From: Rhodoblastus acidophilus
GTDB lineage: Bacteria > Pseudomonadota > Alphaproteobacteria > Rhizobiales > Beijerinckiaceae
NCBI RefSeq assembly: GCF_025961575.1
Contig: NZ_JAOQNX010000033.1
Location: 1 to 53,197 of the forward strand
Direction of reading: 5' to 3'
Length of the DNA stretch: 53,197 nucleotides
Under the pieces are notes generated by a model. That model saw nothing but the letters and a program-made list of their open reading frames with translations, had not been told where the DNA came from and did no database searches. The translations under genes and the position numbers were made by a program. Of the stretch, positions 1-53,197 are shown piece after piece. Position 1 is the stretch's first letter. Each line of letters starts with the position of its first letter.

Positions 1-1
1 C

Positions 2-82
2 GCCTGGAACAAGCTCACCGATCTGCCAGACGTCATCACCTCAATCGGAATGCGCGACTGGGCGCATGTGGGTCAGACATGA
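2..82 (+). CDS. 3' end of a gene, IS630-family transposase-like C-terminus (partial)
   Basis: An open frame enters from the left edge and ends at a TGA, giving 26 residues that begin AWNKLTDLPDVIT and end DWAHVGQT. From memory, IS630-family transposases often end in a similar way (AWN.L...P..I.SIG.RDWAH), so this is probably the tail of such a transposase. The call rests on this short match alone, because the catalytic DDE part lies outside the window. It is transcribed toward the convergent P-loop gene. No terminal inverted repeat could be assigned with confidence. Confidence 0.4.
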   Translation, partial: AWNKLTDLPDVITSIGMRDWAHVGQT

Positions 83-127
83 GGGCCGTTAGTATAATGC
101 TATATTTTTCAATGGTTTCACTCGTTC

Positions 128-157
128 GCGGTTGTCAAGGAATACCCCGACAACCGC
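128..157. repeat. 9-bp inverted repeat between convergent genes
   Basis: GCGGTTGTC at 128-136 is perfectly complementary to GACAACCGC at 149-157, with a 12-base loop. It lies in the short gap between two genes that converge on it, so a shared terminator is possible. There is no T run on either side, so it could also be part of an insertion-sequence end. Confidence 0.4.
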
Positions 158-182
158 ATGACGAGCGATGACGACCGGGCCG

Positions 183-2177
183 CTACGGTTGGCGCAAAAC
201 GCTGTAGTAGGTCGTTGCCGTTCCTCCCCTTGCCGGAATCACGGTGACCGCCTCAATCGAGCCGCTCTCCCTGAGGGACGCGAGCGCGTCCTTCAGTTCC
301 GCGTTCTTGTAGCGGTGCTGGAGCTTCCGGTTCAGATCGCGGTGCGTGATCCGCTTGCGGTTCTCGTGGATCGTCCGGAGAACGTGTTTCGCTGTTGCTT
401 GAGCAGCCGTATCGGCAATCCGCAACGACGCCTCGCGCGCCATCGTGTCAGCCGACCAAAAGGCCAGTTCGCGGCCCCAAGCCAAATCCTCACCGGTCAG
501 CTTGGCGCGCAAACCCACTCGGCTGACCGCATGGATCGTGGCTAGGCGAACGGCGATTTCCGCAGTTCGCCCATAGAGTTCGGCGGTGTCGGCACGCGCG
601 CCCTTTTCGATGGCTAGCCGTTGAAGGTCGCGGAACTCCGCGCGCACAGCGTCGCTTTCCCATGCAATCAGAATCTTTCCGCTTTGGTCGAGCAAAGACG
701 GGTCCGCAAGGGCTATTCCGTGAGGCGCTCCGGCCCCGTCACAATGGTCGTAAAGCTCGCGCAGGCGGTCGATGATCGGTTGCGGAACCTCGCGGCTGTC
801 GCCATCCGGATCGCCGAAGGCAATCGGGCTTGTGGACGAGAGCAACAGGAAACGATTCAGAAAACCATTCGTCGCGTCCTTGCTGCCGAGCGCGCCGTAG
901 AATTCGCAATGCACCGATGCGCCCAGAACCGAAATCGCCGGCCACTGGATCGGCGCGGAAGACTTTCCTGCGAACGCCATCGGTTCGACCGTCTCGAAAC
1001 TTGCACCCCAACATTCTCGGAAGGTCTTGGTGAGGGCGCGTTCCCAAGGGCTCGCCTTCTGCGAACAGATGCGCGAGAGAAACGCACCGAACTCGTCCAA
1101 GCAGCACAGGCTAAGCGGACGATTTTCCATGTGCATCGTGAGAGCCGTCTGGCTGGCAAACTCGCCGGGGCCAACGAGTTGCGTGGTCGAACTGGCGGCG
1201 CGCAGCATTTTGGCTGCGCATCGCATCGGGTGATCCTTTCCCGACGCCGATGGGGCGAGCATGGCGATATAAAGATGAGTGCCGGCGCGCGTCGGGCCAG
1301 CCACGCGGCGGCCGATGATCGTGCCGAGCGTCGTGATCGCGGCTCCAAACGCCAGAACGCGGTTCGGTATCAGCGCGGAGGCGGTGATCCAATCCATCAT
1401 CTCGCTCAGCAGGCCGGCGGGGCGGGTCAGGTGAGCAGGCAGTTCGTTGGAAGACGACTCGTCCGCGTCACCAATGACGGCGACCTGAGAGGCCGGCGCG
1501 CTCTCCTGTTCACGCTGCCGGGTCTTCGCCTCCTTGCGGGTGACCCTCATAGCCATCAGATCGAACAGTTTGGCCGGCGGAACAGGGCTGCGGTCGATGT
1601 CGTTGCGCGAAGGGAAGGAGGCCACGGCGTCGAGGGGAATTTCCAGAACCGCGAACGCGCCAAGGACTTCGACTTGTGGGTCGTGCAACAGGCCGAAACC
1701 ACCCTGCTGGTCTTCAACGACGGTATCGCCGGCCCGGAAGAGCGCGACCGCGCCCTTCTCGTTCTCGATGACCTTGACCGACTTTCCCAACGGGTAGGAG
1801 CAGGACAGGGTTTCGAGCCTCTCGCGCCAGTCGCCGCCGGTGACTTTGATGCCGAAAAGGTCGTTCTCCAGCAGGTCGAGGCCAATGGCGTGCGAATTTT
1901 TTGGCTGTCCGTCGTAGTCGAGCGACCAGTAATCTTCGACGATTTCCCAGTCGCGGACAGGGTCGCTGTGCGCGCCAGATGGAAAAATGCAGGTGACGGC
2001 GAGATTCTTGTCGATGAGGTCGAAGGCAGCTTTAAGCGGGGGATTTCCCTCGGTCGAGATGTTGCAGAAAAATTTCACCGGCACAGGTGGGTTGTTTTCG
2101 CCGTCTTCGTGCACGTCGTAGCAGAGGAACGTGATTTCGCGTTGCTCGGACGGGTAAGTTGAAGTAAAGTTGCTCAT
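183..2177 (-). CDS. DUF3987-like P-loop NTPase of a mobile element
   Basis: A 664-residue protein. The N-terminal 230 residues are not recognised. The middle and C-terminal part resemble DUF3987 proteins, the helicase/primase-associated ATPases found on plasmids and integrative elements. A Walker A-like loop (APSASGKDHP) lies near residues 308-317 and a Walker B-like strand (LCCLDEFGAFL) near 357-367. The last 60 residues (ITHRDLNRKL, then ALASLRESGSI) look like a winged helix. A role in element replication or mobilisation is inferred from family and context. Two small genes and an excisionase-like gene lie upstream on the same strand and probably form one transcription unit. The start ATG has only a weak ribosome-binding site. 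The central assignment is fairly safe and the biochemical role is not. Confidence 0.7.
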   Translation of the reverse strand: MSNFTSTYPSEQREITFLCYDVHEDGENNPPVPVKFFCNISTEGNPPLKAAFDLIDKNLAVTCIFPSGAHSDPVRDWEIVEDYWSLDYDGQPKNSHAIGLDLLENDLFGIKVTGGDWRERLETLSCSYPLGKSVKVIENEKGAVALFRAGDTVVEDQQGGFGLLHDPQVEVLGAFAVLEIPLDAVASFPSRNDIDRSPVPPAKLFDLMAMRVTRKEAKTRQREQESAPASQVAVIGDADESSSNELPAHLTRPAGLLSEMMDWITASALIPNRVLAFGAAITTLGTIIGRRVAGPTRAGTHLYIAMLAPSASGKDHPMRCAAKMLRAASSTTQLVGPGEFASQTALTMHMENRPLSLCCLDEFGAFLSRICSQKASPWERALTKTFRECWGASFETVEPMAFAGKSSAPIQWPAISVLGASVHCEFYGALGSKDATNGFLNRFLLLSSTSPIAFGDPDGDSREVPQPIIDRLRELYDHCDGAGAPHGIALADPSLLDQSGKILIAWESDAVRAEFRDLQRLAIEKGARADTAELYGRTAEIAVRLATIHAVSRVGLRAKLTGEDLAWGRELAFWSADTMAREASLRIADTAAQATAKHVLRTIHENRKRITHRDLNRKLQHRYKNAELKDALASLRESGSIEAVTVIPARGGTATTYYSVLRQP

Positions 2178-2238
2178 CTAAGGTGTTCCCAAACGGGGCT
2201 GCCACGACTGAACCTCGTGGACGGCCCTTTTCTTTTAG

Positions 2239-2538
2239 CTACGCAGCGGAGTCCGCGTAGCCGGTGGCGGTGATCCTCGGTCGCGGGCGCACGTCGATCA
2301 GGCCGGCACCAACCCGCTCGATCTTGACGCCCGCCGCCTCGACGTTTCCGAGGAAGTCGGGACCGAAATCCCGATCCAAGACCGCGCTGTCCCATAACCA
2401 TCGCATCCCGAAGGTGCGGTAGCTGGCGGCGGTCTTGAAATTTTGCGCGAGCCGCCCCCACAGATGCCGGGGCGGCTCGCCGTCTTGCACGACAACCACA
2501 TGGCATTGCTCGGGCAGCGGCATTTTCTCGACGGTCAT
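2239..2538 (-). CDS. Hypothetical protein of the mobile element
   Basis: A 99-residue protein that I do not recognise. The ATG at 2538 is chosen over an in-frame ATG at 2568 because GAGAGGAA lies about four bases upstream of it, and because the earlier start would overlap the previous gene. The sequence is soluble, with VVVVQDGEPPRHLWGRL near the N-terminus and no membrane segment or cysteine motif. It sits between the P-loop gene and another small unknown, and the close spacing suggests co-transcription. Confidence 0.55.
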   Translation of the reverse strand: MTVEKMPLPEQCHVVVVQDGEPPRHLWGRLAQNFKTAASYRTFGMRWLWDSAVLDRDFGPDFLGNVEAAGVKIERVGAGLIDVRPRPRITATGYADSAA

Positions 2539-2552
2539 TGCGTTCCTCTCAG

Positions 2553-2855
2553 CTAATCCTTGATCCAATCTCCTTCATGCGTGACCTTGGAGACGAGGCC
2601 GATGCGCCCATGACCCTCAGCGAGTTCAGCCCCATTGGCGCGCAGGTCGTCGGCGATGGCGGGCGGAATGTCGCGCTGGTCGCAAATGTTGTTGCGCATC
2701 AGCTTCAGCAGCGCGTCACGGCTGGGGCGGGGCGGCAGGACGAGCGACTGGACGCGGCCGGGCCAGTTGAACTGCGAGCAAACCGGATCACGGTGACCGG
2801 GGCCGGTGAACACGGCCTTATGGCCGAACAGGGTTTTGGTTTTGTCGAAGGACAC
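2553..2855 (-). CDS. Hypothetical protein of the mobile element
   Basis: A 100-residue protein with no recognised domain. It is largely hydrophilic, with a short basic stretch (RVQSLVLPPRPSRDALLKLM) in the middle. It begins five bases after the stop of the excisionase-like gene and ends just before the ribosome-binding site of the next gene, which supports a polycistronic element operon. No function is assigned. Confidence 0.5.
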   Translation of the reverse strand: MSFDKTKTLFGHKAVFTGPGHRDPVCSQFNWPGRVQSLVLPPRPSRDALLKLMRNNICDQRDIPPAIADDLRANGAELAEGHGRIGLVSKVTHEGDWIKD

Positions 2856-2860
2856 GGGTG

Positions 2861-3130
2861 TTAGACCTTAAGGCTGGAGAGGGTGGCGAGGGCGTCGTCC
2901 ACCGGGTCGGTGACGAGTGTCGCGTTCAGCGAACGTCTGAACTTCTGCCAATCTGCGCGTTGGATGTAAGAAAGCCGGCCGATTTTCGTCACCTTGAGCT
3001 TGCCGGCTTTCACAAGTCGCTGGCCCGTTCGGAGAGAAATCCCGTTAGCCTTGAGATGCGCCGTGAAAGGCAGAAAATCCGGTTCCAGAATTTTGTAGCG
3101 CCCCGCTGGCGGGGCGGATCGAGCAGACAT
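2861..3130 (-). CDS. Excisionase/AlpA-like helix-turn-helix protein
   Basis: An 89-residue protein. Residues about 25-60 (ANGISLRTGQRLVKAGKLKV, then GRLSYIQRADW) match the layout of small MerR-like excisionase/AlpA DNA-binding domains: a helix-turn-helix followed by a basic wing with KIGRLSYI. Such proteins direct excision or regulate integrative elements (family knowledge). The frame stays open upstream to 3394. The start at 3130 was chosen because the domain begins soon after it, and other in-frame ATGs exist. A strong promoter lies about 160 bases upstream. It is the first gene of the element's leftward operon. No integrase is visible beside it. Confidence 0.6.
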   Translation of the reverse strand: MSARSAPPAGRYKILEPDFLPFTAHLKANGISLRTGQRLVKAGKLKVTKIGRLSYIQRADWQKFRRSLNATLVTDPVDDALATLSSLKV

Positions 3131-3154
3131 TTGTGCGTGTTCCAATACAGAAAG

Positions 3155-3176
3155 GCGCCGAGGGCTGCCTCGGCGC
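3155..3176 (-). promoter_or_regulatory. Leader hairpin upstream of the excisionase-like gene
   Basis: GCGCCGAGG (3155-3163) and CCTCGGCGC (3168-3176) form a 9-bp perfect stem with a 4-base loop. On the minus strand the stem is followed by CCTTTCTGT, a poor U tract. It lies between the promoter at 3299-3327 and the excisionase-like start at 3130, so it could act as an attenuator or leader structure. The function is inferred. Confidence 0.4.
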
Positions 3177-3298
3177 TGGTTGCTCGTCAGTGTCATTCGG
3201 ATGTTTGCCGCATGGTCGCCGGGCATGATGCCGGCGGGCGACACTCGACCAAAGCTCGGGAGAGGTAGCTCCCCAAGACGCAAGTATCGAGCATGATC

Positions 3299-3327
3299 CT
3301 TATACCCACCTTGACCCCGTGTGTCAA
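3299..3327 (-). promoter_or_regulatory. Consensus sigma70 promoter with overlapping inverted repeat
   Basis: On the minus strand a perfect TTGACA (-35, 3322-3327) is separated by exactly 17 bases from TATAAG (-10, 3299-3304). The -35 box is half of an inverted repeat, TTGAC-N7-GTCAA at 3311-3327, which covers the spacer and is a natural operator position. Transcription would start near 3292 and run into the excisionase-like gene and the operon behind it. The boxes and spacing are directly visible. The repressor is not identified. Confidence 0.6.
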
Positions 3328-3394
3328 TCAAAAAGGCATCTATGGCGTTTATTGGCATGTATTGACGCGACGTTGGCTCGTAGATGTAACGCAT

Positions 3395-3794
3395 TACCGG
3401 TCTAACAAGAAGCGTTGTAAAGCTGCTCTCGCGATTTGGGGATCATAGGGATGATTTTCATCTCCAATTAACATGGTGATTGACAGAAATTTTGGAATTG
3501 CCGGCGTGAATGACGGCCAAGTATTTCTGATTCGCTTGCAGCGTGGCAAACGGGCGGGGTGCTCCTACTCTTGTCACCGAGTGGGTGGCAGGTTGGTCGC
3601 GCGCTTCAAGAGTCTTTCAGGCGGCGCTGGAAACCGTAGGCAGATAGATCAGCGCGGCCTCTGCCGCCGCCCAATGGGCTTCTTTGGGCGATTTGAGCTT
3701 GGGGTGGCGTTGCGCGCAGGAACCTAATCGTTGCGCCAATAATTGCGCCGGCTACTTGCGTCGTAAAAAAATCGCCTTAACTCTTTGATTTTGC
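3395..3794. other. Gap between element genes and tRNA-Ile2; possible coding relic
   Basis: No gene here is convincing. On the minus strand, about 3617-3757 is an open stretch without a normal start codon. It would end LKSPKEAHWAAAEAALIYLP and then a stop, which reads like the C-terminus of a real protein. It could be a decayed gene of the element, but I do not recognise it. A plus-strand frame at 3473-3727 has no ribosome-binding site and no protein-like composition. An integrase would be expected in this position next to the tRNA, and none is seen. Confidence 0.3.
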
Positions 3795-3870
3795 TGGTGG
3801 GCCGGGCAGGACTCGAACCTGCAACCAGACCGTTATGAGCGGCCGGCTCTAACCATTGAGCTACCGGCCC
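3795..3870 (-). tRNA. tRNA-Ile2 (CAU anticodon, lysidine type)
   Basis: A complete 76-base cloverleaf. The acceptor stem is GGGCCGG/CCGGCCC, the D arm GCUC/GAGC, the anticodon stem GGCCG/CGGUC around loop CUCAUAA, and the T arm GCAGG-UUCGAGU-CCUGC. The discriminator is A and CCA is encoded. The anticodon is CAU. The loop and D-arm pattern match the AUA-reading isoleucine tRNA, whose C34 is converted to lysidine by TilS, better than initiator or elongator methionine tRNA. Its 3' end faces the mobile-element genes on its left, the usual side for tyrosine-recombinase integration. Confidence 0.92.
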
Positions 3871-4014
3871 CACGCAGGATCGGGTTTTAAAACGTTTTTC
3901 GTCGTCTTGGCAATCGGCAGCTCTTGCGTGATCTCCCGCGTCAGGCGACGCAGGTCATGACGCCGCAGTGAAGTTGGGCTAACCTCCGCTCGCGATTCCA
4001 ACGGAGGTCCAACC

Positions 4015-4197
4015 ATGAAATTTGTTTACGCGCTCTTGCTCGGTCTGGGTGTGATCGCCGGCGACATCGCCTCGGCCGAGGCCGCGGTCTGCGCGCGCGG
4101 CGTCTATCGCGCCGGTTGCGTCGGTCCTCGCGGCGCCGTCGTCGTGCGCCGCCCGGTCCGTTGCTATTGGCGCGCCGGCGTTCGCATCTGCCGCTGA
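4015..4197 (+). CDS. Small exported cysteine-containing protein
   Basis: A 60-residue protein with a strong ribosome-binding site (GGAGG, 8 bases before ATG). Residues 1-23 form a signal peptide ending near ASAEAA. The mature part of about 37 residues has four cysteines (CARGVYRAGC, then RCYWRAGVRIC) spaced as two pairs, suggesting two disulfides, and is rich in Arg and Val. Small secreted proteins with this VCARGVYRAGC-type core occur in Hyphomicrobiales, but no function is known to me. The gene stands alone between the tRNA and the convergent thioesterase gene. Confidence 0.75.
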   Translation: MKFVYALLLGLGVIAGDIASAEAAVCARGVYRAGCVGPRGAVVVRRPVRCYWRAGVRICR

Positions 4198-4204
4198 CCG
4201 GCCT

Positions 4205-5137
4205 TCACGTCGACAGCGTTTCCGCCCGCGCGCCTTCTTCCCTGGGGATCGGGCGCGGGCGCCCCTGGTCGTCGATGGCGACAAAGGTGAAGGTGGCGTC
4301 GGTCACCTTTTCCAGCTTGTTGGTGATGAAACGGTTCACCCAGGCCTCGATGTGAATCTTCATCGACGTGCGGCCCACCGATTCCACTTCCGTGAAGACG
4401 TTGAGCACGTCGCCCACCCGAATCGGCCGGATGAAGGTCATCGTGTCCACCTTGATCGTCACCACGCGGCCGCCGGCGCGATCCACGCCCGCAATGCCGC
4501 CGGCCGCGTCCATTTGCGACAGCACCCAGCCGCCGAAAATGTCGCCGTTCGCATTGGTGTCCGCCGGCATGGCGATGATTTTTATGGTCAGGTCGCCGCG
4601 AGGCTGTTCCTGCAAAGCCGAATCCATTGCTCTCCTCCGCTGGATGCATTTAGCAGAGCGGGAAGGCGAGGGCGTGTCCATGCGACCATTTTGCGCGCCG
4701 CTTGATCGCTCCATCGGAATGAAGCGCAGGCCGTCGCGGACCTGCTCCGGGCCGGCGCGGCGAAACCCGAGTTTTTCGTAGACCTCGACCGCCTCGATGC
4801 TGGAGTGGACGCTACGCAAGCGATGAGCGCCGTCGAGCGTCTCAAAAAGCCGCCGGCCGACGCCGCGCCACCGGCAGGCGGCCGCGACAAAGAACAATGA
4901 AATATGGCTTTGCCTGACATGGAGCAGGCCGATGATGTCGTCGCCCTCCACTGCGACGAGCGTTTCAGCGCCCGCCGCGTCGCGCGCGCGAAGCGCGTCC
5001 GGTTGCACATAGTCCCGGAACACGGAGACGCCGGCTTGCGTCATCCGCGCCGACGTCTCCTGCAAAAATTCACGCCAGACGAAGGCGCTCGCGGCGTCAT
5101 AATCCTCGGCCGCGAGGCGCCTGATCTCCACGTCCAC
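4205..5137 (-). CDS. GNAT acetyltransferase fused in frame to YciA-type acyl-CoA thioesterase
   Basis: One open frame of 310 residues holds two enzymes. Residues about 1-145 are a GNAT N-acetyltransferase: the acetyl-CoA loop CRWRGVGRRLFETL is near 88-101 and VYEKLGFRRAGP near 118-129. Residues 171-310 are a hotdog-fold acyl-CoA thioesterase of the YciA/BFIT type (ADTNANGDIFGGWVLSQMD, then GRVVTIKVDTMTFIRPI and an EAWV segment). The 25-residue link is rich in Arg, Ser and Pro. There is no stop between the domains, yet a strong internal Shine-Dalgarno precedes Met171, so the thioesterase is probably also made alone. This could be a recent loss of the GNAT stop codon or a true fusion. Both domain calls are confident, and the physiological product is not known. 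Confidence 0.8.
   Translation of the reverse strand: MDVEIRRLAAEDYDAASAFVWREFLQETSARMTQAGVSVFRDYVQPDALRARDAAGAETLVAVEGDDIIGLLHVRQSHISLFFVAAACRWRGVGRRLFETLDGAHRLRSVHSSIEAVEVYEKLGFRRAGPEQVRDGLRFIPMERSSGAQNGRMDTPSPSRSAKCIQRRRAMDSALQEQPRGDLTIKIIAMPADTNANGDIFGGWVLSQMDAAGGIAGVDRAGGRVVTIKVDTMTFIRPIRVGDVLNVFTEVESVGRTSMKIHIEAWVNRFITNKLEKVTDATFTFVAIDDQGRPRPIPREEGARAETLST
4628..4639 (-). promoter_or_regulatory. Internal ribosome-binding site before the thioesterase domain
   Basis: On the minus strand GGAGGAGA (4631-4638) lies three bases before an in-frame ATG at 4627, with the GGAGG core about six bases away. This is one of the strongest Shine-Dalgarno sequences in the window, and the ATG coincides with the expected N-terminus of YciA-like thioesterases (MDSALQEQPRGDLTIKI). 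It supports a separate 140-residue thioesterase product spanning 4205-4627. Confidence 0.65.
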
Positions 5138-5143
5138 GCGGGC

Positions 5144-7104
<1,961 letters not shown>

Positions 7105-7274
7105 TTGAACCGATTACGCTAGCAGCCTTGTCCCGGGGGTGCAAGCTTGAGCGCCGAGCCGAACAACGCCTCAGACCGGTCGGCGCTTCTGTCGGCGCTT
7201 CTTGGGCCTTGCGGAACGTTGCGGCCGGTCAATGCGTTTTTCTGCGGAAAGCGGCAGGATGGATGTGGGGCGGA

Positions 7275-7730
7275 ATGGCGAGAGACAACATGCGCACCAT
7301 CGAGGACGGTCCCCGCGGACTGAACGAAATCAACCCGGAAAAGGTTGGCTTTGTCATCGTCAAGGCGCGCGAACTGCTTTCGGAGGACGAGGGCCTGTCT
7401 CCCGACGCCTCAAACGCCGCCGACGATGGCGGACAGGCGATTCTGACCGACAGCGCCTACGGTCCCATCCGCGCCGAGCTCAAGCAATATATCGACGCCC
7501 TCGACGAGGAGGAGGCGGCCGCCCTGGTCGCCCTGCTGTGGATCGGGCGCGGCGATTTTGAGCGCGAGGAATGGGCGAATGCGCTGGCGCAGGCCCGCGC
7601 GCGCCGCGAGAGCCCGACCGCGAGCTATCTGCTCGGCGAACCCTTGTTGCCGGAATATCTCGAAGAGGCGCTCGAGGCTTTCGGCTATTCCCACAGCGAT
7701 TTCACGCCCGACGAGGATCGTGAGGCCTGA
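7275..7730 (+). CDS. DUF3775 domain protein
   Basis: About 151 residues. The segments INPEKVGFVIVKARELLSED, YIDALDEEEAAALVALLWIG and TASYLLGEPLLPEYLEEALE match the DUF3775 family, small acidic alphaproteobacterial proteins of unknown function. An in-frame ATG at 7290, with GCGAGAG ahead of it, is an equally good start, and the frame is open to 7128. It is divergent from thiC and its riboswitch, and the lipoprotein gene follows on the same strand. No catalytic motif is visible. Confidence 0.8.
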   Translation: MARDNMRTIEDGPRGLNEINPEKVGFVIVKARELLSEDEGLSPDASNAADDGGQAILTDSAYGPIRAELKQYIDALDEEEAAALVALLWIGRGDFEREEWANALAQARARRESPTASYLLGEPLLPEYLEEALEAFGYSHSDFTPDEDREA

Positions 7731-7810
7731 ATTTTTTGGGCTGTTGCGCGCCGGCGATAGTTTTGAAAGGGCTGCCGTGCGACATATCAGGCTGGAGATT
7801 CGGCCTGACG

Positions 7811-8197
7811 ATGAACAAAATTCTGTCCGCCCTCGCTTTGTGCGCGCTGCTCGGCGCCTGCGCCGCCCCCACCGAACCTTACCGCGTGACGGCGGTCGCC
7901 AGCGAAAAGGTCAGCGACGCCAAATTCGCCAAAGACGACGCCGCCTGCAAGGCCAAGACCCGCGCCGTGACCGATCAGGAAGCCGCGAACGGACAGCTCG
8001 ACGTTCAGAACGATTTCGACCGGCTCTACGCCGACTGCATGCTCGACAAGGGCTATGCCGTGGAGGAATTGCGCCGCCGCATGGCCTATTATGGTCCTTA
8101 TTATGGCCCCGGACCCTGGGGACCCTATTGGGGACCGGGCCCCTATTGGGGGACGGGCTTTTATTACGGCGCGGGATGGGGCTACGGCCGCTGGTGA
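7811..8197 (+). CDS. Small lipoprotein with Tyr/Gly/Pro/Trp-rich tail
   Basis: A 128-residue protein. A lipoprotein signal peptide ends in the lipobox LLGAC at residues 13-17, giving Cys17 as the lipid site. The middle (about 35-85) is charged and helical and includes two cysteines (ACKAKTRAVTDQEAANG, then YADCMLDKGYAVEELRRRM). The last 36 residues are a low-complexity run of YYGP/GPYWG units without acidic residues. Similar DUF-less lipoproteins are common in Hyphomicrobiales, but their function is unknown to me. The start was chosen at the signal peptide, and the frame is open further upstream. Confidence 0.7.
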   Translation: MNKILSALALCALLGACAAPTEPYRVTAVASEKVSDAKFAKDDAACKAKTRAVTDQEAANGQLDVQNDFDRLYADCMLDKGYAVEELRRRMAYYGPYYGPGPWGPYWGPGPYWGTGFYYGAGWGYGRW

Positions 8198-8213
8198 GCG
8201 GCGGACGCAAAAA

Positions 8214-8525
8214 TCACTTGACGCAGGACACGCAGAAAATCGCCGTGGGCAGGGCGGTTAGCCGCTTGGGATCGATGTCGTCGCCGCATTTGGCGCAAAT
8301 CCCGTACTGGCCATCGGCGATGCGCTGCAAGGCCGCGCGAATCTGCTGAATCTCCTTCAGCTTCTGCTTCTCGATGCCTTCCAGCGCGTCCTGGCCCTCA
8401 AGCTGGGTGGCCTGCTCCTCCCAGTCGGCGGGCAGGGCGCTGCGCATTTCCTGGTCGATCTCGGCGACCTCGCCCGACAGCTGCGCGAGCCTGTGTTCGA
8501 GCGTTTTGGCGATGTCTTCAAACAT
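8214..8525 (-). CDS. DksA/TraR-family zinc-finger protein
   Basis: A 103-residue protein with an N-terminal coiled coil (residues about 1-70, LEHRLAQLSGEVAEIDQEMR onward) and a C-terminal four-cysteine zinc finger (CAKCGDDIDPKRLTALP, then CVSC). DksA-type proteins bind the RNA polymerase secondary channel and modulate transcription with ppGpp. This one is shorter than canonical DksA (about 150 residues), like the DksA2/TraR-type paralogues. The start at 8525 gives the usual N-terminus for such short forms. It is convergent with the lipoprotein gene. Confidence 0.85.
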   Translation of the reverse strand: MFEDIAKTLEHRLAQLSGEVAEIDQEMRSALPADWEEQATQLEGQDALEGIEKQKLKEIQQIRAALQRIADGQYGICAKCGDDIDPKRLTALPTAIFCVSCVK

Positions 8526-8619
8526 TGTCGTTGTCGCCTGGTGTTCGGTCGCGGGGCTGCGCCTTCTCAATAGATTAGGACTGAACGAGCCGCTTGCAAG
8601 TCCGCTTTTGGTCAGGGCC

Positions 8620-9684
8620 TCAGGCGCAGGGCGGACGGTCTTCCAGGCGCCCGCGCCGCGCGCGCGCCAAAGCGTCGAGCATCAGGGTTCGCAGGGCGTC
8701 GGCCTCCTCAACCACCACCGCCACCGGCAGCGCTTCGGGTTGCGGCAGGTCCTGCCAGACCCCGGGCAGCAGCGGCGCGATCTTGACCATGTCCTTCTCG
8801 GTGGTCATCAGCAGCGCGTCCATCGCCGCCGCCTGCCTTTGCAGGGCGGCGATCTCCGAGGGACGGTAGAGGTGATGGTCGGGCAGGGCGTGGCGGGCGA
8901 CGATCCGCGCGCCGCAGGCTTCCAGCGATTCGAAGAATTTTGACGGGCGTCCGATCCCGGCGAAGGCGACCACCCGCGCCCCGAGCACGCGCAGCGCCGC
9001 ATGGGCGTCGGGGGCGAGCCGGCCGTGGAACACCGGCTTGCCGGCGTGGCGCAGGATCTTTGCGGCGGCATGGCCCGGCTCGCCCTCGCCGATGATCAGG
9101 CCGGCGTCGGTGCGGGCCAGTTGCACGTCGAGCGGCGCGCGCAAGGGACCGGCGGGAATCAACCGGCCATTGCCGAAGCCGACGCCGCCATCGACCACGG
9201 CCAGCGTAAAATCGCGGGCGAGGCTGGGATTTTGCAGGCCGTCGTCCATGACGATCATGCTGGCCCCGCCCGCCAGCGCCAGCAGCGCGCCGCTCGGCCG
9301 GTCGCGCGCCACCACGGTCGAGGCGACGCGGGCGAGCAGCAGCGGCTCGTCGCCGGTCTCCGCCGCGCCATGACGGCGGCGGTCGACCAGATGCGCGCCG
9401 CCGTCGGCCGACAACGCGCCGCCATAGCCGCGGGTGAGGAAGGCCGGGGTTTCGCCGTTGCGCTTGAGCCATTTGGCGACGGCCAAGGCGGTTGGGGTCT
9501 TTCCGGCGCCGCCGGCGACGAAATTCCCGATACAGATCACCGGCGCGTTGACCCGCGCGCCCTCCTGGTTCATGCGGCGCACGGCCAGACGGCCGTAGAG
9601 CGCGGCGAACGGCGTCAGCGCCGTCCGGAGGAGGCGTTGAAAAGGACCGGGCTCAACGGACCACCAGAACTCCGGCGCGCGCAT
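8620..9684 (-). CDS. lpxK: Tetraacyldisaccharide 4'-kinase LpxK
   Basis: A 354-residue inner-membrane-associated kinase that phosphorylates the 4' position of the lipid A disaccharide. The N-terminal PEFWW segment and the P-loop GNFVAGGAGKTPTALAVAKW (about 53-72) are diagnostic, and VMDDGLQNPSLARDFTLAVV is the conserved LpxK block. The length is normal. It lies downstream of waaA on the same strand with about 100 bases between, the conserved order in Hyphomicrobiales. Confidence 0.96.
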   Translation of the reverse strand: MRAPEFWWSVEPGPFQRLLRTALTPFAALYGRLAVRRMNQEGARVNAPVICIGNFVAGGAGKTPTALAVAKWLKRNGETPAFLTRGYGGALSADGGAHLVDRRRHGAAETGDEPLLLARVASTVVARDRPSGALLALAGGASMIVMDDGLQNPSLARDFTLAVVDGGVGFGNGRLIPAGPLRAPLDVQLARTDAGLIIGEGEPGHAAAKILRHAGKPVFHGRLAPDAHAALRVLGARVVAFAGIGRPSKFFESLEACGARIVARHALPDHHLYRPSEIAALQRQAAAMDALLMTTEKDMVKIAPLLPGVWQDLPQPEALPVAVVVEEADALRTLMLDALARARRGRLEDRPPCA

Positions 9685-9782
9685 CGTTTCCCCATCTGGC
9701 CAAAGCTTTTCAACTTAAACCCGCGCGAAGGGCAAAGGGAATGCGGGGGACAAAAAATAATGCGGCCCGGCCATCCGGGAGA

Positions 9783-11069
9783 TTACTGTCCCGAGACGAT
9801 CATCGCGGCGATATAGGGCTCGATGGCGCGCATCACCCGGTCCGAGGCGCCGCCGAGCGCGTCGACCGAAGCGCGCGAAAAATCCGCGGCCTGGCGCAGC
9901 AGGGCGGGATTGCCGAAAAGGAAGGCGAGACGGCGCGCCAGTTCGTCGGCGTCATTGACGACGAAGGCGCCGCCGCCCTGGTCCAGCGCCGCATAGACAT
10001 CGACGAAATTGCCGACATGCGGGCCGTGGAGAATGGCGGAGCCGAGTTTGGCCGGCTCGATCGGGTTCTGGCCGCCGCGTCCCGCCAGCGATTTGCCGAC
10101 GAAAATCACGCTGGCCAGCCGGTAGAACAGCCCGAGTTCGCCCATTGTGTCGGCGACATAGACCTCGGTCGTGCGGGTTGGAACCTCGCCGCGCGAGCGT
10201 TGCGCGGTCTCGAGGCCGGCCTCGCGCGCCAGAGCGGTGATCTCGTCGCCGCGAACGACATGGCGGGGCGCGAGCACGGTGAGCAGATGCGGGAATTGGC
10301 GCGCCAGCGTCTTGTGCGCCAGCAGCGCCAGGGCCTCTTCGCCCGCATGGGTGGAGGCTGCGACCCAGATCGGGCGCGGCCCGATCGCCTGGGCGAGCGC
10401 TTCCAGGCGCTTCGGGTCGGCCGGCGGCGCCTCGACGTCATATTTGAGGTTGCCGGCGGCGTGGACGCGCGGCGCGCCGAGCTGGAGCAGGCGGGCGGCG
10501 TCGTCGTCGCTCTGGGCGAGGCAGATGTCGATGCGGCCGAGCAGCGCGCCGATGAAGCCGGGCGCCATTTGCCAGCGGCTGAACGAGCGCGGCGACAGGC
10601 GCGCATTGACCGAGGCGATGGGAATGCCGCGCGCATGGACGGCGCAGATCATGTTCGGCCAGAGTTCGGATTCCGCCAGCAGGAACAGGTCGGGCCGCCA
10701 ATGGTCAAGAAAAGTGGCGATGAAGCCGGGGGCGTCGAGCGGCGCATATTGATGGAAGGCGCCGGAGGGCAGGCGCTGCGCCAGAATCCGCGCGGAGGTG
10801 ACCGTGCCCGTGGTCACCAGCACATGCAGGCCCTTGTCGATCAGGCGATCGACCAGCGGCAGCAGCGCGAGGCCCTCGCCGACGCTGGCGCCGTGCAGCC
10901 AGGCCAGACGTCCCTGCGGGCGTTCGAGGCCGGGCTTGCCGCGCCGTTCGCCGAGCCGCGACACGTCTTCCTTGCCGCGCTGCGCCCGCCGGCGCAGGAA
11001 CAGGCCGCTGAACGGCGCGAGCGATTGGGCGGCGACGCGGTAGACGGGGAGAAACATCTGCGTTTTCAT
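9783..11069 (-). CDS. waaA: 3-deoxy-D-manno-octulosonic acid transferase WaaA/KdtA
   Basis: A 428-residue GT30 glycosyltransferase that adds Kdo residues to lipid IVA. An N-terminal hydrophobic/basic anchor is followed by WLHGASVGEG with the catalytic Glu near residue 65. The C-terminal domain has TMGELGLFYRLASVIFVGKS and GGQNPIEPAKLGSAILHGPH, the donor-binding region of the family. It belongs to the leftward run cysQ-like, DUF4170, waaA, lpxK, which covers late lipid A/Kdo assembly. Confidence 0.96.
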   Translation of the reverse strand: MKTQMFLPVYRVAAQSLAPFSGLFLRRRAQRGKEDVSRLGERRGKPGLERPQGRLAWLHGASVGEGLALLPLVDRLIDKGLHVLVTTGTVTSARILAQRLPSGAFHQYAPLDAPGFIATFLDHWRPDLFLLAESELWPNMICAVHARGIPIASVNARLSPRSFSRWQMAPGFIGALLGRIDICLAQSDDDAARLLQLGAPRVHAAGNLKYDVEAPPADPKRLEALAQAIGPRPIWVAASTHAGEEALALLAHKTLARQFPHLLTVLAPRHVVRGDEITALAREAGLETAQRSRGEVPTRTTEVYVADTMGELGLFYRLASVIFVGKSLAGRGGQNPIEPAKLGSAILHGPHVGNFVDVYAALDQGGGAFVVNDADELARRLAFLFGNPALLRQAADFSRASVDALGGASDRVMRAIEPYIAAMIVSGQ

Positions 11070-11241
11070 CGCTCCCCTCCGGCTTGCCGCCGGTTGTCGC
11101 GCCGCCGCAACGGCCTGGGTTTGATCGTGTCGAAGCGCCCATTTTTAGACAAAGGGCGCGCGACGGTAAAGCTTGCGCCTCAGGCCGGCGCCCGGCGCCC
11201 GTCGCTCCTATCCGCCAGTTGTGGCGAAAAGCGGGCGTCGA

Positions 11242-11478
11242 TCACGCGTCCGAGGGGTCGAGCACGCGATGCAGGTGGACGATGAAATAGCGCATCTGCG
11301 CATTGTCCACGGTGGATTGCGCCTTGGCCTTCCAGGCGGCCTTGGCGCTGGCGAAATCCGGGAACATGCCGACGAGGTCGATCTGGCTCAGATCCTTGAA
11401 CTCCGTGGTGGCCAGGTCCTTGAGTTCGCCGCCAAAGACCAGATGCAGCAGCTGCTTGGGTTCAACTTCGTGAGACAT
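11242..11478 (-). CDS. DUF4170 protein
   Basis: A 78-residue protein matching DUF4170 (HLVFGGELKDLATTEFKDL, then AKAAWKAKAQSTVDNAQMRY, with the core FIVHLHRVLDP). This family is almost restricted to Alphaproteobacteria and is found beside waaA, so a supporting role in Kdo/lipid A biology is a reasonable inference only. AAGGAATGCC just before the ATG includes a plausible ribosome-binding site. It ends about 170 bases before the waaA start. Confidence 0.85.
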   Translation of the reverse strand: MSHEVEPKQLLHLVFGGELKDLATTEFKDLSQIDLVGMFPDFASAKAAWKAKAQSTVDNAQMRYFIVHLHRVLDPSDA

Positions 11479-11502
11479 GGCATTCCTTCCGTTGCGAGAC
11501 GT

Positions 11503-12462
11503 TCAGACCGGACGTTTCCCTCTTCGCGCGGCGGCGATCAGTTCACGCTGGAGGTCGGGAGGGCCCGCCGCCAGCGCCGGATGTTTTGTATCCGCGCGAT
11601 TGTAGATCGGCGTGCGGCCCTCGAAATCGGTGAGGACGCCGCCCGCTTCATGCAGGATGAGGTCGGCCGCCGCTATGTCCCAGTCGCAGGCGTTATGCCG
11701 CGCCAGCGCGCCGTCGAGGTCGCCGTCGGCGACGCGCAGCAGGCGCATGGCGAGCGAGGGCAGCCGCGGTCTTGCGGTGAAGGAGAGTCCGGAGCGCGTG
11801 AGATCGGCGATCAGGCCTTCGGGCGCGGCCAGTTGCGCGCCCGAAACGGTTTCGCGTGTCGAAACCGAGATTTTCGCGCCGTTGCAGGTGGCGCCGCCGC
11901 CGCGAACCGCCAGGAAAAACTGGTCGAGCGCGGGCGCGTGAACCAGGCCCAGGACTGGGCGCCCCTGGCTGACCAGGGCGATGCAGATGGCGAAACAGGG
12001 ATCGCCGGAGACGAAGCCGCGCGTGCCGTCGATGGGATCGACGATGAAGACGGGGTCGCGGTCCAGCCGCTCCGGATTGTCGACAGTCTCTTCGGACAGC
12101 CAGCCGCAGCCGGGCGCCAAGGCCGGGAGGCTGTCCCGCAAGAAGGCGTCGATGCGCAGATCCGCTTCGCTGACCGGGCTGCCGCACGCTTTTTGCGTCA
12201 CTTCCGCCGCCGCCGTCCGGCCGGGACGGAAATAGTCGAGCGCGATGCGGCCGGCGTCGCGGAGGATCGCTTCGACGCTCGGCGCCAGTGCGGCGGGATC
12301 GAAAGTCTGGGGCAAGTCGCAAAATCGTCGTTGAGGTCGAGCCGATGTAAAGGCGCCCTGGCGCGAGCGCAAGAGTTTTCGGCTTTGCTGCGCCAATGCA
12401 GACAATTTTTCGCAATCTCTTGGCGTGTTGTTCGCCGCGCCGGGCGGCCGTGGGGATTGCAT
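11503..12462 (-). CDS. cysQ: Inositol monophosphatase-fold phosphatase, CysQ-like
   Basis: Metal-dependent phosphatase fold with the family motifs: GWLSEETVDN (first metal ligands), DPIDGTRGFVSGDPCF (DPxDGT motif) and CDWDIAAADLILHEAGG (WDxAA motif). The context upstream of DUF4170/waaA is the usual place of the alphaproteobacterial 3'(2'),5'-bisphosphate nucleotidase CysQ. A histidinol-phosphatase-like activity cannot be excluded. Conservation begins only around residue 50 (LPQTFDPAALAPSVEAIL), and the true start may be a TTG at 12315. Neither start has a good ribosome-binding site. Confidence 0.85.
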   Translation of the reverse strand: MQSPRPPGAANNTPRDCEKLSALAQQSRKLLRSRQGAFTSARPQRRFCDLPQTFDPAALAPSVEAILRDAGRIALDYFRPGRTAAAEVTQKACGSPVSEADLRIDAFLRDSLPALAPGCGWLSEETVDNPERLDRDPVFIVDPIDGTRGFVSGDPCFAICIALVSQGRPVLGLVHAPALDQFFLAVRGGGATCNGAKISVSTRETVSGAQLAAPEGLIADLTRSGLSFTARPRLPSLAMRLLRVADGDLDGALARHNACDWDIAAADLILHEAGGVLTDFEGRTPIYNRADTKHPALAAGPPDLQRELIAAARRGKRPV

Positions 12463-12541
12463 AAAATTTGCGGCAAATTCTTAGGCCGGCGGAGGCGGGG
12501 CGTCGCGAAGATGAGGCAGACCAGAGATTTGGGAGCCCGCC

Positions 12542-13057
12542 ATGTCGTTTCACGCCCCCCTCGCCAGCATCGTGACCACGGATCCGCGCGCCGATGGCGG
12601 GCAGCGTCGGGTCACGCTGGGCGCCGACACGATCGGCATCGACCGCAGCCTCGCCGGCGTGCGCATGAAGCTCGCTTTGCCGGTGCGCGCCTTTCGCGGC
12701 GTCACCCTGTCGGTCGTCGAGGGCGCCCGGGAGACCTGGTATCGCGTCGAACTCGACCATTCCGACCCCGACCTGCGCGTGACGCTCGCGGAAAACCGCG
12801 ATCCCGAGGCGCTGGTCGCGGAATGGCGCGGCTGGGCCAAATTTTTTGGGCTGCCGCGCCTCGCCCAGGGGACGGACGACTGCCGGGTGGCGCTCGACGG
12901 GCGCCTGGGCGCGCTGGTGCTTGGCGCCGCGCAGCCGCGCAAGCGCGGCTGGCCGCTCAAGCGCCGGCGCTCGCGCATGTCCGCGTTCCGCAAGCCGGTG
13001 CGCACTGGCGCGCTGGCCGTCCATCGCGAGGAACGCGAGATCATCTGTTACGAGTGA
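12542..13057 (+). CDS. DUF6101-like protein
   Basis: A 171-residue protein. The composition and blocks (VTLGADTIGIDRSLAGVRMK, LPVRAFRGVTLSVVEG and a basic patch GWPLKRRRSRMSAFRKPVR) fit the DUF6101 family of Hyphomicrobiales, whose function is unknown. GGGAG lies seven bases before the ATG. The family is often found close to ubiA, as here. No membrane segment or catalytic motif is visible. Confidence 0.7.
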   Translation: MSFHAPLASIVTTDPRADGGQRRVTLGADTIGIDRSLAGVRMKLALPVRAFRGVTLSVVEGARETWYRVELDHSDPDLRVTLAENRDPEALVAEWRGWAKFFGLPRLAQGTDDCRVALDGRLGALVLGAAQPRKRGWPLKRRRSRMSAFRKPVRTGALAVHREEREIICYE

Positions 13058-13080
13058 GAGAAGGTTTTTGGCGCCCGTCG

Positions 13081-13320
13081 TCAGTGGCGGCGGTGGCGGT
13101 GATGACGATGGCGGCGGCAGTCGCTGCGCATGGCGCAGGAAATGTGTGGGCCGGCCGAATAGCCGATGACGCCCCCCGCCACCAGGCCGACGGGACCGCC
13201 GACCAGCGCGCCCGCGCCGGCGCCGAGAATGCCGTCGACGGCGCGGCTGTCGGCGTGGGCTTCAAAGGCGACGAGCGACAGCGCCAGCGCCGCAGCGGCG
13301 AGATAAGTCATTCTGATCAT
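13081..13320 (-). CDS. Small exported glycine-zipper protein with His/Arg-rich tail
   Basis: A 79-residue protein. It has a signal peptide (residues 1-23, ending FEAHA), then a glycine-rich hydrophobic stretch (AGAGALVGGPVGLVAGGVIG, about 34-53) typical of glycine-zipper membrane-associating peptides. It ends in a very basic tail containing CRRHRHHRHRRH. AAGGAA nine bases upstream of ATG supports this start over an upstream one. The tail could bind metal or anionic surfaces, and this is only a suggestion. It is convergent with the DUF6101 gene. Confidence 0.65.
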   Translation of the reverse strand: MIRMTYLAAAALALSLVAFEAHADSRAVDGILGAGAGALVGGPVGLVAGGVIGYSAGPHISCAMRSDCRRHRHHRHRRH

Positions 13321-13401
13321 GCCGATTCCTTCGTTTTTGCCTAAGAAGGAATTGCTGAAGGCCGTGTTCAAAATGAGGCGTCAGCGGAGCAGGAGGATGC
13401 C

Positions 13402-13490
13402 CTGAAAAGCCCGTGGACCGCCCTCGCCCTTCGATGCTTTCGACAAGCTCAGCACTGCTGACGCAGGCTCCTCAGGGTGAGGGGCTCATT
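13402..13490. repeat. Dispersed palindromic repeat, family A, copy 1
   Basis: The halves GACCGCCCTCGCCCTTCGA and GGCTCCTCAGGGTGAGGG flank a variable centre and form an imperfect palindrome. The same two halves recur at 20354-20423 and 35868-35934. All copies are intergenic. Such short palindromic repeats are widespread in Hyphomicrobiales genomes. Confidence 0.75.
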
Positions 13491-13498
13491 CATTGTTC

Positions 13499-14428
13499 TC
13501 AGACGAAATAGAACATCAGGTTTTCCGCCAGCAGCCCGCCGAACAGCAGGAAGCCGGCGGTTCCGTTGGAGCGGAACAGTTTGAGCGCTTCCGCCTCGTC
13601 GGCGCCGACGAGACGGCGCAGCTGGCGGGCGAGATGCACGGCGAAGGCGACCAGCCCCACATGCGCCAAAAGTCCGGCGCCCGCCTTGAGCAGCGCCACT
13701 TCCGCCAGGGCCACCGAACCGAAATAGATCAGGGCGACCACGGGGACGAGGTGCTCGCCGAACAGCAAAGCGGTGGATTTGACTCCCGCCTCGATGTCGT
13801 CGCGGCGATCCTGGACGGCATAGATCGTGTCATAGCCGATGGTCCACAGGATGCACGAGCCATAGAGCCAGAGCGCCGGCGCGGCGATTTCGCCTGTGAC
13901 CGCCGACCAGCCGATCAGCGCGCCCCAGGAGAAGGCGAGCCCCAGAACCGCCTGCGGCCAGGAGGTGATCCGCTTCATGAACGGGTAGATCGCCACCGGA
14001 ATCAGCGAAGCGAAGCCGACGAAGATCGAAAACACGTTCAGCGACAGCAGCACGTAAAGCCCGACCAGGCATTGCGCCAGCAGGAAGATCGCGGCGGCGA
14101 GCGGCGTGACCTGGCCCGAGGCCAGCGGGCGCTGTTTTGTGCGCTCGACCTTGGCGTCGATGTTGCGGTCGACGAAATCGTTGAAGGTCGAGCCCGCGCC
14201 GCGCATGGCGATGGAGCCGAGCGTGAACAGGATCAGCAGGTCGAAATGCGGCTTTTCCGCATGGGCGATGGCGGCGAGGCAGGTCGCGGACAGGCAGGGG
14301 GCGAGCAGCAATTGCCAGCCCACGGGACGGTCGAGCCGGGCGAGCTGCACATAGGGCAGCCAGGACGCGGGCAGCCGGCTCCAGACGCCATGGGCGCTGG
14401 AATCGGGAAGAAGGGCAGTCCCGGACAT
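13499..14428 (-). CDS. ubiA: 4-hydroxybenzoate octaprenyltransferase UbiA
   Basis: A 309-residue integral membrane prenyltransferase of ubiquinone biosynthesis that joins 4-hydroxybenzoate to the polyprenyl chain. The Mg/diphosphate motif appears as STFNDFVDRNIDAKVERTK (NDxxDxxxD form) and the second Asp motif as YDTIYAVQDRRDD. About nine hydrophobic segments follow, and the length is normal. The frame continues upstream without a stop, but the ATG at 14428 is the family start and lies two bases after the stop of the exported-protein gene, so the two are probably coupled. Confidence 0.95.
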   Translation of the reverse strand: MSGTALLPDSSAHGVWSRLPASWLPYVQLARLDRPVGWQLLLAPCLSATCLAAIAHAEKPHFDLLILFTLGSIAMRGAGSTFNDFVDRNIDAKVERTKQRPLASGQVTPLAAAIFLLAQCLVGLYVLLSLNVFSIFVGFASLIPVAIYPFMKRITSWPQAVLGLAFSWGALIGWSAVTGEIAAPALWLYGSCILWTIGYDTIYAVQDRRDDIEAGVKSTALLFGEHLVPVVALIYFGSVALAEVALLKAGAGLLAHVGLVAFAVHLARQLRRLVGADEAEALKLFRSNGTAGFLLFGGLLAENLMFYFV

Positions 14429-14430
14429 GG

Positions 14431-14880
14431 TTACAGCGGTCCCGCGGGCAGTTTGACGGGCGGCGGCGCGGCGGCGGCGCCCATGCCGCCGTTTTGCTGC
14501 ATCTGTTTGACCTTGGCGGCGAGATCGCAGGCCTGTTTGGCCATGCCGCTGGTGCGCCCGGTACCCTCCTTGAAATTGTTCAAGAAGTCGTCGGGTATGT
14601 TGCACCATTCCTTGTTCTTGGCGAGATAGGCGCCCATCTGCGCCTCGACCGCGCTCAGGTTTTTCAGGGCGGGGCAGGCCGCGACCGGATCGAGCTTGCC
14701 GCCATGCGCTTTGGAAATGGCGTTGAGCGCCTGGATGGCGGCGTTGCGCTTCTGGCCGAAGGCGGCGATGTCCTCGTTGCAGCTCTGCGCCTGCGCGGAC
14801 GGGGCGAGCGCCGCCAGCCCGGCGAGGGCGATGAGGGAGAGGGCAAACAGCCGCACAGCGGCGAAATCGAGCCTGGACAT
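14431..14880 (-). CDS. Exported protein of unknown function
   Basis: A 149-residue protein. It has a signal peptide of about 32 residues (LIALAGLAALAPSAQAQ cleavage region). The mature domain has four cysteines (SCNED, ACPALKN, EWCNIP, QACDLAAK), which suggests two disulfides, and ends in a Gly/Ala/Pro-rich tail. The start at 14880 places the signal peptide correctly, and an ATG eight codons earlier is possible. It is transcribed with ubiA. No family name could be recalled. Confidence 0.7.
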   Translation of the reverse strand: MSRLDFAAVRLFALSLIALAGLAALAPSAQAQSCNEDIAAFGQKRNAAIQALNAISKAHGGKLDPVAACPALKNLSAVEAQMGAYLAKNKEWCNIPDDFLNNFKEGTGRTSGMAKQACDLAAKVKQMQQNGGMGAAAAPPPVKLPAGPL

Positions 14881-14940
14881 CAGTGATCCGTTGTTTCGCC
14901 GCATACACTTAGCTCAAGCGGGCGCAAGCAGGCAAGGACC

Positions 14941-15408
14941 CTAAAATTTGGGCTTTTCCGGGGCGGGTCTTTTAAGGAAGGGCGCCATGCCCGCCCGCGC
15001 CAGGGCGTCGGCGCGTTCGTTCATGGGATCGCCGGCATGGCCCTTCACCCAATGCCAGTCGACTTCGTGGCGGTTGGCGGCCTCGTCGAGCCGCTTCCAC
15101 AGGTCGTCGTTCTTCACCGGTTTCTTGTCGGCGGTGCGCCAGCCGTTGCGCTTCCAATTGTGCACCCAGCCGGTCACGCCCTGGCGCACATATTGCGAAT
15201 CCGTGTGCAGATCGACCGCGCAGGGGCGGGTGAGCGCCTCGAGCGCCGATATGGCGGCGAGCAGCTCCATGCGGTTGTTGGTGGTCTGCGGCTCGCCGCC
15301 GGAAAATTCCTTTTCCGCCCCGTTGAAGGTGAGGATGGCGCCCCAGCCGCCGGGTCCGGGATTGCCGGAACAGGCGCCGTCGGTCCAGATCGCGACGCGC
15401 TTGGTCAC
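14941..15408 (-). CDS. rnhA: Ribonuclease HI
   Basis: A 155-residue enzyme that cleaves RNA in RNA-DNA hybrids. All four catalytic carboxylates are visible in canonical places: Asp10 ([15 protein letters not shown]), Glu48 ([15 protein letters not shown]), Asp70 ([10 protein letters not shown]) and Asp134 ([11 protein letters not shown]). The start is a GTG at 15408 that overlaps the thrB stop as GTGA, which implies translational coupling. thrB-rnhA is a conserved pair in Hyphomicrobiales. Confidence 0.96.
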
Positions 15409-16370
15409 GAGGCCAGACCGTATTCGGAGGACGAGACGATCCACTGGTGGAAGCGCAGGCGGGTGAGATAATCCAGGGGATTCTTGGGCTTGACCAGCGC
15501 GCCGGGCGGCACGTTGAGCCAGTCGTAGAGCCGTGTCAGCAGGAAGCGCATCGCGGCGCCGCGCGAAAGAATCGGCAAAGCGGCGCGCTCCGCGGCGTCC
15601 AGCCGGCGCACGCTCTCATAGCCTTGCAGCAGCGCCCGGCCCTTGGTGGCGTTGAAGGCGCCGCCGGGCTCGAAACACCAGGCGTTCAGACAGATCGCCA
15701 GATCATAGGCGAAGGAATCGTCGCAGGCGAAATAGAAGTCGATCAGCCCCGACAGCTTTTTGCCGATGAAGAACACATTGTCCGGGAACAGATCGGCGTG
15801 GATGACGCCTTTCGGCAGGTCCCGCGGCCAGTCCGCCTCCAGCGCGTCGAGTTCGCGGGCGATCTCCGAGGCCAGGCCGGGCGCGACGGAATCGGCTTGT
15901 TCGCGCGAGGTTTCGAACAGCGGGCGCCAGTGGGGCAGGCTGAGCGCATTGTCGCGGTGAAGCTCAAAACCTTCGCCGTCGAGATGAAGCTGCGCCAGGG
16001 CCCGGCCGGTTTCGAGGCAGTGATTCGCGTCGGGTTTGCGGGTCGAGACGCCGTCGAGAAACGTGACCAGCGCCGCCGGCCGCCCGGCCAGTTCACCGAG
16101 CGCGCCGCCGTCGCGGCGTTTTACGGGAACGGGGCAGGTGAGCCCGCGGGCGGAAAGATGCTCCATCAGGCCGAGGAAAAACGGCAGGTCCGCCGGGTTC
16201 ACCCGCTTTTCGTAGAGGGTGAGGATGAAATAGCCGGCCTGGCAATGCAGGAGATAGTTGGAGTTTTCGACGCCCTCGGCAATGCCCTTGAACGACAGGG
16301 CCGGCCCGAGCGTGTAATCTGAGAGAAAGGCGTAAAGGGCCTCGTCCGTGACATCGGTGTAAACGGCCAT
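15405..16370 (-). CDS. thrB: Homoserine kinase (APH-fold, ThrB type II)
   Basis: A 321-residue homoserine kinase of the aminoglycoside-phosphotransferase fold, making O-phosphohomoserine for threonine synthesis. The block [14 protein letters not shown] holds the catalytic Asp (HxDxxxxN motif), and [21 protein letters not shown] holds the metal-binding Asp. The N-terminal [16 protein letters not shown] is typical and fixes the start at 16370. Its stop overlaps the rnhA GTG start by four bases. Confidence 0.95.
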
Positions 16371-16502
16371 GGCCCCGACTCTTTTTTGTGCGTGTGGCCC
16401 CCTGTTAAATCCGCAAGCGCGGCGCGTCAAACGGCTGGCTTTTTCGGCTGCGAGCGCCGTACAGAAATTGGTTGGTTTCCCAGCGCGATTTCAACCCAAG
16501 AA

Positions 16503-16613
16503 CGTCATGCCCGGGCGTCGTCCCGGGCATCCACGCCGGCCCGCCGGGGAAAACCTCCGGCAGTTCGCATTGCGGCGCCGCGTGGATGGCCGGGACGACG
16601 CCCGGCCATGACG
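16503..16613. repeat. Long inverted repeat, dispersed palindromic family B
   Basis: A 34-base arm at 16503-16536 (starting CGTCATGCCCGGGCGTCG) is nearly complementary to one at 16580-16613 (ending CGCCCGGCCATGACG), around a 43-base centre. It lies upstream of thrB and downstream of the SDR gene. CGTCATGGCCGGG-type palindromes are abundant intergenic repeats in Bradyrhizobium and relatives. No coding is credible across it. Confidence 0.8.
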
Positions 16614-16729
16614 ACATAAAGTTGCATCGCAATGCGGATATTCTCGTGTCTGTGGAACCGACAATTTCCCAGGACAGCCGTGCGCTCTGAAGCGGGGCGA
16701 GGGGACGTGCGGCGACCGCGAGCGAAACG

Positions 16730-17599
16730 CTATGCGAGAGGCTTGAGGCTCACGCCTTCGGGGACCGGCGTGTCCTCCGGCACGAAAAAGTCGGGCGCGA
16801 GCGGCGAGGTCGGGTCTGCGCGATAGACATCGAAATCGGTCACGCCGCGGCTCGCCAGCAGCACGTCGTCGATGAAGAACTGACCGGTGGTTTCGCGCGC
16901 GGGCGAAACGAAAATCGCATGCGCCGCGTCGCCCATGATCTCCGGCTTGCGCGAGGCGCGCATCAATTGCGCCCCGCCCAGAAGATTGTTGACGGCGGCG
17001 GTGGCGATGGTGGTGCGCGGCCACAGCGCGTTGACGGCGATCCCTTTTCCGCGCAGCTCGCCGGCAAGCCCCAGAACCGCGAGGCTCATGCCGAACTTGG
17101 CCATGGAATAGGCGGTGTGCGCCGCAAACCATTTTTCCTTCATGTCGAGCGGCGGCGACAGCATCAGAATATGCGGATTTTCCGCCTTGGCGAGGTAGGG
17201 AACGGCGAGTTTCGCCGTCATGTAGGAGCCGCGCGCGTTGATCTGGTGCATCAGGTCAAAACGCTTCATGTCGATGGTCTGGCTGTCGCCCAGCGCAATG
17301 GCGGACGCATTGTTGACGACAATGTCCAGGCCGCCAAATTTTTCCGCTGTTTGCGCCAGGGCGGCGGCGACTTGCGCTTCGTCGCGCACGTCCACCGACA
17401 GCGGCAGCGCCTTGCCGCCCGCCGCCTCGATCTCTTCCGCAGCCGTAAAAATCGTGCCGGGCAGTTTGGGATGAGGCTCCGTGGTTTTCGCCGCAATGGC
17501 GACATTGGCGCCGTCGCGCGCGGCGCGCAGCGCGATGGCGAGGCCGATGCCGCGCGAGGCGCCGGTAATAAAAAGGGTTTTGTTCGCCAGCGAAGTCAT
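16730..17599 (-). CDS. SDR-family oxidoreductase, HSDL2-like
   Basis: A 289-residue classical short-chain dehydrogenase. It shows the cofactor loop TGASRGIGLAIALRA (about 12-26), NNASAIALG, and the catalytic YSMAK with an upstream Ser (LMLSPPLDM). The pattern IAAKTTEPHPKLPGTIFTAA is characteristic of the HSDL2-like (hydroxysteroid dehydrogenase-like 2) group. The substrate is unknown. It starts ten bases after the crotonase stop with AGGA ahead of the ATG, so the two form an operon and may act in one acyl-CoA/lipid pathway. Confidence 0.88.
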   Translation of the reverse strand: MTSLANKTLFITGASRGIGLAIALRAARDGANVAIAAKTTEPHPKLPGTIFTAAEEIEAAGGKALPLSVDVRDEAQVAAALAQTAEKFGGLDIVVNNASAIALGDSQTIDMKRFDLMHQINARGSYMTAKLAVPYLAKAENPHILMLSPPLDMKEKWFAAHTAYSMAKFGMSLAVLGLAGELRGKGIAVNALWPRTTIATAAVNNLLGGAQLMRASRKPEIMGDAAHAIFVSPARETTGQFFIDDVLLASRGVTDFDVYRADPTSPLAPDFFVPEDTPVPEGVSLKPLA

Positions 17600-17608
17600 G
17601 CGCAAATC

Positions 17609-18349
17609 CTATTTGTTTTTGCCGAGGAAGGCGGCGAACACGGCCTGGGTCTGGGGCGAATGCAGCGCGGCGAGGAAGGCTTTGAATTCCTCCTCCATGC
17701 GCGCGGAAATCTCGGAGGAGTCGCCGCGCAGCAGCCGTCGCGAGTCCATCAGCGCCGCCCGGGGCTTCGACGCCAGCCGGCGCGCCTTTTCGCGGGCGAC
17801 GCCCGCCAGTTCGTCGTCGGCGACGACGCCATTGACCAGGCCGGCCTCCTTCGCCTCGCGCGCGTCCATGGGTTCGGCGAGCAGCAGCATGGCGCTGGCC
17901 CGCGCCAGGCCGATGCGACGCGGCAGCAGCAGCGACGAGCCCGCTTCCGGCGGCAGGCCGAGATCGACGAAGGGCAGGGAAAAGCGCGCGGCGTCGCTGG
18001 CGAAGACAAGGTCGCAATGCAGCAGCAGCGTGCAGCCCACGCCCACCGCCAGACCATTGACCGCGGCCACCAGCGGCTTGGGAAAGCTCGCGAGTTTGCG
18101 GACGAAATCCGCCGCCGCCAGCCCCTGGCCTTTTTGCACGGCGGCGACGAAATCGCCGATGTCATTGCCGGCGGAAAACACATCGCCTTTCGCCCGGATC
18201 AGGACGGCGCCGATGCCGTCGTCCGCCTCGGCCTTCGCAAAACCCTCGAGCATGGCCAGATACATGGCCTCGGTCAGCGCGTTCTTCTTCGCCGGCCGGT
18301 TCAATGTGAATTCCATCACGCCGTCGGCGACGGTCGTTTCAATATCCAT
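17609..18349 (-). CDS. Enoyl-CoA hydratase/isomerase family protein
   Basis: A 246-residue crotonase-fold protein. Oxyanion-hole elements are visible at FSAGNDIGDF (about 57-66) and AAVNGLAVGVGCTLLLHCDL (about 93-112), and the catalytic-region PEAGSSLLLPRRIG follows. Only one of the two usual catalytic glutamates is obvious, so isomerase or thioesterase-like chemistry is as likely as hydration. It is the first gene of a pair with the HSDL2-like SDR, and is divergent from the Sua5 gene. Confidence 0.88.
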   Translation of the reverse strand: MDIETTVADGVMEFTLNRPAKKNALTEAMYLAMLEGFAKAEADDGIGAVLIRAKGDVFSAGNDIGDFVAAVQKGQGLAAADFVRKLASFPKPLVAAVNGLAVGVGCTLLLHCDLVFASDAARFSLPFVDLGLPPEAGSSLLLPRRIGLARASAMLLLAEPMDAREAKEAGLVNGVVADDELAGVAREKARRLASKPRAALMDSRRLLRGDSSEISARMEEEFKAFLAALHSPQTQAVFAAFLGKNK

Positions 18350-18456
18350 GGGCCTCCCCCGCTTGCCAGCAGCCCGGCAGAGTGTTTATGCACGTCTTGT
18401 CGCCGGATTTTGGTTTAGATATGAACCAAGCTCGCCGATCAGTCAATGGATCACGC

Positions 18457-19419
18457 ATGACACACGCGCGAACGACGCTGCGCCTTCCAGCCGATGCGGC
18501 GGGCGAAGCGCAGGCGGCCCGCATTCTGCGGGAGGGCGGGCTCGTCGCCTTCCCCACCGAAACCGTCTATGGCCTCGGCGCCGACGCCACCAATTCCCGC
18601 GCCGTCGCCGGCATTTACGAGGCCAAGGGACGCCCGCGCTTCAACCCGCTGATCGCCCATGTCGCCAGTATTGAGCAGGCGCGGCGCGAAGGTGTTTTTT
18701 CGCCGCTGGCGGAAAAGCTGGCGCAAAAATTTTGGCCGGGGCCGCTGACGCTCGTTGTGCCGCTGGCCGAAACCGCGAGCGTTTGCGATCTCGCCCGCGC
18801 GGGCCTGCCAAGCATCGGTCTGCGCATGCCGGCCCCTAAAATCGCGCGCGACCTGATCGCTGCGGCCGGGCGCCCCATCGCCGCGCCATCGGCGAATCGC
18901 TCCGGCCATGTCAGCCCGGCCAATGCGGACCATGTGCTCGCCGATCTCGACGCCCGCATCGATGCGGTGCTGGACGGCGGCGCCTGCGCGGTCGGCGTCG
19001 AATCGACCATTGTCGCGCTGCTCGACGACAGGCCGCGCCTGCTGCGTCCCGGCGGCGTCGCCCGCGCCGAAATCGAGGCGGTGTTGGGGAGCGCGCTCGC
19101 CGGCGCCGACCCCAGTGATTCGCAGCCGCTGGCGCCCGGCCTGCTCGCTTCGCACTATGCGCCGGGCGCCAGCGTGCGCCTCAACGCCCGCGCGCTGGAG
19201 CCCGGCGAGACCGGCCTCGACTTCGCCGGGCAGCTCTCCGGCGCCCTCGACCTCTCGCCTTCGGGCGATCTCGAGGAGGCCGCGGCCAATCTCTTCAGCG
19301 CCTTACGAAGGCTCGACGCCGCCGGCGCGACCCGCATTGCGGTGGCCCCCATTCCCGCCCAGGGGCTCGGCGAGGCGATCAACGACCGTCTCGCCCGCGC
19401 TGCGGCGCCGCGCCCTTGA
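18457..19419 (+). CDS. Threonylcarbamoyl-AMP synthase, Sua5 type
   Basis: A 320-residue enzyme that makes threonylcarbamoyl-AMP for tRNA t6A37. The YrdC domain comes first (GGLVAFPTETVYGLGADATN, KGRPRFNPLI, APSANRSGHVSP), and the C-terminal Sua5 domain begins at about residue 215 (GLLASHYAPGA). The two-domain length marks Sua5 rather than the short TsaC. An in-frame ATG at 18421 is an alternative start. The LysR gene follows 31 bases downstream. Confidence 0.95.
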   Translation: MTHARTTLRLPADAAGEAQAARILREGGLVAFPTETVYGLGADATNSRAVAGIYEAKGRPRFNPLIAHVASIEQARREGVFSPLAEKLAQKFWPGPLTLVVPLAETASVCDLARAGLPSIGLRMPAPKIARDLIAAAGRPIAAPSANRSGHVSPANADHVLADLDARIDAVLDGGACAVGVESTIVALLDDRPRLLRPGGVARAEIEAVLGSALAGADPSDSQPLAPGLLASHYAPGASVRLNARALEPGETGLDFAGQLSGALDLSPSGDLEEAAANLFSALRRLDAAGATRIAVAPIPAQGLGEAINDRLARAAAPRP

Positions 19420-19450
19420 AAACCGCCCAAAATTCCTTACGCTCGCGGCA

Positions 19451-20347
19451 ATGAACCAGATTTCTTGGGATGACTTCCGCCTTGTGCGGGGGATAGCCGA
19501 GTCCGGCTCCCTCGTCGGGGCGGCGGCTGCCCTGAACCTCAACCATTCCACTGTGTTCCGCCGCCTTGGCGCGCTCGAGGCGGCGATCGGCGCGAAATTG
19601 TTCGAACGCTCGCGCAACGGCTATGCCGCCACCGCCGCCGGGCAGGAAATGATCGCGCTCGCCGAGCGCATGGGTCGCGACGTCACCGATTTCGAGCGCC
19701 GCATCGCCGGCCGCGACGAAAAGCCGTCGGGTCTGCTGCGCGTCACCACCAATGATGCGCTGTTCAGCTATCTGCTCGCGCCGGTTCTCACCAGTTTTCG
19801 CAAGTCCTACCCCGACATTCATCTGGATGTGCTGGTGATGAACCAGCCGTTGAATCTGTCGCGGCGGGACGCCGACATTGCCGTGCGGTCGACCTATGCG
19901 CCTCCGGAAACGCTGGTCGGCCGGCGCATCGGCGCCTCGGTGTGGGGACGCTACATTGCGAAATCTTTGCACAAGCCGGGTTTCGATCCCAATTCCGAGG
20001 ATCTCGCCTATATCAGCTTCAACGAGCATTTCGGCGGCGTCGAGGTTTTGGACTGGATCGAGAAGAGCATCCCGCGGCATCGCATCGCCATGCGCGTCAA
20101 CACGGTGGTCGGCCTCGCCCGCTGCATTGGCGAGGGCCTGGGCGTCGGTTTCCTGCCGCGCTTCGTCGGCGACCAGCATCCCGAAATCGTCTGCATCGAT
20201 GAACCGATGAACGGGCGCGGCGCCGACCTGTGGCTGCTGACCCATCCCGACCTGCGCCATGCCGCGCGCGTGCGCGCCTTCATGGACCATGCCGGCGCGG
20301 CGCTGAGCAAACGCAAGAACCTGCTCAACGGCGACAAGGGCGAATAG
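19451..20347 (+). CDS. LysR-family transcriptional regulator
   Basis: A 298-residue regulator. The N-terminal winged helix-turn-helix (ISWDDFRLVRGIAESGSLVG, LNHSTVFRRLGALEAAIG, LFERSRNGYAATAAG; residues about 4-65) is followed by an inducer-binding domain from about residue 92. The frame is open far upstream, but this ATG gives the standard LysR N-terminus. The downstream gap holds repeats, and the target is not evident. The divergent folM-like/folB genes are on the far side of the repeat. Confidence 0.93.
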   Translation: MNQISWDDFRLVRGIAESGSLVGAAAALNLNHSTVFRRLGALEAAIGAKLFERSRNGYAATAAGQEMIALAERMGRDVTDFERRIAGRDEKPSGLLRVTTNDALFSYLLAPVLTSFRKSYPDIHLDVLVMNQPLNLSRRDADIAVRSTYAPPETLVGRRIGASVWGRYIAKSLHKPGFDPNSEDLAYISFNEHFGGVEVLDWIEKSIPRHRIAMRVNTVVGLARCIGEGLGVGFLPRFVGDQHPEIVCIDEPMNGRGADLWLLTHPDLRHAARVRAFMDHAGAALSKRKNLLNGDKGE

Positions 20348-20353
20348 CACCGC

Positions 20354-20423
20354 TGAAAAACCCGTGGGCCGCCCCCGCCCTTCGAGACGCCCGCCATGGC
20401 GGGCTCCTCAGGGTGAGGGCTCA
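20354..20423. repeat. Dispersed palindromic repeat, family A, copy 2
   Basis: The same halves as at 13402-13490 (GGGCCGCCCCCGCCCTTCGA and GGCTCCTCAGGGTGAGGGCT). A related element, CATGGTGAGGAGGCAGCG and onward, follows at about 20451-20492 and runs into the 3' end of the SDR gene. The repeat lies between convergent gene ends. Confidence 0.7.
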
Positions 20424-20483
20424 TCATTTATTCTATATAGAGAAAATCCCCCATGGTGAGGAGGCAGCGAAGCAGCCGTCTCG

Positions 20484-21239
20484 CTACTCGAAGGCCACGT
20501 CCCGGCGCCGTCCCAAAAGGTGTTCGCCGCCGTCGAGCGGGAACAGCGCCCCGGGCATGTCGGGATGGTCCAGCAAAAAGCCGATGAGCGCGCAAAGGTT
20601 TTCCGGCGGCAGGGCGCGGCCCGTGGGGATTTTGGCGGAATCCGCAACAAATCGCTCGTCGCTCTGCGGCCCCGAGGGGAACATCAGGCCGGGCAGAAGG
20701 CCGAAGGCGCGCACGTCGTCACGTCCGGCGCGCGCCCAGATTTCCGTCATCGTCATCAGGCCGGATTTGCCCAGCGTGTAAGAATAATAGTCCGGATTGA
20801 GATTGAGCAGTTTTTGGTCGAGGATGTTGAAGACGCTGAGTTTTTGTTCCGCGCGCTTGTCCTTGCAGGCCGTCTCCATAATCATGAACGGCGCGAGCAT
20901 GTGGACGAGAAAACTTTCGGCCAAAAGGTCGGCGTTGCCGGCGCCGGGAAAATCATGAACAAAATTCGAGGCGTTGTTGACGATCGCCTCGGGGACGCCG
21001 AACGGTTTTGTCATGCCCGCGCAAAAAGCGTCGATATTGGCGCGCTCGGCGAAGTCAAAGGTCATGACCTCGACGGTCGAGCCCTGGCCGCGCAATTCCT
21101 CGGCGAGCGCCGCAACATTTTTGCGCGGGCGGCGCTGGTGCAGCAGCAGGGCGTAGCCGCGCCCGGCGAAAAACCGCGCCAGCGGCGCCGCCAGCCGACT
21201 GGAGGCGCCGGTGATGAGGGCGGCCCTCGCGGCCGTCAA
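20484..21239 (-). CDS. SDR-family pteridine reductase-like protein (FolM type)
   Basis: A 251-residue short-chain dehydrogenase. Its cofactor loop is TGASSRLA rather than TGxxxGIG, and it is followed by LLLHQRRPRKN. This TGxxxRLG-like form is characteristic of pteridine reductases and FolM (dihydromonapterin/alternative dihydrofolate reductase). The active site appears as YSYTLGKSG. Its ATG overlaps the folB stop by four bases, which implies coupling and supports a pterin substrate. Assignment to the FolM type is by motif and context, so a generic SDR remains possible. Confidence 0.8.
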   Translation of the reverse strand: MTAARAALITGASSRLAAPLARFFAGRGYALLLHQRRPRKNVAALAEELRGQGSTVEVMTFDFAERANIDAFCAGMTKPFGVPEAIVNNASNFVHDFPGAGNADLLAESFLVHMLAPFMIMETACKDKRAEQKLSVFNILDQKLLNLNPDYYSYTLGKSGLMTMTEIWARAGRDDVRAFGLLPGLMFPSGPQSDERFVADSAKIPTGRALPPENLCALIGFLLDHPDMPGALFPLDGGEHLLGRRRDVAFE

Positions 21240-21634
21240 GCCGGCGGGCTCCAGCGTTCGCGGGTGCGGAACAGGTTGATGCCCGCCGCGCGCGTCTCGT
21301 TGTAGATGTCGGGCTTGCGCACGCAGACCTGGCAGGCGACGACGCGCTTGTCGCCGAAACAGGCGTCGACCACCCGGTCGGCCACGGTTTCCAAGAGGTC
21401 AATGTGGCCGTCCTTCTCCAGCGCCAGGATGCGGTTGCGCACCTTGTCATAGTCGATGATCTTCATCTGCTCGGCGCGCGCGGTGGTGAGCGGCGCGAAC
21501 AGACGCACGGAGATGATCAGCCGCGTCGGGCGCTCGGGATGGCGCTCCCAGGGATGCAGGCCGCAGGACACGTTCACGCTGACATCGTCGAGCGCCAGAA
21601 CGATATGGTCTTCGCCGTTGAAAAAATCCTTCAT
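21236..21634 (-). CDS. folB: Dihydroneopterin aldolase
   Basis: A 132-residue FolB-family enzyme of folate synthesis, cleaving dihydroneopterin to 6-hydroxymethyl-dihydropterin. VNVSCGLHPWERHPERPTRL holds the conserved tunnelling-fold segment, and IDLLETVADRVVDACFG contains the active-site Glu region (E-T-x-A). The start at 21634 was chosen because the upstream in-frame stretch is repeat-derived. It is coupled by a four-base overlap to the FolM-like gene. Confidence 0.92.
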   Translation of the reverse strand: MKDFFNGEDHIVLALDDVSVNVSCGLHPWERHPERPTRLIISVRLFAPLTTARAEQMKIIDYDKVRNRILALEKDGHIDLLETVADRVVDACFGDKRVVACQVCVRKPDIYNETRAAGINLFRTRERWSPPA

Positions 21635-21676
21635 GATGTCCCTATCCTTCGCGCGCCTTCTTAAGCCGTGGACCCC

Positions 21677-21716
21677 CGCGTTTTCAAGCGAAGTGCTCGC
21701 TGGTTCGCGTGAACGG
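21677..21716. repeat. Dispersed repeat, family C, copy 1 (diverged)
   Basis: GCGTTTTCAAGCGAAGTG followed by CTCGCTGGTTCGCGTGAA is a diverged copy of elements at 27247-27297 and 34801-34853, read in the same orientation as the 34801 copy. It lies in the divergent gap between folB and the glycosyltransferase gene. Confidence 0.55.
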
Positions 21717-21767
21717 GCGCAAGCAATTGGACTTGCCCCTAGCGGCGCCCGATGGTTCATAGGGGCC

Positions 21768-23072
21768 ATGACCGCAAAAATTGTTCTGGCGACCCTCGGT
21801 TCACACGGAGACATTCATCCCTTCATCGCACTCGGGAAGGCGCTGCAAAATCGTGGGTTCGAGGTTGTCGCCGCGACCAGCGGCCATTATCGCCCGCTGT
21901 TCGAGCGCGAGGGACTGCGTTTTTCGGCGATCGGCCCCGACGAGGGCGACGCGCTGCGCGTGATGGGCGTGAGCGCCGACGCCTTCGTCAAGGAGCTGCT
22001 CACCGACGATCTCGCCGTCGTCCGGTTTTCCCAGGATTTTCTCGCCGAAAGCGTGCGCGATCTCATGCCGGTGGTCGCCGGCGCCGATCTGGTGGTTTGC
22101 CACCATATCGCCTATGCGGCGCAACTCGCGGCCGAAAGTTTTGGAATCCCTTACGTCCACGTGCTGCTGTCGCCGACCCTGCTGTTGCAGCCGGAGGATC
22201 CGCCCGTTCTGGGAACCGCGCCTTTTGTGCGCGCGCCTGGAAAGCTCGGCCAGATGTGGAACCGCTCGCTGGCGTCCTCGCTGCGCCTCGCCTTCCGTCC
22301 GTTCACCCGGCGCGCCCGCCGCCTGCGCGCCGCCATGGGCCTGCCGCCGGCGCGCGATCTGCCCTTCCTCGATCCGGGCGACGCCCTCGACGTGCTCGGG
22401 TTGTTCTCGCCGCTGCTGATGACGGCCCCCAAAAATTCGCTGGGGCTGGGCGCCACGTTCCACGATGGCGGCGCGGCACAAAAACTGGCGCCGGAGGTCG
22501 AAGCTTTTCTCGACGGCGGGTCGCCTCCGGTCGTACTGACGCTCGGCAGTTTCGCCGCGCTTGGCGGCGCCGACATCCTGCGCGACGGCGTCGCGGCGGC
22601 GCGGGCGCTGGGGCGGCGGGCGCTGGTGATCGCCGGGCGCGACGACGCCCGCGCCATCGGCGCGCCTGAGGGCGACGACTTGCTGATCTGGGGTTATGCG
22701 CCGCATTCCCAGGTTTTCGCCCGCGCCGCGGCGATCCTGCATCATGGCGGCGCCGGCACCTCGGTCCAGGCCCTGCGCGCGGGAAAACCGCAATTGATCG
22801 CGCCGTTTTTCGCCGACCAGCCCGACAATGCCGCGCGGGTCGCGCGGCTGGGCGTGGCGCGGGTTCTGCCGCGGGCCAAATTTTCGACGCAGCGCGCGGT
22901 CGCGGCGTTGCGGCATCTGCTGGAAAAGCCGGATTACGCGCTGCGGGCTGGCGAGATGGCGGCGCGGATCGGCGCGGAGGACGGCGCCGGCGCTGCGGCC
23001 GAGGTCATTGCGCGGCTGGTCCGGCAAAAGAAAACGCCGCCGGAAGCGGCGGCGCCCTCTTCGCGGAACTGA
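21768..23072 (+). CDS. UGT-like glycosyltransferase (GT1 family)
   Basis: A 434-residue GT-B fold glycosyltransferase. The N-terminal acceptor domain starts ATLGSHGDIHPFIALGKAL, the typical GDxxPF pattern of MGT/UGT enzymes. The donor domain has LTLGSFAALGG near 250 and ILHHGGAGTSVQALRAGKP, then FFADQPDNAARV, near 325-360. Such enzymes glycosylate sterols, macrolides, flavonoids or lipids, and the acceptor here is unknown. Its 3' end overlaps a terminator that serves the convergent cytochrome gene. Confidence 0.9.
   Translation: MTAKIVLATLGSHGDIHPFIALGKALQNRGFEVVAATSGHYRPLFEREGLRFSAIGPDEGDALRVMGVSADAFVKELLTDDLAVVRFSQDFLAESVRDLMPVVAGADLVVCHHIAYAAQLAAESFGIPYVHVLLSPTLLLQPEDPPVLGTAPFVRAPGKLGQMWNRSLASSLRLAFRPFTRRARRLRAAMGLPPARDLPFLDPGDALDVLGLFSPLLMTAPKNSLGLGATFHDGGAAQKLAPEVEAFLDGGSPPVVLTLGSFAALGGADILRDGVAAARALGRRALVIAGRDDARAIGAPEGDDLLIWGYAPHSQVFARAAAILHHGGAGTSVQALRAGKPQLIAPFFADQPDNAARVARLGVARVLPRAKFSTQRAVAALRHLLEKPDYALRAGEMAARIGAEDGAGAAAEVIARLVRQKKTPPEAAAPSSRN
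23026..23051 (-). terminator. Rho-independent terminator of the cytochrome c gene
   Basis: On the minus strand GCGCCGCCGCTTCCGGCGGC forms a 6-bp or longer GC stem with a 5-base loop, followed directly by GTTTTCTTTT. It is about 30 bases past the cytochrome stop and lies inside the last codons of the convergent glycosyltransferase gene. Confidence 0.75.
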
Positions 23073-23079
23073 AGCCGGA

Positions 23080-23559
23080 TTATTGCGGGTCGCCCTTCTT
23101 GGCGCCGGAGCGATCGTACTGGCCGATATAGGCGATGACGTCGGCGATTTCCTTGTCGCTCTTGATGCCGGCGAAGGTCATGTAGGTCTTCGGCACGTCA
23201 TGCTGGGGCTGGCGCAGATAGGAGGTCAGCGTCGGCACGTCCCAGACCTTTCCCGAGGTCTTGTTGGCTTCGGAATAATTATAGCCGGGCACCGAACCCG
23301 CGGGCCGGCCGATCAGGCCGTTGAGCACCGGTCCATAAAAATTGGTCGCGCCGCGGCCGATGTGGTGGCATTGACGGCAAACGCGGAAAACCTTTTCGCC
23401 AGCGGCGGGATCGCCCACGATGGGCGCGGCCGCAGCCGGAGCGGACGCGGCGGGAGCGGACGCGGCGGGAGCGGGCGGCGCGGCGCCGGTCTGCGCCAGC
23501 GCCCCGGCGCCGCCGCCGAGGATAAGAGCCGCGGAAAGGGTGAGAATTTTGCCGTTCAT
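23080..23559 (-). CDS. Class I cytochrome c (exported)
   Basis: A 159-residue c-type cytochrome. The signal peptide (1-22, ending LAQ) is followed by an Ala/Pro linker with repeated APAAS units (about 25-46). The heme site CRQCH is at 61-65, and the likely axial Met is in KTYMTFAG (about residue 127). The fold and the GPVLNGLIGRPAGSVPGYNY and PQHDVPKTYMTF blocks match cytochrome c2/c550-type proteins. It acts as a periplasmic electron carrier, and its partner is not shown by context. The gene stands alone with its own terminator. Confidence 0.92.
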   Translation of the reverse strand: MNGKILTLSAALILGGGAGALAQTGAAPPAPAASAPAASAPAAAAPIVGDPAAGEKVFRVCRQCHHIGRGATNFYGPVLNGLIGRPAGSVPGYNYSEANKTSGKVWDVPTLTSYLRQPQHDVPKTYMTFAGIKSDKEIADVIAYIGQYDRSGAKKGDPQ

Positions 23560-23741
23560 GGCCTGTTTGCTCCGCTAGAATCTTGCGGCCTGACTGGCGT
23601 CAAGCTCTTGGTGATCCCATCGTCCCCGAATATTGGGCAAGACCGAGCGACGGGAAATGACACGGAACAATTAAACCACCGCGAGCGCGGCTTTTCCCAC
23701 TCTCAATAAGTCCTATTCCCTTTTGTTCGGCGATTTTGGGG

Positions 23742-23963
23742 TCAAGTCCGCTTGTCGCGCTTCGCCTTTAGGGCGTCGATGCGCTTGGACGCCTCCGCCT
23801 TGCTGAGTTTTGCATCGAAGGCGTCGGGCGCGTGGCATTCCTCCGACAAGGTCTTCAGATAGGACGCCTGCGCGCCGGTCATCGGGTCGTCGCCGGACAC
23901 CCAGTCATCCGGGGCTTTTTCGGCATTGTCGTTGGGCGTGATCTTGGGATTTTTGTCGGCCAT
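23742..23963 (-). CDS. DUF3072 protein
   Basis: A 73-residue hydrophilic protein. DDPMTGAQASYLKTLSEECH and LSKAEASKRIDALKAKRD match the DUF3072 family, small proteins of unknown function. It is likely cytoplasmic. It lies about 60 bases downstream of the amine-oxidase gene on the same strand, so it may be co-transcribed. Confidence 0.8.
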   Translation of the reverse strand: MADKNPKITPNDNAEKAPDDWVSGDDPMTGAQASYLKTLSEECHAPDAFDAKLSKAEASKRIDALKAKRDKRT

Positions 23964-24026
23964 GGCGGCTCCATCCTGCGCTCGCCAGTCAACGCCCGAT
24001 GGGACAAGCGGTTCAGCGCCGGCGGT

Positions 24027-25259
24027 TCAACGCCGGCGCGCCAGCGCCGCAATCGCTTCCTCCGCCGCGCGTCCGCCGCTGGCGTAGGCGCCGTGGGCGG
24101 CGGTGAAATCCTGGGGATCTGTCGCTTCGCCGGCAAAGAACACCCGGTCTTCAAAAGGTCGCGCGAGGCAGTGTCGAGCGGCGGCGTGGCCGGGCAGCGC
24201 ATAGCTGTAGGCGCCGCCGATGCGCGGGTCGCGGCCCCAATGGGTGGCGGCGAGCGGCCGCAGGGCGCGGCGGACCTCCGCGCCGAACAGGCGCGCGAGC
24301 GCGTCCAGCGCGGTAGAAAAAGCGCTGGCGGAGCCGTCGCGCTCCATCGCCAAGGCGCCGGCGCCGCCGAGAAAACATTCGATCACCGGCTGGCCGAACG
24401 GTCTGATGTCGAAAGCGGCGGTCGCGGGGTCGCGGGGATCGCCGATCAGATGGGTGTCGGGCTCGAAAAAGCGGTCGTCGCGGATTTCGAAAAACAGCTT
24501 TTCGTTGCGCCCGAGCGGCAGATCGGCGGCAGCCTCGCGCCAGGGCCTGAGTTCACGCGGCCAGCGGATCGACTCGCCGGCCAGCACGTCGGTCGAGACG
24601 GTGCAGATGACGGCGCGCGCGAAAATTTTGCCGGCGCGGGTGGAGAGCGCCACGCCGCCCGGGGGAAGCGTCACCGACGTGATGGGCGTCGCGAGCCGCA
24701 GCGGAATTTTTTCCGGCCAGGCGGCGGCGGCCAGCGCGCCAAACCCTTCGAAGACCCGCCAATTGTCTGACGTCGAGGCCTCGTCATAGGCGGCATAATC
24801 GCGCGCCGACATGTTTTCGAGTTCGGCGCCGCTGACATAGCTGGCGACGGCGCGGATATAGGCGCTCCATTCGGTTTCGCTCAGGGCTTTCGCCGCGCAA
24901 TCCTCCGGCGCCCCGGCGAGCGCCTCGCTCCAGGCGGCATAAGCGGCGCCCGCCGCCTCTTGGTCTTCAACGGAAAAGCCGAGGTTTTTATATTGCATCC
25001 ACCAGTTGGCGCGGCGCCGGTCGAGCGCGAAGCCGAGGCGCCCGGCGAGCTCCGTCCAGGGATTGCGCTGGGCGGAGTGCAGCCATTCCGCGCCGAAATC
25101 GAGGTTCAAGCCGCCGATCCGCGTGGTGAACATGCGCCCGCCCACGCGCGGCGCGGCTTCCAGCGCCAGCACCGAAAGTTTTTCGCCGGCCAGACGCCGC
25201 GCGGCGCCACCCCCCGCCGCGCCGGCTCCAATAATGACGAGATCGAAATCAGCGCTCAC
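24027..25259 (-). CDS. FAD-dependent amine oxidase family protein
   Basis: A 410-residue flavoprotein. The Rossmann FAD loop LVIIGAGAAGGGAARRLAGE (residues 6-25) is followed by VGGRMFTTRIGGLNLDFGAE. The C-terminal FAD-contact segment is RVFFAGEATDP, then AAHGAYASGGRAAEEAI, as in monoamine-oxidase-like enzymes. The substrate (amine, carotenoid or other) cannot be told. The length is slightly short for the family. It is downstream of the Mn-catalase/DUF892 operon, separated by a strong terminator. Confidence 0.87.
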   Translation of the reverse strand: MSADFDLVIIGAGAAGGGAARRLAGEKLSVLALEAAPRVGGRMFTTRIGGLNLDFGAEWLHSAQRNPWTELAGRLGFALDRRRANWWMQYKNLGFSVEDQEAAGAAYAAWSEALAGAPEDCAAKALSETEWSAYIRAVASYVSGAELENMSARDYAAYDEASTSDNWRVFEGFGALAAAAWPEKIPLRLATPITSVTLPPGGVALSTRAGKIFARAVICTVSTDVLAGESIRWPRELRPWREAAADLPLGRNEKLFFEIRDDRFFEPDTHLIGDPRDPATAAFDIRPFGQPVIECFLGGAGALAMERDGSASAFSTALDALARLFGAEVRRALRPLAATHWGRDPRIGGAYSYALPGHAAARHCLARPFEDRVFFAGEATDPQDFTAAHGAYASGGRAAEEAIAALARRR

Positions 25260-25260
25260 G

Positions 25261-25298
25261 CAAAAACTCCCGGCGGCGCAGGATAGCGCCGCCGGGAG
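25261..25298 (-). terminator. Strong Rho-independent terminator after the DUF892 gene
   Basis: A perfect 13-bp stem (CTCCCGGCGGCGC at 25267-25279 with GCGCCGCCGGGAG at 25286-25298) has a 6-base loop and is followed on the minus strand by TTTTTG. It starts 19 bases after the DUF892 stop and separates this operon from the amine oxidase gene. Confidence 0.9.
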
Positions 25299-25316
25299 GC
25301 CGTTGGAAGTCGGGGA

Positions 25317-25808
25317 TTACGCAGCTTTCTGGATGAACCGCCGCGTCACGGAATCGAGTTGGCTCGACAGCCAGCCCGCCATGGCCTCCTCCTCCTCGCA
25401 GGATTGCCGCAGCGGTCCGATGGCGCCGGTTTCGCCCAGGGCCTCCGCGATGGAGATCAGAGATTTGTAAGCCGCCGTCTCGTAGTTTTCGAAGGCGAAG
25501 CTGGCGAAGGAATTTTTGAGGACTTCGTCTTCCGCCGGCATGTGCGCCACCGCCGCCATATTGCCGAACAGCGACATGGCCGTGTCCTTCAGCGTGGAAG
25601 AGGACTCGCCATAATTTTCCAGGATCGCGTCGATGCGCCGCTGTTGCGTGTAGGTTTCGTCGAGATGCTCTTGAAGGCGCATCTTGATGTCCGGGAAATC
25701 GTCGAGGCGCTCGATCTGGCGCTTGAGCAATTGCTCGGCCTGCGCCTCCATGGCGTGGGCGTTGCTCAGTCCGGCGATGAACAGATTGCGTAAGGCTTCA
25801 TGTGGCAT
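25317..25808 (-). CDS. DUF892 ferritin-like protein (YciE/YciF type)
   Basis: A 163-residue four-helix protein of the YciE/YciF (DUF892) family. LRNLFIAGLSNAHAMEAQAE, LQEHLDETYTQQRRIDAILE and FENYETAAYKSLISIAEALG carry the Glu/His residues of a diiron ferritin-like site. The family is linked to general stress and is often beside catalases. AGAAGGAG precedes the ATG, and the catalase stop is 18 bases upstream, so the two are one operon under an EcfG-like promoter. Confidence 0.9.
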   Translation of the reverse strand: MPHEALRNLFIAGLSNAHAMEAQAEQLLKRQIERLDDFPDIKMRLQEHLDETYTQQRRIDAILENYGESSSTLKDTAMSLFGNMAAVAHMPAEDEVLKNSFASFAFENYETAAYKSLISIAEALGETGAIGPLRQSCEEEEAMAGWLSSQLDSVTRRFIQKAA

Positions 25809-25826
25809 GGAAAAACTCCTTCTCTT

Positions 25827-26702
25827 TCAGTGACGGCCATTTGAGCCGAGGTTCGCGCCGGTGGTCGGCTGCGAATCCGGATCGGAGCGGGTGCGCTCGG
25901 AAAACGCTGTGATGAAGCGGTCCTCTTCCGAGCTGAGCTGGACTTCCGCCTCGCCATTGCCGCCGTCGAGGGGCAAAGCGCTTTCGACATCGTCCAGGCG
26001 GCGCCAGTCCTCGCCGCTGTTCCAGGGGCCGCGCGTCTCGCCATTGCCGTGGGAGGCGTGGACATAGAGATTGGCGAATTCCGGCTTGCCCTGCAGTTTT
26101 CCCGGCGGGAAATTGTCGTGGATGGCGTAGAGCGCCTTTTCAAAACTTTTCTGGTGGGCGATCTCGCGGGTCATCAGGAAGCCGAGCGCGTCCTTGACGT
26201 CGGCGTCGTCGGTGACGTTGATCAGCCGCTCATAGACGATCTTCGCCCGGCTTTCCGCGGCGATGTTGGAGCGCAGGTCGGCGGTGGGGTCGCCGATGGA
26301 ATCGATGTAAGCCGCGCTCCACGGGACGCCCGCCGAATTGGTCAGCGAGGGGCCGCCGCCATAGAGCAGGGCCTCGGTCTGCACCGAACATCCTTGCGAC
26401 AGCGAGCGGTAGAGGTCGGCCTGCTCCTCAGCGCCTTCGGCGAGCTTGCCCTTCGAGCCCTTGTTGAGCATGGCGACGATGCTGCCGATGATTTCGAGAT
26501 GGCTCAGCTCCTCCGTGGCGATGTCCATCAGCATGTCTTTGCGCCCGGGATCGACCTCGCCGAGGGCTTGGGTGAAATAGCGCATGGCGGCGGCCAACTC
26601 GCCCTGCGGGCCGCCGAATTGTTCGAGCATGAAGCTGGCGAGCACCGGATTCGGGCGGGCCACCCGAACCGTGTATTGCAGCTTCTTGTTATGGATGAAC
26701 AT
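25827..26702 (-). CDS. Manganese catalase family protein
   Basis: A 291-residue dimanganese catalase. It starts MFIHNKKLQYTVRVARPNP, as family members do, with GGGAG eight bases before the ATG. Metal-ligand helices are recognisable: MDIATEELSHLEIIGSIVAM (ExxH pair) and a second one in SRAKIVYERLINVTDD, with MTREIAHQKSFEKAL. It removes hydrogen peroxide in the cytoplasm without heme. It is the first gene of the operon with the DUF892 gene, and an EcfG-type promoter lies directly upstream. Confidence 0.93.
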   Translation of the reverse strand: MFIHNKKLQYTVRVARPNPVLASFMLEQFGGPQGELAAAMRYFTQALGEVDPGRKDMLMDIATEELSHLEIIGSIVAMLNKGSKGKLAEGAEEQADLYRSLSQGCSVQTEALLYGGGPSLTNSAGVPWSAAYIDSIGDPTADLRSNIAAESRAKIVYERLINVTDDADVKDALGFLMTREIAHQKSFEKALYAIHDNFPPGKLQGKPEFANLYVHASHGNGETRGPWNSGEDWRRLDDVESALPLDGGNGEAEVQLSSEEDRFITAFSERTRSDPDSQPTTGANLGSNGRH

Positions 26703-26737
26703 CTGTGTCGTCTCCCGCATAGGACAGCTTGCGGAAG

Positions 26738-26762
26738 AACCGTCGCGGCTGCGCCCTGTTCC
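26738..26762 (-). promoter_or_regulatory. EcfG-type general stress promoter upstream of Mn catalase
   Basis: On the minus strand GGAAC (26758-26762) is followed after 16 bases by GGTT (26738-26741, in the context CGGTT). This matches the alphaproteobacterial EcfG consensus GGAAC-N16/17-cGTT apart from one base. The predicted start lies about 25-30 bases before the catalase ATG. The general stress response is a plausible regulator for a catalase/DUF892 operon. It is a motif match only. Confidence 0.5.
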
Positions 26763-26914
26763 GGAAAAACGTAAATTTGTACAGGGATTTAGCTTGTGCC
26801 TTGCGCGGCGCGGCTTCCCCTCGTTTCGATGTCTCGCAGAGATGATGGGTTATGAGCCGGGCGCGTCGATGCTATGTCTTCAGCCGAATCGCGCCTGCCA
26901 GGATTGGGCTTGTC

Positions 26915-27196
26915 ATGAACTCGTGGTTTCCCAGCATCTCTCCCGCCGAAATCGACAATGTCGCGCAAGACCTGGTGGCGCGGCACGGCGCCGGCGCGCG
27001 CGAAGAGGCGCTCCGCCTGGCCGAGGTCGGCCGGCGCATCGGTTCGCGCCGCAACAGCAAGATTTTCAGGCTCGCGGCGCAGCGCCTGGCCGGCGAGGAC
27101 CGCCCCAGCGCTCCCGACGCCGCGTCGGGGAATTGGCTGGCGCGGATCAAGGCGGGCATCGCCGAATTCGGCGCGCCCTTGACCCCGCTGCCCTAG
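26915..27196 (+). CDS. Small helical protein of unknown function
   Basis: A 93-residue protein. It starts MNSWFPSISPAEIDNVAQDL and continues with a basic, Ala/Arg-rich helical region (LAEVGRRIGSRRNSKIFRLA) without cysteines or membrane segments. I do not recognise the family. Codon use is like its neighbours. The stop codon lies within the left arm of a long perfect hairpin. The gene is divergent from the Mn-catalase operon. Confidence 0.55.
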   Translation: MNSWFPSISPAEIDNVAQDLVARHGAGAREEALRLAEVGRRIGSRRNSKIFRLAAQRLAGEDRPSAPDAASGNWLARIKAGIAEFGAPLTPLP

Positions 27197-27236
27197 AGCC
27201 CGTTCGGTGAACTCTCGTTCACCGAACGGGCTCTAG
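27193..27236. terminator. 19-bp perfect hairpin, probable bidirectional terminator
   Basis: CTAGAGCCCGTTCGGTGAA (27193-27211) is exactly complementary to TTCACCGAACGGGCTCTAG (27218-27236) around a 6-base loop. The stop codon of the small plus-strand gene is in the left arm, and the right arm is followed by ATTCTTGTTTG. The kinase gene on the other strand ends 64 bases away. The AGAGCCCGTTCGGTGAA core suggests a dispersed repeat recruited as a terminator. Confidence 0.7.
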
Positions 27237-27246
27237 ATTCTTGTTT

Positions 27247-27297
27247 GACCGCATTTTCTTCACGCGAACCGGCATCCACTTCGCTCGAAAATGCTCT
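27247..27297. repeat. Dispersed repeat, family C, copy 2
   Basis: GCATTTTCTTCACGCGAACC and the following GGCATCCACTTCGCTCG closely match, in reverse orientation, the element at 34801-34853, with a diverged copy at 21677-21716. It lies between the long hairpin and the 3' end of the kinase gene. Confidence 0.7.
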
Positions 27298-27300
27298 AAC

Positions 27301-28635
27301 TTACGTCAGCAGAAACGAGAGAAGCGAGCGCATTTCCGCGGGACGCACCGGCTTGCGCAGCATTTCCAGCCCCGCCGCGCGCACCTCGTCCTCCGATTTG
27401 GTGGAATGGTCGGCGGTGACGATCAGCGCCGGAACGTCAGAGCCCAGCGCGGCGCGGACCCGGGCGATCGCTTGGGTGCCGCGCTCGTCATTGTTGAGAT
27501 GCAGGTCGGCGATGACGATATGCGGCGCCGTCGGCAGGGCGCGCAGCCGCTCCAGCGCCTCGTCGCCGGAGGTCGCCACCGCAATGTCGCAGCCCCAGCG
27601 CTCCAAAAGCGCCACCATGGCCTCGCTCACCGAGGGTTCGTTCTCGATCAACAGGATTTTTGCGCCGGCCACGGGAGAGTGGAACAGCCGCATCAACGGC
27701 GGCGGGGCCGGCAGATTTTTGGGAACCGGCGCCGCGCTCGGCAATCGCACGCAAAAAGTGGAGCCGCGGCCGATGTTCGAGGCGAGCCGGATCGGATGGT
27801 CGAGCGCCTGGGCGAAGCGGCGGACGATGGCGAGCCCCAGGCCAAACCCGGTTTCGCCGGGAATGTCGCTGTGGGCGCGCTTGAATTCCTGGAAAATCGC
27901 CTCGCGCTTGGCCTCGGGAATGCCGGGGCCGGTGTCGGAGACCTGCACCATCACCCGGTCGCCGCGCCGCCGCGCGCCCACCAGCACGCCGCCATGGGCG
28001 GTATAGCGCAGAGCGTTGGCGAGCAGGTTTTGCAGGATGCGCCGCAGCATCGACGGATCGGAGCGCACATAGAGTTTGGAGGGGAATATTTTCAGCTTCA
28101 GCCCGCGCTTCTGCGCGAAATAGGCGAAATCGCGCGCAAGGGGCTCCAGCACCTCGTTCAGCTCGAAATCGCGCAGCTCGGGCTTCATCACGCCGGCGTC
28201 GAGTTTCGACAGATCGAGCAGGGTGCGGATCAAATCTTCCAGAGCGACAAGGCTGCGGTCGACCTGCTCGACCAGCACGCTGGCTTCGGGCGCGGCCGGG
28301 AGTTCGCCCAGCGCCGACAAGGCGAGCCGCGCCGCGTTCAACGGCTGCAACAGATCGTGGCCGACCGAGGTAACAAAAGTGGTTTTCAGCGAGGAGGCGG
28401 CTTCGGCCTGACGCTTGGCCTTTTCCAGGGAGCGCATCGCCTGCGATAGTTCCGCGGTGCGGCGGCGCACCTGATGGTCGAGCGAAATGGCGGTTTCAAA
28501 CAGGGAGAAAGCGTTGAACTGGCTGTCGACGGAGCGCTCGACCCGCGACATCAGGGCGCTGTTGATCTTCTCCAGCTTGGCGATGCGCCTTTGCAGCTCC
28601 TCGACACTTTCGCGACCGTGCAGGTTCATGTTCAT
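27301..28635 (-). CDS. Hybrid histidine kinase, NahK-like (HisKA-HATPase-REC)
   Basis: A 444-residue cytoplasmic hybrid kinase with no membrane segment. A coiled coil covers about residues 8-80. The HisKA H-box is VGHDLLQPLNAARLALSAL with His93. The HATPase domain has the N box LQNLLANALRY (about 201), DTGPGIP (about 234) and GFGLGLAIV (about 263). The receiver domain starts near 326 (ILLIENEPSVSEAM), with phospho-acceptor Asp377 in IVIADLHL and the conserved Lys in LRKPVRP. The HDLLQPLNAA H-box variant is typical of NahK-type kinases that pair with FIST/NosP nitric-oxide sensors. Here its ATG overlaps the FIST stop as ATGA, so the two are coupled. Unlike larger NahK proteins, no PAS domain is evident. 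Confidence 0.88.
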   Translation of the reverse strand: MNMNLHGRESVEELQRRIAKLEKINSALMSRVERSVDSQFNAFSLFETAISLDHQVRRRTAELSQAMRSLEKAKRQAEAASSLKTTFVTSVGHDLLQPLNAARLALSALGELPAAPEASVLVEQVDRSLVALEDLIRTLLDLSKLDAGVMKPELRDFELNEVLEPLARDFAYFAQKRGLKLKIFPSKLYVRSDPSMLRRILQNLLANALRYTAHGGVLVGARRRGDRVMVQVSDTGPGIPEAKREAIFQEFKRAHSDIPGETGFGLGLAIVRRFAQALDHPIRLASNIGRGSTFCVRLPSAAPVPKNLPAPPPLMRLFHSPVAGAKILLIENEPSVSEAMVALLERWGCDIAVATSGDEALERLRALPTAPHIVIADLHLNNDERGTQAIARVRAALGSDVPALIVTADHSTKSEDEVRAAGLEMLRKPVRPAEMRSLLSFLLT

Positions 28636-29831
28636 TCCGCCACGTCCTCCCGGCCCCGATGGCCGAGGGCGATTCCCGTAAAAGTCTGATTGACGTGCAT
28701 GGAGCGGAACTGTTCTCCATAGGTGTTGAAGCCAATCACTTTTCTGGCGCGGTAGAGTTCGGAGAGGCGGCGCGAAATCTGGCGGCGCTCGGCGTCGAGC
28801 CGGCGCAGCACACAGTCGAACCCGATATAGAGCGACACCGGGCCGATCTGCTCCTCCATGCTCTCAAACGTCGCCAGCGTGCTCTCATAGGGGTCGCGCG
28901 GCCGGGCGACCGTCAGCACCAGCCCCTCGTCGATGGCGCAGAAGAACGACAAGGAGCCGTCCGGATTCACCTTTTGGATGGAGCGGGCGTAATACTGGCC
29001 GCCCACGCCCACCAGCACCGGATGCGAGGCGAAGGAGGAGGGTTCGAGCTTGCTCTCCATCACCCCGACGGCCCGGGCATATTCGGTTGCGGCCGGCTCG
29101 GCGTTGAGTTCGCGCACGATCCGGGCCTCGGTGTCGGCGTCCGTCACCACCATCTTGTTCTGCGTCGGCTCGAAATAATCGCATTTGAACGGCGCGAACG
29201 GCAGGTCGGTGTGGAACAGCAGCAACAGCGCCGCGTCGCTGTGCACCTTCCCGCCGGCGATCATGAAGGTCTTATCAAAACTCAAGGAGTCGCCGGCGGA
29301 GCCGCCGACCACGGGAATGTCGTCGAGCGCGGAATAAAGCGCCGAAATCACCGCTTCCTCGCGCCGGCACAGGCCGTCGATCAGCAGCAGGCCAAAACAG
29401 TTTTCCGGCTCGATGCGCGGGTCGCTGGCGATCAGGGCGTCGCGCGTCTCGGTGAAGGCGGCGCGGCCGGCCTCGACGGAGAAATGCGACAGGTCCTCGA
29501 CCAGCTGGGCGGCGAGCGTAAAATCGCGGCGCAAAAAGCCCAGCGCCACAATGGTGTTGGAGGTCCAGCCCTCGGGCGCGAGTTCGCCCGCGGTGGTGCA
29601 GCCGTAGATTTCGACGCCGGGCAGCGCGCGATCGATCGCGGCGGCGAATTCAGCGGCGTCGTAACGCGCGCAGACGAAGCAGACCAGGCCGGCGAGCGCC
29701 TCGGGCGGCGTCTCCCCGGGCCGCAATTGCGCGACGATCTGCGCGGCGATCTCGCGGGCCGCCTGTTCGGCGCCGACCGCGCTGCTCGAGGCGATCACCA
29801 CGCCTTCGGCGCGATCCACCACTTCCCTCAC
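28632..29831 (-). CDS. FIST-domain sensor protein, NosP-like
   Basis: About 399 residues with FIST-N (FVCARYDAAEFAAAIDRALP, YGCTTAGELAPEGW, VVGGSAGDSLSFDKTFMIAG) and FIST-C (TATEYARAVG-like stretch, ASHPVLVGVGGQYYARSIQK, and the end RRLSELYRARKVIGFNTYGE). FIST proteins are soluble ligand sensors. The NosP subgroup binds heme and nitric oxide and controls a NahK-type kinase from the adjacent gene (family knowledge). The heme-ligating residue was not assigned. The start is uncertain: a GTG at 29831 is used, because the frame is open far upstream, antisense to the nosR-like gene, without a better start. It is first in an operon with the kinase. Confidence 0.85.
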   Translation of the reverse strand: MREVVDRAEGVVIASSSAVGAEQAAREIAAQIVAQLRPGETPPEALAGLVCFVCARYDAAEFAAAIDRALPGVEIYGCTTAGELAPEGWTSNTIVALGFLRRDFTLAAQLVEDLSHFSVEAGRAAFTETRDALIASDPRIEPENCFGLLLIDGLCRREEAVISALYSALDDIPVVGGSAGDSLSFDKTFMIAGGKVHSDAALLLLFHTDLPFAPFKCDYFEPTQNKMVVTDADTEARIVRELNAEPAATEYARAVGVMESKLEPSSFASHPVLVGVGGQYYARSIQKVNPDGSLSFFCAIDEGLVLTVARPRDPYESTLATFESMEEQIGPVSLYIGFDCVLRRLDAERRQISRRLSELYRARKVIGFNTYGEQFRSMHVNQTFTGIALGHRGREDVAE

Positions 29832-30032
29832 TCCCAACCGACGCTCCCCCCGCCCGAAGGCGGATTTTTTGCGTCTTCGGACCCTTTTTTCCGCCGTTGC
29901 GGGCGGGTCCGCGCGCAATTGTGAGAAAGTACTATAGGCGATGTTTTCCGCCTCGCACAACCTTCGCCGGCCTGAACTTCGTGGTCGCGGGGCGGGCAAA
30001 CAACAGCGCAAAATGCGCGGGCGAGGGTGGGA

Positions 30033-32162
30033 ATGCCAATGAGGAAAAGGCGCGGGCGCTGGCTGTCCGCGCATCTGGGCTTTGTCGTGCTGCTTCTGCT
30101 GGGCTGGGCAAGCGCGGCCTTGGCGGGAACCCTCGACCGCGCCGGCGTCGAAGCCCTGTTTCCCAAACCCTTCATTGTCCAGGATCGCGATCCCGTCCTG
30201 CCGGTCTGGCCGATCTACAAGCAGAGCTACAACGACGACGTGCTCGTCGCCTATTTGTTCGAATCCGAGGATTTCCAGCCGATCCCGGGCTTTTCCGGGA
30301 CGCCGGTGAACCTCGCCATCGCCCTGCGGCCCAATGGCGCTCTGCTCAGCGTACGTGTCCTGTCGCAGCACGAGCCGGTGTTCGTCGATGGGCTCGGACC
30401 GGAGCCGCTGAACGATTTCGTCAAGCAATACGAGGGCCTGTCCCTCAATCAGTCGATCAAGATCGTCCCGCCCGGGCGGGTCGCCGCGAGGAACCGTGAC
30501 GGCGTGGCGGCGGAAATCGACGGCGTGTCCAAGGCCACGGCCTCCGTGCGCATCATCAACGAGACCATCGTCAATTCGGCCTTGCAGGTGGCGCGCGAAA
30601 AGCTCGGCTTTTCCAAAGGACGCGATCCCAACCGCGTCGCCCGGATCAAGGACGAGATTTTCGCGCCGCTGACGTTTGAGCAATTGCTGGCGCGCGGCTA
30701 TATCCGGCGCCTCAGCCTCAGCAATGCCCAGGTCGAGGCCGCCTTTCAGGGAACCGAGGGCGAAAGGCTCGACGAAGAGGCGTTGAAAGCGCCTGACGAG
30801 GCCTTTGCCGACCTTTACATCGCCGAGGTGGACGTCCCCATCATCGGACGCAATCTGCTCGGCGAGGCCAATTGGCGCAAGCTGATGGACCAGCTCGACG
30901 GCGCCCCGGCCATGATGGTGATTTCGGCGGGCCGCTGGACTTTTATGCCGGAGAATTTCGTGCCCGGCGCCACCCCCGACCTGATCGGGCTCGCCCAGGG
31001 CGGCGCGCCCGTCGCCTGGCGCGATTTCGTCTGGCGCGACCGGCTCGACCTTCCGCAATTTTCAAACGCAGACGCCGCAGTGATGCGCATCGCGCCGGAA
31101 GCGGCGTTTGATCCGGCGACGCCCTCGCAATTTTCGATCCGGGTCATCCGCGAAAAAGGCATCGTCTATCCCGAAAAGTTTTCGCGGGATTTCAACCTGG
31201 CTTATAGCCTGCCGCAAAACCTGTTCGACCTGCCGCCGGAGGACAAGGGCCTGGGCCTCGGCTCGATCTGGGCCAGCCGGGCGCGCGACATTTCCATTCT
31301 GGCCGGCGGCCTCGTGGTTTTGGCCTTCGCGCTGGCGCGGCAAAAACTGCTGGTCCGTTCGCCGCGCGCGTTCAAAATCTTCCGGCTGTCGTTCCTGGCT
31401 TTCACCTTGATTTTCATTGGCTGGATCGCCCAGGCGCAGCTCTCCATCGTTTGGCTGTTCGGCCTGATCAAGGCGATCCGGGGGGAGGGGACGTTCCAGT
31501 TCTTCCTGTGGGACCCGCCGACGCTGATGGTGACCTTGTTCGGTCTGGTCGGCCTGTTCATCTGGGGGCGCGGAACCTTTTGCGGCTGGTTGTGTCCGTT
31601 CGGCGCCTTGCAGGAGTTTTTCGGCGAAATCGCGCGCGTGACAAAACTGCGGCAGTTTTCATTGCCGCAGCGCTATGAACGGCTGGCGCGTCTGCCGAAA
31701 TTCCTGGTGCTGGCCGTCATTCTGGTCACCGCCGTCTTCTTCTCCTCGCAAGCGGAAAAGGTCGCGGAAATCGAGCCCTTCAAAACCTCGATCACGCTGA
31801 TCTTCATGCGCTCCGCGCCCTTCGTGCTCTATGCCGTCGCGCTGCTGCTCCTCGGCATGTTCCATTACAAATTCTTCTGCCGCTACCTGTGCCCGCTGGG
31901 CGCCAGCTTTTCCGCGCTGAGTTTTGTCAGGCGCTGGAACTGGATTCCGCGCCGCAAGGAATGCGGCTCGCCCTGCCAGATGTGCCGGGTCAAATGCCGC
32001 TATGGCGCCATCGAACGCGGCGGCGAGGTGGTCTATTCCGAATGTTTCCAGTGCATGGATTGCGTCGTCATCCATGACGATCCCAAGCAATGCGTGCCGG
32101 AGGTGCTGGCGGCGAAAAAGGCGCGCGACGCCAGGCGAAAACAACTGGAGCCCGCGCAATGA
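30033..32162 (+). CDS. nosR: NosR/NirI-family flavo-iron-sulfur membrane protein
   Basis: A 709-residue protein with NosR architecture. It has a signal/anchor (about 11-32), then a periplasmic FMN-binding domain with the flavinylation motif DGVSKATAS (163-171, Thr169 the likely FMN site). Several membrane helices from about residue 410 carry CGWLCPFGALQEF and FCRYLCPLGASF. The C-terminal ferredoxin-like cluster motifs are CGSPCQMCRVKCRYGAI and ECFQCMDCVV, then KQCVP. NosR donates electrons to nitrous oxide reductase and is needed for nosZ expression, and NirI is a homologue. No nosZ or nosDFYL genes follow, so the symbol reflects family only. It is divergent from the NosP-like/NahK-like pair and convergent with the GGDEF-EAL gene. 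Confidence 0.88.
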   Translation: MPMRKRRGRWLSAHLGFVVLLLLGWASAALAGTLDRAGVEALFPKPFIVQDRDPVLPVWPIYKQSYNDDVLVAYLFESEDFQPIPGFSGTPVNLAIALRPNGALLSVRVLSQHEPVFVDGLGPEPLNDFVKQYEGLSLNQSIKIVPPGRVAARNRDGVAAEIDGVSKATASVRIINETIVNSALQVAREKLGFSKGRDPNRVARIKDEIFAPLTFEQLLARGYIRRLSLSNAQVEAAFQGTEGERLDEEALKAPDEAFADLYIAEVDVPIIGRNLLGEANWRKLMDQLDGAPAMMVISAGRWTFMPENFVPGATPDLIGLAQGGAPVAWRDFVWRDRLDLPQFSNADAAVMRIAPEAAFDPATPSQFSIRVIREKGIVYPEKFSRDFNLAYSLPQNLFDLPPEDKGLGLGSIWASRARDISILAGGLVVLAFALARQKLLVRSPRAFKIFRLSFLAFTLIFIGWIAQAQLSIVWLFGLIKAIRGEGTFQFFLWDPPTLMVTLFGLVGLFIWGRGTFCGWLCPFGALQEFFGEIARVTKLRQFSLPQRYERLARLPKFLVLAVILVTAVFFSSQAEKVAEIEPFKTSITLIFMRSAPFVLYAVALLLLGMFHYKFFCRYLCPLGASFSALSFVRRWNWIPRRKECGSPCQMCRVKCRYGAIERGGEVVYSECFQCMDCVVIHDDPKQCVPEVLAAKKARDARRKQLEPAQ

Positions 32163-32165
32163 GCT

Positions 32166-34682
32166 TTACGCGCAACGAGCGAACGCCTTGTCGCCGTTGA
32201 GCGCCGCACAGCTGGTCGCGCGGCAGATCAGATGGTCTCGCCCGAGCCGCTTGCAGACCGGCTTGGGCGCGCCGACCGCATAGCCCTGCGCGTAATCGAT
32301 GCCCAGGTCGCGCAGCGCGCCGATGATCGCGTCGCTCTCGGCAAATTCGGCGATGGTCTTCTTGCCGAGTTTCTTGGCCATGCGCGCGATCATGTCGACC
32401 ATGGCGTGGTCGATGGGATCGACCAAAATATCCTTCACGAAACCGCCGTCGATCTTGAGATAATCGACGGGCAGGCGCTTCAAATAGCCGAACGAGCTCA
32501 TGCCCGCGCCGAAATCGTCGAGCGAAAACTTGCAGCCGATCGCCCGAACCGTTTCGATGAAGCGGGTCGCCTCCTCGAGACTGGCGATGGCGGTGGTTTC
32601 GGTGATCTCGAAGGTGATCGCCGAGGGGGATATCGGATAGGCCAGGAACTGGGACCCGACGAAGTCGATGAAGGTGGGATCGTCGAGACTCTGCCCCGAC
32701 AGATTGATGGCGCAGCGGATCGGCGCGCCGGGCGAAGCGATTTCGGCGAGATTGCTGAAGGCGGCGTTGACCACCCAGCGATCGATCGCCGGCATCAGGC
32801 CATAGCGTTCGGCGGCCGGAATGAAGCTGCCGGGCGGCACCAGCTTGCCCTGCTCGTCGCGCATGCGCACCAGCAATTCGCAATGTCCGTCCGCCGCATC
32901 GGCTTGCAGCGCGGCGATCGGCTGGGCGTAGAGACGCAGCCGTCCCTTGTCGAGGGCGTCGCGGATCTTGTGCACCCAGCCCATTTCGCTGACCCGGCGC
33001 AGAATTTCGGCGCCGCTGGCCTCGTGCAGCTCCACGCGGTTGCGGCCCTTGTCCTTGGCCATGTAGCAGGCCACGTCGGCGGCGCGAAAAACCTCGGCCG
33101 CATTGGAGGTCGCGCCGATATGGGCGACGAGGCCGATGCTGGCGGTGATCTTGAACGGGCGTCCCTCCCAGACGAAGGTGAAGTCCTGGATCGCCTCGCG
33201 CAATTTCTCCGCGATCGCCATGGCGCGCACGACGTCGCAGCCGGTGAGATGGGCGGCGAATTCGTCGCCGCCGAGGCGCACGGGCAGGCCGGCCTCGCCC
33301 AGCTCCAGTTTCAGCAGCGTCGCGACCTCGCGCAGCAGCTGGTCGCCGGCGGCGTGGCCGCAGGTGTCGTTGACCAGCTTGAACTGGTCGAGATCGAGCA
33401 GGGCGAGCGCATCCTCGCCGTCGCCGCCATCCGCCGCCGTCTGGCGGAGCCTGCGGTCGAGCTCCCGCCGGTTGGCGAGCCCGGTCAGTTCGTCGTGGCT
33501 CGCCTGCCATTTGAGGCGGGCGATCAGGTCGCGCTCGCGCCGCATATCGCGCAGCACGAGCACCGCGCCGAAAACGCCGCCGCCGGTGATCAGGGGTTCG
33601 CCGTGAACCGAAATCGGTGTGGTCCCCGCCGCCGTCACCAGCGCGAGTTCGCGGGTGGAATCGTCCTGCGGCTCCCCCCTGAGCAGGGCCTCGAGGGAGC
33701 GCTCGCAGGTCTCGTTGGTGAGCTGATCGACGATGGTGACCACCGACGCGATGGTCCGGCCCAGGACGTCGGCGGCCCGCAGGCCCAGCAGACGCTCGGC
33801 GGCGGGATTGACATATTCGATGCAAGCGTCGGCGTCGACGCGGATCACGCCATCGGCGATCGCCTGCAGCGTGACCTGCGCCTGCTCCTTCTCGTCGCGC
33901 AGGGCGTCCTCGAACCGGCCGCTGCGCCGGAACAGGGCGCGCATGCGCCAGACCACCAGCGCCGTCAGCGCGAAGGCCAGGGCGATATTGGCGATGGTCA
34001 GCTGCCGCGTCACCTCGCGCGTCCCCTCGCTCAGCGCCTGCGAGAAGCGCAGCGCCTTGGCCTGGAAGGTGGCGTCGAAGTCGCGGAGATAGGCGCGCAA
34101 CGCCTTGTCGCTCGCCGGCCGGTCGCCGCGCGCAATGCGGGCGCGGATGGTCTCGCCGAGCGCGACCAGCTCCGCCAGCATGGCGTCGGACTCGCGCCAG
34201 ATCGCCGTGGCTTCGCGAAAGTGGCTGTAATCGTGAAAGTTGATGTAGATGAACATCAACCCGGCGATGTCGTCGGGATGAACGCCGACCTTCAGGAAAT
34301 GCGCGGCGGCGGCGGCGCGATCCGGCTCGGGCTGTTCCAGCGCCTGGCGTCCGTGATTGTGTTCGAAATTCTCCGCAACGGCCGCACGAAACCTCTGGAA
34401 ATTCTCCTCGTCGCCGAGATGCAGATATTGGTTGAGCTCGTTGAAGGCGTTTTTTTGCGATTTCGACCAGACGCTCTCGCAGGCGATGAAGACGCGCAGG
34501 ATCGACAGGGTGTGCAGGCTCGCCGTCGCCACCAGCGCCAGGATCGCGATCACCAGCGCGGGCAGGGCCATCCGCCGCACCAGGCCGGGACTGGCCGCGC
34601 GCGCCTTGCCTGCGCCGGGGGGGCGGGGCGGCTGCGCGCGGCGGGCGGCGCTGCAGTATTTGAAGAGATCGACAGAAGTCAT
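32166..34682 (-). CDS. Membrane-bound PAS-GGDEF-EAL c-di-GMP protein
   Basis: An 838-residue protein. Two membrane helices (about 38-60 and 225-250) enclose a periplasmic domain rich in helices. A PAS domain follows (about 275-390, with GVIRVDADACIEYVNPAAER). The GGDEF domain (about 395-560) keeps RLGGDEFAAHL, but no RxxD inhibitory site precedes it. The EAL domain (about 570-820) has ELLVRM, INLSGQSL, FEITET, SLDDFGAGMSSF, LKIDGGF, AEFAES and AQGYAVG, so catalytic residues of both domains appear present. It could make or degrade c-di-GMP. The start at 34682 was chosen because upstream candidates are non-ATG. It converges on the nosR-like gene with three bases between stops. Confidence 0.93.
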   Translation of the reverse strand: MTSVDLFKYCSAARRAQPPRPPGAGKARAASPGLVRRMALPALVIAILALVATASLHTLSILRVFIACESVWSKSQKNAFNELNQYLHLGDEENFQRFRAAVAENFEHNHGRQALEQPEPDRAAAAAHFLKVGVHPDDIAGLMFIYINFHDYSHFREATAIWRESDAMLAELVALGETIRARIARGDRPASDKALRAYLRDFDATFQAKALRFSQALSEGTREVTRQLTIANIALAFALTALVVWRMRALFRRSGRFEDALRDEKEQAQVTLQAIADGVIRVDADACIEYVNPAAERLLGLRAADVLGRTIASVVTIVDQLTNETCERSLEALLRGEPQDDSTRELALVTAAGTTPISVHGEPLITGGGVFGAVLVLRDMRRERDLIARLKWQASHDELTGLANRRELDRRLRQTAADGGDGEDALALLDLDQFKLVNDTCGHAAGDQLLREVATLLKLELGEAGLPVRLGGDEFAAHLTGCDVVRAMAIAEKLREAIQDFTFVWEGRPFKITASIGLVAHIGATSNAAEVFRAADVACYMAKDKGRNRVELHEASGAEILRRVSEMGWVHKIRDALDKGRLRLYAQPIAALQADAADGHCELLVRMRDEQGKLVPPGSFIPAAERYGLMPAIDRWVVNAAFSNLAEIASPGAPIRCAINLSGQSLDDPTFIDFVGSQFLAYPISPSAITFEITETTAIASLEEATRFIETVRAIGCKFSLDDFGAGMSSFGYLKRLPVDYLKIDGGFVKDILVDPIDHAMVDMIARMAKKLGKKTIAEFAESDAIIGALRDLGIDYAQGYAVGAPKPVCKRLGRDHLICRATSCAALNGDKAFARCA

Positions 34683-34800
34683 TTCACCCAACGAGACTCC
34701 GGGCGCATGACGCGTTCCGCGCGCTCGAATTCATCAGAAACAGTTTAACAATCCCTGATTGTAGAATTGCGGATGGAATACATGGGGTTGTTTCCCCGAG

Positions 34801-34853
34801 AGCGTTGTCGCGTGGAGCGGATGCCGGTTCGCGCGAAGAAAATGCGCCAAAAC
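34801..34853. repeat. Dispersed repeat, family C, copy 3
   Basis: GAGCGTTGTCGCGTGGAGCG and the following GATGCCGGTTCGCGCGAAGA are the reverse complement of the 27247-27297 element with few changes. It lies between the GGDEF-EAL start and the end of the flavoprotein gene. Short open frames across it are an artefact of the repeat. Confidence 0.7.
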
Positions 34854-34900
34854 CAAAGAACTGGAGCATGCGCGGACTCCGCCGAATGCGCATCTGGCGC

Positions 34901-35818
34901 TCAAACTTCGTCGATCCCCTCCTCGCAATGGTTGTGGATGTGGGTTGCGGCGGTGGCGGCCTGGCCCATGGCGACCACGACCTGGTCGAGACCCTCGACC
35001 ACGCCGCCCGCCGCATAGAGACCGCGCACGCTGGTCTGCTGGCGCGCGTCCACCTTCACCGCGCCGCAGTGGTCATGGGCGGCGCCGAGCGTTTTCGCCA
35101 GTTCGGCCCGCGGCTCCAGGCCCAGGGCCGAATAGAGCGCGTCGAAGACGACCTCGCCGAAGGCGCCGAAGTTGATCGCCGCGACGCGGTCGCCCTCGAC
35201 CCGCAGCGAACGCACCGGCGCGCGGAAGATTTTGACGCCCCACCGGTGGCAGCGCTCCTGCTCGCCCTGGGTGAGGTCGAGCGGGCGTCCCAGCGTGAGC
35301 AAGGACACATCCGCGCCATAGGTCCGGGCGATGAACAGCGCCTCGTTCAAGCCCCGCGCGCCAAAACCGATCACGCCGATTTTCTTGTCCTTGGCTTCAA
35401 AACCGTCGCAGATCGGGCAGTAGCGCACCAGGCCGCGCCGCACCGCATCCTTCTGGTCGGGCAGGCCAAGCTCCACATCCTGTGCGCCGGTGGCGAGCAG
35501 CACCCGTTTCGCCCGGGTCTCGAATTGATCCGCGCCGGCGATCTTCGCAGCAAAACCGTCCTCGCAGCGCGTCAGCGCCTCGACTTGGCCCCGCACAAGG
35601 CTCTTGGGTCCATAGCGCAACAGCGCCTCGCGCTGCAGGCGGAGCAGGTCCGGCCCGGTCACGCCATCGGGAAAGGCCGGCATATTGTGGGTTTTCGGAA
35701 TCGCCGCGGCGCGCGGCGCGCCCGCGTCGACCACGAGAAATTTTCGCTGAAAACGCGCGAGATACAGCCCGGCCGTCAGTCCTGCCGGGCCGCCGCCGAT
35801 CACCAGACAGTCGAGCAT
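34901..35818 (-). CDS. Thioredoxin-reductase-like NAD(P)/FAD oxidoreductase
   Basis: A 305-residue flavoprotein. The FAD loop is VIGGGPAGLTAGLYLARF (residues 6-23), the second dinucleotide loop is KKIGVIGFGARGLNEALFIA (about 146-165), and VRGLYAAGGVVEGLDQVVVA is the FAD-contact region near the C-terminus. A redox pair CPIC in YCPICDGFEAKD is in the place of the thioredoxin reductase disulfide. The NADP-specific signature is not clear, so the electron acceptor may not be thioredoxin. GGGAGGAC precedes the ATG. A family A repeat separates it from the transglutaminase gene. Confidence 0.88.
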   Translation of the reverse strand: MLDCLVIGGGPAGLTAGLYLARFQRKFLVVDAGAPRAAAIPKTHNMPAFPDGVTGPDLLRLQREALLRYGPKSLVRGQVEALTRCEDGFAAKIAGADQFETRAKRVLLATGAQDVELGLPDQKDAVRRGLVRYCPICDGFEAKDKKIGVIGFGARGLNEALFIARTYGADVSLLTLGRPLDLTQGEQERCHRWGVKIFRAPVRSLRVEGDRVAAINFGAFGEVVFDALYSALGLEPRAELAKTLGAAHDHCGAVKVDARQQTSVRGLYAAGGVVEGLDQVVVAMGQAATAATHIHNHCEEGIDEV

Positions 35819-35867
35819 GGCGTCCTCCCGGACGCACAACGCGCGCGACGGCCTGCGGGCGCCAAGA

Positions 35868-35934
35868 ACCGGGGACCGCCCTCGTCCTTCGAGGCGCGCC
35901 CTGCAGGCGCTCCTCGGGATGAGGGCTCATGTTT
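35868..35934. repeat. Dispersed palindromic repeat, family A, copy 3
   Basis: GGACCGCCCTCGTCCTTCGA and GCTCCTCGGGATGAGGGCTC match the halves of copies at 13402 and 20354. It is placed four bases after the transglutaminase stop, where it could act as a transcription stop or mRNA stabiliser. Confidence 0.7.
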
Positions 35935-35938
35935 GAAG

Positions 35939-36835
35939 CTAGAACGTCGGCGGCGCGCTTTCCGTCGCCACCGGGATCACGTCCACCGCCACGGACACGT
36001 CCTGCCCGCCGGTTGACAGGATCACGCCCTCGATCGGCGCCACATCCGCGTAATCCCGGCCTTCCGCCAGGATGATATGGTCGTCGCCAACCAGAATATT
36101 GTTGGTGGGGTCGAGGCCGACCCAGCCGTCGAACGGCCCGCACCAGACAGAAACCCAGGCATGGGTGGCGTCGGCGCCCTCCAGCCGTTCTTTTCCCGGC
36201 GGCGGCACGGTGCGCAAGTAGCCGCTGACATAGCGCGCGGGCAGACCGAGGCCGCGCAGGCCGGCGATCATGATATGGGCGAAATCCTGGCACACCCCTT
36301 TTTTCTTCATAAAAGCTTCGCCGAGCGGGGTCGAAACCAGGGTCGCCTTGGGGTCGTAATCAAAATCCTCCCAGATGCGCCGCATCAGGTCGCGGGCGCC
36401 GGCCAGGATTTCGCACCCGGGGGGAAAACTGTCGCGCGCATAGGCGACCACGGGCTCGTCGAGCGACACGGTGCGGCTGGCATAGATGAAATGGGCGGGC
36501 GATTGCGACCCCAGATCATGGACGCCGAACGCCTGCTGGCGCACCTCCTCCCAGGGCGGGGTGACCGCGGGCGGCTCCGGCCGCGCCACGGCGATCCGCG
36601 CCGTCGCCGACACTTTGAGAGCGCGATGCTCGTCGTCGATGCGGACGATCTCGAAGGAATTGCCGAAGAAGCAGGACCTTGACGTGCGCTGTGCGGCGGG
36701 CGGATCGAGCTCCACCGCCACCGACAAAACCTTTTGCCCGGCGCGGCTGGTCGGGCGCAGCCGCAGCGCGCACAGCGAAAAGGCCACCGGCGATTGATAG
36801 GCGTAGGTGGTGATGTGGCGGATGTCGTAGATCAC
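35939..36835 (-). CDS. Transglutaminase-like protein (with bacterial N-terminal domain)
   Basis: A 298-residue protein. The N-terminal beta domain (residues 1-80, IYDIRHITTYAYQSPVAFSL) is followed by a transglutaminase-like cysteine protease fold. The triad is visible: Cys182 (KKGVCQDFAHI), His225 (DATHAWVSVW) and Asp242 (GLDPTNN). The GTG start at 36835 overlaps the stop of the ATP-grasp/alpha-E gene as GTGA, so the two are translated together. This gene set is widespread in bacteria, and it has been predicted from sequence analysis to form or cleave amide bonds on peptides. The actual substrate is unknown. Confidence 0.9.
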   Translation of the reverse strand: MIYDIRHITTYAYQSPVAFSLCALRLRPTSRAGQKVLSVAVELDPPAAQRTSRSCFFGNSFEIVRIDDEHRALKVSATARIAVARPEPPAVTPPWEEVRQQAFGVHDLGSQSPAHFIYASRTVSLDEPVVAYARDSFPPGCEILAGARDLMRRIWEDFDYDPKATLVSTPLGEAFMKKKGVCQDFAHIMIAGLRGLGLPARYVSGYLRTVPPPGKERLEGADATHAWVSVWCGPFDGWVGLDPTNNILVGDDHIILAEGRDYADVAPIEGVILSTGGQDVSVAVDVIPVATESAPPTF

Positions 36836-39351
36836 GCGAGTCCCACCTGTTTCTCGGCCTGCGCCGCATTCGCGCCCTGCAGGAAATAGCGCGCGCCAAT
36901 GGCGTCGGCGAGCGCCATCAGCCGCCGCTCCACCGACAGCACGAATTCGCTGGTCACTTCCGCCGCCTTGGTGGTGCGCAGGTCCGCGTCGACATGGACG
37001 GCGATGCGGTTCGGCTCCTCCATCATGCCGTCCTGGCGCAGCAGCGGCAAAGTGGCGATGTGCTCGGCGAGGCGCTCGACCTGGAAGGCCACGGAGCGGG
37101 GATTGAAGGGGTCGAGCAGGGAAATGTCGCGCACCGGATAGGGGGCGACGCCGATCAGATAGCGCGAGCGATAGGTGATCTGGGAATCGATGAGGTCGAG
37201 GAGCACGTCGAAATCGGCGCTGCGCGCCTGTTCCATGCCGAAAATGCGGATGAAGCGGCAGGTGTTGACGGCGCGCTCCAGCCGGCGGCCCATTTCCAGA
37301 AAGCGCCAGCCGGCGACGCGGTTCATGTTCTCCTGCGCCAGCCCGGAAATGCTGGCGATGGCCTGGAGCGCGATATCCACTTCCTCCAGCAGCTCGGCCT
37401 CGTCGAGCGGCGGCCGGCAATTCTGCAGGCCCTGCAGCAGTTCGACGATGATCCGCCAGGTGTCGGCGGACAGGCGCTCGCGGATCACCGCCGCCGTGCG
37501 CTGCGCATTCTGCGCCAGCGACACCGCCGAGCCGAATTCGTCGACATTGAACATCGACGTGTTCAAGAACCCTTGCGGCGTCAGCGCGATCTTCGGCTTG
37601 GCCGGAACCGAGCCCCAATCGGTGAGCAATTTGCGCAGCCGCGCCACGGTGGCGGCGCCTTCGGCGGTCAAATCCTCGTTCTCGATGACGCGCTTGCCCA
37701 GGCAGCGGATCAGTCGCAGCGTCGCCTCGGCGCGTTCGAGATAGCGGCCGAGCCAGAACAGATTGTCGGCGGCGCGGCTGGGCAGATTGCCCATGATGCG
37801 GCGGATCGAGACATTTTCCGTCTGCGGCAGCAGAGTGGTCTGCTCCACCGGCTTGTTGGCGACGATCCAGACATCGGTGGTCTGCACGCCCGCGCCCATG
37901 GCGACGGCGCGGGAGTCGAGCCGGTCGGAAATGCGGCAGAAGCCGCCAGGCATGACATGGTACTTGCCATCGGAATCGAGCGCGGCGAACACGCGCAGCA
38001 CGAAGGGGCGCGGCTCCAGTTTCGAGCCGACCCAGGTCGGCGTGGTCGACAGGCTCGCCACCTCCTGGCCGACATAATCGGCGCCGCGCGCGCGGATCGC
38101 CTCCGCCAGCCGCTCGCGCTGCCCGGGGGTGAGTTCGCCGCCGACCACGGAGCCGCCGAGGAAGGAGCGCGTCGGCTCCGCGCCGAAGGCGGGGGCGATC
38201 GCCATGTCCTGCAGGCGCGACAGCACATGCTCGCGCTCGCGCGCCTGCCCGCACCACCAGGTGGCGATATTGGGCAGCAGCAGTTTTTCGCCGAGCAGCC
38301 GGCCGGCCAGCGCGGGGATGAAGCCGAGCAAAGCCGGGGTTTCCGCAACGCCCGAGCCCAGCGCATTGGCCACGGCGACATTGCCCTGGCGAATGGTCTC
38401 GACCAAGCCGGGCACGCCGAGATGCGAGCCGCTTTTCAGTTCGAGCGGATCGGCGAAATCGGCGTCGATGCGCCGCCAGATCACATCGGCGCGCTTGAGG
38501 CCGGCGATGGTGCGGACATGGGCGAGCCCGTCGCGGGCGACGAGATCGGCGCCCTCCACCAGCACGAAGCCCAGATAGCGCGCGAGATAGGCCTGTTCGT
38601 AATAGGTCTCGGAATAGGGGCCGGGCGTGTAGAGGCAGATGCGCGGGTCCGAGCGCGAGGCGAGCGCCGCCAGACCGCCGCGAAACGCCTGGAAGAACGG
38701 CGCGAGCCGCCGCACGTTCATGTCGCGATAGATCGCCTGGAAGGCCCGGGTCAGGTTGAGACGGTTTTCCAGCGCATAGCCGAGGCCGGACGGGGCCTGG
38801 ACGCGATCCGAAAGCACCCACCATTGCCCATCGGGGCCGCGCCCGAGATCGGCGGCGTAAAGGTTGAGCCAGCGCCCGCCGCGCGGCTTCACCCCGACCA
38901 TGGGATGCAAAAAGTCGGAGCTGCCGGTGACGGCGGCGGCGGGCAAAAACCCGTTTCGGACCAGATCGCCCTTGCCATAGAGGTCGGCGAGCAGGGCGTC
39001 GAAAATTTCCGCCCGCTGGGTGACGCCGGCCTCGATGACGGCCCAGTCCTTTTCCGAAATCAGGAGCGGCATATGGCTCAGCGGCCAGATGCGCTCCGTG
39101 GTTTCGCCATAGGCGCGGTAGGACACGCCCTGTTCGCGGATGCTGCGCTCGATGGTTTCGAATCGGCGAGCGATGTCGGCGGCGCCGAGCCCGGCCATTT
39201 TGTCGAAGAATTCGAGCCAATGGCCGCGCGGACGGTCGTCCGCGCCGATGAACTCATCGGGCGACCCTTCGAACGGCCGATAGGCCGCGGTCATCTCCAC
39301 CAGCCGCCGCGCTTTGGCGCTGGAGGATTTTTCGGTCGCTTGGCCTGCCAT
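36832..39351 (-). CDS. Circularly permuted ATP-grasp type 2 fused to alpha-E domain
   Basis: An 839-residue fusion. Residues about 20-500 are the circularly permuted ATP-grasp (DUF404/DUF407) region, with SHMPLLISEKDWAVIEAGVT, FLHPMVGVKPRGGRWLNLYA and VMPGGFCRIS as landmarks. Residues about 515-830 are the all-helical alpha-E (DUF403) domain starting MGNLPSRAADNLFWLGRYLE. These are usually two separate genes, here in one chain. GGGTGGGA precedes the ATG at 39351. With the downstream, overlapping transglutaminase gene it forms a predicted peptide amidoligase-type system. Confidence 0.9.
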   Translation of the reverse strand: MAGQATEKSSSAKARRLVEMTAAYRPFEGSPDEFIGADDRPRGHWLEFFDKMAGLGAADIARRFETIERSIREQGVSYRAYGETTERIWPLSHMPLLISEKDWAVIEAGVTQRAEIFDALLADLYGKGDLVRNGFLPAAAVTGSSDFLHPMVGVKPRGGRWLNLYAADLGRGPDGQWWVLSDRVQAPSGLGYALENRLNLTRAFQAIYRDMNVRRLAPFFQAFRGGLAALASRSDPRICLYTPGPYSETYYEQAYLARYLGFVLVEGADLVARDGLAHVRTIAGLKRADVIWRRIDADFADPLELKSGSHLGVPGLVETIRQGNVAVANALGSGVAETPALLGFIPALAGRLLGEKLLLPNIATWWCGQAREREHVLSRLQDMAIAPAFGAEPTRSFLGGSVVGGELTPGQRERLAEAIRARGADYVGQEVASLSTTPTWVGSKLEPRPFVLRVFAALDSDGKYHVMPGGFCRISDRLDSRAVAMGAGVQTTDVWIVANKPVEQTTLLPQTENVSIRRIMGNLPSRAADNLFWLGRYLERAEATLRLIRCLGKRVIENEDLTAEGAATVARLRKLLTDWGSVPAKPKIALTPQGFLNTSMFNVDEFGSAVSLAQNAQRTAAVIRERLSADTWRIIVELLQGLQNCRPPLDEAELLEEVDIALQAIASISGLAQENMNRVAGWRFLEMGRRLERAVNTCRFIRIFGMEQARSADFDVLLDLIDSQITYRSRYLIGVAPYPVRDISLLDPFNPRSVAFQVERLAEHIATLPLLRQDGMMEEPNRIAVHVDADLRTTKAAEVTSEFVLSVERRLMALADAIGARYFLQGANAAQAEKQVGLA

Positions 39352-39541
39352 TCCCACCCCGGAAGAAACGGCGCGCAGTCTGACGCAAGTTGTGAAGGAA
39401 AAAAACCCTTTTGAACCCCAGATTTCAGCAAGTGATGCAATGCAGCAACAGCCGGGAGGGGGACTGGATCGCATTGCGCGCTCCGCTTGACGCGGGAGGC
39501 GAGACGCCGGCGCGCAATTCGTTACGCCATCGCCGCGCGCC

Positions 39542-40072
39542 CTACTTCTTCGGTCGCACGGTTTTGACCACTTCCGGATGGGTGTCGAGCCACGCCCCGC
39601 CGATCAGCTCCACGCAATAGGGCACAGCCGGGAACACGGCGGACAGGCACAGATCGATGGAGCGCGGGCTGCCCGGCAGGTTTATGACCAGACAGGCCCC
39701 GCGATGGGCGGCGGTCTGCCGCGACAGGATGGCGGTCGGCGTCTGCTCCAGGCTTTTGGCCCGCATCAGCTCGCCGAACCCCGGCAATTCGCGCTGGCAG
39801 GCGGCGAGCGTGGCTTCCGGCGTGAGGTCGCGCGGCGCCGGCCCGGTGCCGCCGGTCGTCAGCACAAGGCAGCAGCCGGCATTGTCGGCCATGTCGATCA
39901 GGGCGTCGCGCACGCTTTCGAAACCGTCGGGAATGACGCGCATGTCGAGTTCAAAGGGCACGCTCAAGGCGCGCGAAATCCAGTCGCGGATGGCCGGTCC
40001 GGAAATATCCTCGTAAACCCCGGCGCTGGCGCGGTCGGAAATGGTGAGAACGCCGATTTTGGCAGGCGGCAT
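39542..40072 (-). CDS. mog: Molybdopterin adenylyltransferase, MogA type
   Basis: A 176-residue MogA/MoaB-fold protein of molybdenum cofactor synthesis. IGVLTISDRASAGVYEDISG at the N-terminus, VLTTGGTGPAPRDLTPEATL (TTGGTG pocket) and VINLPGSPRSIDLCL are the family signatures. It adenylylates molybdopterin before Mo insertion. MogA is preferred over MoaB because of the ISDRAS and PEAT blocks. No other moco genes are nearby. Confidence 0.92.
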   Translation of the reverse strand: MPPAKIGVLTISDRASAGVYEDISGPAIRDWISRALSVPFELDMRVIPDGFESVRDALIDMADNAGCCLVLTTGGTGPAPRDLTPEATLAACQRELPGFGELMRAKSLEQTPTAILSRQTAAHRGACLVINLPGSPRSIDLCLSAVFPAVPYCVELIGGAWLDTHPEVVKTVRPKK

Positions 40073-40140
40073 GCTGTGTCCTGGTTCGTGACTCGTCAGT
40101 TTCGGAAGAGTATCCTGCCGCCGGACCGAGGAAACAAGTG

Positions 40141-40740
40141 ATGGCCGAGCCCCTCCACCGCAAATGGACCGTCCAGGAATTTTTCGCCTGGCAGGAGAAG
40201 CAGGCCGACCGCTACGAGCTGGTCGACGGATTTCCGCTCAGGATGATGGCCGGCGCCAAGAATGTTCATGACGACATCGTCGTGAACCTGGTCGCCGAAC
40301 TGCGCACGCGCCTGAGGGGCGGTCCCTGCCGGCCCTTTACCGGCGACGGCGCGGTCGAAACGCGGCCCGGACAGATCCGTCGGCCCGATGTCGGCGTCGA
40401 TTGCGGCGCGCGCGATCCCGAGGCAACCACGGCCGCGCTGCCGAAACTCATCGTCGAAGTGCTCTCGCCCAGCACACGCGATTTCGACACGTTCAAAAAA
40501 CTCGACGAATACAAGGCGCTGGCGAGCGTGGAGACGATCGTTCTGGTCGAGCCCAACGAGCCGCTCACGCTGGTCTGGCGGCGAGAAAATGCGGCGCAAT
40601 GGCGTGAAGAGCGCGTGCGCGGCATGGACGCCGTCATCGACCTCCCCGCTTTGCAGATCAGCCTGCCCATGGCGGCGATTTTCGACGGGGTCAAATTCCC
40701 CTCGGCGCCGCGTCTCGTCGCGGACGACGCGGCCTCTTGA
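40141..40740 (+). CDS. Uma2-family (DUF820) restriction-endonuclease-fold protein
   Basis: A 199-residue PD-(D/E)xK-fold protein. RYELVDGFPLRMMAGAKNVH, RRPDVGVDCG (catalytic Asp) and PKLIVEVLSPSTRDFDTFKK (Glu of the ExK-like core) match DUF820/Uma2. The biological role of this family is unknown. It is very abundant in Cyanobacteria and more scattered in Proteobacteria. GAGGAAAC precedes the ATG. It stands alone, converging on hpnN with one base between stops. Confidence 0.9.
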   Translation: MAEPLHRKWTVQEFFAWQEKQADRYELVDGFPLRMMAGAKNVHDDIVVNLVAELRTRLRGGPCRPFTGDGAVETRPGQIRRPDVGVDCGARDPEATTAALPKLIVEVLSPSTRDFDTFKKLDEYKALASVETIVLVEPNEPLTLVWRRENAAQWREERVRGMDAVIDLPALQISLPMAAIFDGVKFPSAPRLVADDAAS

Positions 40741-40741
40741 C

Positions 40742-43342
40742 CTATCCGCCCGCCGGCTTCCGCGGCGGCCCCATCAGCGCCGGCTGAAAAAACACCGCGG
40801 CGCACAGCGTCGTCGCCAGCGACAGCGCCAACAGCTCGCCCATGCTCGACGTGCCCGGATGGTTCGACAGATACAGACTGCCGAAGGCGGTCGCCGTGGT
40901 CATGGCCGAGAAGAAAATCGCCCGGGTCAGGCTGGTTTGCAGCAATTCCGCCGCCCCGGCGCGCCAGGCCATCACATAGTAAATCTTGAAGGCGACGCCG
41001 AGCCCCAGCAGCAAGGGCAGGGCGATGATATTGGCGAAGTTCAGCTTCAAATCGATCAGGACGCAGATTTCCATCGTATAGACGCCGGCGAGCAGCAGCG
41101 GCGCCAGCGTCAGCGCCACATCGCCGAAGCGCCGCAGCGCCAGCCACAGCAGCAGCGTGATCGAAACCAGCGCCAGCGCCCCCGCCTGCGCGAAAGCTTT
41201 GATCACGGTGTCGCCGGACTCCAGGATCGACACCGCCGCGCCCGCCGAGTCCGGCGCGATGGCGCGCACCGCCGCCGAAAATTTGCGCAGATTGTCGAAA
41301 TCGTTGCGGTCGCCGCGCGCCCAGGCTTCGACGCGGGCCCGCCCGTCCCGGGCGATCCAGTCGCGCGAAAACTCGTCGGGCAAATCCTCGACGGCAATGG
41401 CCGTCGCGTTCAGCGATGTCTTCAAATCGGCGAGCAGGGCCAGCATGGGCGTGATCACGTCGCGGCGCGCCCGGTCGCGCGCCTCCGGCGGCGAAGCCGC
41501 GAGATCGCCCAGCGCCCGCGCCATCGTCTCCAGGCCGGGCGCCAGCGCCAGTTTTTGCGCCGCCTGCCGCAAGGCCTCGACATCCTCGGAATCGCCGGGC
41601 GCCGGAATGGGTTTGATCGACAGGCTCGACGCCAGCAGGTCGCGCGCATCCGAAATAGCCGCGAGTTTGGTCTGCTGGTCCTCGGGGACGAAGCTCGACA
41701 GCGTCGACACCGTGTCCACTTCCGGCAGGGCGCGCAGCTTTTGCGCCAGCGCCTCGGCCTCCGCGAGATTGGGCGTCAGGATCTCGATGGAATTGGGCGC
41801 GTTGCGCGGGTCGCCGGCTAGTTCCAGCAGGGTCGAGACGGATTCGACCTTGGCGCTGCGCAGGTTCAGCGGGTTGCTGTCGAAGCGCACCTGGGCCAAC
41901 AGCGGCGCGCCCAGAAGCGCGAGGCCGACCGCCACCGAAATGATCAGCTTGCGATGGCCGGTCTGAAAGCGGTCGATCGGGGCGAGAAAGGCGTAGCCCA
42001 CGGGCGCCGTTTCCGCTGGCGGTTTTAAAATCGCCAGCAAGGCGGGCAACAGCGTCACCGAGGAACAGAAGGCCAGGATCATGCCGACCCCGGCGATCAG
42101 GCCGAGTTCGGAGACGCCGCGATAGGCGGTGGGCATGAAGGAGAAGAAGCCCGCGGCGGTGGCGGCGGCGGCCAGCGACAGCGGCAGGCTCGCGCCGGCG
42201 CCCGCCTTGTCGATGGCCTTGTCCAGGCCAAGATGCTGGAAGCGCTCCTCGCGGTAGCGCACGGCGAACTGAATGCCGAAATCGACGCCAATGCCGACGA
42301 ACAGCACGGCGAAGGCGACCGAAATGGGGTTGAGCACCCCGACCATGGCGAGGCCTGCGGCGGCGGTCAGCGCCAGGCCGACGACCATATTGGCCATGAC
42401 GGCGAAAATCAGCCGCCCCCAGCGCAAAGCGCGCCACAGGATCAGCAGCACGGCGGCGACCATCAGCCCGTTGTTGAGTGCGGCGCCCTCGGCCAGCGTG
42501 CCGAATTCCTCGTCCTGCATGGCGACATCGCCGGTCAGCCGCAGGCGATAGCCATGCTCGGGCGTCAGCTCCAAATTCCGCGCGGTGGCGCGCAAGGCGT
42601 CGCTGGCGGCGGCGCCCGGCTCCAGTTCGGAATAGTCGAGTTTCGGGCTGACCTGCAGGAACCGCCTTTTGTCCTGGATGCTGGGCGGCGCGCCCGAAAA
42701 CAGCGCCGACCAGGAGAATTCGCTGGCCTTGCCGGCCCGCGACGCCTGCAAAGCCTCGGCGACCGAGGCGAGCGGCTTGGCCAGCTCCGCCGTGGATTGC
42801 GCCGTTTCAGCCGGCGGCTGCGCCATCAGCGCCAGCGCGCCGGCGAGGCCGCGCAGGCTGGGGTCGCGCGCCAGAGCGCCCAGGAACGGCTGGGCGTCGA
42901 TCAATTGCGCCATGCGCGCCGAGACATCCGTCGTCGACAGATAGAGCAGCCCCTGGCGGGCGAAAAACTCGGAAGTTTCCAGCGAGCGCACGTCGGAGAA
43001 ATGCGCGGGTTGCGCCTGCAGCGCGGCCTGCAGCCCGCGCGCCGCCGCATTGGCGTGTTCGGGGCTCGGCGCGTCGAGCACGGCGAGCAGAGTGTCCTGC
43101 CGCTGCGGAAACGCCTTGCTCAGCGCCATCTCGCGTTTGCGCCAGGGCAAATCCGGCGAGATCAGCGTGTTGAGATCGGTGGACATGGCGAAATGCCCAG
43201 CCGCATACCAGCTCGCCGCAACAGCGAGCGCCAGCGAAACCAGCAGGGTGATCCACTTGCGCCGGGCGCAGAAGGCGACCAGCCGCGCGACGAGACGGAT
43301 GGCTTCAGCCGGGGGCTGGGGGGCGGAAGAAGGCGAGTTCAT
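40742..43342 (-). CDS. hpnN: Hopanoid transporter HpnN (RND family)
   Basis: An 866-residue RND (MMPL-like) transporter that moves hopanoids to the outer membrane. It has the duplicated RND plan: one N-terminal helix, a large periplasmic loop (about 60-270), a membrane block with VLFVGIGVDFGIQFAVRYRE (near 350), a second loop and a second membrane block (FANIIALPLLLGLGVAFKIY, near 775). The start at 43342 is set by the family N-terminus after a stretch of poor coding. It is divergent from hpnH, with about 240 bases between. Confidence 0.92.
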   Translation of the reverse strand: MNSPSSAPQPPAEAIRLVARLVAFCARRKWITLLVSLALAVAASWYAAGHFAMSTDLNTLISPDLPWRKREMALSKAFPQRQDTLLAVLDAPSPEHANAAARGLQAALQAQPAHFSDVRSLETSEFFARQGLLYLSTTDVSARMAQLIDAQPFLGALARDPSLRGLAGALALMAQPPAETAQSTAELAKPLASVAEALQASRAGKASEFSWSALFSGAPPSIQDKRRFLQVSPKLDYSELEPGAAASDALRATARNLELTPEHGYRLRLTGDVAMQDEEFGTLAEGAALNNGLMVAAVLLILWRALRWGRLIFAVMANMVVGLALTAAAGLAMVGVLNPISVAFAVLFVGIGVDFGIQFAVRYREERFQHLGLDKAIDKAGAGASLPLSLAAAATAAGFFSFMPTAYRGVSELGLIAGVGMILAFCSSVTLLPALLAILKPPAETAPVGYAFLAPIDRFQTGHRKLIISVAVGLALLGAPLLAQVRFDSNPLNLRSAKVESVSTLLELAGDPRNAPNSIEILTPNLAEAEALAQKLRALPEVDTVSTLSSFVPEDQQTKLAAISDARDLLASSLSIKPIPAPGDSEDVEALRQAAQKLALAPGLETMARALGDLAASPPEARDRARRDVITPMLALLADLKTSLNATAIAVEDLPDEFSRDWIARDGRARVEAWARGDRNDFDNLRKFSAAVRAIAPDSAGAAVSILESGDTVIKAFAQAGALALVSITLLLWLALRRFGDVALTLAPLLLAGVYTMEICVLIDLKLNFANIIALPLLLGLGVAFKIYYVMAWRAGAAELLQTSLTRAIFFSAMTTATAFGSLYLSNHPGTSSMGELLALSLATTLCAAVFFQPALMGPPRKPAGG

Positions 43343-43586
43343 GAACGGGCGTTTCGAGTCATTCCCGCCTAACCTGCGATATTTCTTTAGGAAAGAAAAC
43401 CATGTCGCGGCGTTTTCCCGCCTTTGTCCCCCGATTGGGCCGGTTTTTGCTTGCGGCAAAACTGGGGTGAGCCTATGGCTTGGCCTGAACTTTCTTCAGG
43501 CGGCGCTGTCTCAAAAGCGCCGCGCATGGCAAGCAACCCGTGTCGATTTGGCATCGTCACAGGAGAAACCGGAGAGACGAACCGTT

Positions 43587-44762
43587 ATGGGTATACCGGT
43601 GCTCGAGGGCGCGCGCATTGGCGCCTATATCGTTAAGCAGCATCTTCTGGGGCGCAAGCGCTATCCGCTGGTGCTGATGCTGGAGCCGTTGTTCCGCTGC
43701 AATCTCGCCTGCTCCGGCTGCGGCAAGATCGACTATCCCGACAAGATTCTCAACCAGCGCCTGCCCTACGAAGACTGCATGGAGGCGATCGACGAATGCG
43801 GCGCGCCGGTCGTCGTGATCGCCGGCGGCGAGCCGCTGCTGCACAAGGATTTGCCGCGGATCGTGCGGGGCGCGCTCGATCGCAAGAAATTCGTCACGGT
43901 CTGCACCAATGCGCTGCTGCTGGAAAAGCGCCTCGGCGAATTCGAGCCGAGCTCGGCGTTCAACTGGTCGGTTCATCTCGACGGCGACCGCGAGATGCAT
44001 GACAAGTCGGTGTGCCAGGACGGGGTGTACGATCGCGCCGTAAAAGCCATCGCCGCCGCGCGGGCCCGCGGTTTTAAGGTCAGCATCAACTGCACCCTGT
44101 TCAACGACGCCGATCCCGAGCGCGTCGCCAATTTCCTTGATACGCTCAAGGGCTTGGGCGTCAACGGCGGCGCCACGGTCGCGCCGGGCTACGCCTATGA
44201 GCGCGCCCCCAACCAGCAGCATTTTTTGAACCGCGCCAAGACCAAGGAGCTGTTCCGCGCCATTTTCAGGCGGGGGAACGGCGGCAAGAAATGGGATTTC
44301 TTCCAGTCGTCGGTGTTCCTGGATTTCCTGGCGGGCAACCAGACCTTCGAATGCACGCCCTGGGGCAATCCGGCGCGCACCGTGTTCGGCTGGCAGCGCC
44401 CCTGCTATCTGCTCAACGAGGGCTACGCCAGCACGTTTAAAGAGCTGATGGAAACCACGGATTGGGACGCCTATGGCGTCGGCAATTACGAGAAATGCGC
44501 GGATTGCATGGTGCATTGCGGCTTCGAGCCGAGCGCCGTCAAGCACGCCATCACCCATCCCTGGGACGCGATCCGCACGGCTCTGTTCGGCGTCGCCACC
44601 GAGGGGCCGATGAAGCCCGAAATCCCGCTGGACAAGCAGCGGCCGGCGCAATTCATCTTCGCCGCCCAGGTGGAGGAGCAGCTGAACGCCGTGGTGGAAG
44701 CGGAAAAACGCGCCAAGCAGCAGGCGGAAGAGGCCAAGCAGGCGGCGGAAGCGGCGGAGTAA
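43587..44762 (+). CDS. hpnH: Adenosyl hopene transferase HpnH (radical SAM)
   Basis: A 391-residue radical SAM protein that adds an adenosyl group to the hopene skeleton, the first step of C35 hopanoid side-chain synthesis. The cluster motif is CNLACSGC at residues 38-45, and GGEPLLHKDLPRIVRGALDR follows. C-terminal cysteines appear in YEKCADCMVHCGF. The last 40 residues form a Glu/Ala/Lys-rich coiled tail. GGAGAG precedes the ATG. hpnG is convergent immediately downstream. Confidence 0.96.
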   Translation: MGIPVLEGARIGAYIVKQHLLGRKRYPLVLMLEPLFRCNLACSGCGKIDYPDKILNQRLPYEDCMEAIDECGAPVVVIAGGEPLLHKDLPRIVRGALDRKKFVTVCTNALLLEKRLGEFEPSSAFNWSVHLDGDREMHDKSVCQDGVYDRAVKAIAAARARGFKVSINCTLFNDADPERVANFLDTLKGLGVNGGATVAPGYAYERAPNQQHFLNRAKTKELFRAIFRRGNGGKKWDFFQSSVFLDFLAGNQTFECTPWGNPARTVFGWQRPCYLLNEGYASTFKELMETTDWDAYGVGNYEKCADCMVHCGFEPSAVKHAITHPWDAIRTALFGVATEGPMKPEIPLDKQRPAQFIFAAQVEEQLNAVVEAEKRAKQQAEEAKQAAEAAE

Positions 44763-44778
44763 AGCTTGATCGGGTAAG

Positions 44779-44799
44779 GCCGGGCGGATCGCCCGGCCG
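44779..44799. terminator. GC hairpin between hpnH and hpnG
   Basis: GGCCGGGCG and CGCCCGGCC form a 9-bp perfect stem with loop GAT, placed 16 bases after the hpnH stop and six bases after the hpnG stop. No U tract follows on either strand, so it is only a probable bidirectional terminator. Confidence 0.6.
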
Positions 44800-44804
44800 C
44801 CAAA

Positions 44805-45551
44805 CTATTCGACGGCGGCGGGAATGCCGAAATCGCCTTCGGCGAACAGCGGCAGGCGCGCGTCGTTAAGGCCGCTCAGGGCGACCAGCGGCTGAGCGCC
44901 ATAATCGAATCCGAAGAATTCGCCGAGCACGCGGCGGCAGCGGACCAGCGCCCGCATGGCGGCGCCGGCCTCGCGCGCCGTCTGGATCAGGCCGGGCAGC
45001 TCGCCGGGACGCTTCGCCAAAGCGCGCAGCACCGCCGGCACATTGGTGGAGCCGTCGGGATTCATGCCGACCAGGGCGGCGCTGGGCAAAGCCCGGTGGT
45101 GCGGATCGGAGACGGCGCGCAGCGCAACGAAGGGAATGCCGCGCTCTCGCGCGAAACGCGCGGCGCCGTGGGATTCCATGTCGACCGCGAGACCGCCGGT
45201 TTTCTGGTGCAGCCGCGCCTTATGGTCGCGACTACCGATCATTTCATCCACGCCGATCAGGGCGCCGACGCGCGTGTCGGGGATTTGGCGCGACAGCGCG
45301 CTGAGCCAGCGGGAATCGGCGGGAAAAACCTCGCCGGCGATCACTTTGTCCGCCAGGATGACGTCGCCAGGCTTTTGACCGGGGGCGATGCCGCCGGCGA
45401 TGCCGAAACTCATGACGGCGTCGACCGGTCCGACGTCCTCCAGAAGTTTGTACACGCGTTTGGCGCACCCGCCGCCGACGACGGTGAGAGGGGTGGCTGC
45501 GGCTCGAGCTTCCTGCTTGAGGCCGACGACGAGGGCGATGCGTGGGGACAC
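44805..45551 (-). CDS. hpnG: Adenosylhopane nucleosidase/phosphorylase HpnG
   Basis: A 248-residue purine-nucleoside-phosphorylase-fold protein that removes adenine from adenosylhopane to give ribosylhopane. IALVVGLKQEARAA, MSFGIAGGIAPGQKPGDVIL and VDMESHGAARFARERGIPFV (catalytic Glu in the MES motif) and RAVSDPHHRALP are the family blocks. It starts with GTG, preceded by GGAGAG. Together with hpnH and hpnN it covers hopanoid side-chain formation and export, and squalene-hopene cyclase is not in this window. Confidence 0.94.
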   Translation of the reverse strand: MSPRIALVVGLKQEARAAATPLTVVGGGCAKRVYKLLEDVGPVDAVMSFGIAGGIAPGQKPGDVILADKVIAGEVFPADSRWLSALSRQIPDTRVGALIGVDEMIGSRDHKARLHQKTGGLAVDMESHGAARFARERGIPFVALRAVSDPHHRALPSAALVGMNPDGSTNVPAVLRALAKRPGELPGLIQTAREAGAAMRALVRCRRVLGEFFGFDYGAQPLVALSGLNDARLPLFAEGDFGIPAAVE

Positions 45552-45813
45552 GAAACTCTCCGTTCCCCGAAGCTTTCACAAAAGAGTGTAGTGCGGTCAA
45601 GCCTTAGTCGGGTTTTGGCCCGAAAATGGACAAGGGGTCGCAGTCCCGGCGCCCGCTCGCGGGGCGCCCTGCACAAGCCTTTGGCAGGACGCCTTTGTCC
45701 TATGCGTCGTGAAAACAGGCGCGCTCCCGGCGGTCATGCCTGGCGGTCATGGAGGGCGTCGCCGAAAATTCCGCTTGGCGGGGCTTTGTCCGGCAACTTA
45801 TAAGCGAAGCGGC

Positions 45814-45902
45814 GCGGGCGTGGCGAAATCGGTAGACGCAAGAGACTTAAAATCTCTCATTTCTGCTATGTTCTGAGTCATAGTTTAACGCCTATCGCCC
45901 GC
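45814..45902 (+). tRNA. tRNA-Leu(UAA), 5' half intact, 3' half disrupted at an island junction
   Basis: Bases 45814-45857 form a normal 5' half: acceptor strand GCGGGCG, D arm GCG/CGC, anticodon stem AGAGA/UCUCU around CUUAAAA with anticodon UAA. After 45858 the sequence no longer fits a leucine tRNA. There is no GGUUCGA-type T arm, no discriminator A and no CCA. A CGCCCGC at 45896-45902 could pair with the acceptor strand, but it is also half of another hairpin (GCCCGC-TTGT-GCGGGC). The junction marks the start of the right-hand island, so recombination within the anticodon arm is likely. Confidence 0.6.
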
Positions 45903-46363
45903 TTGTGCGGGCATTGGTGCTTTGCGTCGTGGCATATATGGGATGATTCTCTGCCACCGTGTGGCAAAAACGGCGGCAAAATGTGGCTAGTCAGAGACGT
46001 TACGTCTCTCGTCTTGCGCAACCCTGTTCCCGTCTTGTCTCCGGCGTCGTCGTTAGCCGAATCGCCGAACCAAAAATTAATATCGCTCGGCACCCATCCT
46101 CCGGGCCGCCGATCTCCGATGAAGAACTCGCGCCTACGGCGCCCAGTCACCGCTCATCCGTCCGCACGCTCGTTTACGTGCTCGGGCCGGCACGTCGCCG
46201 ACCTTGCTGTCTCGGGCGGGCAACGAAACGTCTAGGCTGATGAACAGGCGGTGTTCGGACCTCGGGCGTCGAACTGCGATACAGAACTTCGCGCTGTGAT
46301 CGTCAAATTTGATTCGCCGAAGCCCGCCGCGCCGATTGCAGGATGCGGTGAGGTTTCTCTGCA
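45903..46363. other. Island junction region without a supported gene
   Basis: About 460 bases. It begins with a short hairpin (45897-45912), and another (CTATG/CATAG, 45866-45883) lies just before. Two overlapping plus-strand frames (45903-46235 and 45959-46240) lack ribosome-binding sites and resemble no protein I know. A minus-strand frame at 45878-46150 is no better. An integrase might be expected here, but no catalytic R-H-R-Y pattern is visible. Confidence 0.4.
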
Positions 46364-47206
46364 ATGCGAGCGCAAGCGGATGTTGTCTCGTTCATTGGGA
46401 TAGCCCCATCTAGAGCCAAGCCCAGAGAACGACAAGATGTGATCGCAGCGATATTTCCCACGATCACAATTATATTTTGCTTGACGGAGCTATTACATAT
46501 TGACGCGCGTCAGCCATGGCATTATGTGCATCGAGACGCGATGTGGCGACGCCTTATCGTGGCCAAAAACGCATTTCAAAGATGGAATTTTCAGAAAATG
46601 GCAGAACGTTACTTGCAGATTTCGTCCCTCTTTGATCCGGGGAAAAAGCGCATTGAAGAGGCGTTAGGGATTTACCGAGAGATGCAGGGCCGATGGCAAG
46701 GCGGCCTCGGCATCATCGTTGAAGAACACAACGGCCAGCTTTGGCTTCATCATGCTGGACTTGGCCAGCGGCATGACGCCTTGATTCACGCGATTGGGTT
46801 TGTCGCCGAGTGCGCCCGTCAACTTGGTCTTTCCGGAACGTGGAGTGCCGAGTGGTCGAAAGCTTGCTCCGAGCCCCTAATTGGCGGCTCCGGTGGTGGT
46901 TTTGTGGTGGTAGACCTCGAAACGCAAGCTGTTTGGATGAAGTCAACTGACGAACTGTTTGCTGTTTATAAGGCGTTAATGAATAGCACGACGCAATTCG
47001 GAAGTAAAAATTACAATAAGGTGCCTTTGCCGATCGAAAAAGCTGCTACTGCGAGGGAGTGGTTGAAAGAAAAAGCCATCAAAGACTGGACCGACTTCAC
47101 ACGTGTCGTGGGCTTGGAGAAAAGTTCTCTTGCCGTGGATCAGGTCTTTTTGATCAAACCGGACCAAGCCGCTATCGAGTTCAAGTTTGTATTTGGTGGT
47201 GTCTAA
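46364..47206 (+). CDS. Hypothetical protein of the right-hand island
   Basis: A 280-residue protein not recognised. A hydrophobic stretch near the N-terminus (IAAIFPTITIIFCLTELLHI, about 27-46) could be a membrane segment, but it may lie upstream of the true start. The remainder is soluble, with WHYVHRDAMWRRLIVAKNAF and GGLGIIVEEHNGQLWLHHAG. The DNA is visibly richer in A/T than the backbone (for example 46440-46520), which supports acquisition by transfer. GTGAGG about 10 bases ahead of the ATG is an acceptable ribosome-binding site, and internal ATGs are possible. Confidence 0.55.
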   Translation: MRAQADVVSFIGIAPSRAKPRERQDVIAAIFPTITIIFCLTELLHIDARQPWHYVHRDAMWRRLIVAKNAFQRWNFQKMAERYLQISSLFDPGKKRIEEALGIYREMQGRWQGGLGIIVEEHNGQLWLHHAGLGQRHDALIHAIGFVAECARQLGLSGTWSAEWSKACSEPLIGGSGGGFVVVDLETQAVWMKSTDELFAVYKALMNSTTQFGSKNYNKVPLPIEKAATAREWLKEKAIKDWTDFTRVVGLEKSSLAVDQVFLIKPDQAAIEFKFVFGGV

Positions 47207-47312
47207 ACCCGCCCGGAGCGGTTGACTCAACACATTTCGGCGCGGGCGGTCGCAAGAACTTGAGCTTTTTCGACCCCGAGCCGACACGCGGCAGAGTTCG
47301 CAGTTCGCGCGT

Positions 47313-47654
47313 TCACGATCTTGAGCCGTAACGGGTTCCGCTCGACTTGGGGATTTTCACGCCAAGCCCCCTCAAATAGCCAAGAAATTCAGCTTCAACC
47401 TTGGCACCGAGCAACAACCGTCCGCCGTGCGACAGGCAATCGAAGCCCTTCTCGGCGGCAAGGGCAAGTCTTACGCGGGCCGTGATCTCGTCGCGAACCG
47501 CCCTGTGTTGGTCTCGGATTTCGATGAACGTCTTCCAGTCGAAAGCGTTTTGCTGACTCTCGATCTCGTCTCGGATGTTCAGCAGCGGTAGCCCTGCTTC
47601 ACGCCGCAGGGCATTCCGATTCGTTATTTCGGTGAAAAGTTCAGCCTTGCCCAT
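47313..47654 (-). CDS. Hypothetical protein of the right-hand island
   Basis: A 113-residue, highly charged helical protein (MGKAELFTEITNRNALRREA, then RDQHRAVRDEITARVRLALA). TGGAGC five to nine bases before the ATG at 47654 favours this start over one seven codons upstream. No domain is recognised. The C-terminus is basic (KIPKSSGTRYGSRS). It is convergent with the preceding unknown gene. Confidence 0.5.
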   Translation of the reverse strand: MGKAELFTEITNRNALRREAGLPLLNIRDEIESQQNAFDWKTFIEIRDQHRAVRDEITARVRLALAAEKGFDCLSHGGRLLLGAKVEAEFLGYLRGLGVKIPKSSGTRYGSRS

Positions 47655-47756
47655 TTTTGCTCCAGTGCTCGACATCGATGGAGCAATGAGGTCGCCCTTT
47701 CAAGCACCTGCGCGCTCTCAAATCGCTGCGCCGTCCGACCCGGCCACGACGCCCGC

Positions 47757-48020
47757 CTACGTGTCGCGACGCCTCATGCCCCGGAACTTATAATCGGTCC
47801 AATCAGGAAACGCGCTGATTTTTCGCCCGCCGCAAGTCGAACAAACGAACCGCCGAGCGCGCGGGATTTCAGGAAACGGCGTGTCGCGCGCCAGAGCGAC
47901 GTCCTCAAATGTGAGCCGCTTTTCTCGTTTGCAGTCGCCGCAGATGAGAAAGAACGCAGCCACGCCAAGGCTTTCCATGTGAGCGATCGTTGGCGGCTGG
48001 ATCGGCAGAGCTTCGGTCAT
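47757..48020 (-). CDS. Small zinc-ribbon protein
   Basis: An 87-residue protein with two CxxC pairs, CGDC at about 27-30 and CSTC at about 60-63, spaced 30 residues apart as in a four-cysteine zinc ribbon. KREKRLTFEDVALARDTPFP lies between the pairs. Nucleic acid binding is a reasonable guess from the ribbon alone. It is downstream of mucR on the same strand, after a hairpin. No family was recognised. Confidence 0.6.
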   Translation of the reverse strand: MTEALPIQPPTIAHMESLGVAAFFLICGDCKREKRLTFEDVALARDTPFPEIPRARRFVCSTCGGRKISAFPDWTDYKFRGMRRRDT

Positions 48021-48073
48021 CGTGGGCGCAATATCCCAGATTCGTCATCTCGACACACGTCGGCTGAAACGCC

Positions 48074-48103
48074 ATGCGGGGCCACATTAAAGAAGCCCCG
48101 CAT
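48074..48103 (-). terminator. Hairpin downstream of mucR
   Basis: ATGCGGGGC (48074-48082) pairs perfectly with GCCCCGCAT (48095-48103), with a 12-base loop, starting 13 bases past the mucR stop on the minus strand. A run of U is lacking, so termination efficiency is uncertain. Confidence 0.5.
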
Positions 48104-48115
48104 CCTATACCGACG

Positions 48116-48595
48116 TTATTCAGCCGCAGCTTTCGGCGCGGTCTTTTTCGCAGCAGGCTTCTTCTTCTCGGCAGGTTTCTCGACGGGCGCCGGTTCGCCC
48201 GCCTTTCGACCGAGTCCCGCGCTCTTGGCCAAAGAGGACCGTTGCAAGCTGTAATTCGGAGCCACGATCGGATAATCGGGCTTCAGTCCAAAAGCCGCGC
48301 GATATTCATCTGGCGACATATTGTGCTCGGATTGGAGGTGACGTTTAAGAGACTTGAATGGCTTGCCGCAGCAAAGACACGTCAGGGCTTCGGGGCTGAT
48401 GGACTTTTTTAAGGAAACAGCCGGCTCCATTTTCTTCGGCTCTTCAGAAGCGGCCTCGGCAACGCCGCTCGATATGCCGAAGGCGGTCTTGACGGTCTTA
48501 ATGACTTCGGGGAGATCAGCCGGGGCGACGGTGTTATTTGACAGATACGATGACAATATCTGAGCCACAAGCGACGCGTTGTCGTTCTCAGCCAT
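48116..48595 (-). CDS. MucR/Ros-family transcriptional regulator
   Basis: A 159-residue protein. The Ros/MucR zinc finger is clear: C73-x2-C76-x9-H86-x4-H91 (LTCLCCGKPFKSLKRHLQSE), followed by the conserved SPDEYRAAFGLKPDYPIVAP and SLAKSAGLGRK blocks. An N-terminal helical oligomerisation domain starts LVAQILSSYLSNNTVAPADL. The last 25 residues are an unusual Lys/Ala/Pro tail (PAEKKKPAAKKTAPKAAAE). MucR proteins act as H-NS-like silencers of A/T-rich acquired genes, which fits an island location. The start at 48595 gives the family N-terminus. Confidence 0.93.
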   Translation of the reverse strand: MAENDNASLVAQILSSYLSNNTVAPADLPEVIKTVKTAFGISSGVAEAASEEPKKMEPAVSLKKSISPEALTCLCCGKPFKSLKRHLQSEHNMSPDEYRAAFGLKPDYPIVAPNYSLQRSSLAKSAGLGRKAGEPAPVEKPAEKKKPAAKKTAPKAAAE

Positions 48596-48967
48596 ATGCG
48601 TTTCTCCGAATCTTGCTGATGACGTTAATTTCAAGTAACGCGCGTGTCTCATGTGTGTCAATCTACGTGGCAGAAATATTGCTGTAAATGCATGGAAGTT
48701 TGCAACGCCCGGCTTGATTTCGGCTCGCACCAATCGGCGACCGAGCTAAACGATATCGGTCTACGCGCCGCTGAGATCGTCAAAATAAATTGATGTTTGT
48801 CAGCGCGCTGCCTAAGCTTGAGAAATGTCAAAAACGATAATAGCGTAATGAAGATAAGCAAAAAAAGCCACGAGAGGTCCGTTCAGTTTCTTCAACGAGC
48901 GAATAACCGAGGCTTTGCTTGCGAGCTTTTCCGCAATAATGCGGAGAGCCGTCAAAGGGAGGCGATC
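48596..48967. other. Divergent intergenic region between mucR and SnoaL-like gene
   Basis: About 370 bases, comparatively A/T-rich. It should hold the promoters of both divergent genes. No consensus boxes with good spacing were identified. An open frame runs into it from the SnoaL-like gene, but it lacks a ribosome-binding site and the expected domain begins only at 48968. A/T-rich steps here could be MucR targets, but this is not shown. Confidence 0.4.
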
Positions 48968-49423
48968 ATGATGAACAATGTTGAACTCGTGAAATCGCTA
49001 TACGATGCGTTCAAGCGCGGCGATCTTGAGACGATCTTCGCGGCGTCTGACCCCAACATTAAATGGATTTCCAATGCGGACCCGGCCCTCATCCCGTGGG
49101 GTGGCGAACGCAATGGTGTTGAAGCGGCAAAAGGGTTCTTTAAAGAACTCGGGGACCATGTGGAATTTGAGTCCTTCATGCCGCAAGAATTTTTCAGCGG
49201 TTCCGATTCTGTGACCGTTCTTGGTCATACGACCGCTCGAATGAAGCCGTCAGGAGGTTTGGTCGAGCACGAGTGGGCGCACATATTCAAAATCGAGAAC
49301 GGGAAGGTCGTGGAATTCCGAGACTTTACCGACACCCACGCGGTCGTTCAGGCGTATTTCGGAGGCGATATTCACTCAGTCACCGTGGCCGCATCTGAGC
49401 AGACGGCGCGGCTTCATCACTGA
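48968..49423 (+). CDS. SnoaL-like/NTF2-fold protein
   Basis: A 151-residue protein of the SnoaL/ketosteroid-isomerase-like NTF2 fold: NVELVKSLYDAFKRGDLETI, KWISNADPALIPWGGERNGV, FFKELGDHVEFESFMPQEFF and HEWAHIFKIENGKVVEFRDF. The cone-shaped fold binds small hydrophobic ligands or catalyses simple isomerisations, and the actual function is unknown. GGGAGG is seven bases ahead of the first of two adjacent ATGs. It is divergent from mucR. Confidence 0.85.
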   Translation: MMNNVELVKSLYDAFKRGDLETIFAASDPNIKWISNADPALIPWGGERNGVEAAKGFFKELGDHVEFESFMPQEFFSGSDSVTVLGHTTARMKPSGGLVEHEWAHIFKIENGKVVEFRDFTDTHAVVQAYFGGDIHSVTVAASEQTARLHH

Positions 49424-49590
49424 TCCCTCGCCTTTGTAAAAAGGACCACCGCGCAGCGGTGAAGAACTTCACCGCTGCGTCGGATGTGTGCTTTCGATCG
49501 CTGCTAACTTCAGCCGGGAGCGGCAAACATCCCCAAGGCCGCATCCGAGATTTTCCTCAATCGCAACCGGCATGGAGTCCTGCTGGGATA

Positions 49591-50434
49591 ATGATCGGTC
49601 TTCCGTTCATGCTGCCGCTGACCAATGAGCGCGATCTCGATGCCATCGCGACGAACGTGGTTTCGTCGCTGGAAAGCCATCGTCAAATTCCAGCCTTCTC
49701 GCTTGCGTCCGGGGGATTGAGCGTTACGGAAGCATACCGCGTCCTTCGTCGTCTCCGCCGCGCGTTCGAGGCGCGGGGGGAAATCGTCACTGGCCGGAAA
49801 ATCGGCTTTACGAACCGCCAGATGTGGGCGGCGCACGGCGCTTGAGCCAATATGGGGATATTGCACCGACCGGACGACTTACGAACTCGCGACTGCGCCG
49901 GTTCATTCGCCGACGAACTTCGCTGAGCCGCGCATCGAACCGGAAATCATGTTTGGTCTTGGGACGGCGCCATCGCGCGACATGGACGAGGCTGCGCTGC
50001 TCGATTGCATAGATTGGATCGCGCTCGGCCACGAAATTGTGCAATCCATTTTTCCCGGATGGAAATTCAAGGCGCCGGACACCATTGCGGCTAACGCGCT
50101 CCATGGCGCGTTGCTCGTTGGCAAACGCCACGCTTTCGCGCCAAGGAAAGAAGCTTGGCGGCGCGAACTCGCCAGCTTTGGCGTCGAACTCTACTGCGAT
50201 GACAGCCTGAGCCAGATTGGCGGAGGCGCGCTTGTGCTCGACAGTCCGCTCTTGGCTCTTCGCCATCTTGTCGAACTGCTGGCTAACGATCCCGAGAATC
50301 CGCCGCTTAGCGCGAACGAAATCGTGTCCACCGGAACGTTGACCCTCGCCATGCCGGTCAGCGCGGGGCAAACATGGACGACGCGAGTTCACGGCATTCC
50401 GCTTGAGGACATCGTCGTCAGGTTCGAGGCATGA
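49591..50434 (+). pseudogene. 2-keto-4-pentenoate hydratase-like gene, frameshifted
   Basis: Two adjacent frames together make one hydratase of the fumarylacetoacetate-hydrolase superfamily (MhpD type). The first covers PAFSLASGGLSVTEAYRVLR to KIGFTNRQMWAAHGA and stops at about 49843. The second begins in the same codon region with ALEPIWGYCTDRTTYELATA, then carries the core PRIEPEIMFGL and continues to 50434. The join fits the loss of two bases in a GCGCGC run near 49838 (expected HGALEPIW). No ribosome rescue signal is evident. It is either a decayed gene or a sequencing error. The start (49591 or 49609) is uncertain. Confidence 0.8.
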
Positions 50435-50550
50435 CGACACCAACCGTTTGCCCCAGCAATGATGACAGAACGCCAACGCATTTGAGACAATGCTCCATGC
50501 GGGAGTTGTCACGCCGCCTTATGGTGGCGGCGAGCGCGAAGCGCACGTCG

Positions 50551-51555
50551 TTATGCGCAATCGCGAAGACGCAGCGGGGTTTCGTGATCGCGGTGGCGCG
50601 CGTCAGCCTCCCGCTGCTCGAAAGCGCAAACTCGGTTCCGGCCAAGCCGTTTCGCTTTGTATAGGCCCTGATCGGCGTCAACGATAATTCCGTCCGCGCA
50701 GTCGTTCTGCGGATGAACAACGGATGCCGCGCCGATCGACGCGGTAACAAATGGGCTTGCGCTGTTGCCGGGATGGCGAATTTCGCGCTCCTCGATGTTT
50801 CGGCGCAAACTCTCGGCCACGGTCATCGCGCCGTCGATGTCCGTTGACGGGAGCACGACGGCGAATTCCTCGCCTCCGTATCGGGCGGCTAAATCGGCAT
50901 CGCGGCGAACTGACCCCGCGATGATTTTCGCGACCGCTGCAAGGCACTCATCGCCGCCAGCGTGGCCGAATTCATCATTATATTGCTTGAAATGATCAAT
51001 ATCGATCATCAGAAGCGAAAGCGGTTCGCCGGCTCGCGACGCGCGTCCCCATTCTCTTGCAAGCGTGTCGTTGAACGTCCGCCGATTGGGCAGACCGGTC
51101 AAACCGTCGAGACCTGCAAGATTGCGAAGCTGGGCCTCCGCCGCCTTCATAGCCGTTAAATCTCGGATGGACTCCATCACACCGATAAGTTCGCCGTCGG
51201 GGTCGTAAATCGGCCCGGCGTCGCCAGCCATGTAAACCCGCCGTCCGTTCGGCAGGTCGCACCAACTCTCGACGGTGAGCGCGCCCTTGGCGACCGGCGA
51301 GTCTGAGTAGGCGACAAAATACTCCGGTGCCCATTCAACCGTGTCGTTTAAAACAAGATCGGCGAGGCAAGGCCGCTTGGCCGGGTAAAACGCCTTCCAA
51401 TGATCCTTGGTGCCCACGACGCTCGCCGCTGGAACGCCGGTGAAGACCATGCAAGCTCGATTCCAGAGGATGACCTTGCCCTCTTTGTTGAGCACGAACG
51501 TCGGCGCAACATGCTGATCCAGCGTGGCGAGCAATGCCTCTGAGATTTTGTTCAT
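50551..51555 (-). CDS. PAS-GGDEF diguanylate cyclase
   Basis: A 334-residue soluble protein. A PAS domain covers about residues 8-135 ([20 protein letters not shown], and [20 protein letters not shown]). The GGDEF domain (about 145-320) has [15 protein letters not shown] and an intact active site [13 protein letters not shown] (GGEEF at 227-231). RDAD at 218-221 is exactly five residues upstream, the position of the c-di-GMP inhibitory I-site. It should be an active cyclase with product inhibition. It is convergent with the hydratase pseudogene. Confidence 0.93.
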
Positions 51556-51850
51556 AAATCTTGGGTTGCGACAGAGAGGGTTGCGCAACCCTAAGCAGAA
51601 TAGATGAATGTGTCCTTACACCCATTGCGGCGGCTGGCGGTTGGCGGCCACCGGATGCAGTCGGGCGACGGTCGCGAAGATTGCAAACGCTTGGTCAAAG
51701 CCGAAAAAGACGCAGCGGCTCAGCCCCGCAACAATCCGGCGCGGGCGAATGCTGGATCATTTTCACACGCATCGGCACGCGCGGTTCGGAAGCCAGCGGA
51801 GTTAAACCTCGGAGACGATCCAATAACTTTTGAAATATGGGAGCAAAGCC

Positions 51851-52169
51851 GTGACGAAGCTCATTTCTTGTTCTGCAATTGCCCTGACGCTCGTCGCCGC
51901 CGAAGCCAACGCCCAAGGTCCCGGCGACCCAAAGGCAGGTCTCGATTTGGCGCAACGTGTCTGTTCGGAATGTCATGCAACGGTCGTCGGGCAGGATCGG
52001 TCCCCAAACCCGAAGGCGCCAACATTTTCTGACCTTGCTGCATCCCCCGGGATGACGCGCACCGCGCTACTGGTGGCTCTCACGACGCCGCATGCAGGGA
52101 TGCCGATGTTCACGCTCACGGGATGACATCATCGCATACATTCTCAGCTTGCATGAAATCCAACGTTGA
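51851..52169 (+). pseudogene. Exported small cytochrome c, frameshifted near the 3' end
   Basis: A GTG start with GGGAG upstream gives a signal peptide (LISCSAIALTLVAAEANAQG) and a class I cytochrome c with CSECH (about residue 39) and the axial-Met region AGMPMFTLTG. The frame then stops at TGA (52124-52126). The next frame continues DDIIAYILSLHEIQR, the usual C-terminal helix of this family, to a stop at 52169. One or two bases have been lost or gained near 52124. It is either a decayed gene or a sequencing error. Heme binding could persist in the truncated form. Confidence 0.75.
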
Positions 52170-52217
52170 AGTTCGGGCGTCCGTCGCTAGAAAATCTTGA
52201 GACGTTTCGCGACCTCC

Positions 52218-52242
52218 GGAACGGAGCGCGCCCCATGACGAT
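52218..52242 (+). promoter_or_regulatory. Possible EcfG-type promoter upstream of the GlsB/YmgE gene
   Basis: GGAAC at 52218-52222 is followed after 16 bases by CGAT(T) at 52239-52242. The -35 box is perfect, and the -10 box differs by one base from CGTT. It lies about 70 bases before the gene. Small GlsB/YmgE proteins are common stress genes, so the match is plausible but weak. Confidence 0.35.
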
Positions 52243-52311
52243 TAACTGCCTTGTTGGTCGGCCAAATTGATTTCGGTGCGGAGTTGCGCGCACCTTCTAA
52301 GGAGACGTGCC

Positions 52312-52572
52312 ATGGGAGACCCACAGGTTGGTTGGATCGCGGCCATCGTCGTCGGCGGGATTGCAGGCTGGCTGGCCGAGCAATTCATGAAGAGTGATAT
52401 GGGCGTGCTGATGAATATCGTGCTCGGCATCATCGGAGCGGCCATTGGCGGCGCCATTTTCGGCTTTTTTGGCATAGCGGTAGGCGGTTGGATCGGCTAC
52501 CTGATCGCTGGGTTCGTCGGCGCATGTTTGCTGATTTGGGTGGTCCGCGCACTACGGGGCCGCGCGGCGTGA
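52312..52572 (+). CDS. GlsB/YeaQ/YmgE-family stress membrane protein
   Basis: An 86-residue, three-helix, glycine-rich membrane protein. VGWIAAIVVGGIAGWLAEQF, VLMNIVLGIIGAAIGGAIFG and the closing GWIGYLIAGFVGACLLIWVV are the family pattern (transglycosylase-associated protein, stress-induced). AAGGAG precedes the ATG by eight bases. Its molecular function is unknown. An EcfG-like box lies upstream. Confidence 0.93.
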   Translation: MGDPQVGWIAAIVVGGIAGWLAEQFMKSDMGVLMNIVLGIIGAAIGGAIFGFFGIAVGGWIGYLIAGFVGACLLIWVVRALRGRAA

Positions 52573-52706
52573 ACACGTCCGCGCCCCCGGAATGCTAAAG
52601 CAGAATGCCGGCGGGTGTCGTGCGCGTGCGCGGGTCGAGTTTGGGCGTGATCCTGTTTGCCTTCTGATAAGACTCCTGAAGCGGGCGCAGTGCGCCCAGC
52701 CTTCAT

Positions 52707-52946
52707 TCACTGAGCGAGCGAAACCTTGCTGGCGAGATCATCAAGATCGACCGCGCCGAAGGATTCCATGAACCGAACCGTTTCGTTGACGATCAACCGG
52801 GACGAGACGTGAAGTTCTGCACATATGGCCTCATGCGTTTCCCCCGAAACGATACGGTCGAGCAGTTCCCGCTCTACAGAAGTCAATGATAGCAACTGCC
52901 GGTGGAGCAGCCGTAATCCTTCGCGATGATATTCTTCGGTAGGCAT
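52707..52946 (-). CDS. LuxR-type helix-turn-helix protein (stand-alone domain)
   Basis: A 79-residue protein that is almost only a LuxR/FixJ-like DNA-binding domain: LLSLTSVERELLDRIVSGET, EAICAELHVSSRLIVNETVR and FMESFGAVDLDDLASKVSLA. No receiver or ligand-binding domain precedes it. The start at 52946 is chosen because the upstream in-frame stretch lacks LuxR features. The ribosome-binding site is poor. A partner regulator or truncation is possible. It is convergent with the GlsB gene. Confidence 0.65.
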   Translation of the reverse strand: MPTEEYHREGLRLLHRQLLSLTSVERELLDRIVSGETHEAICAELHVSSRLIVNETVRFMESFGAVDLDDLASKVSLAQ

Positions 52947-53189
52947 AGGGACCCCGTCACCAGTGATCTGATGGCTTGGCTGACCCAGTTTTCTTGTTCC
53001 GAGCCAACGACCGTCAGTTCGACCTAAACCAATCAAGGGGAAGCGAATTTTGCGCCCCGCCGTATGCATAGCTGAAACGATTGATGCGAAAAAAGACGTA
53101 TTTCAGAGCTGGCCCGGAGAATCTGGACAGGACGATAAGTGGCTTTTGTGCCTGACAGCGGCGATGATCGCCGCGCATCAGGAGAGATC

Positions 53190-53197
53190 ATGACCAA
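53190..53197 (+). CDS. Start of a gene running off the right edge
   Basis: ATGACC at the right edge is preceded by GGAGAG at the ideal distance, so a gene probably starts here. Too little sequence is present to identify it. Confidence 0.4.

Follow-up and report, generated by a model that had tools for sequence, protein, structure and literature searches.

A NosP/NahK-type FIST-kinase pair opposite a NosR-like gene in Rhodoblastus acidophilus and its possible link to PQQ-dependent alcohol oxidation

NosP has been studied as a nitric oxide (NO) sensor for biofilms. In the NosP-NahK pair of Pseudomonas aeruginosa (PA1975-PA1976/ErcS') and the PP_2663-PedS1 pair of P. putida a FIST gene is paired with one for a soluble hybrid kinase, as in the locus described here, and in the available text of PMC12997753 nosP-nahK adjoins the Pseudomonas ped/exa cluster, with a LuxR-type regulator close by at the PQQ-dehydrogenase cluster. 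In R. acidophilus both the regulator and the dehydrogenase cluster are on another contig, and a NosR-like gene lies opposite FIST. A second precedent is the NapH-like flavoprotein found with ethanol oxidase, at exaA clusters, in 172 genomes (Meheust 2021, available text of PMC8238504). These clusters likewise combine an FMN site and a membrane iron-sulfur protein with a PQQ alcohol oxidase and ApbE, whereas in the window studied here the protein adjoins no ApbE or dehydrogenase gene and is partnered by the FIST-kinase pair; no mention of FIST at the exaA clusters was found in the available text of that paper. The domain layout and cysteine motifs of the NosR-like protein are also those of NosR from nosRZDFYL(X) clusters and of NirI from nirS clusters. 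Control of PQQ methanol dehydrogenases by a kinase and regulator is described in related bacteria for MxaY-MxaB (PMC9291206, available text), but MxaY is described as a plasma-membrane sensor, while in the kinase of the present locus neither a sensor nor a membrane domain was called, and its partner is FIST.

The FIST-kinase pair

The window, meaning the whole stretch of 53,197 nucleotides that was analysed, contains the kinase, FIST and nosR genes with the coordinates and strands given by the initial annotation, and the overlap of the FIST stop with the kinase start as ATGA was also confirmed on the sequence (Table 1). The nosR gene is divergent from the pair, and this divergence was kept in all seven other same-genus loci holding both flanks, indicating an arrangement beyond chance.

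Table 1. Features of the kinase-FIST/nosR region (positions within the window).
Feature	Position	Strand	Evidence
NahK/ErcS-family soluble hybrid histidine kinase (HisKA, HATPase_c, receiver)	27301..28635	-	Pfam domains; NCBIfam NF041832
NosP-like FIST protein	28632..29831	-	FIST + FIST_C domains; NCBIfam NF041558; AlphaFold
AAAGTACTATAGGCGATGT element with core AAAGTACNAT, proposed regulator site	29926..29944	+	Footprint; recurrence and controls
NosR-like membrane flavin/iron-sulfur protein, PQQ-linked group	30027..32162	+	Motifs; NosR model; tree
GGDEF-EAL gene, far side of nosR	32166-34691	-	Domain calls

The kinase (444 aa) carries the H-box HDLLQPLNAA, as annotated, at residue 93. It passed the NCBIfam model of the NahK/ErcS subfamily (NF041832, 405.9 bits, cut-off 400) and failed that of NahK itself (NF041831, 352.7 bits, cut-off 1500), where only model positions 480-854 were covered. 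Compared with the 854 positions of the NahK model it is a short protein. The FIST protein is 399 aa long if translation starts at the GTG at 29831, the likeliest start. Its score against the NosP model NF041558 was 430.6 bits, below the cut-off of 450, with all of model positions 1-368 of 368 covered; this cut-off was passed by four of eight other kinase-linked FIST proteins. The assignment of the pair to the NosP/NahK type was supported by the NCBI models, with the kinase over its cut-off and FIST just under.

The predicted structure of FIST had a mean pLDDT of 91.5 (AlphaFold). His379 was kept in 84 of 84 kinase-linked FIST proteins, compared with 17 of 21 other FIST proteins. Foldseek matches at E 0.001 or better were to FBXO22 and cyclic-amide-hydrolase (Toblerone) folds, and none among them gave a link to heme. 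A search of solved structures by sequence returned no match for either FIST or the NosR-like protein.

The NosR-like protein and its gene company

The NosR-type protein (711 aa; translation may truly begin a few codons inside 30027, at an ATG) has DGVSKATAS at residue 165, CGWLCP at 519 and CRYLCP at 618, with eight further cysteines behind the latter two motifs. It thus shows the traits of the NosR/NirI superfamily: besides CX3CP motifs it has the flavin-site threonine and two sets of iron-sulfur cysteines. Thr171 and all twelve cysteines were invariant in 16 aligned relatives. The initial annotation had reported a complete protein with an FMN motif; it is indeed full-length and the motif is there, but lysine takes the place of glycine in the usual flavin motif [S/T]GA[S/T] (available text of PMC8238504), with Thr171 kept. 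Two ApbE genes are present in the genome, both outside the window, and the periplasmic flavin would presumably be attached by ApbE encoded there.

Against the NCBI NosR equivalog model (NF046105, cut-off 1000) the protein failed with 530 bits, as did a nosZ-linked NosR of the same family with 828.9. In the NosR/NirI tree, from which L048 was omitted as its NosR is cut by a contig end, it fell into a third group, apart from the nosZ-linked and nirS-linked groups and together with proteins from PQQ-dehydrogenase clusters. Within this tree the NosR of G147 adjoins a Methylobacterium NosR (L051, L121), which points to the Beijerinckiaceae, the family of Methylobacterium. Neither nosZ nor nirS was found near any of the 80 named loci of the PQQ-linked group, which bears out the earlier suggestion that this NosR serves another electron path, at least as a group without nosZ company.

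PQQ-alcohol-dehydrogenase cluster genes were present in 55 of the 80 named NosR-like loci and ApbE in 52, the commonest markers nearby being dehydrogenase, PedF and XoxJ-like genes. No PQQ marker was seen in the other 25; among the 43 loci with nearly full flanks, 12 had none. NosR-like gene, FIST and kinase occurred together in seven of the 80. In G143, kinase-FIST, NosR-ApbE, regulator, dehydrogenase, XoxJ-like protein and PedF lie within one 13-kb stretch, and in the same-genus loci L043 and L046 ApbE and dehydrogenase were within 13 kb. Neither a PQQ-dehydrogenase nor ApbE was called in our window.

A survey of FIST genes gave 111 places, of which 100 were fetched: 89 stronger matches (at least 143 bits) and 11 weaker ones, open frames of 673-1227 aa which served as contrast. 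The remaining 11 comprised two places in the own genome and nine hits that were weak, partial or repeated. PQQ markers lay by 25 of 65 FIST-kinase pairs (none by the other 40) and by none of 24 unpaired stronger FIST loci, among which L189, L193, L217 and L254 do have a kinase call in another geometry. A LuxR-type regulator was found by 48 of the 65 pairs. Only three of the 89 FIST loci had a NosR-like gene, and these three were without PQQ marker.

Candidate regulator and shared DNA element

A LuxR-type response regulator is encoded on another contig of the same genome (C6:87006-87656), next to a PQQ alcohol/methanol dehydrogenase that is accompanied by its PedF cytochrome and a XoxJ-like protein. 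The best model of the regulator was ErdR, at 173.9 bits well under the cut-off of 390. The closest relative of the regulator that often accompanies this kinase adjoins a PQQ-dehydrogenase in nine of nine same-genus genomes, with gaps of 271-435 bp. On C16, 4.5 kb separate the second-best kinase from a second copy of the regulator, so that the C6 regulator remains for the FIST-linked kinase.

Between FIST and nosR a 19-base block, AAAGTACTATAGGCGATGT, was invariant in eight same-genus genomes, and its core, AAAGTACNAT, recurs before the cytochrome gene of the PQQ-dehydrogenase cluster. We propose this core as a candidate regulator site. The element was found by looking and its sites are partly kin; motif counts omit L049, whose NosR is identical to that of L095, and L065-L094. 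Outside the genus it was seen in none of 56 dehydrogenase genes' own windows.

Its relatives suggest that the NosR-like protein more likely serves alcohol-oxidising bacteria, so the set probably tunes alcohol oxidation and not N2O respiration. We give about an even chance to the explanation that a NosP/NahK-type sensor controls PQQ-dependent alcohol oxidation and that the NosR-like protein is its membrane electron wire. FIST, in the cytoplasm and probably with heme, would set kinase activity, and the phosphoryl group would most likely pass from the kinase to the C6 regulator. The regulator would then act at the AAAGTACNAT copies, one in the FIST-nosR gap and one ahead of the cytochrome gene. 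Electrons would run between the quinone pool and the alcohol-oxidising cytochrome through the NosR-like protein, by way of its iron-sulfur clusters and the flavin that ApbE would attach. Each half has a published precedent in the NapH-like protein with ethanol oxidase and in nosP-nahK by ped/exa, which supports this explanation. It is weakened by the PQQ-less loci, the rarity of NosR-like genes at FIST loci (three of 89), the sub-cut-off scores of FIST and the C6 regulator, the altered flavin motif, a window lacking PQQ-dehydrogenase and ApbE, and the manner in which the element was found together with its absence outside the genus.

A wider and more speculative idea, which we regard as possible though doubtful, is that FIST/NahK pairs across Pseudomonadota at root control periplasmic PQQ (often lanthanide-type) alcohol oxidation in one regulon with the NosR-like wire and AAAGTACNAT, so that NO, heme or redox state would gate alcohol respiration and the biofilm role known elsewhere would be a side branch. 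If NosP kin often accompany alcohol-dehydrogenase regulons, in several lineages with a NosR-like gene too, then it becomes possible to test which signal the family naturally senses and what its output is.

Competing explanations

The pair could instead be an NO sensor acting on c-di-GMP or motility, with the NosR-like gene merely sharing the intergenic region. The families assigned by model fit this, as do the action of NosP on c-di-GMP enzymes elsewhere (available texts of PMC8846402 and PMC12570481) and the GGDEF-EAL gene beyond nosR, through which the initial annotation had drawn its c-di-GMP link. However, that gene did not cluster with any gene of 32 other loci fetched from the family, and output through it was dropped since it is not conserved. 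A LuxR-type regulator accompanies most pairs instead (48/65), while the kept divergence (7/7), the meeting of NosR-like gene, FIST and kinase in seven of 80 named loci and the shared DNA element also argue against this explanation, which we judge unlikely.

Less probable again is a reversed flow, in which the NosR-like protein draws on quinol and feeds some periplasmic reductase or maturation step, its place near alcohol oxidation serving redox balance alone. Characterised NosR is regarded as donating electrons to its reductase (available text of PMC12052999), and the 25 loci without PQQ marker would be accommodated; against it, the commonest nearby markers are those of alcohol oxidation, and the alcohol oxidase is the electron source proposed by Meheust and co-authors (available text of PMC8238504).

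That FIST senses NO and is coupled to N2O/NO turnover through NosR, the unit envisaged by the initial annotation, is very improbable despite the family names and the presence of nosZ and nirS in some same-genus genomes, and the N2O reading fails because clade I nosZ was not found in this genome and the nosZ of same-genus relatives has its own canonical nosR. In line with the initial annotation, gene calls in the window include neither nosZ nor nosD; NirS is likewise missing from them. In the own genome (G000) the clade I nosZ model gave no match at E 0.001, whereas ten of 20 genomes were over cut-off in the same search; this model, with positive genomes, replaced a nos_propeller search which had matched in no control. 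For clade III nosZ none of 11 was over cut-off, the controls likewise being below it. The full arrangement without clade I nosZ match was also present in G123, G158 and G071, while in G184, which carries nosZ as well as nirS, a close copy of the NosR-like gene is missing. Three same-genus relatives have nosZ beside a separate canonical nosR and keep the NosR-like gene too. Of the refuting condition set by the initial annotation, the part on a nosZ with its own nosR holds in these three, but the part on lack of conservation does not, the arrangement being conserved. FIST was beside none of ten nosZ-linked NosR loci of the family (L044, with one nosZ-linked and one other NosR, was scored here) and none of six nirS-linked ones. 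The locus warns against taking a nosR annotation for a denitrification gene where nosZ is missing. The gene layout and NosP/NahK type that were first annotated are supported, while the NO/N2O unit and the c-di-GMP link are not.

Methylocystis was rejected as the genus: an AMO/pMMO model matched none of nine same-genus genomes, though no control either, and the R. acidophilus genome gave two reaction-centre matches.

Family assignment of the three genes

All three genes, together with the ATGA overlap described in the initial annotation, were borne out in the window sequence. HisKA, HATPase and receiver were all the domains called in the window kinase, which scored above the cut-off of the NCBI NahK/ErcS subfamily model (405.9 bits versus 400). 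The window FIST protein spanned the NCBI NosP model from end to end at 430.6 bits, the cut-off being 450, and four of eight other kinase-linked FIST proteins passed this model, namely that of L203, a locus resembling the Pseudomonas ped locus (592.4), and those of L140, L142 and L247, loci with a NosR-like gene. By family the window pair is an ordinary NosP/NahK-type pair, and it is the setting of this otherwise ordinary pair which is informative.

His379 was present in 84/84 kinase-linked FIST proteins and in 17 of 21 others, and on sequence comparison this residue is a candidate ligand only. The AlphaFold model of the window FIST protein (mean pLDDT 91.5, pTM 0.90) showed likeness to FBXO22 and cyclic-amide-hydrolase folds, which is uninformative on heme. 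The other FIST gene of the same genome, on contig C2, has a 690-codon frame; by eye this resembles a FIST-chemoreceptor fusion and is without a His379 equivalent.

In its layout the product of the divergent gene is of NosR type, and its twelve cysteines and flavin-site threonine were invariant among 16 relatives. It scored 530 bits with the NosR model, the lowest of the three proteins compared, with a cut-off of 1000 which must be considered strict because nosZ-linked (829 bits) and nirS-linked (605 bits) NosR controls of the same family also fell below it.

The NosR-like gene and nitrous oxide respiration

The window NosR-like gene is outside N2O respiration. The initial annotation had proposed an NO/N2O-related unit around NosR, which did not hold: in G100, G143 and G171 of the same genus nosZ adjoins its own nosR and a copy of the window NosR-like gene is found in addition, and clade I nosZ was not found in the genome under study (G000). 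The clade I NosZ search covered 20 genomes, 10 of which were above cut-off; no match was obtained at E 0.001 in G000, G123, G158 or G071, and G033 and G197 gave sub-cut-off matches only (270 and 266 bits). With the clade III NosZ model none of 11 genomes, and no control either, was above cut-off. Same-genus G184 has nosZ and nirS and is without a close copy of the window NosR-like gene. A FastTree tree of 116 NosR-type proteins, computed with a long-branch warning, placed the six nirS-linked proteins in one group, the ten nosZ-linked proteins in another and the window protein in a third group of 100, the size of which is no guide to its frequency in nature, since the 80 named NosR-like rows had been picked out of 583 as those most similar to the window clade.

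Among these best 80 of 583 loci, at least one of five PQQ markers was found at 55 (PQQ-dehydrogenase 40, XoxJ-like 36, PedF 36, PQQ beta-propeller 32, PQQ ABC binding protein 26) and the flavin-attaching enzyme ApbE at 52, while NosZ, NosD and NirS were found at none. Marker names were taken from NCBI models for reference proteins, "XoxJ-like" being our own label for a substrate-binding-type protein. Where nearly full 10-kb flanks were available, 31 of 43 named loci had a PQQ marker. Within the 32 window-family loci, markers were seen at 0/10 nosZ-linked, 0/6 nirS-linked and 9/16 other loci. According to PMC8238504, 172 genomes have NapH-like flavoproteins together with an ethanol oxidase, whose electrons they may pass to the respiratory chain.

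A second NosR-like copy on contig C8, 71% identical to that of the window, lies beside a PQQ-dehydrogenase whose motif TPNDAWDFSG has Ser in place of the Asp of others, as in G123 and G071. G143 carries a third NosR-type copy (43% identical to the window's), 11 kb from its canonical nosRZ cluster, with ApbE behind it and no PQQ markers. PMC12570481 gives the name NosR to an HD-GYP response regulator encoded in a NosP operon, a clash with the flavo-iron-sulfur NosR which may mislead annotation.

Gene company of the FIST-kinase pair

The window pair is tied to a PQQ-dehydrogenase locus through gene order and a shared DNA element, and in 8/8 same-genus loci with both flanks the gene facing the FIST-kinase pair is, consistently, NosR-like and of the PQQ-linked group. 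The window FIST was matched in 94 of 397 genomes of a phylum-wide draw. By the adjacency rule used, 65 of 89 stronger FIST loci (at least 143 bits) had an adjacent kinase, and a LuxR-type regulator was present in 48 of these 65 pairs. A PQQ marker lay within about 9.5 kb of 25/65 pairs versus 0/24 stronger loci not scored as pairs, and none was seen at 11 weaker FIST loci (Fisher P of 1e-4 versus 0/24 and 4e-6 versus 0/35, uncorrected for kinship). As the marker was missing at 40 of the 65 pairs, the PQQ link is common, not general. A NosR-like gene was near three of the 89 stronger loci, with a PQQ marker at none of the three, and FIST and kinase were both present in 7 of the named NosR-like loci (best 80 of 583), scattered across the tree. 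At L247 the NosR-like, FIST and kinase genes are co-directional with overlapping frames; this compact unit has no PQQ marker in its stretch.

The kinase-adjacent regulator of Methylopila (L105) had its closest relative in the genome under study on contig C6; the two share 47% identity, and the C6 gene is separated by 279 bp from a PQQ-dehydrogenase. In 9/9 same-genus genomes searched the closest relative was likewise next to a PQQ-dehydrogenase (gaps of 271-435 bp). Besides the regulator, the C6 stretch encodes PedF, an XoxJ-like protein and a PQQ-dehydrogenase (motif TPHEGWDFDG), and the genes that follow look by eye like an ABC transporter and pqqC; no kinase of the window type was called in this stretch. 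The second Asp of the dehydrogenase motif marks lanthanide use. On contig C16 the second-best kinase (42% identical) lies 4.5 kb from a second copy of the regulator, so that by elimination the C6 regulator is left for the window kinase. In G143 (L043) kinase-FIST, NosR-ApbE, regulator and dehydrogenase-XoxJ-PedF all lie within 13 kb, and G171 (L046) has the same set, its regulator, missed by the gene caller, being located by genome search.

Both halves of this arrangement, the pair by a PQQ cluster and the flavoprotein by an alcohol oxidase, are already partly published; for Pseudomonas, PMC12997753 places a FIST-kinase pair beside the exa/ped cluster. The pair joined with a NosR-like protein was not found in titles and abstracts of mostly non-subscription literature.

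The genome under study has two ApbE genes, neither beside nosR. The genus splits in two: reaction-centre genes are present in G000, G123, G158 and G071, which gave no match to clade I nosZ and lack ApbE beside the window-type nosR; G033, G100, G143, G171 and G197 have ApbE in that place and no reaction-centre match. Manganese-catalase-like and DUF892-like genes (by eye) follow the window kinase, and homologues of both are near the kinase of L037.

Coordinates of features in the window, the genome under study (G000) and comparison loci
Feature	Genome or window position	Locus position
Conserved element in the FIST-nosR intergenic region	window 29926-29944	
Manganese-catalase-like and DUF892-like genes	window 25317-26720	
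Second FIST gene	G000:C2:168233-169297	L002:283-2349
Second NosR-like copy	G000:C8:45574-47625	L033:8921-11059
Regulator near PQQ-dehydrogenase	G000:C6:87006-87656	
Third NosR-type copy of G143		L044:14981-17155
NosR-like/FIST/kinase unit		L247:6896-12675

A shared DNA element

The sequence AAAGTACTATAGGCGATGT was unchanged in eight same-genus genomes in which the flanking sequence drifted, and its core recurred at the pedF 5' end, both in the C6 cluster and in L043 and L046. A literature search with the element letters returned no paper on the subject, judged by titles. Of the 25 AAAGTAC[AT]AT sites in the loci used, 24 lay within the 5' windows of panel genes, regions that account for 9.4% of the bases, and reversed sequences gave two sites; the calculated P of 5e-24 greatly overstates the significance, because the motif was derived from eight of these sites and some of the rest are closely related. 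With the eighth place relaxed to any base, 28 of 36 sites were in these windows and reversed sequences gave 10. With one mismatch allowed, none was seen before nosZ (n=10) or nirS (n=6) genes.

Genes with the element upstream, genus excluded and one mismatch allowed (a site lying between two divergent genes may be scored for both)
Gene	With element/total
PQQ ABC binding-protein	13/45
pedF	11/50
nosR-type	10/104
FIST	10/94
Regulator	5/54
Beta-propeller	4/58
ApbE	3/71
XoxJ-like	3/49
Kinase	2/86
Dehydrogenase	0/56
Other genes	43/2014
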